From positions 1-64,000 of the forward strand of contig CALLPN010000020.1 in assembly GCA_938015435.1 (NCBI GenBank): a stretch of DNA of 64,000 bases, read 5' to 3'. Below are positions 1-64,000 of the stretch, one piece after another. Under the pieces are notes generated by a model. That model did not search any database. It saw nothing but the letters and a program-made list of their open reading frames with translations, and was not told where the DNA came from. The DNA is from an uncultured Saprospiraceae bacterium (GTDB taxonomy: Bacteria; Bacteroidota; Bacteroidia; Chitinophagales; Saprospiraceae). The position numbers and the translations under genes were made by a program. The stretch's first letter is position 1. Each line of letters starts with the position of its first letter.

Positions 1-9
1 TAGGAAAAT

Positions 10-17
10 TACATTTG
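10..17 (+). promoter_or_regulatory. -7 promoter box of the rplM operon
   Basis: The sequence TACATTTG matches the Bacteroidota -7 consensus TAnnTTTG exactly. It lies 63 nt before the likely GTG start of rplM, so the operon would have a leader of about 55-60 nt. The -33 TTG element would fall outside the window and cannot be checked. The box overlaps the TTG codon at 15, which argues that this TTG is promoter DNA and not a start codon. Confidence 0.6.
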
Positions 18-80
18 CAGCCGCTTAAGAAAATAGGCGCTTTTAGAAATTATTTAATTCATTATTTAAGATATATAACT

Positions 81-524
81 GTGGATACATTAAGTTATAA
101 AACAATATCAGCAAATAAGCAGACGGTAACGCACGCTTGGCACGTAATCGATGGCGAAAACGCTATCGTTGGAAGAGCAGCAACCCAAATCGCTACAATG
201 CTGAGAGGTAAGCACAAGCCATCATATACTCCTCACGTAGATACAGGAGATTATGTGATTGTTTTGAATGCTGGGAAGATGAGGTTTACTGGCGCTAAGC
301 TAGATGACAAACAATACATCACTTACTCAGGTTACCAAAGTGGACAGAAGAGAAAAACTGCAAAGCAAGTTTTCGACGCTAAGCCAACTATGATCATAGA
401 AAATGCCGTAAGAGGTATGTTACCAAAGAATAAATTAGGTAGAGCTATGATCAAAAAACTATTTGTATACGAAGGTGACCAGCACCCGCACGCTGCTCAG
501 AAGCCTACAAAATTTGAACTTTAA
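81..524 (+). CDS. rplM: 50S ribosomal protein L13 (uL13)
   Basis: This is a large-subunit rRNA-binding protein needed early in 50S assembly. The family signature is plain near the C terminus (AVRGMLPKNKLGR, then KLFVYEGDQHPH). The frame is open back to a TTG at 15, but that codon sits inside the -7 promoter box. The GTG at 81 gives 147 residues beginning (M)DTLSYKTISANK, which is the usual N terminus of Bacteroidota L13. It is the first gene of an operon with rpsI only 3 nt downstream, the classic L13-S9 pair. The assignment is certain and only the start codon is inferred. Confidence 0.96.
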   Translation: MDTLSYKTISANKQTVTHAWHVIDGENAIVGRAATQIATMLRGKHKPSYTPHVDTGDYVIVLNAGKMRFTGAKLDDKQYITYSGYQSGQKRKTAKQVFDAKPTMIIENAVRGMLPKNKLGRAMIKKLFVYEGDQHPHAAQKPTKFEL

Positions 525-527
525 GAT

Positions 528-914
528 ATGGAGACTATAAACGCAATCGGTAGAAGAAAAGCCTCTGTAGCTAGAGTATATCTTACCAAAGGAGGTGGAA
601 ACATCGTAGTAAATGGCAAAGAGTTAAGTAATTACTTTCCTATGCCTAACATTCAGAATAGTGTTACAGAACCACTAAAGATATCTGAAGTTGAAAATGA
701 ATATGATATCAAAATCAATGTAAATGGTGGCGGTTTCAAAGGTCAAGCAGAAGCTATAAGACTAGGAATCTCAAGAGCACTAGTGAAGATTGATGAAGAA
801 AATAAACCTGCACTCAAAGCGAAGAAATTCCTTACAAGAGATGCAAGAGAAGTAGAAAGAAAGAAATATGGTAAACCAAAGGCAAGAAAGAGCTTCCAGT
901 TCTCAAAGCGTTAG
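528..914 (+). CDS. rpsI: 30S ribosomal protein S9 (uS9)
   Basis: This small-subunit protein has a C-terminal tail that contacts P-site tRNA. The 128-residue product starts with the family motif INAIGRRKASVARVYL and ends in a basic tail closing with the near-invariant SKR. The central GGGFKGQAEAIRLGISRAL block is also typical. It follows rplM by 3 nt, so the two are almost certainly cotranscribed and translationally coupled. Nothing is unusual in length or sequence. Confidence 0.98.
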   Translation: METINAIGRRKASVARVYLTKGGGNIVVNGKELSNYFPMPNIQNSVTEPLKISEVENEYDIKINVNGGGFKGQAEAIRLGISRALVKIDEENKPALKAKKFLTRDAREVERKKYGKPKARKSFQFSKR

Positions 915-962
915 AATTACTATTACCATCATTTTTTATTAAAAATTTCAACAGGAATAACA

Positions 963-1853
963 ATGAAATTACCATCATATAACGAACTACTGGAAGCTGG
1001 AGTACACTACGGACACCTCAAAAGAAAGTGGAATCCGAAAATGCTTCCTTATATCTTCATGGAGAGAAAAGGTATCCATATCATAGATCTCAACAGAACA
1101 TCTGAGCGTCTTGAAGCAACTGGTGCTGCTATGAAGCAAATTGCTAAGTCAGGAAGAAAAATCCTTTTCGTAGCAACCAAAAAACAAGCTAAAGATATCG
1201 TAGCTAACGCAGCGAAAGAAGTAAACATGCCTTACGTAACCGAAAGATGGTTAGGAGGTATGATGACTAACTTCCAGACGATTCGTAAGTCTATCAAAAA
1301 GATGAACTCTATCGATGCTATGTTAGCAGACGGATCTTTAAGTTCTATCAATAAGAAAGAGAAATTAACTCTTACTAGAGAGCGTAATAAGCTCGAGAAA
1401 GTACTTGGAGGTATCGCTAATATCAATAGGTTACCAACAGCTGTATTTGTAATCGATATTACTCACGAACATATCGCAATCAAAGAAGCTAAGAAATTAG
1501 GCATGAAAACATTTGCAGTGGTAGATACTAATTCTAACCCTAACGATGTTGACTTCCCAATACCAGGTAACGATGATGCATCTAAATCAGTAAAACTTAT
1601 CTGTGATTACCTAGTAGGTAAGATCAAAGAAGGTTTCACGGAAAAAGGAGTTGAAAAAGAAGCAGCAGATAAAGCAGCAGCAATTGCCAAAGCAGCAGCA
1701 GATAAAGCAGCAGCGGAAAAAGCAGCAGAGGCTAAAGCAGCAGCAGCAGCCAAGTCAGCTGAAAGAGCAGCAGCTAAAGCGGCAAAAGCAGCAGCAGAAA
1801 CTGAAACTCCTGCAGCAGAAGCTCCGGCATCTGACGCACCTGCAGCTGAGTAA
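963..1853 (+). CDS. rpsB: 30S ribosomal protein S2 (uS2) with long Ala/Lys tail
   Basis: Residues 1 to about 225 are a standard S2, which joins the 30S body late in assembly. Clear blocks are LLEAGVHYGHLKRKWNPKM at the N terminus, LGGMMTNFQTI, and VVDTNSNPNDVDFPIPGND. After that comes a tail of about 70 residues made almost only of Ala, Lys, Glu and Asp, ending in Pro/Ala-rich sequence. The DNA there is a string of gcagca/aaagca units prone to slippage. The tail looks like a disordered or helical lineage-specific extension. The gene precedes tsf, the usual S2-EF-Ts order. Confidence 0.97.
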   Translation: MKLPSYNELLEAGVHYGHLKRKWNPKMLPYIFMERKGIHIIDLNRTSERLEATGAAMKQIAKSGRKILFVATKKQAKDIVANAAKEVNMPYVTERWLGGMMTNFQTIRKSIKKMNSIDAMLADGSLSSINKKEKLTLTRERNKLEKVLGGIANINRLPTAVFVIDITHEHIAIKEAKKLGMKTFAVVDTNSNPNDVDFPIPGNDDASKSVKLICDYLVGKIKEGFTEKGVEKEAADKAAAIAKAAADKAAAEKAAEAKAAAAAKSAERAAAKAAKAAAETETPAAEAPASDAPAAE

Positions 1854-1947
1854 TATTCAGCAGTAGAACTAATTTTTAGATGTGTAGATTATTGCTTACG
1901 CATCTATGTTATTAACAATTTTTACAAACACAATTAATACAATATAT

Positions 1948-2775
1948 ATGAGCGCAATATCAGCTAAGGACGTAAAGAAATTAAGAGACGTCACAGGTGC
2001 AGGTATGATGGACTGTAAGAAAGCTCTTGTAGAGTCTAATGGAGACATGGACGGTGCTATCGAATTTCTAAGAAAGAAAGGTCAGAAATTATCTGACAAG
2101 AGAGCAGACAGAGATGCTAAAGAAGGTTGTGTACTAGCTAAAGTATCAGCAGATGGTAGCAAAGGTGTAGTAGTAAGACTAAGTTGTGAAACTGATTTCG
2201 TATCTAAGAATGAAGATTTCGTAGCTATGACTGATAAGATTGCACAATTAGCTTTAGATACATTTCCAGCAGACAAGGAAGCATTACTAGATCAAGATTT
2301 CGGCGGTATATCTCTTAGAGATAAGATCATCGAACAAGTAGGTGTAATTGGTGAAAAAGTAGAAGTAGCTGAATACCAAAAACTAGAAGCTCCACAAGTA
2401 GTATCTTACATACACATGGGTAACAAAGCAGGTGTAATATTAGGACTATCTCAAAATGGTGTTGATAGTGCAGCTGGTAGAGATGTAGCGATGCAAGTAG
2501 CAGCGATGCACCCAGTAGCAGTAGATAAAGACGGTGTTGATTCGACTATCGTAGAGAAGGAGATCGAGATCGGAATGGATATCGCAAGACAAGAAGGTAA
2601 GCCAGACGCTATGCTAGAAAAGATCGCGATGGGTAAGCTTAACAAGTTCTTCAAAGAAAGAACGTTACTTAACCAAGCATTCGTAAAGAATAACAAGCAA
2701 AACATATCTCAATATCTAGACAGTGTAAGCTCTGGCTTAACTGTTACAGATTTTAAGCACGTGAAGCTTGGATAA
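1948..2775 (+). CDS. tsf: Elongation factor Ts
   Basis: EF-Ts is the guanine-nucleotide exchange factor that regenerates EF-Tu-GTP in the cytoplasm. The 275-residue product has the N-terminal UBA-like domain with KKLRDVTGAGMMDCKKAL and the first core signature (RLSCETDFVSKNEDF). The frame is open back to 1906, but the ATG at 1948 gives the normal N terminus (MSAISAKDVKKLRD). It is the last gene of the rplM operon and is followed 15 nt later by a strong intrinsic terminator. Confidence 0.97.
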   Translation: MSAISAKDVKKLRDVTGAGMMDCKKALVESNGDMDGAIEFLRKKGQKLSDKRADRDAKEGCVLAKVSADGSKGVVVRLSCETDFVSKNEDFVAMTDKIAQLALDTFPADKEALLDQDFGGISLRDKIIEQVGVIGEKVEVAEYQKLEAPQVVSYIHMGNKAGVILGLSQNGVDSAAGRDVAMQVAAMHPVAVDKDGVDSTIVEKEIEIGMDIARQEGKPDAMLEKIAMGKLNKFFKERTLLNQAFVKNNKQNISQYLDSVSSGLTVTDFKHVKLG

Positions 2776-2787
2776 TCTATAAAATAA

Positions 2788-2819
2788 GAAAGAGCGACTT
2801 TTTAGTCGCTCTTTTTTTT
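2788..2819 (+). terminator. Intrinsic terminator after tsf
   Basis: A perfect inverted repeat, agagcgact at 2791-2799 and agtcgctct at 2804-2812, with a T-only loop, is followed by a run of eight T. The position directly after the tsf stop codon makes this the end of the ribosomal operon. Confidence 0.93.
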
Positions 2820-3119
2820 GGACTAGTTTAAAATATGAACTGAAGTGAATATTGCAAGATGGCTGCAAGGAAGATTAGGTGGCTTGAGTTGAGAGGACAG
2901 GAGTCCTTCAACGAAATGCTAGATCGAAAATATACCTTTCATTGAAGGTCAATGCTAGATTGAAAAAAGACCTTTCATCGGTGGTCTCCTGACCTCCGAT
3001 AAAAGGATCAAAGGGTCTTCTTGTCTTTCGATGAAAGGGGTTTCGATGAGATAAAGCTCTTGACCTCATGAAAGATCTAAGCGAACATAAATTATACATT
3101 ATATATTCTCTCATTATAT
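2820..3119. repeat. Intergenic region with 36-bp imperfect tandem repeat
   Basis: No convincing gene is present between the tsf terminator and the pyrH promoter. Two adjacent 36-nt units, 2915-2950 and 2951-2986, both begin aatgctagat and share the core acctttcat. Further copies of tttcgatgaaag and tttcattgaagg fragments, some inverted, follow to about 3075. A reading frame of 79 codons on the minus strand runs through the repeats but resembles no family. Confidence 0.55.
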
Positions 3120-3127
3120 TACTTTTG
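3120..3127 (+). promoter_or_regulatory. -7 promoter box of pyrH
   Basis: The sequence TACTTTTG matches TAnnTTTG exactly and lies 35 nt before the pyrH ATG. No TTG is present at the expected -33 position, so support rests on the -7 box and its location alone. Confidence 0.4.
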
Positions 3128-3162
3128 ATCACCATATCATTTAGCATTTGAAATAACCTATC

Positions 3163-3879
3163 ATGGCATTGAAATACAAAAGAATACTTCTAAAATTATC
3201 TGGTGAATCTCTGATGGGCGACCAACAATATGGTATAGCTCCTGGGATGCTTCAGTATTATGCGCTTCAAATTAAAGGGGCTGTAGAAGCTGGTGCACAG
3301 GTAGCCATAGTAATCGGTGGAGGTAATATCTATCGTGGATTACAAGCTGAAGAATCAGGTATTGAAAGAGTACAGGGTGATTATATGGGTATGATGGCCA
3401 CTGTGATCAACGGTATGGCGCTCCAAAGTGCATTAGAGAAAAATGATGTTTATACGAGGCTAGTGACGGCCATAGAGATGCGTGAGATCGCAGAACCATA
3501 TATAAGACGTAAAGCACATAGTCATCTCAAAAAAGGAAGAGTAGTAATCTTTTCTGCGGGCACAGGTAGTCCTTACTTCACTACAGATTCTGCAGCGGCG
3601 CTTAGAGCTAATGAGATCAATGCAGACGTACTTCTCAAGGGTACAAGAGTAGATGGTATATATACAGCCGATCCAGAGAAAGACCCTGATGCAGTGAAAT
3701 ATGATAAAGTATCTTTCCAAAAAGTATTAGATCTTGGTCTTAATGTAATGGACACAACGGCATTCACAATGTGCCAAGAAAATGATATGCCTATCATAGT
3801 GTTTGATATCAATAATGAGAAAAACCTTCTAGCTATTCTCAATGGTGAGAATATCGGTACTAGGGTAGAGAAGTTATAA
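3163..3879 (+). CDS. pyrH: UMP kinase
   Basis: The enzyme phosphorylates UMP to UDP with ATP in pyrimidine nucleotide synthesis. It belongs to the amino-acid kinase fold and is typically a GTP-activated hexamer. Visible motifs are KLSGE at residues 11-15, IGGGNIYRG at 51-59, GTGSPYFTTDSAA around 133-145, and DGIYTADP around 154-161. The 238-residue length is standard. As in many bacteria it follows tsf, here across a repeat-bearing spacer with its own promoter. cutC begins 2 nt downstream. Confidence 0.97.
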   Translation: MALKYKRILLKLSGESLMGDQQYGIAPGMLQYYALQIKGAVEAGAQVAIVIGGGNIYRGLQAEESGIERVQGDYMGMMATVINGMALQSALEKNDVYTRLVTAIEMREIAEPYIRRKAHSHLKKGRVVIFSAGTGSPYFTTDSAAALRANEINADVLLKGTRVDGIYTADPEKDPDAVKYDKVSFQKVLDLGLNVMDTTAFTMCQENDMPIIVFDINNEKNLLAILNGENIGTRVEKL

Positions 3880-3881
3880 TT

Positions 3882-4526
3882 TTGCTTCCTAATCATGTAA
3901 TCTTAGAAGCTTGTGTCGATTCGGTAAGAGCAGCTGTCCAAGCTTCACAAAACGGTGCCCATCAATTAGAGTTATGTGGCAGATTAGATCTTGATGGACT
4001 TACTCCAGATATCGATTTGATCAAAGCGGTGAGAGCTCAAGTAGATATTCCAATCAAAGTAATGCTTCGTAATCGAGGAGGAAATTTTGTGTATAGCAGC
4101 GATGATATTTCAATTATGAAAGATTCACTCGCTGAGCTGATTCAATTAGATATACAAGGAATAGTATTCGGTGCTTTACACGAAGATGATACAATCAATG
4201 TAGAACTTACTCAAGAGATCTGCGACTTATCAGGAGGGATTCCTATTACCTTCCATAAAGCGATAGATAGTTCTGTTGATATTTTGTCGGCTACTTATAG
4301 TCTCAGGTCAACAGGAATTCAATACATACTCACATCAGGTGGAAAACCAACTGCAGCAGAAGGATCATATTTGCTCAAGAAAATGATAAAAATTGCTGGT
4401 CCAAATATCGATATCATTTCTGCCGGCAAAGTCACATCGGATAATATTCAAGAATTGCATAAATCCATAAAAGGAAGGTCTTATCACGGTAAATTGATCG
4501 TGGGAGCACTTGATCAATATTTGTAA
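3882..4526 (+). CDS. cutC: CutC family protein (copper homeostasis)
   Basis: This is a TIM-barrel protein of the CutC family, which has been linked to copper tolerance, though its biochemical role is unsettled. Family features are the N terminus LEACVDSVRAAVQASQNGA followed by LELCGRL, the segment IKVMLRNRGGNF, and ILTSGG with a later ISAGKV. The 214 residues are slightly short of the usual length of about 240. The start is TTG at 3882, only 2 nt after pyrH, which suggests cotranscription. No other metal-homeostasis gene is nearby. Confidence 0.88.
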   Translation: MLPNHVILEACVDSVRAAVQASQNGAHQLELCGRLDLDGLTPDIDLIKAVRAQVDIPIKVMLRNRGGNFVYSSDDISIMKDSLAELIQLDIQGIVFGALHEDDTINVELTQEICDLSGGIPITFHKAIDSSVDILSATYSLRSTGIQYILTSGGKPTAAEGSYLLKKMIKIAGPNIDIISAGKVTSDNIQELHKSIKGRSYHGKLIVGALDQYL

Positions 4527-4560
4527 CATACTCTGTAATAGTAAAAATCTTAGAATTCAT

Positions 4561-4568
4561 TACTTTCA
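4561..4568 (+). promoter_or_regulatory. Possible weak -7 box before the DinB-like gene
   Basis: TACTTTCA resembles TAnnTTTG with two mismatches at the end and sits 4 nt before the ATG at 4573. It is listed because several other genes here have a better box at the same spacing. Alone it would not be convincing. Confidence 0.2.
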
Positions 4569-4572
4569 CTAT

Positions 4573-5085
4573 ATGAAAAGACCACTCATATCCGAATACA
4601 ATGAATACTATCACCGGTACGTAACCAATGTCAAAGGGGACGTATTAGAGACGATGCAATCTAATTTGGAGTCATATATCAAATTGCTTTCTGGTTCTAA
4701 CTTAGATCTAGATCATAAATACGGTCCGGATAAATGGACTGTAAGAGAATGTATCGTACATCTATGTGACTCGGATAAGATATTTGCTTACAGAGCACTG
4801 AGGATTAGTAGGGGAGATGATACATCATTAGCTGGATTTGAACAGGATTCGTATATCGAATACAATGATTTTGCGCATCTAACCGCGGAAGATCTTATTG
4901 CAATGATCAAGACAACGATCAATAGCACCATGACTATGTTTCGTCACATGAGATTAGAAGATACGGAGAAGATAGGTACAGCATCCAATAGTCCAGTATC
5001 TGTAAGGGCATTGGCATATATGACGGCTGGGCATGCGATCCATCATCTCAATTTGTTTGAAGAGAGGTACGGTCTTCAATTATAG
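4573..5085 (+). CDS. DinB-like four-helix metalloprotein
   Basis: The 170-residue product looks like the DinB/YfiT superfamily of four-helix proteins that usually bind a divalent metal through three histidines. Some members transfer thiols such as bacillithiol. Supporting segments are KWTVRECIVHLCDSDKIFAYR, which holds the first His, and the C-terminal HAIHHLNLFEERYG, which holds the other two. A start at 4510 is possible, but ATG 4573 gives a normal N terminus. It follows cutC by 46 nt on the same strand. The substrate cannot be read from sequence. Confidence 0.8.
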   Translation: MKRPLISEYNEYYHRYVTNVKGDVLETMQSNLESYIKLLSGSNLDLDHKYGPDKWTVRECIVHLCDSDKIFAYRALRISRGDDTSLAGFEQDSYIEYNDFAHLTAEDLIAMIKTTINSTMTMFRHMRLEDTEKIGTASNSPVSVRALAYMTAGHAIHHLNLFEERYGLQL

Positions 5086-5146
5086 GCTATTTGTCACATT
5101 AATAGTAATCCAACGCATTCTCTAGATAAGTAATTAATTATAACCT

Positions 5147-5154
5147 TATCTTAG
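5147..5154 (+). promoter_or_regulatory. Possible -7 box before the radical SAM gene
   Basis: TATCTTAG lies 6 nt upstream of the ATG at 5161. It differs from the TATCTTTR boxes of ruvC, ygiQ and the EI24-like gene by one base and has the same spacing to the start codon. If used, the transcript would be almost leaderless. Confidence 0.3.
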
Positions 5155-5160
5155 CGTTTG

Positions 5161-6183
5161 ATGGCAATTTACACCAAGGACATACTTAATTTCGTTAGTA
5201 AACTTACACCGCGTAGGCTTTGGAATGCAGGAAAACTGCTCAGTTCCTACTATGTAACCAAGTGGACGGGTAAGGCCATCCAATGGGGGCTTCCGATGAC
5301 GATATCAATAGAACCTACAACAGCATGTAATCTCAGATGCCCAGAGTGTCCGAGTGGATTGAGAGCGTTTTCTAGACCTACAGGAAACTTGAAGCAAGAT
5401 TTTTTCAGGAAAACGATAGATGAACTACATAAGCAGTTGATCTATTTGATTTTCTATTTTCAAGGAGAGCCATATATCAATCCTGGTTTTCTAGATATGG
5501 TGAAGTATGCCAAGGATAAAGGCATATATACAATCACCTCTACCAACGGTCATTTTCTCAATGACGCCAATGCTAAGAAAACGATAGAATCTGGATTAGA
5601 TCGTATGATCATCTCAGTTGATGGTACTACTCAAGAGACCTACGAAAACTATCGGAAAGAAGGTAATCTGGATTCAGTACTTCAAGGAGCACGGAATATC
5701 GTAAAGTGGAAGAAGGAGATGAATTCTGCTACGCCACATACTATATTCCAATTTTTGGTAGTGAAGCCTAATGAGCATCAGATAGATGAGATATATAAGC
5801 TCGCAGAAGAGATAGGAATCGATGAAGTCAAACTAAAGACTGCTCAAGTTTATGAGTATGAGAAAGGTAATGATCTCATACCTACGATAGAGAAATATTC
5901 TAGATATAAAAAGAACTCCGACGGAACGTACAGCGTTAAAAACAAACTGCTTAACCACTGTTGGAAACTATGGCATGCCTGTGTAATCACTTGGGATGGA
6001 TTAGTAGTACCATGTTGTTTTGATAAGGATGCAACCCACAGATTAGGTGATATGAAAGAAAAACCTTTCAAGGAAATCTGGCAAGGAGAAGATTATGATA
6101 GATTCCGTAAGCAACTGCTCAAAGGAAGAGATCAGATAGATATTTGTAAGAACTGCACGGAAGGCTGTAAGGTTTGGGCCTAG
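5161..6183 (+). CDS. Radical SAM/SPASM domain protein
   Basis: The product (340 residues) carries the radical SAM cluster motif C56-x3-C60-x2-C63 in the segment ACNLRCPECPSG. A C-terminal SPASM region is rich in Cys (VVPCCFDKD and CKNCTEGC), so one 4Fe-4S cluster for S-adenosylmethionine cleavage plus at least one auxiliary cluster is expected. SPASM enzymes often modify peptides or act as oxidoreductases, but no precursor peptide is visible next to it. A TTG three bases upstream is also in frame; ATG 5161 is preferred. The next gene is convergent. Confidence 0.88.
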   Translation: MAIYTKDILNFVSKLTPRRLWNAGKLLSSYYVTKWTGKAIQWGLPMTISIEPTTACNLRCPECPSGLRAFSRPTGNLKQDFFRKTIDELHKQLIYLIFYFQGEPYINPGFLDMVKYAKDKGIYTITSTNGHFLNDANAKKTIESGLDRMIISVDGTTQETYENYRKEGNLDSVLQGARNIVKWKKEMNSATPHTIFQFLVVKPNEHQIDEIYKLAEEIGIDEVKLKTAQVYEYEKGNDLIPTIEKYSRYKKNSDGTYSVKNKLLNHCWKLWHACVITWDGLVVPCCFDKDATHRLGDMKEKPFKEIWQGEDYDRFRKQLLKGRDQIDICKNCTEGCKVWA

Positions 6184-6188
6184 GTTAT

Positions 6189-6785
6189 TTACCTAGAGTT
6201 TCGGATTCCATTTAAGACGATTAGGGCACCTAGTCCTGTAACAGCAGTACCAGTAATAATGAAAATTTTGGCATATTTACCTCTAAGCTCTATACCTGGT
6301 GAGTAAGAAAAAATAGGTCCTATTTTTGAATCGTCAAGTATATCGAATCTATTAGTAAAGGAAACATTATCGGCTATTTCCAGATCATAACTTAAGCTGA
6401 ATCCATTTATAAAATCTTCATCGTTATAGGACTTCATTAGTATTGGTCCAGCTGCCAATTTGTGACTCCAGTTTTCGTTGGGTACATAGTTCCAGATGAT
6501 CATAGGAGCTAGATATGCATCATAGTTTTTGCTTATGATTTGACCCGAGAGTATGAATCCTAATTTATTCTTTGAATTAATGTTCCATTCATGTCCAATA
6601 TCCAAATTGTATTGGATACCACTTTCATCAGTACCTAGTTCATTTGATGATTTTGAAGAGAATCGATGACTGATTCCAATTTCCCATATGCCATTATGAT
6701 TTGTAGTGTCGCTTTGTGCATATACCTCCTTAGAAAAAGTAGTAATTAATATTATGATTGCAATCAAGTATTTAGTGGATCTCAT
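6189..6785 (-). CDS. Predicted outer-membrane beta-barrel protein, unknown
   Basis: I do not recognise the family. The 198-residue product has a clear signal peptide (a hydrophobic stretch IAIIILITTF ending at VYAQ). It then alternates polar and aromatic strands such as GIWEIGISHRFSS and LGFILSGQI, as small outer-membrane barrels do. Near the C terminus is a glycine-rich hydrophobic stretch. It is convergent with the radical SAM gene, with only 5 nt between the stop codons. Barrel structure is inferred from pattern only. Confidence 0.65.
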   Translation of the reverse strand: MRSTKYLIAIIILITTFSKEVYAQSDTTNHNGIWEIGISHRFSSKSSNELGTDESGIQYNLDIGHEWNINSKNKLGFILSGQIISKNYDAYLAPMIIWNYVPNENWSHKLAAGPILMKSYNDEDFINGFSLSYDLEIADNVSFTNRFDILDDSKIGPIFSYSPGIELRGKYAKIFIITGTAVTGLGALIVLNGIRNSR

Positions 6786-6977
6786 TAATTATGTTTTGCG
6801 CAAGATATCTCTAATACCGTTCCTGATTTTTCCAATTTGTGTTACACCGCCTCCTATTATAGGAATGTACGATCAAGGCGATCTTTATTTCTTGAGTTCA
6901 TATTTAAATACTATTTAACACCACGGATCAAACTAATCATTGTCCCAAAATGGTTAACATTGTATACGCGTTATTTA

Positions 6978-8342
6978 ATGAATAATAAGATGAATTATAT
7001 CAGATTAACTTTTGCCGCCTTTATATTACTCATAGTATCTTCACTGAGCGCTCAAGACGCTGACTACGTATACGAAGATAGGGTGTACGACGATTTGATC
7101 AAATCGGTACAGATATACATTGATAATCAGCCTGCAATTGTACCATTTATAGGTTTAAATAGTGGTTTTAGGTCATTCACTTTCAGGTTTGATGAACTTG
7201 CTGAAGGCGCTAACGAATTTTTCTACAGAGTGATACATTGTGATCGCAATTGGAAGCGTTCAAACCTCGATGAAGTCGAATATTTAGAAGGGTTCAATGA
7301 TGAAGAAATACAATCATCTGAATTTTCAACTAACACCTTCGTGGACTACGTTCATTATTCGTTAACCCTTCCTAATGAAGACACTCAATTTAGAATAAGT
7401 GGTAATTATATATTGATAATCTATGACGATGAAGCGATGACAAATCCTGTAATTAGTCGGAGGTTTATGATCAATGAAGATACAGCAGATCTATATACTA
7501 ATTTTCGACAAGTACATAATGTTCAAATAAGTTCTACTCACCATCAGCTGGGAATTGAAGCGGACGTAAGCGATCTCAAAATAGGGAACATTATGACTGA
7601 TCTATCAATAGATATTATTCAAAATAATCGGTGGGATAACAGGATTACAAATCAAGCACCAAAATTCATTGTAAAAAATAGGATCAGTTTTGATAATACT
7701 GGAAAACTAGTAATACCGGCAGGTAAAGAGTTTAGGCAATTTGATATGAGGTCATTACAATATACTTCTCAGTTTGTCAAAGAGATTGATTTGCATGATG
7801 AAGGTTCAGATGTATTACTTGTTCCAGATAGAAAAGGAGTTACAAGAAGTGGTTTAGATTTTGATGGTCGATATGTTATTTATACTCACGATTTTCGCAA
7901 TCAAAATTCAAGTATACAGCAAGATTCTTTATTTCGTGTCCAATACAATGATCTTTTCTCTGAGGACGAGATTGAACAATCTATGTATCGTGCGGATTAT
8001 GCGAATGTAATTTTTGGATTAGAATCGACGCAAATGCTCGAAGAAATCTATCTTTTAGGTTCTTTTAATGACTGGAGGATTGATGAGAATTTCAAATTGA
8101 AATTCTCGGAAGGCAATGGATACTATATAAACACAATCTTGAAGCAAGGAGTATATAACTATCTATATGCGATCAAAGATGTAGACGGTAAACCAGATTT
8201 TGATCTTCTAGAAGGTGATGATAGAAGAACCCGCAATTATTATACGACAATCTTATACCAGACTGACTTTATAGATCAATATGACAGAATCATATCAGTG
8301 AATCAAGTGCTTTCGAGTGAGCAATTTTACAATATACGATAG
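6978..8342 (+). CDS. Type IX secretion system plug-protein homologue (DUF5103)
   Basis: The 454-residue product matches my memory of the DUF5103 family, now described as the plug protein that closes the T9SS SprA channel when it is not engaged. After a signal peptide (FILLIVSSLSAQ) come the typical N-terminal segments YEDRVYDDLIKSVQIY and a beta-rich region containing FYRVIHCDRNWKRSNLDEVEYL. A late motif LLGSFNDWR resembles carbohydrate-binding E-set domains. ATG 6990 is an alternative start. Two T9SS cargo proteins occur elsewhere in the window, which fits. Confidence 0.82.
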   Translation: MNNKMNYIRLTFAAFILLIVSSLSAQDADYVYEDRVYDDLIKSVQIYIDNQPAIVPFIGLNSGFRSFTFRFDELAEGANEFFYRVIHCDRNWKRSNLDEVEYLEGFNDEEIQSSEFSTNTFVDYVHYSLTLPNEDTQFRISGNYILIIYDDEAMTNPVISRRFMINEDTADLYTNFRQVHNVQISSTHHQLGIEADVSDLKIGNIMTDLSIDIIQNNRWDNRITNQAPKFIVKNRISFDNTGKLVIPAGKEFRQFDMRSLQYTSQFVKEIDLHDEGSDVLLVPDRKGVTRSGLDFDGRYVIYTHDFRNQNSSIQQDSLFRVQYNDLFSEDEIEQSMYRADYANVIFGLESTQMLEEIYLLGSFNDWRIDENFKLKFSEGNGYYINTILKQGVYNYLYAIKDVDGKPDFDLLEGDDRRTRNYYTTILYQTDFIDQYDRIISVNQVLSSEQFYNIR

Positions 8343-8523
8343 CATTTCGTCCTATTTTCTTTCCGTTTATCCTCCACAGGCGATATTTCATATAAATAGT
8401 TGGGATATTACTGAAGAGTAAGATAATATTGTATCAAAGATGCTGAATAGGCAGATAAGGATATTTTCAATACATCTTATTTGCTTCAAAAGTTCATCTA
8501 CAATAAGTATCAAAACGACTCAA

Positions 8524-9960
8524 ATGATCAATAAAACTATCAATCGACTGCTAGTCATCTGCTGTATGATCGCTCTTTGGTCCTCCCCAGTGATAGCACA
8601 AGATGTATGGAATCTCGAAAAATGTATCAATCATGCGATGCAAAACAATATCGATATCCAACAAGGAAGATTAAGTATCGAGCAAGCCAATATATCTAAT
8701 AAGGAAGCAACTCAAAGTAGATATCCAAGCCTTAATGCGAGCACTAATTTTGGATTGAACTTTGGACGTACTATTGATCCTACGAATAATGAGTTTATAA
8801 CGCAATCATTTTTCAGTAACGGTATTTCTCTCAACAGTAATATAACCCTGTATAATTCGGGTAGAATTAATAATACGATCAAGCAAAGTGAGATTGACCA
8901 AGAGTCTGCTAACTATTCGGCCAAACAATCCGAAAGAGATATAGCATTAATAGTTGCTAATTCATATCTCAATATTCTCTTCGCTGAGGAGAATCTAAAA
9001 AATGCAATAGCCCAACAAAGTTTAAATACTGAACAATACAATCAAGTTCAATCATTGATCAAAGCGGGTGTAAGGCCAGCTAACGAACTACTTGACTTGG
9101 AAGCTCAGATAGCAAGGGGCGAGCAAAGTGTCATTACGCAGCAAAATACTGTTATGATATCCAAGCTTAACCTTAAGCAATTATTGTTGCTAGATCCAGG
9201 CTATCAAATTACTTTAGAGAGACCATCAGATGCCGATATACTATCAGACGCAGATGTCATCACATTCGATGACATTTATACTTCGGCGCTATCAAGTCAA
9301 CCTGGTATTAGAGCTGCAGAACTAGACGTAAGATCAGCAGAACTAGGTGAAAAAATTGCAAAATCATCATTATATCCAAGTGTATCTCTTGGAGGTACTC
9401 TACAAACTAATTATAGTAATCAAGGCCGAAAATTGGATGGATTCAATGTAGGCTCAAAAGACGAATCAGTGCTTATTGATGGAATGCCATCAGTGATCAC
9501 TACACCTACGGTTTCAGCGATTTTGGCTGACAATCCATATATCAACCAAATAGATGAAAATATTTCTTACGGCTTTGGGTTAGGTGTCAATATTCCTATT
9601 TATAATAATTACCAAGTGAAGGCTGGAATGGAAAGAGCTAGGCTCAATACCATGAGTAGTGCACTCAATGTACAAAGACAAAAAAACACTTTAAAAACTA
9701 ATGTACAACAAGCATTAGCAGATGCTCAAGCAGCAAGTAAAAGTTACCAAGCAGCAAAGAAAAGTAGAGATGCTCAATTGGCAGCTTACAATAATGCTAC
9801 CAAGCAATATGATTTGGGTGCGATCAATAGTTTTGACTTTGTCAACTCAAGAGCTTTACTTGACAACTCTGAAATAAGTTTAATCATAGCAAAATATGAT
9901 TACCTTTTTAAAGCTAAGGTAGTAGACTTCTATATGGGTAGACCAATTACATTGAAATAA
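8524..9960 (+). CDS. TolC family outer-membrane efflux protein
   Basis: This protein should trimerise into an outer-membrane channel with a periplasmic alpha-barrel tunnel. The 478-residue product has a signal peptide (CMIALWSSPVIAQ), then WNLEKCINHAMQNNIDIQQGRL and two repeated halves rich in long Ala/Gln helices, as expected for the family. The frame is open to 8440, but ATG 8524 places the signal peptide correctly. An adaptor gene follows 41 nt later. No inner-membrane transporter gene is next to the pair. Confidence 0.92.
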   Translation: MINKTINRLLVICCMIALWSSPVIAQDVWNLEKCINHAMQNNIDIQQGRLSIEQANISNKEATQSRYPSLNASTNFGLNFGRTIDPTNNEFITQSFFSNGISLNSNITLYNSGRINNTIKQSEIDQESANYSAKQSERDIALIVANSYLNILFAEENLKNAIAQQSLNTEQYNQVQSLIKAGVRPANELLDLEAQIARGEQSVITQQNTVMISKLNLKQLLLLDPGYQITLERPSDADILSDADVITFDDIYTSALSSQPGIRAAELDVRSAELGEKIAKSSLYPSVSLGGTLQTNYSNQGRKLDGFNVGSKDESVLIDGMPSVITTPTVSAILADNPYINQIDENISYGFGLGVNIPIYNNYQVKAGMERARLNTMSSALNVQRQKNTLKTNVQQALADAQAASKSYQAAKKSRDAQLAAYNNATKQYDLGAINSFDFVNSRALLDNSEISLIIAKYDYLFKAKVVDFYMGRPITLK

Positions 9961-10001
9961 CCAATAACGCCAATACAAACGGACAATACAAATCAACAGA
10001 T

Positions 10002-11390
10002 ATGACGACCAAAAAGAAGAAATCTAGAAAGTGGCTAGTGCCAGTGCTTGTGATTTTAGTAGCAGCGTTAATCGCAGGTGCATATTTCAAAGGAAAAAAC
10101 AAGCCAAAGGGTGTAGAAGTAACTGTAGAAGAGGCGGAAAATAGAACAATACTAGAAACGGTTACAGCGAGCGGAAAAATATTTCCAGAGACAGAAGTGA
10201 AGATAAGTAGTGATGTATCTGGTGAGATAGTAGAACTATATATACAAGAAGGAGATTCAGTGTATACAGGACAAATACTCGCTAAGATTGATCCAGACAC
10301 GTATGAATCAACAGTAGAAAGAGGACGTGCAAGTGTCAATAGTGCTAAGGCAAATAAAGCGGCATCCGCTACTCAAATACAAACGAGTAAAGCTCAAATA
10401 CAACAAATACAAGCGCAATTGACCAATGCTAAAACGGTACATGATCGTAATGCAAAGTTACTAAGTGAAGGTGTAATATCGCAGGTAGAATTTGATCAAT
10501 CACTATCATCATTGCAAGGACTCCAAGCTAATATGAGCTCCGCCGAAGCATCTTTAGAAGCGGCTAAACAAGGAGTAGAAGGAGCCTCTTTTTCTGTTCA
10601 AAGTGCAGAAGCAACTTTACGTGAAATGCAAACTAGTCTGAGTCGAACTATTATCAAATCTCCTACCGATGGAATAGTTTCTTCTCTATCTGTAGAACAA
10701 GGTGAACGTGTAGTAGGAACGATACAGATGACAGGAACCGAGATGATGCGTATCGCAAATCTTTCTGCTATGGAAGTACAAGTTGATGTAAGTGAAAATG
10801 ATATCCTTAGAGTATCTCTCAATGATAAAGTAGACATAGAAGTCGATGCATATCTCGACCGTAAATTTGCTGGTTATGTAACCGAAATTGCAAACTCCGC
10901 TAGTAACATTGGTGGAGCCGCTTCACTCAATACAGATCAGGTAACTAATTTTGTTGTGAAAGTACGAGTGGACAGCGAAAGCTATAAAGATCTACTTGGA
11001 CCTAGTAAACGCTACCCATTCAGACCAGGTATGAGTGCATCTGTAGATATCAGAACAGAAACAATGGATGATGTTTTGGCTATACCTATTCAGGCGGTTA
11101 CAGTAAGAGAAAAAGAAGAAGATGAAGATGAAGAAAATAAAAAGAAAAAAGCTGCAGACGATGAATTAGAAGAAGTAGTATTCGTCATGGAGGCCGACAC
11201 TGTTCGTATGGTTAACGTTACGACTGGAATCCAGGATGATGAATATATATTGGTGACCTCAGGATTAGAGAAAGGGGAGATGATAGTAACAGGACCTTAC
11301 AGTGCAATATCTAAAAAATTAGACGAAGGAGATGCAGTAAGAATCAAAGAAGAGAAGGATAAAAAAGATGACGAAGAAGATGACGAATAA
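10002..11390 (+). CDS. HlyD/RND-type periplasmic adaptor subunit
   Basis: The product links an inner-membrane pump to TolC. Residues about 10-28 form one transmembrane anchor. A lipoyl-like half motif (VSGEIVELYIQEGDSVYTGQILAKIDPDTY) and a long Ala/Gln/Ser coiled-coil hairpin follow. The second lipoyl half is SPTDGIVSSLSVEQGERV, and beta-barrel and membrane-proximal domains come last. Near residue 370 is an insertion of alternating acidic and Lys residues, and the C terminus is also highly charged. It is cotranscribed with tolC. Adaptors of this kind usually precede MacB-like ABC permeases, which are absent here. Confidence 0.9.
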   Translation: MTTKKKKSRKWLVPVLVILVAALIAGAYFKGKNKPKGVEVTVEEAENRTILETVTASGKIFPETEVKISSDVSGEIVELYIQEGDSVYTGQILAKIDPDTYESTVERGRASVNSAKANKAASATQIQTSKAQIQQIQAQLTNAKTVHDRNAKLLSEGVISQVEFDQSLSSLQGLQANMSSAEASLEAAKQGVEGASFSVQSAEATLREMQTSLSRTIIKSPTDGIVSSLSVEQGERVVGTIQMTGTEMMRIANLSAMEVQVDVSENDILRVSLNDKVDIEVDAYLDRKFAGYVTEIANSASNIGGAASLNTDQVTNFVVKVRVDSESYKDLLGPSKRYPFRPGMSASVDIRTETMDDVLAIPIQAVTVREKEEDEDEENKKKKAADDELEEVVFVMEADTVRMVNVTTGIQDDEYILVTSGLEKGEMIVTGPYSAISKKLDEGDAVRIKEEKDKKDDEEDDE

Positions 11391-11970
11391 TGCAGCCCTT
11401 ATTATAATGATAAAGAATCCAGTATTAGGTAAAGCTAAAACTAGAATAGCATCAACTACTGGTGATGAAGAAGCGTTGAGAATATATAAGCTTCTACTAA
11501 ATCATACGAGAAAAATTACCGAAGCTACATCAATTGATAGATATTTATATTATAGTGATTACATAGAAGAAGATGCTTGGTCGTCAGATGTTTTCAATAA
11601 AAGAATACAATCTAAAGGTGACCTAGGTAATAGATTGCGAGACGCATTTTCTACATTATCAGAAGAGTATAATAAAATGATTGTAATTGGAAGTGATTGC
11701 GCTGCTATTACTCCGGAGCATATCATGACTGCAGTAAAAGCTCTTGATAATAATGATGTGGTAATTGGTCCAGTTCATGATGGTGGATACTATCTATTAG
11801 GAATGAATAGTTACTATCCTGAGATTATTTCTGATATTGAGTGGAGTACTGACGTAGTTGCATCACAAACACTTAATAAGGCAAAAGAAATAAACTTATC
11901 AACTCACTCTATCGAAACGCTTCATGATATTGATTATCACGAAGATTGGTTAGCGCATGGCTTGGAATAA
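11380..11970 (+). CDS. DUF2064/TIGR04282-like nucleotidyl- or glycosyltransferase
   Basis: The product (196 residues) fits the CofC/GT-A-like family: an N-terminal ALIIMIKNPVLGKAKTRIA nucleotide-binding segment, IGSDCAAIT, and the glycine-rich block VIGPVHDGGYYLLGM. Members of TIGR04282 are linked to arsenosugar synthesis and radical SAM neighbours, but no such partner is present here. The ATG at 11380 lies inside the end of the adaptor gene (11-nt overlap), suggesting coupled translation. An ATG at 11368 is also possible. Function of this copy is open. Confidence 0.82.
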   Translation: MTNNAALIIMIKNPVLGKAKTRIASTTGDEEALRIYKLLLNHTRKITEATSIDRYLYYSDYIEEDAWSSDVFNKRIQSKGDLGNRLRDAFSTLSEEYNKMIVIGSDCAAITPEHIMTAVKALDNNDVVIGPVHDGGYYLLGMNSYYPEIISDIEWSTDVVASQTLNKAKEINLSTHSIETLHDIDYHEDWLAHGLE

Positions 11971-11982
11971 ACGTAGGATTTT

Positions 11983-12999
11983 TTAAAAACCTCGTATGTT
12001 ATTCCATTCTGCCAGAAACGCTCCTTTCGCTCTATTTTCTTTTTTGATTTTTCCTGATTTTATTAAATCTAGTATAGCAAGTTGTCTAGGAGAAAGGACA
12101 TCTACAGGAGACTGTCTTTTAGCGATTAGCGCATTAGATTTAGTGGCCTGGATTTCTAACATCGGTACATTTTGATAGTCAGACTGAGATAAGTAGTATT
12201 TGTCTTGACCGTCTACACGATACTCATTAGTATCCTTGGTAGGAATGTTATTTTTTTTGGCAATTGACTTTTCTTTTTTACTATTGGTGTACACTTTATC
12301 TGCACATCTTTTTTTTGATGATTCACTAACCAATTCTGCGTAACTAATTTCTTCTGGATCGTAACTTACTTTTACTACTTCTGTTCCATTCATGTATCCA
12401 GCTTGAGTAGATTGTACTCCTTTCATAGAACCTATTTCTTTTTCTCCTGTCCAGAAACAATACATGCTTAATATTGCTTCTTCAGTATGATTAGACAATT
12501 CTTTCTGAAGCAGATTAATATAGTTGGGTGCTATTTGATTACTAGCTAATATTGCATCCTGTATAGTGTTGACTACAGCTGCTGGTTCATATGCTCCGGA
12601 GTGTCTTTTAACGATATCTTTTCCCTTATTATTTACGATCCTTATTACAGGATTATTCCATGTAGGTTCTTTATATTTTTTCAATACTTTACCATCTGCA
12701 CCACCTTTGTTATTATAGATTACTAGAGGTACGAAGTGAGTTTCTATAGCTTCAACTATAAGCGGGTGTGACATTACTTTATTACCAAACGTACTACAAG
12801 TATTACATCCAGGTACTTCTTGAAAAAAAATAAAAACAGGAAGATCTTTTGACACAGATTGGCTCAGTGCTTCGTCATAATCTCTAAGCCAATGTACTTG
12901 ACCTAGTTCTACGGGTTGATCTATTTTTTGTGTCCAATCTTGTGAGTAAGTAATGCAAGTCGATAGACATATAGTTATGACCGTGATTATATTTTTCAT
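11983..12999 (-). CDS. VPG-C thioredoxin-like protein with MsrA-like domain
   Basis: After a signal peptide (IITVITICLSTCITYSQ), residues about 30-155 form a thioredoxin-like domain with the motif FFQEVPGCNTCSTFG. C65 and C68 make a CxxC where related proteins, as I recall the VPGUxxT type 2 family, carry selenocysteine. Next comes a short region like methionine sulfoxide reductase A, with C181 in MYCFWTGE, VQSTQAGYMNGTEVVKVSYDPEEISY, and a conserved C-terminal LSPRQLAIL. The GHAE insertion of true MsrA seems shortened. The frame opens at 13029, but ATG 12999 fits the signal peptide. A periplasmic thiol redox or repair role is inferred. Confidence 0.72.
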   Translation of the reverse strand: MKNIITVITICLSTCITYSQDWTQKIDQPVELGQVHWLRDYDEALSQSVSKDLPVFIFFQEVPGCNTCSTFGNKVMSHPLIVEAIETHFVPLVIYNNKGGADGKVLKKYKEPTWNNPVIRIVNNKGKDIVKRHSGAYEPAAVVNTIQDAILASNQIAPNYINLLQKELSNHTEEAILSMYCFWTGEKEIGSMKGVQSTQAGYMNGTEVVKVSYDPEEISYAELVSESSKKRCADKVYTNSKKEKSIAKKNNIPTKDTNEYRVDGQDKYYLSQSDYQNVPMLEIQATKSNALIAKRQSPVDVLSPRQLAILDLIKSGKIKKENRAKGAFLAEWNNIRGF

Positions 13000-13068
13000 T
13001 TCAATAATTTTTATTTTGAAGTGTTTCAATGAATCTTGTAAATATTAAATCACTTCAAAAATTTAATA

Positions 13069-14328
13069 TTATAGTTCTAACGTTTCTATTGTAAAACCTA
13101 ATTGTTCTAGATCTTTCCAATAGCTAGGATATGACTTTTGGACGACGGCTTTATCTTTGATAATTAAGGGTATTAAAATAGATAATGGTGCAAAGGCCAT
13201 TGCCATTCTATGGTCATCGTAAGTTTCTACTTCTGCTTCTGGATTAGGTACAGCACTTCCTTCTTGCATGTAATACTGAACCTCAGATTTTTGTGCGAAT
13301 CGTGTAGGCATTTTCACGAATGATACGCCATACTTTTTTAGTTCGGACTTTAGAGCTTTAGTCCTATCGGTTTCTTTGATGGCTAGAGTTTGTAATCCAC
13401 TGAACAGCATCGATGAACCTTTTCCTGCACCTACGATCGATAGGGTCTGTGCGATATCTGGTTGTGCAATATAATTATATTCATAAAAAGGGACAGGATC
13501 ATTATTAGCCTTGGTTATGTGAACACTGCGATTTGAGAATGTACTTTTTATGCCAAAGGAAGTCATCATATCACTAATCGCACTATCACCTTGTAGCGCT
13601 TGATTAGTCAAACCATTAATAGTAATGTCGGACTCTTCTGCCAAAGCAGCTATAGCATATAGATACGATGCGGATGACCAATCGGATTCTACAAAATAAT
13701 CTTTAGCAATGTAATTTTGAGCCTTGATCTTGATGACTAATCCATTCCAAGAATGAGAAACTCCGAAGTATTCCATCATGCGAAGAGTCATCTCGATGTA
13801 AGGACGAGACACAGGCTCAGATTCGAGTGTAATCTCTAGTCCATTAGATAAGGTCGGTGCAATAAGAAGTAATGCTGTTATAAACTGAGAGCTGATATCC
13901 GCTTTAAGCGTGACAGTAGATCCAGTTATTTCTTTTGGAGCAATTAGAAGTGGCGGATAACCTATTTTATCAGAATAGACTATATCAGCACCAAGTGACT
14001 TAAGAGCTTCTACGAGTTCTCCTATCGGTCTGCTATGCATTCGCTCTGATCCTGAGAGCAAAGTGTCTCTACCCGTCACGGCGCAGAACGCAGTCATGAA
14101 TCGATAAGTCGTTCCAGCATGTCCAGCATTCAACTCATTATCGTCGGAGGCTAATAATTTGACTAGCGTTTGAGTGTCTGCACTATTCGATAGATTTTCG
14201 ATCTTGAAGTCATCTCTACATAATGCTTGTATGATTAACGCTCTATTGGATATACTCTTGCTTCCAGTAAGATTGATAGTACCATTAGCGATTTTGCTAG
14301 GGTGTGTTATTTTTATAGTAGAACTCAC
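13069..14328 (-). CDS. aroA: 3-phosphoshikimate 1-carboxyvinyltransferase (EPSP synthase)
   Basis: The enzyme joins PEP and shikimate-3-phosphate in the shikimate pathway. Motifs visible in the 419 residues are LTGSKSISNRALI at the N terminus, GHAGTTYRFMTA, the substrate-loop LSGSERMHSRPIGEL, DISSQFITALL, and the C-terminal YDDHRMAMAFAP. Length and order match the family. No other aro gene is adjacent. The upstream 244 nt shared with divergent rsmA should contain both promoters, but I could not find a convincing box for aroA. Confidence 0.96.
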   Translation of the reverse strand: MSSTIKITHPSKIANGTINLTGSKSISNRALIIQALCRDDFKIENLSNSADTQTLVKLLASDDNELNAGHAGTTYRFMTAFCAVTGRDTLLSGSERMHSRPIGELVEALKSLGADIVYSDKIGYPPLLIAPKEITGSTVTLKADISSQFITALLLIAPTLSNGLEITLESEPVSRPYIEMTLRMMEYFGVSHSWNGLVIKIKAQNYIAKDYFVESDWSSASYLYAIAALAEESDITINGLTNQALQGDSAISDMMTSFGIKSTFSNRSVHITKANNDPVPFYEYNYIAQPDIAQTLSIVGAGKGSSMLFSGLQTLAIKETDRTKALKSELKKYGVSFVKMPTRFAQKSEVQYYMQEGSAVPNPEAEVETYDDHRMAMAFAPLSILIPLIIKDKAVVQKSYPSYWKDLEQLGFTIETLEL

Positions 14329-14525
14329 AGATAATTATTTATTCAGAAAGTATAAGGTTATTGGATTATCATTAGTTGATCAAATCCGTGATAAATGTAA
14401 TAGAATTTCAGATTCTGTGTAGATCTATGATTATTCATTGTATTCGATATAGCTATTGTGACCATGATTATTTCAATGACAATCATACATCTTTCTATAT
14501 TTTCACCCAATTGCCAAAACCATAT

Positions 14526-14533
14526 TATCTTTA
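14526..14533 (+). promoter_or_regulatory. Possible -7 box of rsmA
   Basis: TATCTTTA lies 39 nt before the TTG start of rsmA in the aroA-rsmA divergent spacer. The same octamer occurs before ruvC, pheT and the EI24-like gene. No well-placed TTG for the -33 position is visible. Confidence 0.35.
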
Positions 14534-14572
14534 CGACATTGGTATACTTACGCATAACAAATTCTTTTTCTA

Positions 14573-15373
14573 TTGAAAGCTAAAAAATCATACGGTCAAC
14601 ATTTTCTAATTAATGAAAATGCCTCAGAGAAAATAGCCTACGGACTTAATCGAAAAGAGGGGATAAAAAATGTACTTGAGATTGGTCCAGGTAAAGGAGT
14701 ACTTACTAAGTATTTTCTAAAACAAGATATCAATTTTAGAGCTGTAGAGGCAGATAGAGATATGGTAGAATATCTCAAAGAGCATTACCCAGTACTTGAG
14801 GATAAGATTATTCTTCTTGATTTCATGAAGTTAAACTTGTCTAAAGTATTTGACGGAGAGCCTTTCTACCTTACAGGTAATTACCCGTACAATATATCAT
14901 CTCAGATATTATTCAAGATGCTCCAGCACAAGGAACTGATACCAGAGATGATAGGTATGTTTCAAAAAGAAGTAGCGGATAGAGTTATTGCCCCTCACGG
15001 AAGTAAGACATACGGAGTATTGAGTGTATTAATACAAGCATTCTACAAGGGCCAGATGTTTATGAAGGTGAGTCCAGGCTCGTTTTCACCACCGCCAAAG
15101 GTCAATTCTGCAGTGATAAGATTGACAAGAAAGGAAAATTATGAACTTCCATGCAGTGAAAAGATGTTAAGAGCTGTAGTCAAGACAAGTTTTGGTCAAC
15201 GTAGAAAGATGATTAGAAATACACTTAAGGTGTTGATACAAGATCGAGATCTATTAGATTCTGAACTCTTTACTAAGAGACCAGAGCACCTGTCAGTTGA
15301 CGATTTTATTGAATTAACATGTCTTATCGAAGAGAGAAAGGCAAAAAACGAGTTAGATGAGTCTAGAGACTAG
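14573..15373 (+). CDS. rsmA: 16S rRNA (adenine1518/1519-N6)-dimethyltransferase
   Basis: RsmA/KsgA dimethylates two adenines in the 3' hairpin of 16S rRNA during late 30S assembly. The 266-residue product shows KKSYGQHFLINENAS, the SAM-binding motif LEIGPGKGVLTKYF, and the catalytic NYPYNISSQILFK. The KVSPGSFSPPPKVNSAVI block is also present. The start is TTG at 14573, which gives the usual MKAKKSYGQHFL. The last 17 nt overlap the yqeY-like gene, pointing to translational coupling. Confidence 0.96.
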   Translation: MKAKKSYGQHFLINENASEKIAYGLNRKEGIKNVLEIGPGKGVLTKYFLKQDINFRAVEADRDMVEYLKEHYPVLEDKIILLDFMKLNLSKVFDGEPFYLTGNYPYNISSQILFKMLQHKELIPEMIGMFQKEVADRVIAPHGSKTYGVLSVLIQAFYKGQMFMKVSPGSFSPPPKVNSAVIRLTRKENYELPCSEKMLRAVVKTSFGQRRKMIRNTLKVLIQDRDLLDSELFTKRPEHLSVDDFIELTCLIEERKAKNELDESRD

Positions 15374-15803
15374 AATAATGGGAGACCTCAAAGAGGCAAT
15401 GAAAGCTAAAGATCAAGTAGCCCTCCGAAGTATCAGAGCGCTCAAAGCAGCTATTACACTTACTAAGACTGATGGGTCTGGTACTGTAATGGATGAAGCT
15501 GCTGAGATCAAGCTAGTACAGAAGCAAGTAAAGCAAAGGCAAGAATCATTAGGTATATACGAGGAACAAGGTCGTGAAGATCTAGCAGTGAAAGAGAGAG
15601 AAGAAATAGCAGTGCTATCGCGCTACTTACCGGAGCAAATGTCTGACGAAGATCTTACAATTTTCATTACTGATCTAATTCAAAAAGCGGGAGCTACTTC
15701 TATGAAGGACATGGGTAAAATCATGGGTATGGCTTCTGGTCAGTTAGCTGGTAAAGCTGATGGCAAGTCTATTTCTGCCAAAGTAAAAGCACTACTTTCA
15801 TAA
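15357..15803 (+). CDS. GatB/YqeY domain protein
   Basis: This 148-residue protein belongs to the YqeY family, related to the C-terminal domain of GatB from the tRNA amidotransferase, with a proposed link to tRNA metabolism. Clear segments are DLKEAMKAKDQVALRSIRALKAAI at the start, YLPEQMSDEDL in the middle, and the MKDMGKIMGMASGQLAGKADGK signature near the end. It overlaps rsmA by 17 nt and ends 1 nt before the next start codon, so the three genes form an operon. Confidence 0.92.
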   Translation: MSLETRIMGDLKEAMKAKDQVALRSIRALKAAITLTKTDGSGTVMDEAAEIKLVQKQVKQRQESLGIYEEQGREDLAVKEREEIAVLSRYLPEQMSDEDLTIFITDLIQKAGATSMKDMGKIMGMASGQLAGKADGKSISAKVKALLS

Positions 15804-15804
15804 T

Positions 15805-16560
15805 ATGAAAGCAATCATCGAACATCAGGATAAGAAATACCGAGTAGACTTAACTAAGCCTATAGATATTTCTTACCCTCTTGTTCCTGGTGCGGTTACG
15901 CCTAAGTGCTTCTGGGCACCTAATGTAGAAGCAGAGCCAGTGAGAGCACATGGATTTGTAGGATCTACTAATGAGGGTGGAGTGGTAAACTTCTATGATG
16001 TCAAACTTAACCCTCACGGTAATGGAACACATACCGAGTGTGTAGGACATATCGCTAAAGTTCAACATTCTGTGCAAGAGAGTTTTGACCAGTTTCATTT
16101 CATAGCTAAGCTGATCACTTTATCGCCTACTACGATCGAAAATGGTGACCAAGTCATCCAAGAAGATCAGATTATCGCCGCACTTGGTGATGAGTCTTAC
16201 GAAGCGATAATTATCCGTACCCTACCGAACAGCATTGAAGTTAAGAAAGTCGATTATAGCGAAAGTAACCCACCTTATATCGAGGCCGCTTGTATGTCTC
16301 ATATTATCAATAAAGGAATTAAGCATCTATTGATCGATCTACCCTCTGTGGATAGAGAGTCAGACGAAGGTGCATTGGCAGCTCATCATGCGTATTGGCA
16401 ATATCCAACACTTCAACATGACAAAAAGACCATTACTGAGATGGTATATATTGACAATGTGCATCAAGATGGATTATATTTGTTAGAGATGCAGGTGGCA
16501 CCATTAGTACTAGATGCTAGTCCAAGTCGCCCAGTTATTTATCGATTACACAAAATTTAG
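15805..16560 (+). CDS. Cyclase family protein (kynurenine formamidase-like)
   Basis: The 251-residue product matches the cyclase family (PF04199), metal-dependent hydrolases that include bacterial kynurenine formamidase. The metal-binding signature HxGTH is present as NPHGNGTHTECVGH; the usual Asp after GTH is replaced by Glu. A second conserved region, LLIDLPSVDRESDEGALAAHHAYW, is also visible. No tryptophan catabolism gene is near it, so the substrate is unknown. It follows the yqeY-like gene by 1 nt and precedes the TPR gene by 9 nt. Confidence 0.85.
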   Translation: MKAIIEHQDKKYRVDLTKPIDISYPLVPGAVTPKCFWAPNVEAEPVRAHGFVGSTNEGGVVNFYDVKLNPHGNGTHTECVGHIAKVQHSVQESFDQFHFIAKLITLSPTTIENGDQVIQEDQIIAALGDESYEAIIIRTLPNSIEVKKVDYSESNPPYIEAACMSHIINKGIKHLLIDLPSVDRESDEGALAAHHAYWQYPTLQHDKKTITEMVYIDNVHQDGLYLLEMQVAPLVLDASPSRPVIYRLHKI

Positions 16561-16569
16561 ACAAGACGA

Positions 16570-17199
16570 GTGGAAAGACAATCTTCATATAATCACTATT
16601 TAGACTATCAATTGATACCGTCTACTGATTATGGAGGAAAGATTAGATACTTTGATCGATTTCATTCAGCATTCGATTCTTTGGACGAGATTCAAAGGCT
16701 TGATGTCCATTTAGATTACAATAAGGCATTATTTGAAGTAGGTAATTACCATAGATTTGTACAATCTGTAGATCCACTTATCGAGCAAGTAATTATAGAT
16801 AATATCTACGAGCACCGAGGGGAGAAAGTGTTCGAAGGATTATTGTTTAAAAAGGCCGCAGCTCTTTATAACCTTAGGCAATATGACGGTGCTATTAAGA
16901 TACTCAAGTCATTAGTTAACATTGACAAGGAAAATCAACTGTCCAGAGGTCTGCTATCATTATGTATACGAAAACGAGGAAAAACTTGGTACGATCTAAG
17001 TAAGGCAATTGCAATTGTCCTTATGTTTTCAGCAGTATCAATTTTATTTGCAGAATTTGTAATTGTTAGTGCCTTTCACATTGATTATCTAGAGCAAGTT
17101 ATTTTATTACGCAATGTGCTGATCTTTATCGCATCTATGATATTGATTGGTAGGGAGCTAGCGATGTATTGGTCCATTAAAATGGAAATCAAGTCTTAA
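16570..17199 (+). CDS. TPR-like membrane protein, unknown
   Basis: I do not recognise a named family. Residues 45-135 look like two or three degenerate tetratricopeptide helices (DYNKALFEVGNYHRFVQ, then KKAAALYNLRQYDGAIKILKSL). Two hydrophobic segments of about 20 residues near 145-165 and 176-195 should anchor the C terminus in the inner membrane. The start is GTG at 16570. It is the last gene of the rsmA operon and lies 9 nt after the cyclase gene. A scaffold role would be a guess. Confidence 0.7.
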   Translation: MERQSSYNHYLDYQLIPSTDYGGKIRYFDRFHSAFDSLDEIQRLDVHLDYNKALFEVGNYHRFVQSVDPLIEQVIIDNIYEHRGEKVFEGLLFKKAAALYNLRQYDGAIKILKSLVNIDKENQLSRGLLSLCIRKRGKTWYDLSKAIAIVLMFSAVSILFAEFVIVSAFHIDYLEQVILLRNVLIFIASMILIGRELAMYWSIKMEIKS

Positions 17200-17343
17200 T
17201 CTCAAATGAGTTTGTTGGAATAATGCTCTTGTGTTTTTACACCAGTCATACTAGATAGTCAAATCGGAGAGGAGATAGATAAATTTCAATTCGCATAAAT
17301 TTTAAGAGCACTAAATCACTCTTAGTATTTAACCTAAGGGCAT

Positions 17344-17379
17344 AAAAAAAGGTCTTCAACATTACATTGAAAACCTTTT
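17344..17379 (-). terminator. Intrinsic terminator after tRNA-Val
   Basis: Read on the minus strand, ggttttcaa and ttgaagacc pair around a 7-nt loop and are followed by a run of T. It starts directly downstream of the tRNA 3' end. Confidence 0.75.
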
Positions 17380-17380
17380 G

Positions 17381-17455
17381 TGGGCGATGAGGGATTCGAA
17401 CCCCCGACCCCCTGGGTGTAAACCAGGTGCTCTGAACCAACTGAGCTAATCGCCC
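17381..17455 (-). tRNA. tRNA-Val (anticodon UAC)
   Basis: On the minus strand the sequence folds as a full cloverleaf. The acceptor is GGGCGAT/ATCGCCC with discriminator A. The D arm is gctcagttggttcagagc, the anticodon stem is CCTGG/CCAGG with loop TTTACAC, and the T arm contains GGTTCGAAT. The anticodon TAC reads valine GUA codons. The 3' CCA is not encoded, as is common in this phylum. It is flanked by a good promoter upstream and a terminator downstream, so it is a single-gene unit. Confidence 0.97.
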
Positions 17456-17499
17456 CTAAATCTTTGCCAAAGAATACTATAATCCTTTTTTAGCGAGTG

Positions 17500-17529
17500 C
17501 AAATATATAAATGTTTTATGTCAATGCAA
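17500..17529 (-). promoter_or_regulatory. Promoter of tRNA-Val
   Basis: On the minus strand TATATTTG (17500-17507) is a perfect TAnnTTTG -7 box. A TTG (17527-17529) lies 19 nt upstream of it, the spacing expected for the Bacteroidota primary sigma factor. The tRNA 5' end is 44 nt past the box. It is the best complete promoter in the window. Confidence 0.75.
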
Positions 17530-17655
17530 GAAAAGCTAATTGTTTTTTGAGATCAGAAGAGATATATTAAGGTATTCGCTTTTTTAATTCTCATTGATAT
17601 TTCCATATTACTCTGATTATCAATCACATGTAGGTTTGTATCGACTTTTACCGGA

Positions 17656-18234
17656 TTAATCTTCCAGTGCTTCTAGAATTTCATCTAGATCTTCGTAGCT
17701 TTTTACGCCTACTTTTTCTTCTTCACCTCCTCTTAGTACTAAACCAGTAATTCCCAAATCGAGTATATCATTGATGTTAGATGATGTGAAGCCGCAGTCT
17801 AAATAGATACTATGTGAGTTACAAAGGTCTTTAAGTGTATTCTTTTTGTCTTGAGAGAAGTCATTGAATGACAAAGTAGATTGGGCAATGTAGGTTCTAT
17901 CTGAGGTCAAGTCATCTATTTCCTCGTCCAATAGGATTGTCTTTGTTACTTGCCAATCGCTATTAATTAGCTCTTCATCGGCATAAGGCCCTAATATCAG
18001 ATGATCTACAGAAAGCGCTTCTAGTTGTGCTTCTATACTTTGACGATCCTCTAATCCTGTAAATTGGGCTGCGAATATTGGACCTTCTACCCAATCCATC
18101 ATTTCCTTGATCTTAGGCAGATCGGCAGCAGGTGCAGATAAGTCGAAAGACATATACTCTACAAGCCATGCCGCAAAGTATCTAGCATCCGTGAGGTTCT
18201 GTAAGTCGGCAGCTATGATTTTGGTTTTGAGCAT
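17656..18234 (-). CDS. TrpF-like (phosphoribosylanthranilate isomerase-like) protein
   Basis: The 192 residues have the outline of a TrpF-type TIM barrel: an N-terminal TKIIAADLQNLTDARYFAAWLVEYMSFDL like the KICG..DA..A...GAD segment, and a C-terminal LDLGITGLVLRGGEE like the phosphate-binding end. The catalytic Cys of true TrpF (KICG) is replaced here by Ala (IIAAD), and no trp genes are near. It is therefore better called a TrpF-like protein of unknown function than an isomerase. Its last residues are strongly acidic. Confidence 0.55.
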   Translation of the reverse strand: MLKTKIIAADLQNLTDARYFAAWLVEYMSFDLSAPAADLPKIKEMMDWVEGPIFAAQFTGLEDRQSIEAQLEALSVDHLILGPYADEELINSDWQVTKTILLDEEIDDLTSDRTYIAQSTLSFNDFSQDKKNTLKDLCNSHSIYLDCGFTSSNINDILDLGITGLVLRGGEEEKVGVKSYEDLDEILEALED

Positions 18235-18305
18235 GTTCTGGTTTTTATTCGAAAGATGTAAATGTACTTGGTTATTAGCATATCGAATCTTTACGAGAAA
18301 TAAAA

Positions 18306-18340
18306 AGACTGATCATCGCAAGTATAGCAATGATCAGTCT
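18306..18340 (-). terminator. Intrinsic terminator after the bacilliredoxin gene
   Basis: A perfect 11-bp inverted repeat (agactgatcat and atgatcagtct) is followed on the minus strand by a T-rich tail. It lies downstream of the leftward bacilliredoxin gene and upstream of the TrpF-like gene, so these two are separate transcription units. Confidence 0.85.
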
Positions 18341-18408
18341 CTAATTGTATTATTTTATTTCAGAAAGTTGATTTTTTAGAATCTTCATTCTGATTACTAA
18401 GAAATATT

Positions 18409-18825
18409 TTATTTGCAATGCGCTGCATACGCCATAGTAAGGTTTTCGGCAATAGCTTGAGCTGACCTTCCTTCGATATGGTGACGTTCGATCATGTGAA
18501 CGAGCTTTCCACCCTTAAATAGTGCAATTGCCGGAGATGAAGGAGGGTAAGGAAGCAAAAACTCTCTTGCTTTCTCGGTAGCTTCTTTATTAACACCAGC
18601 GAAGACAGTATAACAGTTCGTTGGTTTGTTTTCTCCTTGAATAGACATTTTTGCCGCAGGTCTTGCATTAGCTGCTGCACATCCACAAACAGAGTTTACC
18701 ACTAAAAGTGTAGTCCCTTCTTGTTGGTCGAGTGCGCTGACAACCGCTTCTGATGTTTCTAAACCTGTGAATCCAAAATCTGTTAAATCTTGAGACATTG
18801 GCTTTACTAATTCTGCAGGATACAT
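18409..18825 (-). CDS. BrxA/BrxB family bacilliredoxin-like protein
   Basis: The 138-residue product belongs to the YphP/YqiW family, thioredoxin-fold proteins that remove bacillithiol from protein thiols. The diagnostic active-site motif C47-G-C49 is present in LLVVNSVCGCAAANARP. The PPSSPAIALFKGGKLVHMIERHHIEGR block near residues 95-120 is typical. Members outside the Firmicutes occur in Bacteroidota that make bacillithiol. The gene is alone and has its own terminator. Confidence 0.92.
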   Translation of the reverse strand: MYPAELVKPMSQDLTDFGFTGLETSEAVVSALDQQEGTTLLVVNSVCGCAAANARPAAKMSIQGENKPTNCYTVFAGVNKEATEKAREFLLPYPPSSPAIALFKGGKLVHMIERHHIEGRSAQAIAENLTMAYAAHCK

Positions 18826-18991
18826 ATATTTATATTTTATAATATTAAATTTTTAAATTTGTCTTAGATAAACATATAATCATGACATTATATCAAAGGT
18901 CTTGATTATTACTTATCGTACGATTGATTAAACACACGATAGATCGAAATCGTTTAATACAAGACCAATAACATTGCCTTAATGTGCATTT

Positions 18992-19378
18992 ATGACCACA
19001 AAGATATACATAGTTTTACTGTTCATCGCCTCAATTGTGGTTATCGCCTGTAGTGAAGATAAGATTGTAGAAGAAACATTAGAATGTGATGAGGTGATAT
19101 CTTATCAAGATGTGAAAGGTGTTATTGCAGCTTCTTGTGGATATGTGGGTTGTCATAATGGTTCAAATGCAGCTAACTATGATACTTATGAAAAACTGGA
19201 AAACGTGCTGTCAAGTGGAAAATTTACTTCAAGAACTTTACTTCAGAGAGATATGCCACCTGGAGAAGCTGAGGGAGACCCTAATTTAGAGCCACCCGAC
19301 CCTAATCCAACGTTTCTCACGGACGAAGAGATTAACTTGCTAAAATGTTGGGAAGAAAATGGATTTAGCGAATTTTAA
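18992..19378 (+). CDS. Lipoprotein with CX4CH haem-like motif (copy 1)
   Basis: The product (128 residues) has a lipoprotein signal (VVIAC, lipid-modified C20) and a small domain with C49-x4-C54-H55 in SCGYVGCHNG. This resembles a c-type cytochrome motif with four instead of two residues between the cysteines. A conserved MPP loop follows, then a C-terminal LLKCWEENGFSEF. Haem attachment is inferred; a structural disulfide is the alternative. The next gene is a diverged duplicate, and a beta-barrel and a diheme cytochrome follow. Confidence 0.72.
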   Translation: MTTKIYIVLLFIASIVVIACSEDKIVEETLECDEVISYQDVKGVIAASCGYVGCHNGSNAANYDTYEKLENVLSSGKFTSRTLLQRDMPPGEAEGDPNLEPPDPNPTFLTDEEINLLKCWEENGFSEF

Positions 19379-19463
19379 TTATTTATCGAATCATTCCGAT
19401 TAGTGAATCAAAAGGATTCAAATCAGTTTATTCAAAATTAATAACTTACAAAAAGTGTCGATT

Positions 19464-19826
19464 ATGACTACCAAGATAAGATACGTACTTTTATTAGCGA
19501 TGGCTTCTATTGTGATTATAGCCTGTAGTAAAGATCAACTAGATTCCGATGCTCTTATATGTGAAGAGCCAATTATCTATGAAGATGTAAGGAATATTAT
19601 TACAGCTTCATGTGGATATGTAGATTGTCATAATGGCTTTAGCAGTCTAGCCAATTATAATAATTTTGCTGGTTTAGAAAGTCAATTATCTAATGGGTCA
19701 TTTTCTAACAGATCACTAATAACGAGAGATATGCCACCTACATATGCCACAGGACCCCTTTCGCTTACAGAGGAAGAGATCGATTTACTTAAGTGCTGGG
19801 AGCAAAATGGCTTCAGCGAATTTTAA
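19464..19826 (+). CDS. Lipoprotein with CX4CH haem-like motif (copy 2)
   Basis: This is a tandem paralogue of the preceding gene: the same lipobox (VIIAC), the same SCGYVDCHNG motif, the same RDMPP loop and an almost identical last 13 residues (LLKCWEQNGFSEF). It lacks the Pro/Glu-rich insertion found in copy 1 before the final helix. A GTG nine bases upstream is also in frame, but ATG 19464 aligns with copy 1. The duplication looks old, as the rest of the sequence has diverged clearly. Confidence 0.72.
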   Translation: MTTKIRYVLLLAMASIVIIACSKDQLDSDALICEEPIIYEDVRNIITASCGYVDCHNGFSSLANYNNFAGLESQLSNGSFSNRSLITRDMPPTYATGPLSLTEEEIDLLKCWEQNGFSEF

Positions 19827-19872
19827 CTAGTAATCTAGTTACTTGAATTACTATATAAGAAACACAACCTAC

Positions 19873-20739
19873 ATGCAACGTATACTTTTATCAATTTGTC
19901 TTATTACATGTCTTACTTTGGGAGCCTCGGCTCAAGAGTTAGTCTATCAGACATTTAAGGACACAAGAATAGTCAACACTCATAGTATAGAAACACTCAA
20001 AGCAGGTATGATGGATTTCCGAGTCGGGCATAGATTTGGAGACATTGCTGGAGATAGTGGTGGCTGGAAAACACTTTATGGGCTAGAAAATGCTGCTGAC
20101 GTAGCAATAGGCTTTGATTTTGGACTTACTGACAAATGGATGGTAGGTATCAATCGCGCCAAAGGAGCTGGACCTCTAAGACAAAATGTGAATACGTTTA
20201 CTAAGTTTCGTCTTATGCAACAAGAAGATGAAGGTAATAAGCCGTTCAGCATTACTGTACTAGGTGCAGCTACAATCAGTACGCAACCTAAGACTCCTTC
20301 GTTAGGATCATTAAGTTCGTTTGTTAAAGGTGCACATAGGCTATCTTATCACTTACAGGTTTTGTTTGCTAAAAAGTTTTCACCTTATTTTTCACTACAA
20401 GCAGGGGGAGCATGGACATATAGAAATATTGTACCTAATGATGATGTAAATGATCTTGTGAGTGTATCTCTATCGAGTAGAATCAATTTTACCAAAGCAC
20501 TCGGCGTGGTATTAGATGTTAATTATCCTATATCTGAGCTACGGACTAGTGAAAATGGCTATTACCCAATTTTGGGTATTGGATTAGAGTGGGAAACAGG
20601 TGGAGGACACATATTTCTAGTCAATCTTACTAATGCTGAAGGGATCAATGAGACTGATTATTTACCATATACACAGACTTCTTGGTTAGATGGAGAGTTT
20701 AGGTTGGGCTTCACAATTGCTAGATTATTTTCTTTGTAG
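19873..20739 (+). CDS. DUF5777 family beta-barrel protein
   Basis: The 288-residue product has a signal peptide (LITCLTLGASAQ) and then the pattern I associate with DUF5777: an early FKDTRIVNTHSIETLKAGMMDFRVGHRFGDI block and repeated amphipathic strands. An aromatic C-terminal strand (LGFTIARLFSL) is suited to outer-membrane insertion. The frame is open to 19843; ATG 19873 fits the signal peptide. Such genes are commonly found beside cytochrome-like lipoproteins, as here. A barrel housing or anchoring the lipoproteins is a hypothesis. Confidence 0.78.
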   Translation: MQRILLSICLITCLTLGASAQELVYQTFKDTRIVNTHSIETLKAGMMDFRVGHRFGDIAGDSGGWKTLYGLENAADVAIGFDFGLTDKWMVGINRAKGAGPLRQNVNTFTKFRLMQQEDEGNKPFSITVLGAATISTQPKTPSLGSLSSFVKGAHRLSYHLQVLFAKKFSPYFSLQAGGAWTYRNIVPNDDVNDLVSVSLSSRINFTKALGVVLDVNYPISELRTSENGYYPILGIGLEWETGGGHIFLVNLTNAEGINETDYLPYTQTSWLDGEFRLGFTIARLFSL

Positions 20740-20825
20740 TATTAAGATAAACATAAAATCACTTTTGTAAGAATTAAAAAAGATGATCCAACGCTTAAAG
20801 CATTGGACACAAGTCAATAAAGAAC

Positions 20826-21839
20826 ATGATATATAAAGTAGCCTCGGCATGTATAGGGATCATTTTAATAATGGCATGGACATATAAGCCTGCAGAAAGT
20901 TTTAGTGATAAATCTGTAATAGCAGTACTCGAAGAGCTTGGTGAGGACTATAGTGCTAAGCGCCCAGATATGTCTATTCCAGGGGTGTCAGTAGAAGTAG
21001 GGAGATCTATAATCGAAGATGGATTTTCAACGAAGCCTGGAGGAGGAACCACAGGTCAGCAAAGCAAGCATTTCGTATGTACCTCTTGTCACAATACTGA
21101 AAGAGAAGATCCAGACCTTACAGTCAGTGATCCTGAAGCTAGACTTAATTATACGTCTGATAGAGATTTACCATTTCTTCAGGGGACGACACTATATGGT
21201 GCAGTGAATAGGAATAGTTATTACAACGGTGATTACTACAAAAAATATGGAGAGCTTGTAGATGTAGCGCGTAACGATATACGTGGAGCCATACAACTCT
21301 GTGCTGTAGAATGCGCTCAAGGAAGAAAACTTAAAGATTGGGAATTAGAATCTATCCTAGCTTTTATGTGGAGCAAAGAACTGCAAATTGAAGATCTTGG
21401 ATTAATGTCTGCAGAGAAAGCTATTATCGAAAATGTGATGGCAGGAACAGGAAGTAAGGATGTAGCTATTCAAATGATTAATGAAAAATATCTTCATGGT
21501 TCACCAGCAACGTTTAATCTTCCTCCGGCAGATCGTAAAGTAGGAACAGGTCTAGAAGGTGACCCTAAGGCAGGGATGCTTGTCTACAAAAATAGTTGTC
21601 TTCACTGTCACGAAGGCGGAAAATATTCTTTCTTCCAGATGGACGATCATGCGATCACACACAAATATCTCAATCGTAAAGCCGACGGCTATAGTAGACA
21701 CTCTATATATCAAGTAATAAGATGGGGAGTGCCGACTAAATCGGGTAAAAGATCCTATATGCCGCAATATACAAGCGAGAGAATGAGTGATCAGCAGTTG
21801 ACAGATCTTAGAGCTTATATTAGTGATAGGTCAGATTAA
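20826..21839 (+). CDS. Diheme c-type cytochrome
   Basis: The product (337 residues) is exported by an N-terminal hydrophobic segment (IGIILIMAW) and has two canonical haem c motifs: C85-TS-CH89 and C258-LH-CH262. Methionines that could act as distal ligands include the M in SYMPQY near the C terminus. The two-domain layout resembles periplasmic electron carriers of thiosulfate or cytochrome c families. It is the last gene of the cytochrome cassette and likely passes electrons to or from the upstream lipoproteins. Confidence 0.88.
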   Translation: MIYKVASACIGIILIMAWTYKPAESFSDKSVIAVLEELGEDYSAKRPDMSIPGVSVEVGRSIIEDGFSTKPGGGTTGQQSKHFVCTSCHNTEREDPDLTVSDPEARLNYTSDRDLPFLQGTTLYGAVNRNSYYNGDYYKKYGELVDVARNDIRGAIQLCAVECAQGRKLKDWELESILAFMWSKELQIEDLGLMSAEKAIIENVMAGTGSKDVAIQMINEKYLHGSPATFNLPPADRKVGTGLEGDPKAGMLVYKNSCLHCHEGGKYSFFQMDDHAITHKYLNRKADGYSRHSIYQVIRWGVPTKSGKRSYMPQYTSERMSDQQLTDLRAYISDRSD

Positions 21840-21948
21840 ATTATTGATGTTTTTGGGTAGGATAATAAGAACAAAGTGGAGCAGATAATAACGGCTATTT
21901 TGTTGTTACTAAGTACAATGAAAAGTTATTTTATTTTGAAATAAAAAA

Positions 21949-23232
21949 CTAGAAATCACTTCCTACCATTACTTCAATCATATCTTTTCTTTGAAGATAC
22001 TTCTGAGCCATATCTTGTATTTTTTCAGCCGTACAATTATAGATTTGATCAATTATTACTTCGTATTCTTTGACTTTCATTTTACTTACACTTAGAGTCT
22101 TCATTACATTGGCTACTCTGAATGGTCCATCTATCATATTGAGGAAGTTACCCATGACATAGTTTCTAACCATGTCTAGTTCTCGTTCCGAAATTTTATC
22201 GTTTTGTAAGATTGATATTTGATTATATATCTCTGTGACTGTTGGATCTACGAGATCGTTACTTACTTCAGTATTGATCGTAAAGTAACCATCATAAACA
22301 AGAGGCTCTAATGAAGAGTATATGTTGTAAGTATATCCTAGATTTTCTCTTATGCTTTCCATAAGCTTAGATCCAAAATAGCCACCCAATACTGTATTAA
22401 GCATAAATGCCGGAGCGAAATCTTCATGGCCTCGCGTAAACATTTTACGACCAATTTTGATTGCGGTCTGATGCTCTTGTTTACTTGAAATTTTGTGAAC
22501 TGATTGATGAATTGGTATGGTCGGTAATTGGAATTGTTTGTTCTTTGATTTAGTTTTTACTTGTCCTAAATTAGCATTGATTATAGATCTTACATTTTTA
22601 TTTATTTTCCCACTTACTATGATTTTGCACCTATCACTTGTTTGATAGTTAGTGAAGTGATCCAATAGATCCGATCTTTCGATTGAAGAGATATTTTCTT
22701 CACTACTATTATATCCATATGAATGCGTTGATCCATACATCTCTTCTGTAATCTTTCGATATGCAACTAGATCACTTTTAGCTAAGTTGGATTTTAGTTT
22801 TTCAAGAGTAATTTCTTTATGAGTTTTTAATTCGTCTTCTGGGAATGTAGGTTCTTGTAATACTTCCGAGAGCAAGGGAATTACCTCTTCAAAAAATTTG
22901 CTTAAAACAAAAACAGAGAAATAACTATAATCTAAATTGGATCCACTACTGATACTAGAACCGTAGTAGTCAATTTTTTCTGCCAAAGTTTCAGAGTTAT
23001 AACTCTTGGTTCCTTCTTTTTGGATGGCAGCTGTAATACGAGAAGCCAACTGCTTGTCTTCTACAGGCCGACCAGCATCATATACCACTTCTAGTCGAAT
23101 GATATCTTGAGTGCCTTGGTTTACTTCTATGACTTCTATACCGTTGTCTAATAGGTATCTATCTACAGGAGGAAATTTTAACGATGTAATATTATGTATC
23201 TGTGGTGCTATCGATCTATCTAACAATGTCAA
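21949..23232 (-). CDS. M16 family peptidase-like protein, catalytically inactive
   Basis: The 427-residue product has the two-lobe architecture of M16 (insulinase/MPP) peptidases. Conserved non-catalytic features include RLEVVYDAGRP, the EEVIPLLSEVLQEPTFPEDEL segment, and VLGGYFGSKLMESIRENLGYTYNIYS. The zinc motif HxxEH expected near residue 60-70 is missing: that stretch reads ITAAIQKEGTKSYNSETLAEKI. Such subunits usually pair with an active M16 partner encoded next door, but none is present. No signal peptide is seen. Confidence 0.88.
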   Translation of the reverse strand: MTLLDRSIAPQIHNITSLKFPPVDRYLLDNGIEVIEVNQGTQDIIRLEVVYDAGRPVEDKQLASRITAAIQKEGTKSYNSETLAEKIDYYGSSISSGSNLDYSYFSVFVLSKFFEEVIPLLSEVLQEPTFPEDELKTHKEITLEKLKSNLAKSDLVAYRKITEEMYGSTHSYGYNSSEENISSIERSDLLDHFTNYQTSDRCKIIVSGKINKNVRSIINANLGQVKTKSKNKQFQLPTIPIHQSVHKISSKQEHQTAIKIGRKMFTRGHEDFAPAFMLNTVLGGYFGSKLMESIRENLGYTYNIYSSLEPLVYDGYFTINTEVSNDLVDPTVTEIYNQISILQNDKISERELDMVRNYVMGNFLNMIDGPFRVANVMKTLSVSKMKVKEYEVIIDQIYNCTAEKIQDMAQKYLQRKDMIEVMVGSDF

Positions 23233-23283
23233 TTCGCGTTATCTTAAGTGGAAAATTGATGTGTATATATTTGTTTGGCAAAG

Positions 23284-23904
23284 CTAGTCCAAATCCTTGG
23301 CTCTCCATAGGTACCGGCAAGCAATTGTACGATATGGTATCCATTGTTCAGCGGTTTCATGCATCTTGTTATACAACTCTTTTTTCTTTTCAGCTTCTAT
23401 CCCATAGTGTTTGACCATCGATTGCTGTATAACAAGGTCACCAACAGGCATTACATCAGGCCTTTCTAAAGAAAACATAAGTATCATCTGTACCGTCCAT
23501 TCTCCAACACCCTTAATCTGAGTGAGTAGATCTAAAATATCTTGATCTGATAATTGGTCCCAATTCTGATTATGTAGTTTGTGCTCTATCCAAAAGCTCG
23601 CTATATTTTTCATATAAGCGCTTTTTTGCTTACTTAGGCTCGCTGCTCTAAGATCATCGGTATCAGTGTTTAGCAATTGTTCTGGTGTGGGTGGTATGCC
23701 ATCATAAAGATCTAGAAAACGACCATAAATGACTTTAGCGACCTTAGTAGAAATCTGTTGTGAAACGATACTACTGCAAAGATCAGCATATAGAACCCCA
23801 GAAAATGAGCTTATTTTCGGAATGACTCTCTTCATAAGTCTAGCCAAAACAGGGTCTTTTCTCAAGTGCTTGAGGGCTTTTTTATCTATATGTTTATCTT
23901 CCAT
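23284..23904 (-). CDS. DNA-3-methyladenine glycosylase 2 (AlkA-like, HhH-GPD)
   Basis: The enzyme removes alkylated purines to start base-excision repair. The 205-residue product carries the helix-hairpin-helix QIKGVGEWTVQMIL and the downstream catalytic Asp in MPVGDLVIQQ, in the order expected for the HhH-GPD superfamily. The frame opens at 23940; ATG 23904 gives a more natural N terminus. It is not clustered with other repair genes here; an ATL gene lies 4 kb away. Confidence 0.88.
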   Translation of the reverse strand: MEDKHIDKKALKHLRKDPVLARLMKRVIPKISSFSGVLYADLCSSIVSQQISTKVAKVIYGRFLDLYDGIPPTPEQLLNTDTDDLRAASLSKQKSAYMKNIASFWIEHKLHNQNWDQLSDQDILDLLTQIKGVGEWTVQMILMFSLERPDVMPVGDLVIQQSMVKHYGIEAEKKKELYNKMHETAEQWIPYRTIACRYLWRAKDLD

Positions 23905-24535
23905 AATGATATTTATATGAAACTCAAAGTACCATAGCAAGAGCGTATTACAAAGAATTGATCCATTAACGTACTATTAATTTATCAGTAAGCTTTTGTT
24001 CCCTTCGTATTTCAGTCATTTTATCAACCGATATACTATTGTAATACCGAGGAATGGGTTTCAAAAAGTGTTTCAACTATAGAAGTAATTTTTTGAAGTT
24101 CATTTCAACACGAACTATTCAACTATTCCATCGCCAAGGACACTTCTGCAATTAATTATAAATAGTCAATATTTGGTAATATGATAGAATAAATAGCAGA
24201 TTAGTAATTTTTTTAAAATTTATTTGACTTGAATTCTGATTTCACATCAATAAAATTCAATATGTTTTAGTCCCTTGTATCACGTGATTTTCAGTTGTTT
24301 TTACACTTCATTTTTACTCTCCAAATGGAGTTTATGGATAGGACTCCAACATTATTTTAACTTATCAGCCCTTTACATTTCGAAATACTTGATCTATATT
24401 TGAGTTTTCCATTCGGAAATTATTTCAAGTAACAACTAGTTACATTTAATTAACAAAATTATTACCGCTTATTGATTAGAGACATCTACACTTAAATTTT
24501 TACATATTTTTTTTTACAGACAAGATTTAACTGTT
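23905..24535. other. Gene-free AT-rich spacer before the sigma factor
   Basis: No supported gene, repeat or RNA is visible in these 631 nt. Open frames are short and unlike proteins. The spacer must hold promoters for the divergent AlkA-like and sigma factor genes, but I find no good TAnnTTTG box, which could mean an alternative sigma factor (possibly the product itself) is used. Confidence 0.5.
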
Positions 24536-25117
24536 ATGGATGTTACTAAGCTAGACGATAGGTCGTTGATCATCAACTACCTCGAGGGTAATGAGAAATG
24601 TTTTGAAGTACTTCTCAAAAGACACAGAGACAAAATATACACCTCTATATATCTTTTCGTAAGAAATAGAGATTTGGCAGAAGATATCTTCCAAGATGTA
24701 TTTATTAAGATTATCGATACACTACGTAAAGGTAAGTACAACCACGAGGGTAAGTTTCTTCAGTGGGCGATGCGTATCTCTTACAACATGTGTGTAGACA
24801 ACTTCCGTAGATCTAAGCGTCGCACTAAAGTAAGTTCGACAGAGACATTTGATATCTTTGATATACTTGAGTGTGGTGATGATAATATGGAGACGACGAT
24901 GATTAAAAGTCAACTTCATGGTAAAGTTAGAGAACTAGTAGATCAACTTCCTCCAGAGCAAAGAGAAGTAGTAGTGCTTAGACATTACGCTGATATGAGT
25001 TTCAAAGAGATTTCGCAAATCACAAGAGTAAGTATCAATACGGCATTAGGTCGTATGAGATATGCATTGATCAATATGCGTAAACTCGTTGAAGAAAACC
25101 ACCTAGTGTTGAAATAG
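24536..25117 (+). CDS. RNA polymerase sigma factor, ECF family
   Basis: The 193-residue product has sigma region 2 (LLKRHRDKIYTSIYLFVRNRDLAEDIFQDVFIKII, then WAMRISYNMCVDNFRR) and region 4 (LPPEQREVVVLRHYADMSFKEIS followed by SINTALGRMRYALINMRK). There is no region 1.1 or 3, so it is an ECF sigma factor. Long spacers surround it. A transmembrane anti-sigma gene is not cotranscribed, but a small acidic protein is encoded convergently just beyond the terminator. Its regulon cannot be inferred. Confidence 0.93.
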   Translation: MDVTKLDDRSLIINYLEGNEKCFEVLLKRHRDKIYTSIYLFVRNRDLAEDIFQDVFIKIIDTLRKGKYNHEGKFLQWAMRISYNMCVDNFRRSKRRTKVSSTETFDIFDILECGDDNMETTMIKSQLHGKVRELVDQLPPEQREVVVLRHYADMSFKEISQITRVSINTALGRMRYALINMRKLVEENHLVLK

Positions 25118-25162
25118 GGATAGTCAATTCTGAGAGAGAAACGACTAGAGAATAAATGATTA

Positions 25163-25196
25163 AGAAGACCTTGACTGTTATGTCAGGGTCTTTTTG
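25163..25196 (+). terminator. Intrinsic terminator after the sigma factor
   Basis: The stem aagacc-ttgac/gtca-gggtctt closes a short loop and is followed by a T run, 46 nt after the sigma factor stop codon. Confidence 0.8.
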
Positions 25197-25261
25197 CGTT
25201 TGGTGTATTCACAATCAACAAACTCCGCTCCTTCAGAGCTTATTTAACATTTCATTTTAGT

Positions 25262-25302
25262 AATGGGCGAGGCCCATTGTTAAAGAACCTAAACCCTTTA
25301 GG
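25262..25302. repeat. Two adjacent perfect mini-hairpins
   Basis: aatgggc-gag-gcccatt (25262-25278) and cctaaa-ccc-tttagg (25288-25302) are perfect inverted repeats with 3-nt loops, 9 nt apart, in the spacer between two convergent genes. No T run follows either, so they are not standard terminators. Confidence 0.4.
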
Positions 25303-25352
25303 CTAATTATGATTTTTATATCTTATCGTTGTAATCTTAATTTCCCAAAACA

Positions 25353-25385
25353 TAAAAAGACCCACAACAAACGCTGTGAGTCTTA
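25353..25385 (-). terminator. Intrinsic terminator after the 78-residue gene
   Basis: On the minus strand aagactcacagc pairs with gttgtgggtctt and is followed by a T run. It lies just beyond the stop codon of the leftward small gene, supporting that gene as real. Confidence 0.75.
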
Positions 25386-25405
25386 GTATTTCATCGAATT
25401 AAAGC

Positions 25406-25642
25406 TTAAAAATTAGCTTCTAGTGATTTTGTGTTGCTATAGTTTAAGATATTATCTAATGTAGACTTCTTTGGACTGAAAGCTACCTTAGGTAAATTCC
25501 TGTAAGAATTATGGATATCTAGGTATTGAGCTCTAAGCGGAGCATTATTTTCCAATGCGTCTTCTAACTCAAATCTATCGGCAATATCGGTTTCACCGTA
25601 AACATATTTAATAAGTAATTCTGGCGTGTAGTTATGCGTCAT
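25406..25642 (-). CDS. Small acidic protein, possible anti-sigma-like partner
   Basis: The 78-residue product starts with HNYTPELLIKYVYGETD and continues FELEDALENNAPLRAQYLDI. It resembles the helical N-terminal part of many anti-sigma factors and, as I recall, a small conserved Bacteroidota family with the ending LDNILNYS. There is no zinc motif and no membrane segment. It has its own terminator and faces the ECF sigma gene tail to tail. A regulatory link with that sigma factor is inference from similarity and location. Confidence 0.6.
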   Translation of the reverse strand: MTHNYTPELLIKYVYGETDIADRFELEDALENNAPLRAQYLDIHNSYRNLPKVAFSPKKSTLDNILNYSNTKSLEANF

Positions 25643-25726
25643 ATTTTATATTCAGTTAGTCAATGTTATTATCGCCTATTAAACCATTTGCTTTCAAATA
25701 TTATTGTGCAGGTATGGAACCATTTA

Positions 25727-26167
25727 TTAATCCTCTAATCTATACCAATACTGAGTACGACCAAAAGTTGGAATTCCCATGTATCCACGCACCTTTAATT
25801 TACCTTTTTCTTCTAGTTCGATCTGGCATTTGTACTCTTTTCCGCTCTTAGGATCCATGATTCGTCCACCAGCCCATTCATTATCTCCATCGGCTGTAAG
25901 GCCCCACATAATTTCCATTCCCTCAAGTGGTTGATCCTTTTTATCACCTTTGCACTTTTTACAAATGGTTACCGTAGCATTATCCAGTAGCTTGACCACT
26001 TTTGCTTTGAGGACACCATCTTCCCAGTATACTTCTAGATGAGATTTTACTTTGCCATCTTCATCATCTATGTTTTTCCACACCCCTGTTGGGTCCATCT
26101 GCCCATATCCCACTACCATAAGGGTGAGTAATATGGTTAAGCTACTTAGTACTTTCTTAATTAACAT
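25727..26167 (-). CDS. DUF2147 domain-containing secreted protein
   Basis: The 146-residue product has a signal peptide (LTILLTLMVVGYGQ) followed by the DUF2147 pattern: PTGVWKNIDDEDGKVKSHLEVY, MEIMWGL, and GGRIMDPKSGKEYKCQIEL with a final LKVRGYMGIPTFGRTQYW. The fold is a small lipocalin-like beta barrel of unknown ligand. A CKKC pair sits in a loop near residue 80. The start at 26167 lies 1 nt from the stop of the aminotransferase, so the two are cotranscribed. Confidence 0.88.
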   Translation of the reverse strand: MLIKKVLSSLTILLTLMVVGYGQMDPTGVWKNIDDEDGKVKSHLEVYWEDGVLKAKVVKLLDNATVTICKKCKGDKKDQPLEGMEIMWGLTADGDNEWAGGRIMDPKSGKEYKCQIELEEKGKLKVRGYMGIPTFGRTQYWYRLED

Positions 26168-26168
26168 A

Positions 26169-27068
26169 TTATATCTGTTCTGTGTATTTATGTATTGATT
26201 GTTCAAACGCATGAATCATCTTTGGTAATATTCTATCGGTCGATTTATTTTCGATCTCTCGTCCATCTATCATTACTATCGGGGTAAGTTCTCCCATCGT
26301 ACCTGTACAGAACACTTCATCTGCAGAATACATTTCCGTCAGGGAGATGTTTTTTTCGATGCAAGTAAAATTGTTTTCTCTTGCTAGTTGTATTACTAGA
26401 CCACGAGTTATACCATGTAAGCACGCATCAGCATGTGGAGTATATATGATACCATCTTTGATGGTGAATACATTAGTACCATTTAGTTCTGATGCAAATC
26501 CATAATTGTCTAACATCAATGCGGCATCTGCTCCAGCTACGTTGGACTGTATCTTAGCAAGTATATTATTGATCAGATTATTATGGTGAATCTTAGAGTC
26601 TAGATTATTAGGTGAGTTACGTCTGATTGTAGAGGTAATTACTGTAATACCATTTTCATTGTCATATACTGGTGGCTTATACTCTGGTAATATGATCAAT
26701 GTTGGACCATAAATATTTAGTCTTGGGTCCATGCCTGATGTCGTCTTGCGACCACGTGTTAACGTAAGCCTAATATGCACATCGTTAGTCATACCATTGG
26801 CCTGTAGTGTATCTACTAATGCTTTTTTGATATCAGATTTGCTAGGTATATCTACGAAGGCCATAGCTTTTGCAGAATCCATGAGGCGATTGAGATGGCG
26901 ATCGAGACAAAATATTCCTCCTTGGTACACTCGTAAGCCTTCCCATACTGCATCGCCACCTTGGACGACACTATCAAATACAGAGATTTTGGCTTCGTCT
27001 CTATTGACTATATTTCCACCAACATAGATTTTGATATTTACATTTCTGGGGTCTGATTTCTGTAACAT
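26169..27068 (-). CDS. Class IV PLP-dependent aminotransferase (BCAT-like)
   Basis: The 299 residues have the fold-type IV pattern. GGDAVWEGLRVYQGGIFCLDRHLNRL is the N-terminal block. Lys159 in LDSKIHHNNLINNILAK is the probable PLP lysine, and GFASELNGTNVFTIKDG and CLHGITRGLVIQLA follow. Length and motifs fit branched-chain amino acid aminotransferases and D-amino acid relatives. It lies 6 nt downstream of a sulfotransferase-like gene. As far as I remember, plant proteins such as Arabidopsis At3g05190 and At5g27410 fuse the same two domains. Confidence 0.88.
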   Translation of the reverse strand: MLQKSDPRNVNIKIYVGGNIVNRDEAKISVFDSVVQGGDAVWEGLRVYQGGIFCLDRHLNRLMDSAKAMAFVDIPSKSDIKKALVDTLQANGMTNDVHIRLTLTRGRKTTSGMDPRLNIYGPTLIILPEYKPPVYDNENGITVITSTIRRNSPNNLDSKIHHNNLINNILAKIQSNVAGADAALMLDNYGFASELNGTNVFTIKDGIIYTPHADACLHGITRGLVIQLARENNFTCIEKNISLTEMYSADEVFCTGTMGELTPIVMIDGREIENKSTDRILPKMIHAFEQSIHKYTEQI

Positions 27069-27074
27069 ATATAT

Positions 27075-27794
27075 TTATTTAATCGCGTGATCGTATAGTG
27101 ATTGGTAATAAGGCATGGCTTCATCCAGTAATGGTTGATACTTAGAAGGCATAGTTTCTTGGCTTGTTGATTGTTGTTGAAACCCTGTAGTCTTATGAAC
27201 ATTGCTATACCAGTAAGGAGCCCAGATGCCATCTATATCCCTTGGTCCAGCCTTCCAACTAAGCATATTATCTAAAAAATCGATTTCCATTGCTTCACAG
27301 AGATTAATCATAATCCTACGCGGATCTTTGAGTAGATCGCCAGAATCCAATATCACCGGAGAGATACCAACAGCTTTCAATTGGTTGAATAATAGATATT
27401 CATCTTTAATGCCGATGTCTTTTATAGTTGGATTATCGATTACTCTGGCGAAAGAATTGATTAGCTTCTTAGGGTCGCGAATGAGGAATAAGTGCTTCGC
27501 ATCATGTAACCAATTAAGATCAAAGCCTTCGATATGGTGAGCCATATTTTTGATAAACAGATAATCCACTTCACAAGCCTGCTGCTCTAATTGATTAATT
27601 ACAATATTGGGGTCTAAGGGTTGGCTCTGCAAAATTTCCTTTCTTCCAGGGTGATGTACATCAGTATATCTGTTGAGGTAGTATGCGTAGAATGGTTCGT
27701 CTACACCAAGCGTATCGTTTCTATTGTCAAAAGCGTACATAATAGCCGTTGACATATTGCGTGGCCCTGAGACCATATGTATGATCTTACCCAT
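27075..27794 (-). CDS. Sulfotransferase-like P-loop protein
   Basis: The 239 residues begin HMVSGPRNMSTAIMYAF; the SGPRNMST segment at 9-16 matches the PAPS 5'-phosphosulfate loop position of sulfotransferases. A LFLIRDPKKLINSFARV segment corresponds to the 3'-phosphate binding region, and WKAGPRDIDGIWAPYWYSNVHKTTGF is a strongly conserved end. The first and last blocks match the N-terminal domain of plant aminotransferase-like proteins in my memory. Catalysis is unproven. It is cotranscribed with the class IV aminotransferase downstream. Confidence 0.78.
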   Translation of the reverse strand: MGKIIHMVSGPRNMSTAIMYAFDNRNDTLGVDEPFYAYYLNRYTDVHHPGRKEILQSQPLDPNIVINQLEQQACEVDYLFIKNMAHHIEGFDLNWLHDAKHLFLIRDPKKLINSFARVIDNPTIKDIGIKDEYLLFNQLKAVGISPVILDSGDLLKDPRRIMINLCEAMEIDFLDNMLSWKAGPRDIDGIWAPYWYSNVHKTTGFQQQSTSQETMPSKYQPLLDEAMPYYQSLYDHAIK

Positions 27795-27801
27795 TATCGT
27801 A

Positions 27802-28137
27802 TTAAAATTCTAATTCTTCCGGATGCCAATTGAGCTCTTTAAAGTTTACCACTTTATGATCTACAACTTCTATTCCTTCTTTTTCGAGTTTCTCTTGCAT
27901 AATTGTTGGTGTCTCGAAGTGCATGCGCCCACTAAGTTCGCCTTTTCGATTGATTACTCGATGTGCTGGCACGTCTTGATCTGATGCGTGAACCTGATTG
28001 AGTGCCCACCCTACCATACGAGCGGAACCCAATGATAGATAATCAGCAATAGCACCATAAGTACTTACACGGCCTTTTGGTATGAGGCTTGTGACATCAT
28101 ATACAGACTGATAGTAGTTGTTTTTAAGTTCGGCCAT
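27802..28137 (-). CDS. Alkyltransferase-like protein (ATL), inactive MGMT homologue
   Basis: The 111-residue product is the DNA-binding domain of O6-alkylguanine transferases: YDVTSLIPKGRVSTYGAIA and ARMVGWALNQ include the helix-turn-helix. The active-site PCHR is replaced by P57-A58-H59-R60, so it cannot accept an alkyl group. ATL proteins of this type bind O6-alkylguanine and flag it for nucleotide-excision repair. It lies 7 nt upstream of the sulfotransferase-like gene and may share its transcript. Confidence 0.9.
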   Translation of the reverse strand: MAELKNNYYQSVYDVTSLIPKGRVSTYGAIADYLSLGSARMVGWALNQVHASDQDVPAHRVINRKGELSGRMHFETPTIMQEKLEKEGIEVVDHKVVNFKELNWHPEELEF

Positions 28138-28169
28138 AGCTCGTAAAAATACTGAAAGTTAGAAGGTTT

Positions 28170-29021
28170 CTAGTTTAAAAACCCGTCGAACTTCTTTGGT
28201 AATTCAACTTCAAATGTCTTTTCTTCTCCACTTATAGGATGCACTAGTGTCAACGCAAAGCAATGTAGATAAAGACCTTTTCCAGGATTATTTCTAGGAA
28301 ATAAGATATCACCTACTACAGTATGACCAATAGAATGAAGGTGCACTCGGATCTGATTCTTTCTTCCTTGCTTGATTTTTACATCAAGGATAGAGAATCC
28401 ACCGTACTTATTACTCGGTATAGTCTTTACTAATTTGTAATGCGTCTGAGCTGGCTTTTCTTTGATAGGAACATCTACTACACCTTTCTTTTCAGCGAGT
28501 CCATGTGCAATCACTTTGTAAGTTTTGTCTACTGTATAACTAGCAAACTGCTCTGATAGATTTTGCTGAGCTACCATAGTTTTAGCCACAACCATAAGAC
28601 CACTAGCGGATCTATCTAATCTATGTACAGGATTAGGTCTAGGTAGCTTAGCAGATTCGTTAGATTCTTTCAGATTAGTGGAAAGTGCGTTGGCTAGAGT
28701 TCGATGTTGATTACCGCTTGTAAGTAATCCCGCTGGCTTATTGACGATAGCCATATGTTCATCTTCGAATATTACCTCTATTTTTATTTTATGTTCAGGA
28801 AAGACTTCGTCGGATTGTAGTATTTCGATGACATCACCGTTTTTGACCATGCGACTGCTATCAGCAACTTCACCATTAAGAAGGACGCGCTCAGCTCTTA
28901 TAGCTTTTTTGAATGAATTACGACTTGGAGTCATCAGAAGATGTGATCCTCCATAGTCAGATATTCGTACAGCTTCTTTTAAAGTTTCGATAATGTGCGA
29001 CTCTACTACTACTTGTTCCAT
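28170..29021 (-). CDS. RluA family pseudouridine synthase
   Basis: The enzyme converts uridine to pseudouridine in rRNA or tRNA. An N-terminal S4-type RNA-binding segment (ERVLLNGEVADSSRMVKNGDVIEI) is followed by the catalytic domain with VNKPAGLL, the Asp136 motif HRLDRSASGLMV, and the late GRKNQIRVHL motif. The 283 residues are typical. Which nucleotide it modifies (RluA, RluC or RluD class) cannot be decided here. It is divergent from the M43 protease gene. Confidence 0.92.
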   Translation of the reverse strand: MEQVVVESHIIETLKEAVRISDYGGSHLLMTPSRNSFKKAIRAERVLLNGEVADSSRMVKNGDVIEILQSDEVFPEHKIKIEVIFEDEHMAIVNKPAGLLTSGNQHRTLANALSTNLKESNESAKLPRPNPVHRLDRSASGLMVVAKTMVAQQNLSEQFASYTVDKTYKVIAHGLAEKKGVVDVPIKEKPAQTHYKLVKTIPSNKYGGFSILDVKIKQGRKNQIRVHLHSIGHTVVGDILFPRNNPGKGLYLHCFALTLVHPISGEEKTFEVELPKKFDGFLN

Positions 29022-29090
29022 ATACTTTATTTAAATAAATTATCTTGCAAAGGAATCCTATTCTCACTCATAATCAAAATTACTAGTAAG

Positions 29091-30620
29091 ATGTTGAAAA
29101 GAATCTCACTCATTACCCTTTCTTTCTGCTTTTGCGCCCTATTAATGGCCCAAACAGACTTAAATCCATGTGGAACCCTTGACCATAGATCTGAATGGCT
29201 ACAAAACTTTCAACGTAATAAAGGGCTAGTAGATACAAGAGGAGGAGAGAAGTTATATGTTCCATTGACAGTATTCGTGGTGAGTAATGATGATGGTACA
29301 GGTGAGATTTCGCCGTCGGCGCTATTAGGCTCGCTTTGTACTCTAAACGAAGATTTCATTGACTCTGATATAGAATTTTATTTACAAGGTGGTTTGAAGT
29401 ATCTCAGTCAAAGTGAGATGTATACGCACTCTAATACGACTGATGCGGCGTACCAGATGTTTGATTTAAACATTCCAAATACGATCAATTGTTATATAGT
29501 AGGAACTGCAGCAGGAAATTGTGGGTATAATTTACCATATGCTGGAGTCGTAGTAGATATTAGCTGTGCTAGCCCAGATGACCATACATGGTCACACGAG
29601 ATTGGGCACAATTTATCTCTACCGCACCCATTCTTAGGTTGGGAAGGAGGATACGGATACAGTGGATCTCCGGTTCAAGTATTTAGTGAGGCTGCACCAG
29701 AGACGGTATTATATGATTATACATTATTCAAAGATTCACTTTACCTAGATACCTTGATCATAGATACGGCTTTTGTAGAAAAAGTAGATGGTAGTAATTG
29801 TGAGTTTGCAGCGGATGGCTTTTGTGATACTCCACCAGACTATCTAGCATATAGATGGTCTTGTAACCAAACAACAGGAATGAGTTTTGGATTTATGATA
29901 GACCCTAATGGAGAATCATTCAAATCAGATGCAACTTTGATTATGTCATATGCTAATGATGAATGTGCATCGAGATTTTCTCCAGAACAAAGTGAAGCGA
30001 TGAGAGCCAATCTTATAGATGTGAAGTCTGACTACCTTAGTAATCAGATACCTGACGCGTCAATCGAAGACCCTTCAGTTACCTATAATTATCCAACAGG
30101 AGGAGAGACTCAATCATTTGATTATATCGAGTTGAATTGGGAGCCAGTAGAAAACGCTACTCACTATCTAGTGCAGATTCACTTTAATGAAGAGCTTACT
30201 CAACCATTGTGGGAGGATATAGTAACAGAACCTAATGCTGTGGGCGAAATATTAGAAGGATTTGCAGAGCGTGATGTTTTTTGGTCAGTAGCTCCATTTA
30301 CTAATTATGAGTTCTGTTCTGAGTTACAAGGTTCTAGTACTTTCTTTGTGTCTAATGTATCATCTACTGGAGAAGAATCTATCCGAAACTGGAATATAAT
30401 ACCAAGTATAGTGAGTGCAGGTAACAGTATCACTATAGAATCTGAAGGTAATCTTAATGGTGCTGATATTGCCGTAAGGGATATGACTGGAAAACTTTTA
30501 TTAAATGAGAAAGTGATCAATAATACATTGGACATACCGTCGTCATGGTCTACAGGAATATATCTAGTACAGATAAGATCTAACGAAAGTATTCATACTC
30601 AGAAAATCGTAGTGAGATAA
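29091..30620 (+). CDS. Secreted M43-type zinc metalloprotease with T9SS sorting domain
   Basis: The product (509 residues) starts with a signal peptide (FCFCALLMAQ). The metzincin zinc motif HEIGHNLSLPH has ligands H169, H173 and H179 with catalytic E170, and a Met-turn candidate is IMSYAND. This matches pappalysin-like M43 peptidases. A fibronectin-like segment (residues about 340-410) precedes a C-terminal sorting domain of about 75 residues that ends with GIYLVQIRSNESIHTQKIVV. Secretion through T9SS is therefore expected. The frame extends to 28995, but ATG 29091 fits the signal peptide. Confidence 0.9.
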   Translation: MLKRISLITLSFCFCALLMAQTDLNPCGTLDHRSEWLQNFQRNKGLVDTRGGEKLYVPLTVFVVSNDDGTGEISPSALLGSLCTLNEDFIDSDIEFYLQGGLKYLSQSEMYTHSNTTDAAYQMFDLNIPNTINCYIVGTAAGNCGYNLPYAGVVVDISCASPDDHTWSHEIGHNLSLPHPFLGWEGGYGYSGSPVQVFSEAAPETVLYDYTLFKDSLYLDTLIIDTAFVEKVDGSNCEFAADGFCDTPPDYLAYRWSCNQTTGMSFGFMIDPNGESFKSDATLIMSYANDECASRFSPEQSEAMRANLIDVKSDYLSNQIPDASIEDPSVTYNYPTGGETQSFDYIELNWEPVENATHYLVQIHFNEELTQPLWEDIVTEPNAVGEILEGFAERDVFWSVAPFTNYEFCSELQGSSTFFVSNVSSTGEESIRNWNIIPSIVSAGNSITIESEGNLNGADIAVRDMTGKLLLNEKVINNTLDIPSSWSTGIYLVQIRSNESIHTQKIVVR

Positions 30621-30637
30621 TCGATCACTAGCACTTC

Positions 30638-31522
30638 ATGGATAATATTAAAAGAGCTTATCTAGAGCTTCATATAGCGGTATTACTTTTTGGATTTACC
30701 GCTATTCTGGGTGACCTGATACAATTGTCCGCAGTGATGATTGTATGGTGGAGAGTACTTATTACGTGTATTAGTTTATTGTATTTTGTTCAGTTTGGAA
30801 AGAAACTTAAATCAATTCCTAGAGATAAGATTTTTAAGTTTTTGGGCATTGGAATTTTAGTTGCCCTTCATTGGATTACCTTCTATGGAGCAATCAAATT
30901 ATCTAATGCTTCGGTAGCTTTAATCTGCTTTGCGTCTACATCATTGTTTACTTCTTTTTTAGAGCCTGCTATATTAGGAAGGCCAATAGAAAAATTACAA
31001 GTGATCATGGGCTTAATGATTATTCCTGGGATGTGGTTGATTGTCAATACCGTAGAATCGAGTATGATGAATGGTATTTATATTGGATTACTTTCAGCAC
31101 TATTGGCCGCTATCTTTTCTACTTTAAATAAGCGATTGATAGATGATGCGGATTCTTATTCCATTACTTTTTTGGAGTTAGGAAGTGCTTGGATCTTTAT
31201 AAGTTTATTGATTCCTGTTCTGATTTGGAATGGGACGGATGTTCAATTTTGGCCCGTAGGTTCTGATTGGATTTATCTAATCGTATTGGCATTGTTATGT
31301 ACGACTCTAGCTTATATATTATCACTTAGAGCATTGAAGCATGTCAGTGCATTCGTGGCTAATCTTACGATTAATTTGGAGCCAGTATATGGTATATTGA
31401 TGGCTATATTTTTACTTAATGATCACAAGGAATTGAGTCCAAGATTTTACTTAGGTGTGGTCCTGATTAGTGCGATAGTGTTTAGCTATCCAGTGATCAA
31501 GAAGAGATTGGCAAGAACATAA
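30638..31522 (+). CDS. EamA/DMT family transporter
   Basis: The 294-residue protein consists of about ten transmembrane helices in two EamA repeats. Hallmarks are the first helix HIAVLLFGFTAILGDLI, the ALHWITFYGAIKLSNASVALICF region, and LSLRALKHVSAFVANLTINLEPVYGIL in the second repeat, where the conserved LEPV sits. Members export amino acids or other metabolites; the substrate is unknown. It lies 17 nt after the protease gene and probably shares its transcript. Confidence 0.9.
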   Translation: MDNIKRAYLELHIAVLLFGFTAILGDLIQLSAVMIVWWRVLITCISLLYFVQFGKKLKSIPRDKIFKFLGIGILVALHWITFYGAIKLSNASVALICFASTSLFTSFLEPAILGRPIEKLQVIMGLMIIPGMWLIVNTVESSMMNGIYIGLLSALLAAIFSTLNKRLIDDADSYSITFLELGSAWIFISLLIPVLIWNGTDVQFWPVGSDWIYLIVLALLCTTLAYILSLRALKHVSAFVANLTINLEPVYGILMAIFLLNDHKELSPRFYLGVVLISAIVFSYPVIKKRLART

Positions 31523-31557
31523 CAATTGTGATATTGATAGAGTGAAAAGAAAGAAAA

Positions 31558-32196
31558 ATGCTACAAGACAACTATACAAGACTATACGACTACTGTGTGC
31601 AACATAGCACATCTATGGATGAGCTGCTCTACGAATTAGATAGAGAGACGCACCTTAAGACTCTTGCACCAAGAATGTCATCTGGACCGATACAAGGACG
31701 GATACTTAGTCTGATTTCTAACTTAGTAATGCCTAAGTATATATTGGAGATAGGGACATTTACTGGATTTGCGACGCTCAATTTGGTCAGAGGATTACAA
31801 GCTGATGGTGAGTTGATTACAGTAGAAGTTAACGCAGAGTTACAATATATATCTAAGAAGTATTTTGATAAAAGTGGCTATAGTGATCGTATCACTCAAT
31901 TGATTGGTAACGCGAAAGAAATCATTCCCACATTAGACAAAGAGTTTGATTTGATCTTTTTAGATGCAGGAAAGAAAGATTACCCAATTTATTATGAGCT
32001 TATATTGCCTAAGTTACGTAAAGGTGGACTGATACTAGCGGACAATATACTTTGGAGTGGTAAGATACTAGATGAAAAGATGGATAAGACCTCTGTAATT
32101 CTGGATGAATTCAATAAGCAAGTAGTGGAAGATCCTAGAGTAGAAAACGTGATACTACCGCTACGTGATGGTATCAATGTGATTAGAAAATTATGA
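31558..32196 (+). CDS. Class I SAM-dependent O-methyltransferase (COMT-like)
   Basis: The 212-residue product fits the cation-dependent catechol O-methyltransferase family (methyltransf_3). The SAM motif I is YILEIGTFTGFATLNLV, the metal-binding Asp is in DLIFLDAGKKDYPIYYELIL, and ILADNILWSGKI holds further ligands. The acceptor is unknown; small catechol-type compounds are typical. It lies 35 nt after the EamA gene on the same strand. Confidence 0.9.
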   Translation: MLQDNYTRLYDYCVQHSTSMDELLYELDRETHLKTLAPRMSSGPIQGRILSLISNLVMPKYILEIGTFTGFATLNLVRGLQADGELITVEVNAELQYISKKYFDKSGYSDRITQLIGNAKEIIPTLDKEFDLIFLDAGKKDYPIYYELILPKLRKGGLILADNILWSGKILDEKMDKTSVILDEFNKQVVEDPRVENVILPLRDGINVIRKL

Positions 32197-32895
32197 TTTT
32201 TTGAGTTTTTCGACGAAAGCAGAAATAACGAAATGAGTGTTTTTAGGTAAATTAATATGATGATGAAGTTCTATCTTGTTATTAATATTAGTTGAGGTCA
32301 GTGACGCAACAACATCGTTGAAATGATAAGTATGTTCTGATTTGTCCTTCGACTAACATTTCTAAAAATTATTCTCTCTCCAACACAATATAAAGTCCTA
32401 CTTATTCGCTTTATAGTCGATGATATAAATTTTGAATTTCCTACCTCAAAAGAGGAGATCGCGATTTGAATCAAAATCGAAAAATTACTGGTCTGGGATA
32501 TCACTTGGTTTAGGTGATATCTCGGTTCAGCCCAACATGTTTTCGTAGAAAATGTGTGACTGAGGATTGCGGAAGAGTTGCTTTCGCAGAAAACTCGCGG
32601 AGTAATCTGAACTTTCATAGTATGGCAGATTCTAATCTACATTACAACGCGCACAGTAATCCACTAATCTACAGTGTTATTTTCAGTATTCATTATCAAT
32701 TTCATTGACTTTTAATGGAACACGGATTTAGTGGATCAGCACAGATTTTCACGGATATTGCGTTTGCAATAATTGATTTATATTCCAATCAATATCTAGG
32801 AAAAAAAATAGGGCAGAGCCTATTTTATGATCGAACGGCAATGTCTTAAGTTTATTTATTAGCTAAATTTTCGCTCTACAGTTTCTCGATCTTTA
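32197..32895. other. Gene-free spacer of about 700 nt
   Basis: No supported gene is present between the methyltransferase and the convergent DUF3108 gene. A 106-codon minus-strand frame (32298-32618) has no family character. Around 32710-32760 is a degenerate run of acggattt/cagatttt motifs, like low-complexity spacer repeats often seen in this phylum. I see no clear terminator or RNA fold. Confidence 0.45.
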
Positions 32896-33729
32896 CTATC
32901 TCTTATTGAGTGGATACTTTAAGCCTTCGTAACTTTTCAATACGGCTTTGACAGAACCAATAGATACAGGAGATTCTATTTGTAGTGGAATTTTATTTCC
33001 GTCTTTTGATACCCATATTTTCATACGAGTATCTTCATCGAATACTTCTCCAGCTACTACTTCAGGGCTAAACTCATAGGTATCGAATTTACCAAGATCT
33101 TTAATTTTCTTTTTCTTTTTTACTCCTTTGTACTCTACATCGAGATCAAATATTTCTTTGTCAAAAAATATCTTTACGGGGAATTTGTGTCCTTTCTTTT
33201 TACTTTCAAAATCAAAATTACGAACATGGTAAAGTATAGATACCATGTCTTGCATACATTCACCGAGATCCCAGTTTTCTACTTCTGCAGTTTCTTTGGT
33301 CCTACCGTGATAGGTGTTTGCATTATAGTTGGGTTGATCAAAACTTATACTATCATACTTTATGTATTTCCCTTCTTTGATATCTCTAAGAAAATCTGTA
33401 GGTAGTAGAGTTTTCTTATTCATTTTAGAATAAAATTTATCATCTACTTCAAAAAAACTATTGTACGATTGATAGGTTTTTCCAGTGACATGCACTTCGA
33501 AATCATCTTCGTTTTCTATCACGTTGAATTTTACCTCGCCTGCAGGAATCCAGACAAATTTCCAATTGTAGTATAATTTATAGACAAGTTGTTCGCCTCC
33601 TTGAAATGCATTGTTTTCTATTCCTTCGCAATTATCTTCTGGAGATATATCAGGCGCTAATTGCGCAGATAGCGACATAGTGAAAAGTAGCGTTAAGCTT
33701 AGTAGTGTAGTTCTAATGTTGTTCATCAT
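32896..33729 (-). CDS. DUF3108 domain-containing secreted protein
   Basis: The 277-residue product has a signal peptide (LTLLFTMSLSAQ) and the DUF3108 pattern. It opens with GGEQLVYKLYYNWKFVWIPAGEVKF, then YNSFFEVDDKFYSKMNKKTLLPTDFLRDIKEG, and closes with MKIWVSKDGNKIPLQIESPVSIGSVKAVL. The fold is a beta barrel-like envelope protein of unknown role. Its first codons overlap the end of the upstream membrane protein gene by 17 nt, so the two are translationally coupled. Confidence 0.88.
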   Translation of the reverse strand: MMNNIRTTLLSLTLLFTMSLSAQLAPDISPEDNCEGIENNAFQGGEQLVYKLYYNWKFVWIPAGEVKFNVIENEDDFEVHVTGKTYQSYNSFFEVDDKFYSKMNKKTLLPTDFLRDIKEGKYIKYDSISFDQPNYNANTYHGRTKETAEVENWDLGECMQDMVSILYHVRNFDFESKKKGHKFPVKIFFDKEIFDLDVEYKGVKKKKKIKDLGKFDTYEFSPEVVAGEVFDEDTRMKIWVSKDGNKIPLQIESPVSIGSVKAVLKSYEGLKYPLNKR

Positions 33730-34720
33730 TTTGAGATGATTTTATATGGTTTACATTAAGAACGATCAGAAGACCCAATAACGCAGGGATTACGAGATTT
33801 ATTACCCAAAGCCCGAAAGTGGCTACGAGTATGCCTCCTACATTGACAGTGAAGAGTGACCAAATAATTACGGCTAATTCGCCTCTGGCAACTACACTGA
33901 GCATAGGTGGTAGCGGTATGCCACTCTGGAGTAAGTAGATTACAGCCACTCCGGAGAATGCTGCAATTACTGACAATTCTATACCTAGAAAGTAAAGAAT
34001 GAGAACATACTGCGTACAGTAAATCAAATATCTCAGATGTGATAATGTTAATACTTTATTGAGTATCGACCTATCGTATAGAGATAGTACATGAGCTTGC
34101 TTGTTTAGGAGTTTTCCCCATTTCCAGCGGTTGAGCCAGTCGAGATTAAGCTTACTTATATTGAAAAATAATGCACAAAGCATGATAATTACGAGTAAGC
34201 CTAGGATACTTCCTGCTATAAAGACGAAGCGATTGACCGAAAAGTAACAGTAGCAAAAAATTAATGCACCTAGATACCCACCAATAATGTTCGAGATGTT
34301 TTGAGCGATACTACTCACCAATGTTGCTGGGATTGATTTAGTACGGTCATCGCCTTCAATCATTAGAAGTCTCCCTCCGTACTCTCCGATACGAGCTGGA
34401 GTGACTAGACCTACACTTATGCCCGCATAGATGGCCTTCAGGGCATCGGTCTTAGAGATTTGTTTCCATGGTAATATGAGTGTTCTCCATTTGATGCTTT
34501 CTATCATCCAATTGATAGGCATGAGTAATACACAACCTGCTAGATATACCCAATTACTTCCTTTAAGCCCTTCATTGAGTTGCGTCTTTATAGTTTCCAG
34601 ATCTTGATTCATGATGATTTGATCATACAGCACATATCCTACGAGGGATAGTAGCAATAGCTTCAACAGCCACATGATTTTGGGCGATTGGTGTGACGAT
34701 ATATATAATGTGGACTTCAT
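33713..34720 (-). CDS. Lysylphosphatidylglycerol synthase-type transmembrane protein
   Basis: The 335 residues form about eight transmembrane helices of the UPF0104/LPG synthase TM family, with the first cytoplasmic PKIMWLLKLLLLSLVGYVLYD. The family block SIKWRTLI is followed by AGISVGLVTPARIGEYGGRLLMI, a strong signature. There is no C-terminal synthase domain, so it is the flippase-like half only. Overlap with the DUF3108 gene suggests they act together in the envelope. Confidence 0.85.
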   Translation of the reverse strand: MKSTLYISSHQSPKIMWLLKLLLLSLVGYVLYDQIIMNQDLETIKTQLNEGLKGSNWVYLAGCVLLMPINWMIESIKWRTLILPWKQISKTDALKAIYAGISVGLVTPARIGEYGGRLLMIEGDDRTKSIPATLVSSIAQNISNIIGGYLGALIFCYCYFSVNRFVFIAGSILGLLVIIMLCALFFNISKLNLDWLNRWKWGKLLNKQAHVLSLYDRSILNKVLTLSHLRYLIYCTQYVLILYFLGIELSVIAAFSGVAVIYLLQSGIPLPPMLSVVARGELAVIIWSLFTVNVGGILVATFGLWVINLVIPALLGLLIVLNVNHIKSSQNDEQH

Positions 34721-34938
34721 TGGTAGTATGAAGGTAGGAAATAGATGGTAAGTTAGAAAAGAAGCGTTAAGCTTTTGAGGGTTTAATCGGCTGGAGACAC
34801 TTTATCATCTAGGTCATGGTGATTTGAAAAAGTAGTTGAAATAATTAGTTGACTATTAATCATAAGGCATGATAATGGTATAAATATTGTTCTGTTTCCT
34901 TCTTACTAATTAAAGGGGTCGTTTTTAATTGACTTCAC

Positions 34939-34946
34939 TATCTTTA
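34939..34946 (+). promoter_or_regulatory. Possible -7 box of pheT
   Basis: TATCTTTA lies 68 nt before the pheT start codon. The same octamer precedes rsmA, ruvC and the EI24-like gene. No -33 TTG is found at the right distance, so confidence is modest. Confidence 0.35.
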
Positions 34947-35014
34947 CAGTCAATATATAAGAGAGGGCTAGTTATGACTGGCAACTTATCATTTATCAGA
35001 AGAGAAATAGAGGA

Positions 35015-37459
35015 ATGAAGCTATCAAGAAATTGGTTATCGAGATACATAGATCTACCTATGTCAGACGACAAGCTGTCGGAAATACTGACGATTGTAGG
35101 TCTAGAGGTGGAAGGCATGGAGCAAATAGAATCTGTGAAAGGAGGTTTAGCAGGGATAGTAGTAGGTCACGTCCTAACTTGTGGTAAGCATCCTGGAGCT
35201 GATAAACTCTCGGTAACAACTGTGGATCTCGGTAATGGAGAAGAGCCAGTACAGATTGTTTGTGGTGCGCCTAATGTAGCAGCTGGAATCAAAGTATTGG
35301 TAGCGACTGTAGGAACAACTCTATATGATGAAGATGGAAAATCATTCAAAATAAAGAAAGGAAAGATAAGAGGGGAAGTATCTCTAGGGATGATCTGTGC
35401 AGAAGACGAATTAGGTTTGGGTCAAAGTCATGATGGTATCATGATCTTACCGGAAGATGTGACAGCGGGTACGCTAGGGTCTGATTATATTAACCTTGAT
35501 AATGATACGGTATACGATATCGGATTGACACCTAACAGATCTGATGCTACGTTCCATGTGGGATGTGCTAGAGATCTTGCGGCATACCTTACTTTCCATT
35601 CAGGAGAAGCTGTAGATGTCAAGATGCCTGATTCTTCAGCTTTTAAGACAGAAAATACTACATTAGAATTTGATGTAGAGGTAGAAGATAAGGAAGCTTG
35701 TCCAAGATATAGCGGAGTAACGATATCAGGAGTAACTATGGGTCCATCTCCGGATTGGATGCAGAAGTATCTCAACGCTGTAGATGTTAGACCGATTAAT
35801 GTAATTGTAGATATTACGAATTTTGTATTGCATGAGATGGGTCAACCATTGCATGCATTTGATGCAGATAAGATTCCGTCAAAGAAGATAGTAGTCAAAA
35901 AATTAGCAGAAGGAACAGAGTTTAACGCGCTAGATGAGACGACTCGTAAGCTGAATGCAGACGATCTGATGATCTGTGATGCTGATGGTAATGGGCTTTG
36001 TATAGCAGGTGTATTCGGAGGGATGGACTCTGGAGTGACAGATGTTACTGCTAATATATTTTTAGAGTCAGCACACTTTAATGCAGGAAATATCAGACGT
36101 ACAAGTACAAGACATTTGCTAAGAACAGATGCCGCTAAGGTATACGAGAAAGGTAGTGATCCTAACGTAACGGTAGCAGCCCTTAAGAGAGCTGCGCAAC
36201 TTATGGTTGAGTTGGCTGGCGGAACGGTTACATCAGAAATAATAGATGTATATCCTGCTGAAATAAAACCTGTTGAGATTCATCTTCAGTATCAAAAGGT
36301 GACAGATATGTTTGGTGTAGAGATCTCTAATGATGAGATACATGCCATACTTAGGGCGATGAATATGGAAATTTCTTTGGTTGGAGATAGTAGTATTAAA
36401 GTAAAAGTGCCAACAGATAAGGCAGACGTAACTAGAGATGTTGATTTAGTAGAAGAGCTCATGCGTATCTATGGATTCAATAAGATTCCGATTCCTACTA
36501 AAGTCCAGAGTACCATATCATATAAGGAGCATCCTGACCGAGTAGCAGTACGTAATTTACTGTCAAACCACTTAGCGGCACAAGGATTCTATGAAATGAT
36601 GGGATTGTCATTGATAGAGTCTAAGCATTACTCTGATCAGACGGAGATCGATAATTCAGAGTTTGTTTATATCAATAACACATCTAATATTCATCTTGAT
36701 ATCATGCGTCCAGAGATGATGCGAAGCGGATTATTGTCAGTGTTGCATAATCACAACAGACAGCAGTTAGATGTAAGATTATTTGAATTAGGAAAGTCGT
36801 ATAGAGCGGTAGAAGATGATTTTGAAGAGACGGAGCATCTTACTTTATTTATGAGTGGAAAGAGATATGGCGAGTCTTGGATGGCTAATGCCAAGGAGTC
36901 TGTAGATTATTATGATATCAAGAGATACGTGCATAGTGTATGTTCTAGATTAGGCATCCAGAAGTATCAAGTGAGTGAAATCGAAAAAGATAGCAGGTTC
37001 CAATATGGATTATCTTATCATAGAGGAAAAGATGAGATTGTAAGGTTTGGAGCGGTACAAGGCGATATAGCAGATAAAATGGGTCTAAAGTCGGATACTT
37101 ATTATGCAGAATTCCATATGGATATGATTATCAAAGCATTGGCTAAAGATATCAAAGTCGTAGAGCCAAGTAAATTTCCTAATTCGCGAAGAGATCTAGC
37201 AGTAGTGGTAGATAAGAGTGTAGGATTTGCAGATTTAGAAAAAATGGCAAGAAGTGCGGACAAAAAGCTGCTCAAAGAAATCAATCTCTTCGATGTATAC
37301 ATTGACGAGGAGCGTTTGGGTAAAGACAAAAAGTCATATGCTATCAGCTATATGTTTGAGGATGCTACAAAGACACTCAAGGATAAAGATGTGGACAAGA
37401 TCATGAATAAGATCATGGGCGGATACGAACACCAGTTAGGGGCTGAGATCAGGAAATAG
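35015..37459 (+). CDS. pheT: Phenylalanine-tRNA ligase beta subunit
   Basis: PheT binds PheS to form the heterotetramer that charges tRNA-Phe. The 814 residues show the bacterial domain order. First is a tRNA-binding/OB domain at about 44-155 (GIVVGHVLTCGKHPGADKL, then VCGAPNVAAG). B3/4 follows with the editing pocket, then B5 with TRDVDLVEELMRIYGFNKIP, and finally a C-terminal ferredoxin-like anticodon-binding domain (SKFPNSRRDLAVVVDKSV). pheS is not in the window. It is followed by the coiled-coil gene, zapA and rny. Confidence 0.97.
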   Translation: MKLSRNWLSRYIDLPMSDDKLSEILTIVGLEVEGMEQIESVKGGLAGIVVGHVLTCGKHPGADKLSVTTVDLGNGEEPVQIVCGAPNVAAGIKVLVATVGTTLYDEDGKSFKIKKGKIRGEVSLGMICAEDELGLGQSHDGIMILPEDVTAGTLGSDYINLDNDTVYDIGLTPNRSDATFHVGCARDLAAYLTFHSGEAVDVKMPDSSAFKTENTTLEFDVEVEDKEACPRYSGVTISGVTMGPSPDWMQKYLNAVDVRPINVIVDITNFVLHEMGQPLHAFDADKIPSKKIVVKKLAEGTEFNALDETTRKLNADDLMICDADGNGLCIAGVFGGMDSGVTDVTANIFLESAHFNAGNIRRTSTRHLLRTDAAKVYEKGSDPNVTVAALKRAAQLMVELAGGTVTSEIIDVYPAEIKPVEIHLQYQKVTDMFGVEISNDEIHAILRAMNMEISLVGDSSIKVKVPTDKADVTRDVDLVEELMRIYGFNKIPIPTKVQSTISYKEHPDRVAVRNLLSNHLAAQGFYEMMGLSLIESKHYSDQTEIDNSEFVYINNTSNIHLDIMRPEMMRSGLLSVLHNHNRQQLDVRLFELGKSYRAVEDDFEETEHLTLFMSGKRYGESWMANAKESVDYYDIKRYVHSVCSRLGIQKYQVSEIEKDSRFQYGLSYHRGKDEIVRFGAVQGDIADKMGLKSDTYYAEFHMDMIIKALAKDIKVVEPSKFPNSRRDLAVVVDKSVGFADLEKMARSADKKLLKEINLFDVYIDEERLGKDKKSYAISYMFEDATKTLKDKDVDKIMNKIMGGYEHQLGAEIRK

Positions 37460-37578
37460 AGGTTAAATTTCACTTTTATAGTGTCTGATGCACCTTTATA
37501 ATTCAATTTAGTTTTTAAGGTAAATACATTATAACATATTATAATATATGACTTTACTGATAATAAGCCGAAAAGCTA

Positions 37579-37586
37579 TATATTTG
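37579..37586 (+). promoter_or_regulatory. -7 box directly before the coiled-coil gene
   Basis: TATATTTG is a perfect TAnnTTTG match and ends 4 nt before the ATG at 37591. If active, the transcript would start at or within a few bases of the start codon, giving a leaderless mRNA. It is the same octamer as in the tRNA-Val promoter. Confidence 0.45.
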
Positions 37587-37590
37587 AAGT

Positions 37591-37875
37591 ATGCAATCTA
37601 TCCAAAACAGATTAGATTTGCTACAAAGCAAACTCTCTAAACTCGTCCAAAAGATGGAGGAGCAGAAGCTTGCATTGGAAAAGATACAAAACGAAAACAA
37701 TAGACTAAAGACCTCGCTGACGGAGAAAGAAGAAGAAATCAATCAGTGGAAGTCTAAAGTAGATAGTGCAATAGAATCTTCTCATAATGAGGAGGATCAA
37801 CAGATGATAAAGGCAAAAATCGAGGGATACGTCGAAGAAATAGACGAATGTATATCCCTTATAAAAGCCATGTAA
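37591..37875 (+). CDS. Small coiled-coil protein upstream of zapA
   Basis: The 94-residue product is almost entirely heptad-like (LDLLQSKLSKLVQKMEEQKLALEKIQ, then RLKTSLTEKEEEINQWKSKV), a soluble coiled coil in the style of ZapB. The ending EEIDECISLIKAM is amphipathic. It overlaps the frame leading into zapA, whose ATG lies 5 nt past its stop. The pairing with zapA suggests a division-linked role, but sequence alone does not prove it is ZapB. Confidence 0.72.
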   Translation: MQSIQNRLDLLQSKLSKLVQKMEEQKLALEKIQNENNRLKTSLTEKEEEINQWKSKVDSAIESSHNEEDQQMIKAKIEGYVEEIDECISLIKAM

Positions 37876-37880
37876 GCGAT

Positions 37881-38168
37881 ATGGATAACGCTCAAAAAAA
37901 AATCAATGTAGTGGTAGCTGGAAGATCATTTCCGGTGAAAGTCACAGAAGAGGAAGAGAAATCCGTACGTAATATAGAAAAGGATATAAATAGTCAAGTC
38001 CGAGAGTTTCAGCAAAAATATACTGATAAGGACAAACTAGATCTAGTAATAATGGTGCTGCTTACTAAAGCATTTGAATTAGATAAAATCCAATCTCTGG
38101 AGGATGACATCAGTCAAGCCCATGCACAAATCGATACTTTAGAATCCACATTAGACCCATTAATATAG
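37881..38168 (+). CDS. zapA: Cell division protein ZapA
   Basis: ZapA bundles FtsZ protofilaments at the Z ring. The 95-residue product has the family core: INVVVAGRSFPVKVTEEEEKSVRNIEKDIN, then FQQKYTDKDKLDLVIMVLLTKAFELDK, and a C-terminal coiled coil for dimerisation. The frame starts at 37848, but ATG 37881 gives the normal N terminus. It sits between the coiled-coil gene and rny, an arrangement common in Bacteroidota. Confidence 0.9.
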   Translation: MDNAQKKINVVVAGRSFPVKVTEEEEKSVRNIEKDINSQVREFQQKYTDKDKLDLVIMVLLTKAFELDKIQSLEDDISQAHAQIDTLESTLDPLI

Positions 38169-38298
38169 GTCGATTCATTTTTCCATTTCTTACGGTACAT
38201 AGGTTATACGTCGACTTTCTAAGTCAACTGTATGATTATATTGATCATCTTGATGTAAGGAAAGTATTTATTAATAATACCAAAATCAAATAAAAGAG

Positions 38299-39957
38299 AT
38301 GGAATTAATCATCGGAGCTGCGGCAGCAGTATTAGGCCTTGTCATAGGCTACTTCGCTAAATCATCCTCAGTAGGAGGAGCAGCTCAAAAAGAAATAGAA
38401 GCCGCTAATGCTAAAGCGGATCTAACTATTAAAGAAGCTGAAAAGACAGCTTCAAGAAAATTGGAAGATGCAACTTCTAAAGCTGGATTGATAGTAGAAA
38501 AAGCTGAGCAGAAAAATGAAGCTATTAAGCAAAAGAAGATCCAAGAGGCCAGATCAAAATTCAGCAAACTCAAATCCGAATATGAATCCTATAAAGGGGA
38601 GCATAAGGTAGAGATGAAAGAACGGGAGGTACAAGTAGTAGGAAAAGAGAAAGACTTACAGATCAAAATGGATCAATTCTCAACTAAAGAAGAAGCAGTA
38701 GAGAATAGAGAAATAGAGGTAAAGACAATTAAAGAGAATCTCGAAAAGCAACTTAAAATAATAGCTCGTAAGAAAGAAGAGCTTGAAAATGCAAATGAGA
38801 AGCATATCAAAGCATTAGAGACTGTATCAAGATTAAGTGAGTCAGAAGCTAAAGAGCAACTACTAGAAGCGGTAAGAGCTAAGGCAGCTACTGAAGCAAT
38901 GAGCATCGAAAAAAGAGCAGTAGAAGAGGCTAAAGCCAATGCTAGCAAAGAAGCTAAAAAAATAGTGATACACGCGATACAAAGATCATGTGCAGAGTAC
39001 ACTATTGAGAATACCGTATCAGTATTTAACCTTGATTCTGATGATATCAAAGGACAGATTATTGGTAGAGAAGGTCGTAACATCCGTGCCTTAGAGGCGG
39101 CTACAGGAGCAGAAATAGTAGTAGATGATACTCCAGAAGCGATTATCATATCTAGTTTTGATCCTATCCGTAGAGAAGTATGTAGACTATCACTTAAGAG
39201 ATTAGTAGCTGATGGGCGTATCCACCCTGCAAAAATTGAAGAGGTAGTAGAAAAAACACGTAAGCAATTAGAACAACGTATCGTAGAGATCGGAGAACGA
39301 ACAGTGATAGATTTAGATATACATGGTCTAGATCCATATCTAGTCCGTATGGTAGGTCGAATGAGATTTAGATCATCATATGGTCAGAATCTATTGAAGC
39401 ACAGTATAGAGACAGCGACACTATGTGGAACAATGTGTGCAGAGTTAGGAATGACACCTAAGCAGATTAAAATGGCTAAGAGAGCTGGTCTTCTTCACGA
39501 TATTGGTAAAGTAGCAGAAGATGAGTCAGAATTATCTCACGCACTGCTAGGTATGGAGATGTGTAAAAAATACAACGAACATGAAGTGATACTTAATGCA
39601 GTTGGTGCTCACCATGATGAAATGGAAATGAACAACATTATCTCTCCTATCGTACAAGCATGTGATGCGATATCTGGTGCAAGACCCGGAGCACGTAGAG
39701 AGATACTTGAAAGTTATTTAAAGCGTATCGGAGAGCTAGAGGAGATCGCTATGAATCACGAAGGTGTAGAAAAAGCATACGCAATACAAGCAGGAAGAGA
39801 ATTGCGTGTAATCGTAGAAAGTGATAAAGTGAGCGATCAATACGCTGACGATTTAGCATTTATGATATCACAGAAAATCGAGCAAGAGATGCAGTATCCT
39901 GGTCAAGTAAAAGTGACTGTGATCCGTGAAAAGAGAGCAACTGCTGTAGCGAGATAA
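38299..39957 (+). CDS. rny: Ribonuclease Y
   Basis: RNase Y is a membrane-anchored endonuclease that starts mRNA decay. The 552 residues have one N-terminal transmembrane segment (IIGAAAAVLGLVIGYFA), then a long charged coiled coil to about residue 225. A KH domain with GQIIGREGRNIRALE follows, then an HD domain with H400-D401 in RAGLLHDIGK and a later AHHDEMEM. Length and order are standard. A long inverted repeat follows the gene. Confidence 0.96.
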   Translation: MELIIGAAAAVLGLVIGYFAKSSSVGGAAQKEIEAANAKADLTIKEAEKTASRKLEDATSKAGLIVEKAEQKNEAIKQKKIQEARSKFSKLKSEYESYKGEHKVEMKEREVQVVGKEKDLQIKMDQFSTKEEAVENREIEVKTIKENLEKQLKIIARKKEELENANEKHIKALETVSRLSESEAKEQLLEAVRAKAATEAMSIEKRAVEEAKANASKEAKKIVIHAIQRSCAEYTIENTVSVFNLDSDDIKGQIIGREGRNIRALEAATGAEIVVDDTPEAIIISSFDPIRREVCRLSLKRLVADGRIHPAKIEEVVEKTRKQLEQRIVEIGERTVIDLDIHGLDPYLVRMVGRMRFRSSYGQNLLKHSIETATLCGTMCAELGMTPKQIKMAKRAGLLHDIGKVAEDESELSHALLGMEMCKKYNEHEVILNAVGAHHDEMEMNNIISPIVQACDAISGARPGARREILESYLKRIGELEEIAMNHEGVEKAYAIQAGRELRVIVESDKVSDQYADDLAFMISQKIEQEMQYPGQVKVTVIREKRATAVAR

Positions 39958-40002
39958 ATTGATTATAGATCAATTTATAAATTCTAAAGTTTTAAAAATT
40001 CC

Positions 40003-40061
40003 AAATTCCAAATTGTGATGGTGCTAGCACTATCAACCATTGGAGTTTGGAATTTCTTTTT
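40003..40061 (+). terminator. Intrinsic terminator after rny
   Basis: Arms aaattccaaa (40003-40012) and tttggaattt (40046-40055) are perfectly complementary, enclose a further palindrome (gtgctagcac), and are followed by a T-rich tail. It lies 46 nt after the rny stop codon. Confidence 0.75.
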
Positions 40062-40121
40062 AGTGCACGTTTAGCTTTGGAGTTTTATTTTTTTGAATTT
40101 TTACGAAAGTATTTTCGTCCT

Positions 40122-40742
40122 ATGATTGAATTTTTGAAATCACTTTTTCGTTCTACTCCTGAAGAAACTTATGATCCTATGAAATACCTTATAGTTGGTC
40201 TTGGCAACATTGGTTCTAAATATGATGATACTCGTCATAATATAGGCTTTGACGTCGTAGACATGATGGCAAAAGATGGTGAAGCGTCTTGGAAGCAAGA
40301 GACATTGGGTGATATTGCTGAAATAAAGCATAAAGGCCGAACTCTAGTATTGCTTAAGCCATCAACCTTTATGAATCTCAGTGGTAAAGCAGTAAAATAC
40401 TGGATGGAGAAAAAGAAAATTCCTGTAGAAAACATGCTTGTTGTTGTTGACGAACTTCAATTAGATCTCGGTGTTATTAGACTCAAAGCTAAAGGAAGTG
40501 ATGGAGGACATAATGGACTCAAAGATATTGCTGAAAAGTTGGCCTCGACAAAGTATTCAAGACTACGTGTAGGTATTGGTAAAGACTTTCGTAGAGGTCA
40601 ACAAGTAGAATATGTATTAGGTAAGTGGGATGCGAAGGAGAAAGATGAGCTTATCGAAATTATCCCTAAGGCTTGTGAGGCAGCAAAAAGCTTTGCGGCA
40701 GTAGGCTTGAAGTTTACAATGGAGAATTTTAATAAAAAATAG
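40122..40742 (+). CDS. pth: Peptidyl-tRNA hydrolase
   Basis: Pth frees tRNA from peptidyl-tRNA dropped by ribosomes. The core begins at KYLIVGLGNIGSKYDDTRHNIGFDVVD, which includes the catalytic-site Asn and His. It continues with LLKPSTFMNLSGKAV, VVDELQLDLG and GSDGGHNGLKDI. The frame opens at 40047; ATG 40122 gives a short extension (MIEFLKSLFRSTPEE) before the core, as often seen in Bacteroidota, while ATG 40179 would give the bare core. It follows the rny terminator and is followed by a repeat region. Confidence 0.94.
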   Translation: MIEFLKSLFRSTPEETYDPMKYLIVGLGNIGSKYDDTRHNIGFDVVDMMAKDGEASWKQETLGDIAEIKHKGRTLVLLKPSTFMNLSGKAVKYWMEKKKIPVENMLVVVDELQLDLGVIRLKAKGSDGGHNGLKDIAEKLASTKYSRLRVGIGKDFRRGQQVEYVLGKWDAKEKDELIEIIPKACEAAKSFAAVGLKFTMENFNKK

Positions 40743-40825
40743 ATTAGGTCTGGCTTGCTTCTAAAAGTCGTCGTTAATGGATGCCATTCATTGACAAGTG
40801 ATTGCACAATAATTTTCTTAGGCCT

Positions 40826-41105
40826 TATAAATTATAGAGCCAACTTGTTTTTAGAAAAACACTGTCTGTCTCCACAGTCCGCGCGTTTGCTACGCAAGCC
40901 GTTTGTTTTTGTTAATTTCTCATCTATAAAATTTGTAGAGCCAACGTGTTTTTAGAAAAACACTGTCTGTCTCCACAGTCCGCGCGTTTGCTACGCAAGC
41001 CGTTTTGATTTTTGTTAATTTCTCATCTATAAAATTTGTAGAGCCAACGTGTTTTTAGAAAAACACTGTCTGTCTCCACAGTCCGCGCGTTTGCTACGCA
41101 AGCCG
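40826..41105 (+). repeat. Tandem repeat of about 102 bp, nearly three copies
   Basis: Copies are 40826-40924, 40925-41027 and a truncated third 41028-41105; the first two units measure 99 and 103 nt and are almost identical. Each holds three inverted repeats: gtgtttttagaaaaacac (one mismatch in copy 1), actgt-ctgtctcc-acagt, and ttgc-tac-gcaa. The G+C-rich core (gtccgcgcg) stands out from the AT-rich surroundings. No reading frame is conserved across copies. The array lies between pth and a leftward gene remnant and has the look of a structured non-coding element. Confidence 0.85.
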
Positions 41106-41120
41106 CGCTATAAAAAGAAA

Positions 41121-41148
41121 AACCATCTTACAGTGATGTAAGATGGTT
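41121..41148 (-). terminator. Perfect 12-bp hairpin, terminator on the minus strand
   Basis: aaccatcttaca and tgtaagatggtt form a perfect 12-bp stem with loop gtga. On the minus strand a T-rich tail (tttttcttttta) follows, on the plus strand only a weak one. It should end leftward transcription from the small gene at 41192-41472. Confidence 0.85.
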
Positions 41149-41191
41149 ATTTCTAAAGGTGCACTTGGGCGATCAACTATTAAAATAGAAT

Positions 41192-41472
41192 CTATCCAGG
41201 GTAGCTGATCAAAATAAAACTGAGTAATGCCCCTAGCAAGCCAATGGCAAGCCAAAGTCTACTATCCGCTAGCAGACTGTTGTCGTCTCTGTGCAACATG
41301 AAATTGAGTTTTGGTATTGGTTGAGGAATGCTTCCAATCCTCGTAAAAAAGTTTCGTCGTCTTTTGTAATGAGTAAAGTACTAGACAAACCGTGAACAGT
41401 CACCTTACTAACTACAACATACCATATGCCAATAGCATACCATGAGAAATAATCCTTATGTGTCCTGTACAC
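41192..41472 (-). pseudogene. Possible frameshifted gene for a small membrane protein
   Basis: Two protein-like frames overlap here on the minus strand. The first (GTG at 41472 down to 41269) reads YRTHKDYFSWYAIGIWY and later TKDDETFLRGLEAFL, then decays. The second frame, shifted by one base, continues PIPKLNFMLHRDDNSLLADS and a transmembrane stretch LAIGLLGALLSFILISYPG, ending at 41192. A strong minus-strand terminator follows. Together they look like one protein of about 90 residues broken by a frameshift near 41320. Separately, ATG 41299 would encode a 35-residue membrane peptide. No family is recognised. Confidence 0.4.
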
Positions 41473-41486
41473 CTCTACACCTACTT

Positions 41487-41938
41487 AGTTTTGGGGTAAT
41501 TGATCTATAAGTTTTATAGTTGTAGTATTTATTCTTATCTATCAATGTGTTGTATATGGTAACTTATTACATATATGTCAAAGTATGATTTTTGTTCATT
41601 TGTTATTTACCAAAAATTTGTTCAAAGGGTAGTGGGTGATATATATAAGGATTTTATCAATTGATTCTTTTTCGAGAATTCTTTGAATAGTTTGCGCTCA
41701 ATTAGTGGCGTTAGGCAGCGAAATAAAGAGCCTACCTACTTTAAGAATCGAAAAGACTAGAAACGTAACTTGATCGCGATATGTCGTCTTTACTTAATTG
41801 TGCGATAATTAAAGTTGATTATTTCACCTAAAATCTATTCTACAAAATTATGTTATTACATTTAGCTAATAAACATTTAGAATATGGTCAATGGACTCTA
41901 TTTATAGATATTAAATGCACCTAGATAATTTGTTAGTT
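41487..41938. other. Gene-free spacer
   Basis: About 450 AT-rich nt with no supported gene. Short minus-strand frames just right of 41486 (ending LIDQLPQN at a TAA) could be decayed upstream sequence of the neighbouring remnant. No promoter box or terminator stands out before the T9SS cargo gene. Confidence 0.4.
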
Positions 41939-43366
41939 ATGAAAAAGTTTATCCTCTTACTAGTATTGATATGCACACAATTTTTGCCTGCGTTGGAAGC
42001 GCAAGAATTCATCCATTTGGACATCGTTAATAATAATTCTAATTCGGTAAATCACCTTATTGATTGTGACGACGTTTATTGTTTCATTGCGTTATACGAA
42101 TACTCAGATCAATATAGATCCACGTCAATTGTGAGAATGAATCATGCAGGAACGGAATTGGGAAGGCTATCGGATATTTCGTTTAATGAATTTGACATTC
42201 AATTTATAAGTCAATTAAATGTAACGGACGATGAAATAATTGTTTTCGCGAATGCTAATATTTCTGGGGATTCAAAATTTATAACCTTCTCGATTTCAAA
42301 GGCATTTGATTCTTATACACTTATCGATCAGATAGATTTAGGAAATAAGTATTTGGCAACTGAGGGTTTTATGTTTGATATGGAGACTAATTCTTATGAG
42401 ACTTTTGGGATTACACGATCTAATAATAATAGTCTATTACTTGATAACTTCTACCTTAATGTAGGAAGTGACGGAAACATAAACACATTTCTAGAGATAG
42501 ATATTTATGATGACGTAAGTATTATTACTGCATTTTCAAGGATTGATGACGAATATAATTATATCACGTTTGATAATTCTAATTCTATTATCCTGGATAG
42601 TGAATTTAATATTGTTTCAGATGGAATTCAAGAATACTCTTTTGATTTAGAATCGTCTTTTAATTCGTTTTTGGTTAGATCTTATTTTGCTTCAGCCTAT
42701 GATGACAAGTTAGTAATAGTTGGCACAGGAGCGAATAACACAGAATATGCTTCTGCTATTTCTATTGTCGATTTATCTAATGATACTATAGTATTGGATA
42801 CAGTGATGGCGATAATGGATGAAGGGGTTTCAGAAAGGATCTTGTCGGTGAATGCTAAATTAGACAAGGATAATAATTTGATTACGTCTTCTGTTGGATA
42901 CTACGATGGATCATTAGCTATTGATGAGAACACGTTGTATATTGATAAATTTGATAGTCAGCTTCAAGAGGTCTGGTCTTTGGATATCACTACTGAATAT
43001 GAGTTAGTCTCATATCAGATACATGTGAGTGATAATTCCACTATTTATATCGGAGGGAGCTACCGAGGAGTTGAACAAATTGGAATCAGAAACAATTTTT
43101 TAATTATAATATCTAATCAAGGTGATATTATTTCTTCTAATTTAAATATAGATGTATTAGATCAAGTATCAGTTTACCCGAATCCAACTAGTGGCGAACT
43201 TCATATCAAAGGAGTAAGTAATCCTAACGCTCCGTATAAACTATATAATACAAACGGAGTAATAGTTGATGATGGAAAATTGAATGAAATTTCATTAAGA
43301 AATATTTCAAAAGGAATCTATACTTTATGTTTTGATGGTATATCTAAGCGAATTGTTTTACAATAA
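41939..43366 (+). CDS. Secreted protein with T9SS C-terminal sorting domain
   Basis: The 475-residue product has a signal peptide (FILLLVLICTQFLPALEAQ) and a beta-rich body without a family I recognise, perhaps a propeller given its repeated strand patterns and many Asn/Asp turns. Residues about 410-475 are a T9SS type A sorting domain: VSVYPNPTSGELHIKG, LYNTNGV, and the ending ISKGIYTLCFDGISKRIVLQ. It should be exported and anchored or released at the cell surface. It appears to be a single-gene unit. Confidence 0.8.
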   Translation: MKKFILLLVLICTQFLPALEAQEFIHLDIVNNNSNSVNHLIDCDDVYCFIALYEYSDQYRSTSIVRMNHAGTELGRLSDISFNEFDIQFISQLNVTDDEIIVFANANISGDSKFITFSISKAFDSYTLIDQIDLGNKYLATEGFMFDMETNSYETFGITRSNNNSLLLDNFYLNVGSDGNINTFLEIDIYDDVSIITAFSRIDDEYNYITFDNSNSIILDSEFNIVSDGIQEYSFDLESSFNSFLVRSYFASAYDDKLVIVGTGANNTEYASAISIVDLSNDTIVLDTVMAIMDEGVSERILSVNAKLDKDNNLITSSVGYYDGSLAIDENTLYIDKFDSQLQEVWSLDITTEYELVSYQIHVSDNSTIYIGGSYRGVEQIGIRNNFLIIISNQGDIISSNLNIDVLDQVSVYPNPTSGELHIKGVSNPNAPYKLYNTNGVIVDDGKLNEISLRNISKGIYTLCFDGISKRIVLQ

Positions 43367-43650
43367 CATTTTTAAATTTGATTCTCAAAATTATTGATCC
43401 TCTGGCAATGCTATTTTAATTCAGATTTTTATAAAAACGATAATTTATTTTCGAATTACTAAAGTCAATCGGATTGGGGATTTGAATGTCCAAGGGTCCG
43501 CTGGATTACTTTAGTCTGCTACTTTATTTTTTATTCCTTAGCAACCTATTTTGAATTGTTTCCGTATAGGAAGTTGTACCTGATCTGCAATAGTCAATCA
43601 GGTCAATGAATACGAAATATATTTATTCAAAACAGAAAATATTAGGGATT

Positions 43651-44538
43651 ATGAATTTTAAATTATTAAGTTTTTTATTGATCGCAGTTAGTATAGGATT
43701 TACTTCTTGCTCTGATGATGATATCAACACGAATACTAACACTGATGGTGAAACGCTATCAGTTGATTTTAGTGGATTAGAAAATCTAGGACTTGGATAT
43801 GCATATGAAGGCTGGGTAATCGTAGATGGTGCGCCTGTATCGACAGGTGTGTTTACAGTTAATGATAATGGAGATCTCTCTAGTAGTACATTCAATGTTT
43901 CTGGACTTGCAGATGCAACTACATTTATATTGACGATAGAACCTTCTCCTGATGATGACCCAAAACCGAGTGCAGTGCATTTAGTCGCAGGTGATTTTAG
44001 CGGAAGTACTGCTAATTTGGAAGTAGGACATGATGCCGCTTTAGCAAATGATTTTGAAGCAAGTACAGGTACATTTATTTTAGCAACGCCAACAGACTCC
44101 GATGATACTAACGAATATAGCGGTTTATGGTTTCTTGACAATAGTTCAGGTGGTCCAGCTGTAGGCTTAGATTTGCCAACGCTTCCGGAAGGCTGGATAT
44201 ATGAAGGTTGGGCTGTAATAGATGGTAGTCCTGTCACAACAGGTACGTTTAGTAGTCTTACAGGAAATGATGATTCTGCTCCATACAGTGGACCTATTCA
44301 AGGACCGGCTTATCCAGGTGAAGATTTTTTAATTAACGCTCCTGCAGGAAAGACATTTCCGACAAATCTTGCAGCCGCGGTAATCTCTATTGAGCCAGTA
44401 CCAGATAATAGTGTAGCACCATTTTTACTTAAGCCATTACTGGGTATGATCGATGCCAACGCTGAATTACACACGGCTTTACAAATGGATAACAATTCTG
44501 CCGCTTCTAATCCAACTGGAACGGTAACAAGAAATTAA
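43651..44538 (+). CDS. Lipoprotein with two RskA-like (anti-sigma-K C-terminal) repeats
   Basis: The 295-residue product has a lipobox (VSIGFTSC) and an Asp/Asn/Thr-rich linker. Two similar domains follow: YAYEGWVIVDGAPVSTGVF with FILTIEPSPDDDPKPS, and YEGWAVIDGSPVTTGTF with AVISIEPVPDNSVAPF. These blocks resemble the periplasmic C-terminal domain of anti-sigma-K factors (W..DG.PV..G.F, then T.EP....P). There is no sigma-binding domain or membrane helix, so the domain works here as a surface or periplasmic module. ATG 43606 is an in-frame alternative. Confidence 0.65.
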   Translation: MNFKLLSFLLIAVSIGFTSCSDDDINTNTNTDGETLSVDFSGLENLGLGYAYEGWVIVDGAPVSTGVFTVNDNGDLSSSTFNVSGLADATTFILTIEPSPDDDPKPSAVHLVAGDFSGSTANLEVGHDAALANDFEASTGTFILATPTDSDDTNEYSGLWFLDNSSGGPAVGLDLPTLPEGWIYEGWAVIDGSPVTTGTFSSLTGNDDSAPYSGPIQGPAYPGEDFLINAPAGKTFPTNLAAAVISIEPVPDNSVAPFLLKPLLGMIDANAELHTALQMDNNSAASNPTGTVTRN

Positions 44539-44587
44539 GGAACACGCTTTTTTAAATGAATGAAATGATTGTTCGGATCATTCGTTG

Positions 44588-44628
44588 TAGGTCACTATTC
44601 TCTAGTCAAGAGCAGTGGCCTATTTTTT
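44588..44628 (+). terminator. Intrinsic terminator after the RskA-like lipoprotein
   Basis: Arms taggtcact and agtggccta (one G-T pair) close a loop and are followed by a T run, 49 nt after the stop codon. The rest of the spacer to 44864 holds nothing I can identify. Confidence 0.75.
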
Positions 44629-44864
44629 ATAAGATGTTGTTTGGCACGAAATAGCTAGATGCTCAAATGTATTAGCATTCAGAATATAATTTCATGAAGA
44701 AAAATAGCCATCATCATAGGAATAATTGCCATTAGTTACTCCAATGAGTTGTCTGATATTTGAAGTATTAAAAAATGAAAAGAATAATTATCATGATTCG
44801 ATTTAAAAAATCGTGTTACGGAAATATTTTATTCGAATAATTAAACACTAAATAATATTAAGAG

Positions 44865-45293
44865 ATGAACAAGATTAAATTTTTAGTTGCCGCTTTTGCT
44901 TTCGTATTTGCAATGATAAATACTTATACAGTATCTGCTCAAAAAAAGGTAGATGAGAAAATGGAAAAATTGTCAGCGCACAGTGATGTGACTATAATAG
45001 AATTAGCACAGGTAGACGGAGCTTTCACTACAGAAGGTCTATCACTTAAGCCTGGAAAATATCAATTCAATGTGACCAATAGAGCTGTTGGGCATGAAGT
45101 TGGATTCGTAATTCAGAAGGCTGCCGATAAAAATGGTGATGTGATGAAAACGGCAGTTGAAAATTCATTCTCACAGAATATGATTGCTAAAGGAAAAACG
45201 GAGTCTTCTGGGATTGTAGAATTGAAAGCAGGAGATTACGTGTACTCATGTCCAATGAATCCGACTCCGAAGTATAAACTTACGGTAAAGTAA
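44865..45293 (+). CDS. Cupredoxin-like secreted protein
   Basis: The 142-residue product has a signal peptide (FVFAMINTYTVSAQ) and a beta-sandwich pattern. LSLKPGKYQFNVTNRAVGHEVGFVI is followed by ELKAGDYVYSCPMNPTPKYKLTV. H77 and C129 are in the positions of type 1 copper ligands, but the residues after Cys (PMNPTPKY) lack the usual C-x-x-H-x-x-M arrangement. Copper binding is therefore likely but unproven. It is a single-gene unit with its own terminator. Confidence 0.75.
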   Translation: MNKIKFLVAAFAFVFAMINTYTVSAQKKVDEKMEKLSAHSDVTIIELAQVDGAFTTEGLSLKPGKYQFNVTNRAVGHEVGFVIQKAADKNGDVMKTAVENSFSQNMIAKGKTESSGIVELKAGDYVYSCPMNPTPKYKLTVK

Positions 45294-45326
45294 TAGGGTT
45301 GTTAGGTAAATTGGTTGATTATAGGG

Positions 45327-45358
45327 GTCCACACATTTATTTATGTGTGGACTTTTTT
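45327..45358 (+). terminator. Intrinsic terminator after the cupredoxin gene
   Basis: A perfect 10-bp stem (gtccacacat and atgtgtggac) with an AT-only loop is followed by a run of T. Confidence 0.92.
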
Positions 45359-45458
45359 AAATTTCTATAGTCAGAGAATATTTCGGAAGTGGGTTAAATT
45401 ATTTTATTAAAAGATTGAGGTATGGTCTACCAAAAGGGAAATGAAATTCGAATATGAT

Positions 45459-47024
45459 TTACCAATCTATAGGTCTATAGTCTTTTAAAAATTTACCCGA
45501 CCAATGTTTTCCAGTATTAATACCGTCGAACAAAGGATCTAGTACTCTCGCTGCACCATCGACTATATCTAAAGGTGGCTGGAAGTCGTGATCTTCTTCT
45601 TTTTGTTTGGCTAGTTCAACAGGATCTTCATCAGTTACCCAACCCGTATCAACTGCATTCATAAATATACCATATTTGGCAAAATCAGTAGCCGCAGTAT
45701 GTGTCATCATATTAAGTGCTGCTTTGGCCATGTTGGTATGTGGATGTCTATCTTCTTTATAGAATCTATGAAACTTTCCTTCCATTGCAGAAACATTGAT
45801 AACGTGTTTCATTCCTGTATTATCTTTTTTCATTAGACCAGCTAATCGATTGCATAAAACAAATGGTGCGACACTATTGACTAGTTGTACTTCTAGCATT
45901 TCGTCGGTGCTGATTTCCCCTAACTTGAGTCTCCAACTGTTAGTATTACGAAGGTCTACTTGTTGTAGATCGGCATCAAGCTCTCCATCAGGAAAGACAT
46001 CGTCAGTGGATAAAGAATTATCAATGGTGTATGGTATCTGTGAGAGTTGTGCACTAGAGGTTAGTCCGATACCTACTTGTTTCCCTTGCCATGCTACTGG
46101 GGTATTTTTGTTTTCAGTATCAGGTCCTTCTATATTAAGAGATGATAGTTCTTGTACTACATCATGGTGGTCTCTAAGTAGATCTTGTGCTAGTCTAGGC
46201 AAATCATTATAGTCAGATCCTTCGTTAGGCATCAAATGTTTGTAAAATCCAGTTGGTCTACGGACAGTTTGAGCAGCATTATTAATTAGGACATCAAGCC
46301 TTTCATATTGTTGTTCCACATAATTACAGAATATCTCTACACTTGGAATGTGTCTCAAATCTAAACCGTGTATTTTGAGTCTATGGCCCCACTCCGTAAA
46401 GTCTGCCTCTTTAGAATATCTTAATGCGGAATCTACAGGAAACCGGGTAGTAGCTATAACTGTAGCTCCAGCTCTTAGCATCATTACAGTGATATGATAA
46501 CCAATTTTAAGTCTTGAACCAGTTACTAGTGCAACTTGGCCTTTCATACTAGCGGTCTGAAATCTTTTGGCGTAGTTAAAATCTCCACATTCTTTGCACA
46601 TTGTATCATAGAAATGGTGAAGTGTATCGTACATAGTTTTACATACGTAGCAGTTACGTGGGGAAGTGAGTTTGAGATCTTTATCAGCTTCAGCTCCAGT
46701 CAAATCAATCATTTTAGGCGCTACAAATATGGAAGCTTCTCTAGCAGACCGTATCCCTGTTTCTTTGCGTGCGTGTTTATTTTTTTCAGCTTGTTTGCGC
46801 TTGGCCGCTTTCTTAGCATCCTTTCTTCTACGCTGATATTCATCGCGATCTGGTCTAGACAGTGTGCCTGCGGCTTTCATTAATGCACGTTTCTTTTCCT
46901 CTGGCATCTCCCATATCTGATCAGTATTGGCATTAATAGACTGTAGGAATGCGATACACTGATCTATTTGCTCTGGGGAGAGAGTATTTTGATTTTCTTC
47001 TTTATTTGGTTGATGATCAGACAT
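45459..47024 (-). CDS. SDR-fold protein with N-terminal zinc ribbon
   Basis: The 521-residue product has a helical, Lys/Arg-rich N terminus, then a four-Cys zinc site (C125, C128, C143, C146 in CYVCK and CKECGDFN). A Rossmann SDR domain follows, opening with [15 protein letters not shown]. The [10 protein letters not shown] segment matches the SDR NNAG motif. In the active-site region INVSAMEG supplies the Ser, but the YxxxK position reads TNMAK, so the catalytic Tyr is Thr. A long insertion lies between residues about 265 and 370. I recall a wide but uncharacterised bacterial family with the same layout. Confidence 0.8.
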
Positions 47025-47048
47025 CTATTATTCTATGGTTTATTACCA

Positions 47049-47056
47049 CAAAGCTA
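47049..47056 (-). promoter_or_regulatory. -7 box of the zinc-ribbon SDR gene
   Basis: TAGCTTTG on the minus strand matches TAnnTTTG exactly and lies 24 nt before the ATG. No TTG is seen at -33. Confidence 0.4.
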
Positions 47057-47095
47057 ATGAATGAGATCGTAAAGTATAGCAGTAAACAGGGTAGT

Positions 47096-47947
47096 CTACA
47101 CCATCCCTGACTTCTTGATCCTTTTTAAATCTTTTTTGCTCATTTTATTGGGGACGGATACTAGTTGCACGTTGTATTTGTAACCATATAGAGTACCAGC
47201 TACACCTCCAAATATAGGAGCAACGAAAGGTCCAATTATGGGAATAAAGATTATAATATTGACAACGACGCCTAAGGCTATAGCCGCACCTAAATGTTTA
47301 CGGACCTTCAATAGACTGGTTTTAATATTAATATCAAATTGCTCATTATAGTTATCAATAAACGAATAACCGATAAAGTATGAATACACAAAAAACATTA
47401 TGAATGGGCCTAAGCTCTTCAAACCGAGCATATTTAATAAAATAGAAGTAATCACGAGATTGGCTGCAAACCCTTTAATAAAGCTCAAGAATAGAATTTT
47501 CATCATTCTTTTTTCAGCATTAAGAAATTCCTTAAACTTTGGTTTGGCATCTCCTGATGATAAGATATTGAGAGTCGTAACTGAAAAATGAAATATTATT
47601 ACCTCTAGAAAAATAAGTAGAACATACTTTGTTCCACTGGATATAGCACCATCTGTACTATCTTTCAAAACGGTCTTTCCGATTATTGCGTTTTTGTCTG
47701 TTAACTCTTGGCTGATATTACTTTGAAAACTTATAGGATCAAGGTGAGACGAAAACAGATCATCTAATAACCAGACAGAAAAAACGGCTGATAATATAAG
47801 AGAAACAGCCGACATCCACTGATTCGACCAAAATCCTGTCCAAAGTTTGTTTTCTTTTATAAATGAAAATGTGTTTTTAACTTCTACTATCATATTGATA
47901 GCGTGTCGTGGAGCTTTTCGAATGTTGAAAGTATCGATTATGGACAT
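47096..47947 (-). CDS. EI24/CysZ-like membrane protein
   Basis: The 283 residues carry about five or six hydrophobic segments and end with VVVNIIIFIPIIGPFVAPIFGGVAGTLYGYK, the conserved closing block of the EI24 family (CysZ-like sulfate permeases and eukaryotic EI24). An N-terminal amphipathic IKENKLWTGFWSNQWMSA precedes the first helix. The substrate is not indicated by neighbours. A TATCTTTA box lies 4 nt before the ATG, suggesting a leaderless mRNA. Confidence 0.68.
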   Translation of the reverse strand: MSIIDTFNIRKAPRHAINMIVEVKNTFSFIKENKLWTGFWSNQWMSAVSLILSAVFSVWLLDDLFSSHLDPISFQSNISQELTDKNAIIGKTVLKDSTDGAISSGTKYVLLIFLEVIIFHFSVTTLNILSSGDAKPKFKEFLNAEKRMMKILFLSFIKGFAANLVITSILLNMLGLKSLGPFIMFFVYSYFIGYSFIDNYNEQFDINIKTSLLKVRKHLGAAIALGVVVNIIIFIPIIGPFVAPIFGGVAGTLYGYKYNVQLVSVPNKMSKKDLKRIKKSGMV

Positions 47948-47951
47948 GCTA

Positions 47952-47959
47952 TAAAGATA
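47952..47959 (-). promoter_or_regulatory. -7 box directly before the EI24-like gene
   Basis: On the minus strand TATCTTTA is followed by 4 nt (tagc) and then the ATG at 47947. The spacing matches that seen before ruvC, ygiQ and the coiled-coil gene. Confidence 0.4.
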
Positions 47960-47976
47960 GTAATCTGCGGTATATA

Positions 47977-48015
47977 GAAAAAAGGGCCCTCCAAGAAGTT
48001 AACTCTTGAAAGGCC
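47977..48015 (-). terminator. Strong minus-strand terminator with no annotated gene upstream
   Basis: Reading leftward, ggcctttcaagag pairs with cttcttggagggcc around ttaa, then a T run follows. Nothing annotated on the minus strand lies to its right before ygiQ, which is on the plus strand. The terminator implies a short leftward transcript from the 48.0-48.2 kb spacer. Confidence 0.75.
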
Positions 48016-48048
48016 ACCTAAATATGTGCTTCTTTATAATAAAAGTAA

Positions 48049-48111
48049 TTAGCTCTGAGATTGAATCAATTTGTTACCGAATTTCACTAATTGTTTTGGA
48101 ATGAAGGGCAT
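48049..48111 (-). CDS. Possible 20-residue peptide gene
   Basis: ATG at 48111 opens a 20-codon frame reading MPFIPKQLVKFGNKLIQSQS. The peptide is basic and could form an amphipathic helix. It lies 34 nt upstream of the strong minus-strand terminator, and TATCTTTT (minus strand, 48189-48196) could be a -7 box about 80 nt before it. The unit could equally be a non-coding RNA of about 200 nt. No homologue is known to me. Confidence 0.25.
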   Translation of the reverse strand: MPFIPKQLVKFGNKLIQSQS

Positions 48112-48326
48112 ACATAATTGATGGAGTATTGTAATTATTGATATTTTCAATAGTGATTGAAAATACAGTCCAATTATTAGTCGACTATAAAAGATAAATC
48201 CCTTAACTTAATGTATAAAACTATTTTTCATTTGATTACGTCCTTAGTTTGCTTGTTTTGGTCAAAAGGTTGTGTGATTGTTTCATCTAGTTACCAGATG
48301 CGTTCGTAGACCATCTAATAATCCCT

Positions 48327-48334
48327 TATCTTTG
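48327..48334 (+). promoter_or_regulatory. -7 box directly before ygiQ
   Basis: TATCTTTG is an exact TAnnTTTG match followed by 5 nt and the ATG at 48340. The GTG at 48334 that would extend the frame by two codons lies partly inside this box, so ATG 48340 is the better start. Confidence 0.5.
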
Positions 48335-48339
48335 TGTCT

Positions 48340-50286
48340 ATGCGAGTACATCGACCAATTACAGATTGGCTTCCTATTACTAAGAAGGAAGTCGAAGCCC
48401 ACGGATGGGAAGAACTTGATATTATCTTAATATCTGGTGACGCTTATGTAGATCACCCTGCATTTGGTGCCGCTGTGATAGGTCGCATCATACAAAGTGA
48501 AGGACTGCGTGTAGGAATTATACCACAGCCACAATGGAAGGATGACTTGCGTGATTTTAAGAAATTTGGTAGACCTAAGTTATTCTTCGGAGTGACAAGT
48601 GGATGTATGGATACCATGGTCAATCATTATACAGCCTCACGAAGGCGTAGGTCTACAGATGCCTATACGCCTGGTAATGAAGCGGGCTTCCGTCCTGATT
48701 ATGCCGTAGTTACGTATACCAAGATATTGAAAGAGCTATATCCTGATGTACCCGTACTTATTGGTGGTATCGAAGCATCACTGAGAAGAGTAACACACTA
48801 CGACTACTGGAAAGATGAGTTATTCCCTAATATACTAGAGCAAAGTGGGGCAGATATGCTCGTCTATGGTATGGGTGAGATGCCTCTGAGAGCTATCATG
48901 CAGATGGCAAAAGAAGGTGTACCGTTGAATAATATGACTCACATACCGCAGACTGCTTTTCAAATAGGGCGACGAGATGAACTGCCTAATGCTGATCTAT
49001 GGCCAGTCAAAGTGCTTTCGAATCATGAGAAATGTCTGAGAGATAAAAGAGCGTTCGCTGCTAACTTTAAAAGTGTAGAGCAAGAGAGTAATAAGACTAA
49101 GGCCGACCGTCTAGTGCAAGATGTAGCAGATCATAAGCTCGTAGTAAATCCTCCATACCCACCAATGTCGGAAAAGGAGATTGATGGATCTTTTGATTTG
49201 CCCTATACTAGATTGCCTCACCCAAAGTATGCTAAGCGTGGACCTATTCCTGCTTATGAGATGATTAAGTTTTCCATCAATATGCATAGAGGTTGCTTTG
49301 GTGGATGTAGTTTCTGTACGATATCAGCGCATCAAGGAAAATTTGTATCTAGTAGATCGCAAGAAAGTATAATGAAAGAAGTCGATACAGTGACTAATAT
49401 GCCAGACTTCAAAGGATATATTAGTGACCTTGGCGGACCATCTGCCAATATGTATGGTCTCAAAGGAAAAGTGCAAGAGATATGCGATAGGTGCGTAAGT
49501 CCATCATGTATACACCCTGTAGTGTGTAGTAATCTGGATGCGGATCATAGTCAGATGACAGAGCTTTATAAAAAAGTAGATGCACATCCAAAGGTGAAAA
49601 AGGCTTTTGTGGGTAGTGGAATCAGATATGATCTACTCGTACCAGAATATAATAAAGAACACAATGATAGTATTGATGAATATGTCGATCAATTAGTGAG
49701 TAGACACGTTTCTGGTCGTCTCAAAGTAGCGCCAGAACATACTAGTGATGATACATTGAAAGTAATGCGTAAGCCTTCGTTTAAGCATTTCCATTCTTTC
49801 AAAAAGAAGTATGAAGAAGTCAATGAAAAGCATGGACTTAACCAACCGTTGATACCATATTTTATCTCTAGTCATCCTGGATGTAAGCCTCAAGATATGG
49901 CTAATCTCGCAGCAGAGACTAAGTCTATGGGGTTCAAATTAGAACAGGTACAGGATTTTACTCCGACACCTATGACTGTAGCTACGATCATCTATTATAC
50001 AGGATTACACCCATATACTCTTAAGCCAGTATTCACAGCTAAGACAGACAAAGAGAAGAAGAATCAGCATATGTTTTTCTTCTGGTATAAAAAGGAAAAT
50101 CGTCAAAAGATTAGAGATAAGCTCAATGGAATAGGACGAAAAGATCTTGTAGAAAAACTACTGGACGATAAGAAAGTAAGAAAACAGGAAGCCATTAGAG
50201 CTCGAAGTGGATCAGTACCAAGTAAGCGTAAACCTTCTAGGATAAAACCTGACAACAAGAGAGTAGGCAAGAGTAGGAAGAAATAA
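48340..50286 (+). CDS. YgiQ family radical SAM protein
   Basis: The 648-residue product matches the UPF0313/YgiQ family. The N-terminal region contains WLPITKKEVEAHGWEELDIILISGDAYVDHP and LFFGVTSGCMDTMVNHYTASRRRRS. The radical SAM cluster C319-x3-C323-x2-C326 lies in MHRGCFGGCSFCTISAHQGK. KVAPEHTSDDTLKVMRKPS and LEQVQDFTPTPMTVATIIYYTG follow. The C terminus is very basic. The reaction is not established for the family. The gene stands alone and is convergent with the TRIC gene. Confidence 0.93.
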   Translation: MRVHRPITDWLPITKKEVEAHGWEELDIILISGDAYVDHPAFGAAVIGRIIQSEGLRVGIIPQPQWKDDLRDFKKFGRPKLFFGVTSGCMDTMVNHYTASRRRRSTDAYTPGNEAGFRPDYAVVTYTKILKELYPDVPVLIGGIEASLRRVTHYDYWKDELFPNILEQSGADMLVYGMGEMPLRAIMQMAKEGVPLNNMTHIPQTAFQIGRRDELPNADLWPVKVLSNHEKCLRDKRAFAANFKSVEQESNKTKADRLVQDVADHKLVVNPPYPPMSEKEIDGSFDLPYTRLPHPKYAKRGPIPAYEMIKFSINMHRGCFGGCSFCTISAHQGKFVSSRSQESIMKEVDTVTNMPDFKGYISDLGGPSANMYGLKGKVQEICDRCVSPSCIHPVVCSNLDADHSQMTELYKKVDAHPKVKKAFVGSGIRYDLLVPEYNKEHNDSIDEYVDQLVSRHVSGRLKVAPEHTSDDTLKVMRKPSFKHFHSFKKKYEEVNEKHGLNQPLIPYFISSHPGCKPQDMANLAAETKSMGFKLEQVQDFTPTPMTVATIIYYTGLHPYTLKPVFTAKTDKEKKNQHMFFFWYKKENRQKIRDKLNGIGRKDLVEKLLDDKKVRKQEAIRARSGSVPSKRKPSRIKPDNKRVGKSRKK

Positions 50287-50345
50287 TTTGACAGTTGATA
50301 ATTGACAAATGGGCTTTTGTTTTCACGAATAGAGTTAGTGATTGT

Positions 50346-50957
50346 TTATAATTTTTTTGTTTCAAAATTCAACGACCACTTCTTTTTTACAGCTAAGAAC
50401 CGGATAGCAAATACAATGACCATTGATACCACAACATTAATGGTCTCGTGTGGAAAAAAAGATTCAAGTAGAAGAAAGGAGAATCCGCCGATTATACAGG
50501 CTGTAGCGTATATTTCTGCACGGAATATCAGCGGTACTACTCCTGTAAGTACATCTCTAATTACTCCTCCAAATACTGCTGAGACGGTACCCATCATAAC
50601 TGCTATTATAGGTGATAATCCAACGCCTAAAGTCTTTTGAAGGCCTAAAATGGTGAATAATCCAATTCCAATAGTATCAAAAAGAAACATGCCTTTGCGA
50701 AACCTAGTGATATGCGGCCTGAATGCATATGAGAGAATCAGAGCAAGTAATATCACCCACAGATAATTAGCATCTTTCATCCAACCGACTGGAGTTTCAC
50801 CGATGAGTATATCTCTAAGTGTGCCTCCGCCTACAGCAGTGACCATTCCTATTATGAGTGAACCAACGATATCGAATTTATTATGGATAGCAGTTAGAAC
50901 TCCACTAATAGCGAATACCATAGTACCTATCAAGTCCAGTGCGTATATCCAATCCAT
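50346..50957 (-). CDS. Trimeric intracellular cation (TRIC) channel family protein
   Basis: The 203-residue protein has about seven transmembrane helices in two repeats of the UPF0126/YicG type. Each repeat has a GGGTLRD- or GGVIRD-like turn (VGGGTLRDILIGETPVGW and FGGVIRDVLTGVVPLIF). Bacterial members form homotrimeric K+-conducting channels. It overlaps nothing and is convergent with ygiQ. The C-terminal Lys-rich tail is short. Confidence 0.92.
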   Translation of the reverse strand: MDWIYALDLIGTMVFAISGVLTAIHNKFDIVGSLIIGMVTAVGGGTLRDILIGETPVGWMKDANYLWVILLALILSYAFRPHITRFRKGMFLFDTIGIGLFTILGLQKTLGVGLSPIIAVMMGTVSAVFGGVIRDVLTGVVPLIFRAEIYATACIIGGFSFLLLESFFPHETINVVVSMVIVFAIRFLAVKKKWSLNFETKKL

Positions 50958-51058
50958 TCAATTCGGTTTTTGTGATTTGTGTAATTGATTATACGAAGCT
51001 ACTACATAGACATTAAATATTTTTACCTTCATCATTATAAACATTAAAGTTCTATAAC

Positions 51059-52681
51059 ATGAGAAATGAATTTTTGATTGGATCCTTTTTAGCAGTCGCA
51101 GTTACAGCCTTGTTGGGTTATTTTATAGGCACTGGTTGGTATTTGTTATTTGCACTTGTGGGTCCATTAGTATTGTTAGGATTTTACGATTTCTTCCAAA
51201 CTAAAAGCGCAATTGTGCGCAATTTTCCACTGGTAGGGAGATCGCGATTTATAGCAGAATGGCTCAGACCTAAGTTGTATCAATACTTCATAGAATCTGA
51301 TACTGACGGCAAACCATTCTCTAGGATATTTAGAAACATAGTATACCAAAGAGCAAAAGGACAGTTAGCAACTACTCCATTTGGAACTCAACTTGATGTA
51401 TACGAAGAGGGCTACGAGTGGATGAATCATAGTATCAACGCTATCGATCATCATGATATGGATCACGATCCTAGAGTAGTTATTGGTGGTCCGGATTGCA
51501 AACAACCTTATTCGGCTAGTCTGCTTAATGTATCGGCGATGAGTTATGGTTCACTCAGTTCGGCGGCGGTCAAAGCTCTAAATGGTGGTGCTGCTATAGG
51601 AGGATTTGCGCATAATACTGGTGAAGGAGGTATCAGTCCATATCATGATGAATATGGTGGAGATCTCATCTATCAAATAGGAACTGGGTACTTTGGATGT
51701 AGAGCTAAAGATGGTAATTTTGATGATGAATTATTTCGTCAAAGAACGGCCGCTGATAATGTAAAAATGATTGAGATCAAATTATCTCAAGGAGCGAAAC
51801 CAGGCCATGGAGGAATATTACCTGCAAAGAAAGTAACCGAAGAAATATCAAAGATTAGAAATGTACCCATGGGTGAAGATGTACTATCTCCACCATACCA
51901 TAAAGCTTTCAATACGCCAGAAGGACTATTGCATTTTATAAAGAGGTGTAGGGATTTATCTGGAGGAAAACCAATTGGATTTAAATTATGTGTCGGCGCT
52001 AAGCACGAATTCATAGCGATCTGTAAAGCGATGGTAGAGACAGGAATAAAACCTGATTTTATAGCGGTAGATGGTGGCGAAGGCGGTACGGGAGCAGCAC
52101 CACTCGAGTTTAGTAATAGTGTCGGTACTCCAATGAAAGAAGGTTTGTCATTTGTATATGATGCATTGATAGGATTTGATATTAAAAAAGATATAAAGCT
52201 TATATCATCAGGTAAAGTGGTTTCAGGGTTTCATATATTTAGAGCAATCTCTTTAGGTGCGGACCTCTGTTACTCTGCAAGAGCTATGATGATGGCAGTA
52301 GGATGTATACAAGCCTTAGAATGTAATCATAATACTTGTCCAACAGGTGTAGCAACTCAAATTCCAGAACTAGTCGCTGGACTCAATGTAGAAGATAAAA
52401 AACATCGTGTAGCTAGATATCAACAGGAAACGATAAAATCATTCATAGAGTTAATGGCTGCTGCAGGAATCAAAGATCCTGATGAAATTAATAGATACCA
52501 TCTTCATAGAAGAGTAGCTATGAATTTTAGCCAATCATATTTGGAAATATTTCCATATATGACGGAAGGCGCACTACTAGAAATGAAGACTACTCCGCAA
52601 GACTGGAAGATGCATTGTGCTATGGCAGATGCGAAAAATTTCAGTCCTAAAATGCAATCTGTTTTTATTGAGGAAGATTAA
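51059..52681 (+). CDS. FMN-binding glutamate synthase family protein
   Basis: The 540-residue product is the GltB-like FMN/Fe-S domain alone: an N-terminal pair of membrane helices (about residues 7-45), then LLNVSAMSYGSLSSAAVKALNGGAAIGGFAHNTGEGG. Next come KLSQGAKPGHGGILPAKKV, the FMN loop VDGGEGGTGAAPLEF, and a Cys-containing ALECNHNTCPTGVATQ at the cluster site. It has no glutaminase domain. Related stand-alone proteins are common in bacteria, but the physiological reaction is uncertain. A single-gene unit is likely. Confidence 0.93.
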   Translation: MRNEFLIGSFLAVAVTALLGYFIGTGWYLLFALVGPLVLLGFYDFFQTKSAIVRNFPLVGRSRFIAEWLRPKLYQYFIESDTDGKPFSRIFRNIVYQRAKGQLATTPFGTQLDVYEEGYEWMNHSINAIDHHDMDHDPRVVIGGPDCKQPYSASLLNVSAMSYGSLSSAAVKALNGGAAIGGFAHNTGEGGISPYHDEYGGDLIYQIGTGYFGCRAKDGNFDDELFRQRTAADNVKMIEIKLSQGAKPGHGGILPAKKVTEEISKIRNVPMGEDVLSPPYHKAFNTPEGLLHFIKRCRDLSGGKPIGFKLCVGAKHEFIAICKAMVETGIKPDFIAVDGGEGGTGAAPLEFSNSVGTPMKEGLSFVYDALIGFDIKKDIKLISSGKVVSGFHIFRAISLGADLCYSARAMMMAVGCIQALECNHNTCPTGVATQIPELVAGLNVEDKKHRVARYQQETIKSFIELMAAAGIKDPDEINRYHLHRRVAMNFSQSYLEIFPYMTEGALLEMKTTPQDWKMHCAMADAKNFSPKMQSVFIEED

Positions 52682-52865
52682 GAATTAGTAAGGATTTTAC
52701 ATAGAGTTGTGGTGATGTTCTTTCTTCAATAGTAAAATATAATTTTTGTTTAGGACACGGAATAACATTTTGCTTCGTTAATAAAATATCGTTGAACGCC
52801 AATTTCATACATATTATATTGAGGTATTAGCATCAGAGGGTGTTGCTAATAAAAAACAGAGGATC

Positions 52866-53507
52866 ATGAGAATTAGAATTGTTATTAGTTTTATAATTTC
52901 ATTTCTTATAGAGTTAAATTTATTTGGCCAGGGAGTGCAGCACCAAGTTTCATTTCCACTGGCTACATATGTACAGACTAACATTTCTGATTTTGGTGGA
53001 TATATTAACCGTACACATTACAACGAGCATTACATTCCTAATATTAGATATGAAATACAATATCGAAATTATATCTTAGGCGTAGATCATTTCGCTTCTT
53101 ATAATTACAATGAAGAAAGTGGATTAGCAATAAATGAATGGAACATTAACGATTTGAATATTAATTCATATTCTCTTTTTGGAGGGTATCAATTTTTTCA
53201 TCAGAAAAGATTGAAAATTAAAGCAGGTGCAGGAGTATCCTATAACCCTTCATACATTACGAGTTACTCGATCAATTACTTCTTTGAAGGTTCTTACCAT
53301 TATGAAGAAAGTAAATTTGGGGCTCTGTTTTGGAGTTCTATTGACTATAGATTGTTTGATTCATTTTTTGTTGCTTTTAATCTTCGGTATAATCCAATGT
53401 TCAAACCGTTTTGGGATGTATCCGATTGTGCTCAATGTTTAGTTCCTCACGAAAAAGATAGGCTTAACTATTTGGCAATGCAGCTTTCAGCTGGGTATAG
53501 TTTCTAA
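52866..53507 (+). CDS. Secreted protein, probable outer-membrane barrel
   Basis: I do not recognise the family. The 213 residues start with a signal peptide (ISFIISFLIELNLFGQG) and continue with many aromatic Tyr/Phe/Asn-rich strands (YEIQYRNYILGVDHF, SIDYRLFDSFFVAFNLRYN). It ends in LAMQLSAGYSF, a terminal Phe typical of outer-membrane barrels. Codons are AT-rich like its neighbours. The DUF6624 lipoprotein starts 32 nt downstream. Confidence 0.6.
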   Translation: MRIRIVISFIISFLIELNLFGQGVQHQVSFPLATYVQTNISDFGGYINRTHYNEHYIPNIRYEIQYRNYILGVDHFASYNYNEESGLAINEWNINDLNINSYSLFGGYQFFHQKRLKIKAGAGVSYNPSYITSYSINYFFEGSYHYEESKFGALFWSSIDYRLFDSFFVAFNLRYNPMFKPFWDVSDCAQCLVPHEKDRLNYLAMQLSAGYSF

Positions 53508-53539
53508 GATAAAAATCCCTTTCATTAACTTGGAATAGA

Positions 53540-54151
53540 ATGCATATGAAAATTGAAAGTGTAATATTACTTTTTGTTGTGATTTTTTTCGTTGCTTGTG
53601 ACTCACAAAAGAAAGCTACAAGGATCGATGTTGAAAGACAAGTAGAGAAATTGCTAACTATTGAAGACAAGAGAAAATTTCTAGAAAAAATATTTAGGGA
53701 CGACCAAAGTGTAAGAGATACTGAAAAGAGTGCGGCGTTAGTATTGAAGTATGGCTTAGATTCTGAAGAGGCGATGGAGTATACCAGAAAAATGGTGGAT
53801 CAAGATGAAAAAAATCTAATAAAAGTTAAATCCTATTTAGATAAATTTGGATATCCAAGTATTACAAATCTAGGCAAAGAAGCTTCAACAGCACCTTACA
53901 TAGTAATTCATCATACTCCGGATGTGTACGTACGAAATAGTTTTTTTAAAAAACTATATAAGGCTTATTTGAATAATCATATAGACGATACGCAGCTAGC
54001 ATTCTATTTGGGTAGAACATATAAATCTATTAATCGAGAAGACTTTTATATACAAAGTCCATTTAAGTCAGAAGACGAAATTAATGGATTAATAGAAGCT
54101 TTAGGTTTGGAAAAGGAAAAGCAAAGTGTAATTAAAAATATTGCTAATTAA
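53540..54151 (+). CDS. DUF6624-like lipoprotein
   Basis: The 203-residue product has a lipobox (FVVIFFVAC) and then a helical region. The segment VKSYLDKFGYPSITNLGKEASTAPYIVIHHTPD is the one I associate with DUF6624, together with the later LAFYLGRTYKSINREDFYIQSP. Its role is unknown. ATG 53546 is an alternative start two codons in. The last 4 nt overlap the convergent barrel gene. Confidence 0.65.
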   Translation: MHMKIESVILLFVVIFFVACDSQKKATRIDVERQVEKLLTIEDKRKFLEKIFRDDQSVRDTEKSAALVLKYGLDSEEAMEYTRKMVDQDEKNLIKVKSYLDKFGYPSITNLGKEASTAPYIVIHHTPDVYVRNSFFKKLYKAYLNNHIDDTQLAFYLGRTYKSINREDFYIQSPFKSEDEINGLIEALGLEKEKQSVIKNIAN

Positions 54152-54834
54152 TTTGGCTGTCTTCCATTATACAGTATAACTGTAATTCCCCAAGAAGTAG
54201 GTTTCATTACTAGATCGGCGGCATTGACATCAACATTAGGAAGTATTTCATTTTTGAAAGGAACAAGATCATATTCACCTAAAGAGAAGTGATAATAGGG
54301 CTTTATCGAAAAGGCTATTGCATCTGAAGCAAATTCAAAATTGAGATATAAACGACTGGCTAATTCCCTTTGATTTAAAAATTCTCTTGTCTTACTACTT
54401 CCAGTTACTTTCGTTTTAAACTTTAGAGTTTCGTAACCCATAGAAGCTCCAAATCCTATTATTCCAAATTGATTTTCTAATGCAAGACCATAGTAAAGGT
54501 TGGCAGTAGATACTGTCTCTTTGAAGCTGACACCGTTATCAATTCCAATGGCTTCACTATCTCCAGTAGATCTATGAGCAAACATCTCTATGGCTGCGGT
54601 ATAGTACCTATAACGTATACCTAAAGCAACTCCAGATTTATTTTTAGCTTGGTCAAGATTAGCTTCTAGAAATGGACGTTCTGTATTGTATTTATTAATA
54701 AGATTAGCTAGGGTTTCTTCATTGCTACGATTGTATTCATAGCCAACTTTAATATTAAACTGTGCTGATAAGCTTAGGCCTATAAGTAGTAGCACTGCTA
54801 TTATGTATACTCTCGTACTGTTTGATTTTAACAT
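54148..54834 (-). CDS. Outer-membrane beta-barrel protein, unknown
   Basis: The 228-residue product begins with a signal peptide (YIIAVLLLIGLSLSAQ) and then alternates polar and aromatic residues in barrel-like strands: FNIKVGYEYNR, GVALGIRYRYYTAAIEMFAH, YGLALENQFGIIGFGASMGYE and AISIKPYYHFSLGEYDLV. It ends in VTVILYN. No named family is recognised. The frame opens 12 nt earlier, but ATG 54834 gives the better signal peptide. Confidence 0.68.
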   Translation of the reverse strand: MLKSNSTRVYIIAVLLLIGLSLSAQFNIKVGYEYNRSNEETLANLINKYNTERPFLEANLDQAKNKSGVALGIRYRYYTAAIEMFAHRSTGDSEAIGIDNGVSFKETVSTANLYYGLALENQFGIIGFGASMGYETLKFKTKVTGSSKTREFLNQRELASRLYLNFEFASDAIAFSIKPYYHFSLGEYDLVPFKNEILPNVDVNAADLVMKPTSWGITVILYNGRQPN

Positions 54835-54924
54835 GTTGATTATCAATTGTAGTCCTATAAGTTAGAAATTTGACGTCTAACATATTACATATAATCATAA
54901 ATTGAGCCAAACGATAATTGTACC

Positions 54925-56697
54925 TTATTGTATTCTTGCTACAGGGTACCTTTTGTAACCTTCTTCAAAGTAAGGAGATTGTTCATATATCCAGTTTAAT
55001 TGGGCTCTTGCGTTTTCAGAAAATTGAATATCTGATTTTTTCTTTGATTCAAATGCAGCTTTTAATCCTACATCTTTTTTGAGGATACTCTCAGCAAGAT
55101 CTTCAAATACATAGGCCGAAAAGTGTTCTTTTTGCATCAATATGCCATCCATAAAGTTCCAAGCGAAAAACGAATCTGGATGTTGTGGCTCTAGAGTTGA
55201 TATGATATAGTTATTACTTACTTGATTGGTGTACACAATATAGTCCCCTGCATAAACCTTAAGATTAACTGGCTTTTGGCTTACTTCTACGTCGTAATGT
55301 AGATAGTGCCCTTCATAGGCCTTTTGATCTTTGTAACTCTCGATGAAATAACTCTGAACATTTATAATTTTATCAGCTTCGACCCGTTCTACTTTGACGC
55401 CATTCCACTTAAGTCGCTCTGCTATCTCATGGTATGCTTGTGGGAATACATATGCTTTTGGCTTTTCAATTTGTAGAATGCTTTTGTACGTATTGTAGAA
55501 AGGTACTTCTTTCTCATAAGGACTATTACGATCGTAATATAATCTAGATTGTCCTGTTACAGCACTAGGTTTATACTTGGCTTCATATCCTTTAAACATT
55601 ACAGTTTCAGCCTGATCATAATCTACTGAATAACGTATGTCGAATGTCGATTTGGTCTGTGTGTCATAATCTGCGTTTGTTCGAGCGGACATGAGTTCTG
55701 ATCTGTGTTTTTGAATATGCTCGAGCATAGTAAGGCTAAAATCATAAGTGCTCAACACACGATCTTTGTACGGCTTAAGCATGTGCGTCTCTGGCATAAA
55801 TGAAATAGTGTTGTGTATCGCAGCAAAACCCGAAGAATATCTAGGCAAATCTAAGAATCCAGAAATTCCTTCATCTGGAGTGCTACGTGAATATACATAT
55901 GGTGTCATCTCATATCTCTTTGCCGCCATTCCGCTATATAAATCTGGTAGCATTTTTTCTGTCATATATTTAGAAACGTGCTTATTGAGTTGATCTTTTT
56001 GGGTAGCGATGAGTGTCATTACATATTGGTAGTCGGCACCATTACTAGTATGGTTATCGATCATTACTTCAGGCTTCCATCTATTAAATAGTTGGTTAAA
56101 TGATTGTGAATTTTTACTATCACATTTCACAAAATCGCGATTGAGATCTAAGTGACGTACATTACCACGAAAGCCATATTCTTCTGGTCCATCTTGGTTA
56201 GCGCGGCTATATGATCCGCGATTATGTGCGCCACTGATATTGTAGTAAGGGACAATTACTACCACTACATCTTCTAGTAGTTTATGCTTTGCAGGGTCAA
56301 TCATGAGATCTCTAGCGAGCATCATACTAGCATCTACACCACATGGTTCTCCTGGGTGTATGGCATTATTGATATAGAGTATTGTCTTTCCTTTATTTTT
56401 TAAGCTAGTTGGATCGAAGTCTTTATCACTGGATATGATTACTTCATGTAATGGTTTGCCTGAGTCTGTCATTCCGAATGGATTCATTTGAATCTCATCG
56501 AAGTCTTTTGCTAGTTTCTCGTAGTAAGTTATTCCTTCCTGATATGAAGCGCTGTAATTATCATTAACTTCAAAAGCTGTTTGGTATTGATTTTTCAATT
56601 TTTGTATTTTTTTCTTTGAGCTGCAAGAGCTGAAACATAATAGTAAGAAACCACCCAATAATAAGGTGAATTGTAATTTATGATTTTCTAAGTGCAT
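54925..56697 (-). CDS. M14 family zinc carboxypeptidase, lipoprotein
   Basis: The 590-residue product has a lipobox (GGFLLLCFSSC) and an M14 catalytic domain. The zinc ligands are in INNAIHPGEPCGVDASMM (HxxE) and later MIDNHTSNGADYQ. LDLNRDFVKCDSKNSQSF supplies the conserved LNRD block, and the catalytic Glu should lie in FMPETHML. A beta-rich C-terminal extension of about 250 residues has no family I recognise. It probably degrades peptides at the cell surface. A second M14 protein lies 2.4 kb away on the opposite strand. Confidence 0.88.
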   Translation of the reverse strand: MHLENHKLQFTLLLGGFLLLCFSSCSSKKKIQKLKNQYQTAFEVNDNYSASYQEGITYYEKLAKDFDEIQMNPFGMTDSGKPLHEVIISSDKDFDPTSLKNKGKTILYINNAIHPGEPCGVDASMMLARDLMIDPAKHKLLEDVVVVIVPYYNISGAHNRGSYSRANQDGPEEYGFRGNVRHLDLNRDFVKCDSKNSQSFNQLFNRWKPEVMIDNHTSNGADYQYVMTLIATQKDQLNKHVSKYMTEKMLPDLYSGMAAKRYEMTPYVYSRSTPDEGISGFLDLPRYSSGFAAIHNTISFMPETHMLKPYKDRVLSTYDFSLTMLEHIQKHRSELMSARTNADYDTQTKSTFDIRYSVDYDQAETVMFKGYEAKYKPSAVTGQSRLYYDRNSPYEKEVPFYNTYKSILQIEKPKAYVFPQAYHEIAERLKWNGVKVERVEADKIINVQSYFIESYKDQKAYEGHYLHYDVEVSQKPVNLKVYAGDYIVYTNQVSNNYIISTLEPQHPDSFFAWNFMDGILMQKEHFSAYVFEDLAESILKKDVGLKAAFESKKKSDIQFSENARAQLNWIYEQSPYFEEGYKRYPVARIQ

Positions 56698-56993
56698 CTG
56701 TATATAATTCTATGTAGTCCAAAGTGTTTTGTAACTTGATGGCAAGGTAATGAAGTGTTATTAAGAAATGGTAAATTATCGATGATAATGAAGAAGGATA
56801 ATTTCATGTAATAATCGGAGAAAGGTTGATATTCATCCGTAGTAATCGATGCTTTAGCCTCGTGTAAATTATGCTATAGTAAAGGCTTACACAAGATATA
56901 TAAACGAACGAAGCTAAAGCCTCGAATACATGCCAATAGTAAATTACATTTTAGAATAATCAATATAAGGTACTTATCAAAATCAATACAATT
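56698..56993. repeat. Spacer with inverted repeat
   Basis: The 296-nt spacer holds no gene. Arms cgatgctttagcctcg (56847-56862) and cgaagctaaagcctcg (56909-56924) are inverted copies matching at 14 of 16 positions. A shorter inverted pair (gtgtaa and ttacac) lies between them. Such elements resemble small palindromic repeats that spread through Bacteroidota spacers. Confidence 0.5.
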
Positions 56994-57368
56994 ATGAAAA
57001 AACCATTGGGATCAATAGTCTGGACTGACCTTACAGTGAATAATGCGGATGAAGTGAGAGACTTTTACAGTAAGGTATTAGGTTGGAAACATGAAGCCAT
57101 TGGTATGGGCGAATACAATGATTATGTGATGAAAGCAAATGACGCAGATGGTGGTACTTCAGGTATCTGTAATGCGAGAGGAATAAATTCTAATGTACCT
57201 GCTCAATGGATGATCTACGTAACCGTGAGTGATGTAGAATTGGCGGTAAAAACATGTATAGTTAATGGAGGAAAAGTATTAGATGGTCCTCGTAAAATGG
57301 GAAAGAATGATTTTGCAGTGATAGAGGATCCGGCAGGTGCAGTGATGGGTATTATTACTGATAGATAA
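56994..57368 (+). CDS. VOC family (glyoxalase-like) protein
   Basis: The 124-residue product has the beta-alpha-beta-beta-beta repeats of the vicinal oxygen chelate fold: IVWTDLTVNNADEVRDFYSKVLGWKHEAI at the start and WMIYVTVSDVELAVKTCIVNGGKVL in the second half, ending with FAVIEDPAGAVMGII. This type is often annotated as a glyoxalase/bleomycin resistance-like protein. Substrate and metal cannot be told. The membrane-anchored gene follows 29 nt later. Confidence 0.88.
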   Translation: MKKPLGSIVWTDLTVNNADEVRDFYSKVLGWKHEAIGMGEYNDYVMKANDADGGTSGICNARGINSNVPAQWMIYVTVSDVELAVKTCIVNGGKVLDGPRKMGKNDFAVIEDPAGAVMGIITDR

Positions 57369-57397
57369 TAATTTTTTAGTAGATAAAAAATTTGAAT

Positions 57398-58186
57398 ATG
57401 GGAAAGAAAATAGAAAAACTAAAAACATACAATCAAATATTATTAGCATTGGCAGGAACTCTGGCGGTGTTTTTTATAATTTTTGTAGGGATATTGGCTG
57501 TAATAGATTTTTATCCACGGAATCATCAAGTGGGTATGATGGTCAATGACGAAGTAGAAGAACTAACAGAACAAGGTCTACGAAAGGAAATAATATCTAT
57601 AGAAAGTCTTCAAGTAATTGATTCAGTAAATCAAATTATTCTATTTCCTATTACGCATTCTCGATTAGGTGAAGTGGAATCATACGGGAAAGATATTGGT
57701 TTAATGAATTCTTTTTCTGGAGAATATTATTCAGGTTATGTTTATAATAATCTTGTTATTCAAGATATTAAAAATGGCAAAACAAATGTTGTTTTTAAGG
57801 ATAGAATTGGAATAGGGGAGTACTCAATTTACAAATTGAATGATGAAAAATTTATAGTTATTACTGGTTCTAAATTGGATACTAATAGAGATGAGCTTAT
57901 TAATAATGAGGATTTTCAGGATCTATATGTCTATAGTTTGAATTCTAGTACATTAAGCAAAATTGAATTGCCTAAAAACGCAACTGTTCTTAATGTATAT
58001 GAAGAGAAGAAATTAAATCAATATATAGTAAGGATAGGCGTGGATAGAAATGAAAATGGCTTTCTCAAAGATGAACCTAAAGTTTTTATGAAGATGAATT
58101 TTGAAGAAATGAAAGTTGAAACATTTTTGGACGATGAGGTTCTAAATACACTACAAAGGACCTTAGAGGGAAGAAAATTGGATTGA
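57398..58186 (+). CDS. Membrane-anchored protein with calcium-loop-like motifs
   Basis: No family is recognised. The 262-residue product has one N-terminal transmembrane helix (ILLALAGTLAVFFIIFVGILAVI) followed by an extracytoplasmic beta-rich domain. Two D-x-N-x-D-like loops occur, DTNRDELINNED and DRNENGFLKDE, which resemble calcium-binding turns of EF-hand or dockerin type. ATG 57398 is used; an in-frame TTG at 57392 adds two codons. It may be cotranscribed with the VOC gene. Confidence 0.65.
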   Translation: MGKKIEKLKTYNQILLALAGTLAVFFIIFVGILAVIDFYPRNHQVGMMVNDEVEELTEQGLRKEIISIESLQVIDSVNQIILFPITHSRLGEVESYGKDIGLMNSFSGEYYSGYVYNNLVIQDIKNGKTNVVFKDRIGIGEYSIYKLNDEKFIVITGSKLDTNRDELINNEDFQDLYVYSLNSSTLSKIELPKNATVLNVYEEKKLNQYIVRIGVDRNENGFLKDEPKVFMKMNFEEMKVETFLDDEVLNTLQRTLEGRKLD

Positions 58187-58216
58187 AAACACATTAAATA
58201 AATTATTAATATGTTG

Positions 58217-58224
58217 TATCTTTA
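58217..58224 (+). promoter_or_regulatory. -7 box directly before ruvC
   Basis: TATCTTTA is followed by 6 nt and the ruvC ATG. The final base differs from the TAnnTTTG consensus, but the octamer recurs at similar positions in the window. Confidence 0.4.
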
Positions 58225-58230
58225 ACCTCG

Positions 58231-58791
58231 ATGAAAGAGAGTTACAAAATACTAGGGGTCGATCCAGGGACTAATCAACTTGGTTATGCACTGATAGAAG
58301 TAAGAGGGAAGCAACTCAAGTTGATCACATTAGGTATCCTGAGGCTAAAATCGTACGAAGATCATCAAACGAAGCTAAAGGAGATATTTTTACAGTTGCA
58401 AGAGATCATCGAGACTTATTTGCCTAGACAAATGGCGGTAGAAGCACCATTCTATGGAAAGAATGTACAGTCGATGCTCAAGCTTGGACGCGCGCAAGGA
58501 GTGGCAATGGCTGCTGCCATGACTATGGGACTTGAGATAGCGGAATATGCACCTAAGAAGATCAAACAATCAGTGACCGGTAATGGTAATGCGAGTAAAG
58601 AACAGGTGGCTGCAATGCTGAATAGCATTTTAAAAGTAAAAATAGATACTCCTAATCTGGATGCGACGGATGCACTTGGTGCAGCGGTATGTCACTACAA
58701 TCAGACAGGTGGTATAATGGGTGGCCAAAAGAAGTACAGCGGATGGGATAGCTTTTTGAAAGATAATCCTGGGAAGAAATTTAAACTTTAG
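58231..58791 (+). CDS. ruvC: Holliday junction resolvase RuvC
   Basis: RuvC is the endonuclease that cuts Holliday junctions brought by RuvAB. The 186 residues hold the four acidic catalytic positions: D11 in ILGVDPGTNQLGYAL, E71 in MAVEAPFYGKN, and D144 and D147 in NLDATDALGAAVCH. The KLGRAQGVAMAAA segment is also typical. ruvA and ruvB are not in the window, as is common in this phylum. Confidence 0.96.
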   Translation: MKESYKILGVDPGTNQLGYALIEVRGKQLKLITLGILRLKSYEDHQTKLKEIFLQLQEIIETYLPRQMAVEAPFYGKNVQSMLKLGRAQGVAMAAAMTMGLEIAEYAPKKIKQSVTGNGNASKEQVAAMLNSILKVKIDTPNLDATDALGAAVCHYNQTGGIMGGQKKYSGWDSFLKDNPGKKFKL

Positions 58792-59098
58792 ATACAATAC
58801 TTATAGTCCATTTTGAGAATCTCTCCTTCGATTTTTTTGAGGATCGAGTGCCTCTTCGCTTGGATATTAGTATTGCTTGTTGGTTCTCATGAACAAACTT
58901 TTAGTAAAATCAGAAGTGATTCCAGTGTGGCCCTACATCTTATCGATTATAATATTGTTACTCCGGCGATGAAGACTCTAAGTCTATTAAGCATTCTTCT
59001 ATTTTAGGGATTTAGTGTTCGCAGGTCCACCTTAGTGGATACTTTCAAATTGGAATCATTTCTCTATCTTCCACTCAGAATAAAACATTCCAGTATTT
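58792..59098. other. Gene-free spacer
   Basis: Just over 300 nt between ruvC and the large M14 gene. A 64-codon plus-strand frame is hydrophobic at both ends but has no family character and starts late after ruvC. I see no repeat, terminator or promoter that I would defend. Confidence 0.4.
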
Positions 59099-61615
59099 AT
59101 GAAACAACTATTTTCATTAGCATTTACATTCATCGCTTTTTCGCTATTAGCACAGATACAATCTCCTAAAGAATACTTGCCTACAGACTATGGTGTACAA
59201 TTTACTCCGCATCATGAAGTGGCGGACTATATCCAATATGTAGCGGATAACTCGGATAGAGTGCAACTTATGGAATATGGTCGCACTAATGAGGATCGTC
59301 CCTTATTACTTGCCTATATATCTAGCGCTGATAATCTGATTAATATAGAAGATATCCGAAAGCAGCATCTCTCAAGTATAGGCGCTATAGAAGGAGTAGG
59401 AGGTAATGATAAAGCTATCGTTTGGTTGAGTTTTGGCGTACATGGTAATGAAGCTGGAGCATCCGAAAGTAGTATGAATACCATCTATAATCTGGTAGAT
59501 CCTACTAATGATAAAGCTAGAAAATGGCTTGAGAATACTGTTATCCTATTTGATCCATCGCTCAATCCTGATGGATATAGTAGATATACACATTGGCTGA
59601 GAGGCATTGCAGGCAAGCATGCACACCCTGGGCATAATGATCGTGAACATATGGAACCTTGGCCTAGTGGTAGGGTAAATCATTATCTATTTGACCTCAA
59701 TAGAGATTGGGCTTGGCAGACGCAGGTAGAATCTCAGCAACGTATACAGATGTATAATCAATGGTTGCCGATGGTACATGTTGACTTCCATGAAATGGGA
59801 TATAATGATCATTATTATTTTGCTCCTGCAGCGAAACCATATCACAAATTTATATCTGATTGGCAGCGCGATTTCCAAGTGGATATTGGCCGTAACCATG
59901 CTAAGTATTTTGATAGCGAAGGATGGTTGTATTTTACAAGAGAAGTTTTTGATTTATTTTATCCAAGTTATGGTGATACTTATCCAACATTCCATGGAGC
60001 GATAGGGATGACCTACGAACAGGCTGGACACGGTAAATCAGGTAGAGCCATAGCTATGAATAACGGAGATACGCTTAAGCTACAGGACCGTATAGACCAT
60101 CATACTACTACAGCATTATCTACGATAGAAGCCGCGTCTAATAATGCTACTCAGTTGGTGTCAGAAATAAATTCGTATTATAAAAAAGCGATGACCAATC
60201 CACCAGGAAAATATAGGTCTTATGTTTTTAAAAAGAGTGCAAAGGTAGCTAGTTTAAAGACATTGCTAGATCGTAATGGCATCAAGTATGAATTCGCCAC
60301 AGATGGTGGATCTGGAAAAGGATATCACTATCAGTCAGGTAAAGATCAAAACTTCAAAATAGAGAAAGGAGATTTGGTTTTAGATGCTAAGCAAGTAAAA
60401 TCTACACTCATACAAGTCTTGATGCAACCAGACCCAATGTTAGAAGATTCACTCACTTATGATATTACAGCTTGGGCACTTCCTTATGCATATGGAATAG
60501 ATGCCTATGCGCTTACTAGCAGTGCAAGTGTAAACACGGGTAAGGAAATGAAAATGAGTAATGCGATGAATTGCGAGGATCAGTCCTACGCTTATGTATT
60601 TCATTGGGATAATATAGATGCAGCAAGAGAATTAGGGCAGTTGCAAAATAAAGGATATAGAACAAGATTGGCCAATAAGGATTCTCAGTTTGATGATCTA
60701 CTTATCCAAAAAGGAGATGTAATTGTTACTCGAGGTGACAATAAGTCGATGACTAATTTTGATGAAGATGTACAGTCAGTATTGTCAGATTTCGAATGTT
60801 TGCAAACTGGCTTTTCTTCTAAAGGAGGAGATTTGGGAGGATCGAGATTCTCATTGATGGAAACTCCAAAAGTATTGGTGCTATCAGGAGAAGGTACTGG
60901 AGCTAATGCGGTAGGGCAGGTTTGGTATTATTTTGATGAAGTAGTGAAGTACCCATTATCTATTGTAGATATTAAAAATTTTGGGAGAGTCTCACTAGAT
61001 GCGTACAATACACTTATACTTCCAGATGGATATTATAATCTTTCTGTGGATGAAAAAAGTAAGATTTCAAAATGGGTTATGAGTGGTGGAAAACTAATAG
61101 CGATAAGTGGAGCACTGTCTAACTTCAATGATGTCGAAGGATATGCACTTACAAAATTTGCTACTGACAAAGAGAAATCTACATCTGAGAAAAATGCTAA
61201 AGAACAGCAACTCAAGGATAGATACGAAAACTATGAAGGCGAAGAAAGAAGAAGTGTAGTTAATGCTATTCCTGGTGCGATTATAAGGAATAAATTGGAT
61301 ACGACTCATCCACTTTCGTTTGGATTAGGTGACCATTATTATAGCCTCAAAACTAATAGATCAAAGTATAAACTATTGAAAGGTGCGTACAATGTGGCTT
61401 ATATACCGAAAAACTTTAAGAGCCATGGATTCATAGGTTCTAAGTTGCAGAAAGAATTACCAGAAACAGTAAGTTTTGCAGTAGAAGAAAAAGGAGCAGG
61501 CCATGTGATCTATATGATAGATAATCCACTCTTCAGAGGATTTTGGATCAATGGTTTACAGTTGTTTAGTAATGCCGTATTCTTAGTAGATCGAGTAACT
61601 GATAATGGGCTGTAG
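59099..61615 (+). CDS. Secreted M14 family zinc metallopeptidase
   Basis: The 838-residue product has a signal peptide (FTFIAFSLLAQ) and an M14 domain: H115 and E118 in WLSFGVHGNEAGASE, LFDLNRDWAWQTQ, and HVDFHEMGYNDHYY with the third zinc ligand. The likely catalytic Glu is in GMTYEQAGHG. A C-terminal part of about 450 residues includes a Rossmann-like region (FDEVVKYPLSIVDI to GGKLIAISG) similar to glutamine-amidotransferase-like folds. It probably cleaves peptides in the periplasm or outside the cell. Confidence 0.9.
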   Translation: MKQLFSLAFTFIAFSLLAQIQSPKEYLPTDYGVQFTPHHEVADYIQYVADNSDRVQLMEYGRTNEDRPLLLAYISSADNLINIEDIRKQHLSSIGAIEGVGGNDKAIVWLSFGVHGNEAGASESSMNTIYNLVDPTNDKARKWLENTVILFDPSLNPDGYSRYTHWLRGIAGKHAHPGHNDREHMEPWPSGRVNHYLFDLNRDWAWQTQVESQQRIQMYNQWLPMVHVDFHEMGYNDHYYFAPAAKPYHKFISDWQRDFQVDIGRNHAKYFDSEGWLYFTREVFDLFYPSYGDTYPTFHGAIGMTYEQAGHGKSGRAIAMNNGDTLKLQDRIDHHTTTALSTIEAASNNATQLVSEINSYYKKAMTNPPGKYRSYVFKKSAKVASLKTLLDRNGIKYEFATDGGSGKGYHYQSGKDQNFKIEKGDLVLDAKQVKSTLIQVLMQPDPMLEDSLTYDITAWALPYAYGIDAYALTSSASVNTGKEMKMSNAMNCEDQSYAYVFHWDNIDAARELGQLQNKGYRTRLANKDSQFDDLLIQKGDVIVTRGDNKSMTNFDEDVQSVLSDFECLQTGFSSKGGDLGGSRFSLMETPKVLVLSGEGTGANAVGQVWYYFDEVVKYPLSIVDIKNFGRVSLDAYNTLILPDGYYNLSVDEKSKISKWVMSGGKLIAISGALSNFNDVEGYALTKFATDKEKSTSEKNAKEQQLKDRYENYEGEERRSVVNAIPGAIIRNKLDTTHPLSFGLGDHYYSLKTNRSKYKLLKGAYNVAYIPKNFKSHGFIGSKLQKELPETVSFAVEEKGAGHVIYMIDNPLFRGFWINGLQLFSNAVFLVDRVTDNGL

Positions 61616-61939
61616 ACAAGTTCAAGTACAAGTGTCTAGAACAAGTTTAAGCAAGTAGGGTGACAACCTAATTCTTGTAGAAGTACAAGCTCAAGTGTCA
61701 ACCTCAAGTTCAAACAAGTAGAGCGACAACCCAATTTTTGTAGAAGTACAAGCTTAAGATTTAAATTAGAAGGTTGACAACCTAATTTGATATGAAACTT
61801 TGAGGGTTCTATGGCATTGAAGGTTTATAGTCTTCATTCGTCGACGAAAACCTTATTTCCGTCCTTAGACATGCAACCAATGCAACATATCTATCATCTT
61901 TACAGCATATTTATTGAGCCAATCAAAAAACTAATTGAA
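61616..61939. repeat. Spacer with imperfect caagt-rich repeats
   Basis: Three units start at 61624, 61681 and 61744, each with aagtacaag near its beginning; the first two go on to an acaa(c)ctaatt or acaacccaatt core. Unit lengths are 57 and 63 nt. Near 61760-61790 a hairpin (aggttg-a-caacct flanked by aaatta and aattt) occurs. There is no gene. Loose repeats of this type are common in Bacteroidota spacers. Confidence 0.5.
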
Positions 61940-64000
61940 ATGAAAAAAGCCATTACTTTACTTTGCTGCCTAATTACCTGTTCAGTTTTATCAGCACAAA
62001 ATCAAATCTCTGGAACTGTTTACGACGAAAAGCAGCAACCAGTTTACTATGCAAATGTTGCTATTTATCAACTTCCTGATAGTACCCTAGTTAATGGTAT
62101 TGCTACTGAAGAGGATGGAAAATTTACAATTGCTAATATTGAAGATGGTGATTATTACTTAATAGCTTCTATGATTGGATCTGTAGATGCGACTTCCGAT
62201 AAGATAGCCTTGAGTAATGGTGCTAAGCCAGATATAGATTTACAATTGTTGCCTGATAGTAAGATATTATCAGAGATAGAAATTACGGCTCGTAAACCTC
62301 TTTTGGAACAACGAGCGGATCGTATGATTGTCAATGTAGCAGATAATCTCGCTAGTGCTAATGGTAGCTTAATGGATGTAATGAGAAAAGTACCTGGAAT
62401 GCTTGTAGTCAACGATAAATTATCCCTTGCTGGTCAACAAAATGTAACGATTCTTCTCAATGGTAAGACTACGAGATATATGGATGTACAATCTTTACTT
62501 AGGGATATGCCTGGAGATAATATTAAATCTGTAGAGATTATTCATCAGCCAGGTGCTGAATTTGAGGCAAGTGGATCTGGTCCGATAATTAATATCATCA
62601 CGAAGAAAAACAACCTATTTGGAACTAATGGAACGGTAAGCGCTGGTGTAGGTTATACTAACGATTGGAAGTATAATACAGGCTTAAGATTGAGTCATTA
62701 TCAAGGAGGTTTAAATCTACAAGGAAGTGTAGGATACTCACGTAATAGTTGGGAAGATGAACTGCGAATCAATCGTAGAGTTCCTAACGGTACAGCTATT
62801 CGTGATACTTTTGATCAAGTTAATAAAGACCCTACGCGGTCAAATACTATTAGATTAGGATTTGTAGCAGATTGGGATATTACCGAATCGCATAGAATAG
62901 GACTTAATACTAGAGTGATAGATAGCAAAAATGATTATGTATCTACTAATATTACAGACATAACTCGGATCAATGCTGAAGGAGAAATCATTACTGCAAA
63001 CAATAGAGTAGGTGGCTGGGATATGTATGCGATCAATCCATACTACGTTTGGGAAATAGATACAAGTGGTCAAAAATTAGAATTAGATGCGAACTGGGTA
63101 GACTTTGATATTACCAGAGTAAATACATTGATAAATACGACTACTGAGGCTTCACTAGATCAACCAGATCGTATCAATGATCAACTAGGAGACAATAAAA
63201 TATTTGCAAGTAAATTGGATTATTCACTACCTATAAATAAAATGATTACTCTTAAGGCTGGAGGAAAATATAGTAATGCGGAGCTTGATAATAACTTAGA
63301 AGTATCTGATGAAACGTCTGGAGGATTTCAGGTAAATTTATTTCAAAGTAATAGATACCAATTTAGCGAAGAAGTGAAAGCGGTGTATACCAAAGCTGAA
63401 TATAAGTTTGGTGACATCACAGGTACAGTTGGATTGAGATATGAAAATAGTTTGTCAGAAGGATATTCTGTAACTCTAGATAGTCTACTCTCTAGAAGAA
63501 TATCTAAACTGTTTCCTAGTGCGAGTATAACGAAACCTATTGCTGGTCCTCTGGCTGCTAATCTAGCTTATAGTTACCGTATAGATAGACCTAGCTATAG
63601 TACGTTGAATCCATTTAGATATTACTATGATCCATTTACAAGTGAGAGAGGAAACCCTAATATCAGACCTGAACTTACGCATAGTTATAAATTCAGTTTA
63701 TCATACGAAGGACAACCATTCTTTAATGTAGAATATAAGCAGAGTAAAGATAATATGGTAGAAGTAACAGAGCAGAATGATAGTAGTGGTGAAATATTCC
63801 GTCAGACGATTAATCTTGATAAGTTCTCTAACTTTAATACGAGTTTATTTTTGCCTTATGATATGTTCTTACCATTTGGTGGTTACATTGGAGGTATACT
63901 CAATCATAACAATTATGACTCAGAATATCTAGGTGGACAGTTTGATCAAGATGCTTGGAGTTTCACAGCATTTACTAATATCAATTTCGAATTACCTGGA
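61940..64000 (+). CDS. TonB-dependent receptor-like outer-membrane barrel, partial at window end
   Basis: The frame is open for 687 codons from ATG 61940 to the window end without a stop, so the gene continues beyond it. A signal peptide (LLCCLITCSVLSAQ) is followed by a carboxypeptidase-regulatory-like domain (residues about 22-110, ISGTVYDEKQQPVYYANVAIYQ). A TonB plug-like segment comes next (DVMRKVPGMLVVNDKLSLAG, then QPGAEFEASGSGPIINIITKK), then a large barrel. This fits the outer membrane beta-barrel family (OMP_b-brl_3) that lacks a typical substrate partner. Confidence 0.88.
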   Translation, partial: MKKAITLLCCLITCSVLSAQNQISGTVYDEKQQPVYYANVAIYQLPDSTLVNGIATEEDGKFTIANIEDGDYYLIASMIGSVDATSDKIALSNGAKPDIDLQLLPDSKILSEIEITARKPLLEQRADRMIVNVADNLASANGSLMDVMRKVPGMLVVNDKLSLAGQQNVTILLNGKTTRYMDVQSLLRDMPGDNIKSVEIIHQPGAEFEASGSGPIINIITKKNNLFGTNGTVSAGVGYTNDWKYNTGLRLSHYQGGLNLQGSVGYSRNSWEDELRINRRVPNGTAIRDTFDQVNKDPTRSNTIRLGFVADWDITESHRIGLNTRVIDSKNDYVSTNITDITRINAEGEIITANNRVGGWDMYAINPYYVWEIDTSGQKLELDANWVDFDITRVNTLINTTTEASLDQPDRINDQLGDNKIFASKLDYSLPINKMITLKAGGKYSNAELDNNLEVSDETSGGFQVNLFQSNRYQFSEEVKAVYTKAEYKFGDITGTVGLRYENSLSEGYSVTLDSLLSRRISKLFPSASITKPIAGPLAANLAYSYRIDRPSYSTLNPFRYYYDPFTSERGNPNIRPELTHSYKFSLSYEGQPFFNVEYKQSKDNMVEVTEQNDSSGEIFRQTINLDKFSNFNTSLFLPYDMFLPFGGYIGGILNHNNYDSEYLGGQFDQDAWSFTAFTNINFELPG

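Follow-up and report, generated by a model that had tools for sequence, protein, structure and literature searches.

The question raised by this locus is what a short, near-identical tandem array represents between the aminoacyl-tRNA hydrolase gene pth and a decayed gene that converges on it. The window, meaning the whole 64,000-nucleotide stretch that was analysed (G000:C20:1-64000), belongs to a 4.92-Mb draft genome (G000, hereafter the own genome). Repeat alignment revealed three copies at 40833-41111 with starts 101 and 103 bp apart. TRF analysis of the window placed the array at 40835-41105 with a period of 103, 2.7 copies and 98% matches, the top tandem-repeat score of the window. R1, a covariance model derived from eight copies of the own genome, matched all three at full length. 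With about even confidence in the explanation as a whole, we regard the array as a REP-like dispersed element, specific to one genus, that has been triplicated in tandem; the element measures about 75 nt without its spacer and carries two hairpins. The features of the locus are as follows.

40182-40742, plus strand: pth, aminoacyl-tRNA hydrolase (TIGR00447, 186 bits), convergent with the decayed gene, with the array between them
40833-40907, minus strand (the gene-sense strand): element copy 1, H1 at about 40835-40874 and H2 at about 40881-40904 (R1 66.7 bits, E 1.2e-11)
40934-41008, minus strand: element copy 2, H1 at about 40936-40975 and H2 at about 40982-41005 (R1 80.1 bits, E 8.9e-15)
41037-41111, minus strand: element copy 3, the most complete and the closest to the leftward gene (R1 91.3 bits, E 2.4e-17)
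41118-41151, minus strand: terminator-like hairpin, an inverted repeat that folds, with its T-tract towards the array and abutting copy 3
41190-41520, minus strand: decayed leftward gene for a small membrane-like protein, interrupted by a frameshift and a stop codon in the window and a single open frame in the congener G002

The initial annotation had described nearly three almost identical 102-bp copies lying downstream of pth and next to a decayed leftward gene. Both neighbours were identified as it had placed them, and the array is real, 102 bp being the average of the two spacings. Its statement that the units are far more G+C-rich than the flanks was overstated: the units have 0.45-0.51 G+C against mostly 0.26-0.43 in the flanks (200-nt windows), and no peak appears over the array at the 200-nt scale because A+T-rich spacers separate the units. 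At 69% identity, the closest named relative of the pth protein came from a Saprospiraceae bacterium. The leftward gene is broken in the congener G003 too. Elsewhere in the window, imperfect tandem repeats of the AAAGCAGCAGCAGAT type at 1653-1797 probably encode an alanine- and lysine-rich stretch.

Two hairpins could be recognised in each unit, and they are best seen in the third copy.

41039-41078, minus strand: hairpin H1 of copy 3, with an outer stem, an internal loop (AC/TGYC) and a GTGTTTT/AAAACAC tip, from pair counts over copies
41085-41108, minus strand: hairpin H2 of copy 3, with a GCGCG/CGCGC base and a TTGC/GCAA tip, from pair counts; at typical loci H2 starts at the stop codon

The family as a whole shares this architecture. 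H1 consists of an outer stem, a conserved internal loop with AC on one side and TGYC on the other, and a GTGTTTT/AAAACAC-like tip, and H2 consists of a GCGCG/CGCGC-like base with a TTGC/GCAA-like tip; the outermost H2 pairs are missing from array copies 1 and 2. Over 92 copies, the cells were paired in 86.9% (outer stem) and 93.9% (tip) of cases in the long hairpin H1, and in 88.4% (base) and 97.7% (tip) in the short hairpin H2. Three internal hairpins per unit had been proposed originally; the pairings that are supported form two, H1 and H2. The proposed second (ACTGT/ACAGT) and third (GCGT/ACGC) hairpins were paired in 71.7% and 56.5% of cells over the 92 copies, against 69% for shuffled letters, and were rejected. 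Compensatory base changes had been suggested as a check, and they were found. Among 91 distinct rows, pairing was kept in 88.3% of 2256 cells, both sides had changed in 23 of 26 pairs (417 such cells against 135 when shuffled), and the covariation score was 0.442, compared with 0.142 after shuffling and no more than 0.124 when the partners were slid; the alignments behind all these pairing and covariation figures were fitted to the model and are biased in its favour. Such strong covariation is what a conserved structure would be expected to give, and the structured-RNA reading of the initial annotation stands to that extent, with two hairpins. Paired changes can also stem from quasi-palindrome template-switch repair or conversion between copies, for which selection is not needed.

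Tips and outer stems were exchanged wholesale among copies with pairing intact (GGAGTC/GACTCC, GTATTG/CAATAC, TTTTC/GAAAA and others). A second subtype, in which the outer stems are CGGAGT/ACTCCG and the tip has an AAGC bulge, is also present, and the model catches it only weakly. Short tandem runs of CGGAGTCCATGTGTTT-like pieces at four loci (L023, L086, L089 and L079) are apparently eroded parts of this second subtype. Other hairpins with a TAGTCAAG stem begin directly at stop codons at L276:7435-7507 and in L273 near 14705, and may form a third subtype with a weak relationship to the others (the L276 hairpin scores 18.5 bits). The gene-sense strand folded better in 67 of the 92 copies. The wobble-pair test of strand was weak, with 52 versus 90 over all pairs and 51 versus 56 after removal of two poorly paired columns.

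A BLAST search of the unit against the own genome gave 45 places at E ≤ 10, many of them weak, and R1 gave 74 matches at E ≤ 0.1. A second covariance model, R2, built from 68 sequences, detected 53 copies in the own genome at E ≤ 0.01 and 6, 30 (G002) and 32 copies in the three other genomes of the genus that were examined. Comparison with the whole genome and its relatives, which had been recommended together with the caution that the unit might occur nowhere else, thus revealed a dispersed family in four congeneric genomes, in agreement with the palindromic repeat family that the initial annotation had listed among its readings. Outside the genus, R1 gave no match at E ≤ 0.001 in 36 genomes of other genera of the family and order (40 were searched, and the four with matches all belonged to this genus). 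R2 at E ≤ 0.01 gave none in 118 family genomes of other genera (120 were searched, and the two with matches both belonged to this genus), a count that may miss diverged relatives of the element because the R2 filters were stricter and no more than 40 candidates per genome were scored. The unit was likewise without a match beside pth in 11 named loci of other Saprospiraceae and neighbours (80 fetched). As far as tested, the element family is confined to one Saprospiraceae genus. One degenerate pattern gave no match in viral contigs, and the unit gave none among phages and plasmids. Rfam contained no relevant match in the window at the gathering score, around the array at E ≤ 5, or for nine element loci at E ≤ 1, and no paper on this repeat was found in the open-access library that was searched.

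The position of the copies relative to genes was the most regular property of the family. R2 matches in 93 fetched loci clustered to 66 distinct loci in the four genomes, of which 63 were counted with the gene on the 5' side; two that overlapped a called ORF and one without a called gene there were set aside. In the orientation of the model, the gene adjacent to H2 is almost always directed towards the unit, and the order as RNA is thus H2' and then H1'. This gene was in the sense orientation at 57 loci and antisense at 6. Its stop lay within -4 to +3 nt of the unit edge at 41 of the 57 sense loci, where even placement over the spacer predicts 2.5 in that 8-nt window, and within -25 to +3 nt at 44; the genes were called from long ORFs and not by a gene finder, and orthologous loci were counted separately in the 57. 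For the own genome alone, a count by hand gave 19 of 30 sense loci with the stop within -4 to +3 nt. The hairpin begins 0-2 nt past the stop or takes in its last base. Like the dispersal, structure and genus restriction, this stop-codon register is established at the level of sequence comparison.

Stop and unit overlap in three registers, T+AG, TA+A, and the whole stop plus AGCG. No reading frame is therefore common through the unit, as the initial annotation had noted, and programmed read-through was ruled out by the same three registers. Among the 44 loci the stop codons were TAG (23), TAA (19) and TGA (2); any pull of the element to TAG is at most mild, since TAG ends 23 of 44 genes at elements and 100 of 285 control genes. 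The mean MFE over the 35 nt past the stop was -10.3 in 41 element genes and -2.5 in 182 control genes, 6 of which reached -9 or lower. The control genes came from 400 kb chosen for lack of model matches (R2 at E ≤ 5 gave three weak matches in these stretches), and another control set included unmasked element genes.

An array of protein-bound DNA sites, recognised by a nucleoid protein, a gyrase or a recombinase, is highly improbable given this placement. Arrays do occur, and the conserved AC/TGYC internal loop of H1 between varying stems would suit recognition of an extruded hairpin, but neither the sense bias of 57 in 63 loci nor the stop-codon register would be expected of such a site.

The stops at which the elements lie are native. 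Searches of the three congeners with the C-terminal 110 residues of ten own genes gave 30 orthologs, all of which end where the own-genome protein ends or within a few residues of that point, whether the element is present or absent; thymidylate synthase and ribosome recycling factor reach the last profile position of their families. Truncation of C-termini by an element-supplied stop was thus ruled out. The element-bearing genes are diverse and many are housekeeping genes (30 own and congener proteins were scanned, one of them without any family). They include RNase E/G, thymidylate synthase, ribosome recycling factor, RF3, pyruvate kinase and PRPP synthetase, as well as GAPDH, an E2 acyltransferase, a MiaB-like enzyme, an LptE-like protein, an ABC ATPase and others. 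Elements stand behind the ribosome recycling factor, release factor RF3, RNase E/G and pseudouridine synthase genes at L109, L076, L042 and L090, respectively.

The window array and the other five antisense loci are not placed at the stop codons of sense genes. The array is antisense to pth, copy 1 beginning 91 nt past the pth stop, and in the leftward sense it lies beyond the T-tract of the terminator-like hairpin at 41118-41151. The G002 counterpart of that hairpin has a different stem with its self-complementarity kept, and the hairpin, terminator-like in form, would serve pth, the decayed gene or both. At the same place, G002 carries one weak unit in the opposite orientation (23.3 bits) and G003 none, and the region downstream of pth in G001 is not syntenic. 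The array is accordingly atypical of the family: it is off-position, lying behind the terminator of a decayed gene, and taken alone it would have hidden the stop-codon rule.

The possibility that the element is itself an unusual transcription terminator appears improbable. Elements do lie in the sense orientation at apparent ends of transcription units, and ordinary terminators are rare (3 of 52 control genes in a T-run pattern scan), but of 44 element genes, 2 had the T-run pattern within their units, and the window array comes after a separate terminator hairpin.

Comparison of orthologous stops revealed that the congeners often retain the element, its stems compensated. The element is common to the orthologous stops of two or three species for RNase E/G, LptE-like, MiaB-like, DUF5916, ribosome recycling factor, pyruvate kinase and CBS protein genes, and a gene encoding KSKxKKEREKKNK has it at the stop in three species. 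Other orthologs have a degenerate trace of the element or none; since many lack it or keep a wreck only, the element is not essential at most sites. In 15 ortholog comparisons (one with 15 of 26 cells gapped, three from one gene trio), 268 pair cells were unchanged and paired, double changes kept the pair in 27 cells and broke one partner in 7, single changes kept the pair in 11 and broke one partner in 41, and 122 of 356 loop sites differed. The mostly gapped pair L090/L261 was used in these stem-change comparisons only. Seven of 14 ortholog pairs were reciprocal best matches among the copies of both genomes; L121/L074 was left out of the 14, since the two are not orthologous at the element, where a further one is nested (rank 48 of 52). 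In the own genome, the median identity was 52% for unlinked copies against 88% for copies of the same array, so the spread is old and the arrays are homogenised. An old spread by a REP- or MITE-like route, whose enzyme was not found among the genes beside the copies, may have been followed by mostly vertical inheritance, and local multiplication would have proceeded through tandem duplication.

The known families closest to this element are palindromic repeats of other bacteria. ERIC/RU and other MITE-like repeats are intergenic palindromes that are transcribed and may alter the fate of the mRNA; the present element is an intergenic palindrome as well, but it is shorter and has two separate hairpins. 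With REP/BIME sequences, which go with RAYT transposases, it shares many short intergenic palindromic copies per genome (53 at E ≤ 0.01), in pairs or clusters near the 3' ends of ORFs; REPs are frequently located no more than 20 bp from the end of an ORF and are able to provide a TAG stop (PMC3733652). Unlike REP/BIME, it combines two hairpins that differ from each other and keep a fixed order, lacks a GTAG/CGTC tag, has no RAYT beside any tested copy, and shows a tighter register to native stops. In the search for an unpaired tag at the hairpin foot, GTAG occurred in 10 of 91 5' flanks and 7 of 90 3' flanks, and CGTC in 1 of 91 and 2 of 90. Near the Y1_Tnp loci tested in the own genome and G003, a covariance-model search found no unit up to E 10, and G001 and G002 gave no Y1_Tnp match. 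Membership in a REP/RAYT system was rejected on these grounds, the RAYT loci L034 and L224 bearing another repeat. RAYT-like Y1_Tnp genes at L034/L039 (G000:C18, about 114-119 kb) and L224 (G003) lie beside units of the form GATAAAGCCTTTCATC..GAGGGCT.., a candidate for an ordinary REP family of the genus. A shared mobilising gene beside the own copies was likewise rejected: apart from ORFs derived from the element itself, all-against-all comparison of ORFs at 36 loci returned no more than a few pairs of remote paralogs. No inverted repeat spanning the unit was reported in the array, and the 3' regions of the congeners are too diverged to reveal an empty site.

These results bear directly on a selfish reading, under which the element is a functionless DNA repeat of the REP or MITE type that depends on a transposase for its movement and survives by stop codons since insertions within genes are lost. 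We consider this a minority possibility. The element is dispersed, palindromic and often tandem, its presence varies among congeners at the same site, and in other bacteria, too, REPs occur no more than 20 bp from ORF ends, where they can give the TAG stop (PMC3733652). However, neither a RAYT nor another shared gene, nor the GTAG/CGTC tag, accompanies the tested copies, G002 holds 30 copies with no match to a Y1 transposase, avoidance of genes alone gives no peak of 41 in 57 loci in an 8-nt window, and orthologous copies keep their pairing.

The position of the element suggests instead that it works at the tail end of the mRNA. The stalling of ribosomes by stop-proximal E. coli REPs reportedly goes back to Liang, Rudd and Deutscher in 2015. 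REPs situated up to 15 nt from a stop codon in E. coli reportedly stall ribosomes and lower translation, and 446 of the 4,072 E. coli REPs predicted by RepRanger lie within that distance (PMC12306157). The present element resembles these stop-proximal REPs in having a hairpin immediately behind the stop codon, and differs from E. coli REPs in how often it does so, 41 of 57 sense loci falling within -4 to +3 nt against 446 of 4,072 within 15 nt in E. coli (PMC12306157). A translational brake like that of the E. coli REPs, with the hairpin holding up the terminating ribosome until the mRNA is cleaved and the ribosome rescued, would fit a hairpin starting 0-2 nt past the stop or on its last base, well inside the 15-nt limit reported for E. 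coli (PMC12306157); it is nevertheless unlikely, as many housekeeping genes bear the element and a constant brake seems costly.

Most likely, the REP-like repeat acts in RNA as a post-stop hairpin pair that would guard mRNA 3' ends or affect termination. Action in the mRNA is inferred from the sense bias, the register, the retention at orthologous stops and the slightly better folding of the gene-sense strand, and its exact task is hypothetical, either protection of the end or control of termination. In bacteria, exonucleolytic trimming back to a hairpin follows Rho-dependent termination. A ribosome terminating at the stop codon would cover the 5' arm of the first hairpin, and upon its departure both hairpins would fold directly behind the stop codon. 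The folded hairpins might then block 3'-to-5' exonucleases after Rho-type termination, so that messages would end just past an intact stop codon, and they may also slow or mark termination. A more specific and tentative version is a stop-codon-coupled RNA cassette, a repeat placed and kept at the exact 3' edge of the coding sequence, whose folding after ribosome departure would cap the message end, with either mobility that targets stops or selection that retains the register. Taken together, a genus-specific REP-like two-hairpin element at native stops, inherited between species, showing paired changes and acting in mRNA is an account that we judge to have a balanced chance of being correct in all its parts.

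If the placement reflects function, tens of genes in one genome would share an interchangeable 3'-end device, set at a constant distance from the stop codon. The sister species would then offer natural plus/minus pairs, in which the role of REP-like repeats at gene ends would be directly testable. If the placement reflects insertion, the genus would harbour a repeat that targets stop codons, and a search for its enzyme would be worthwhile.
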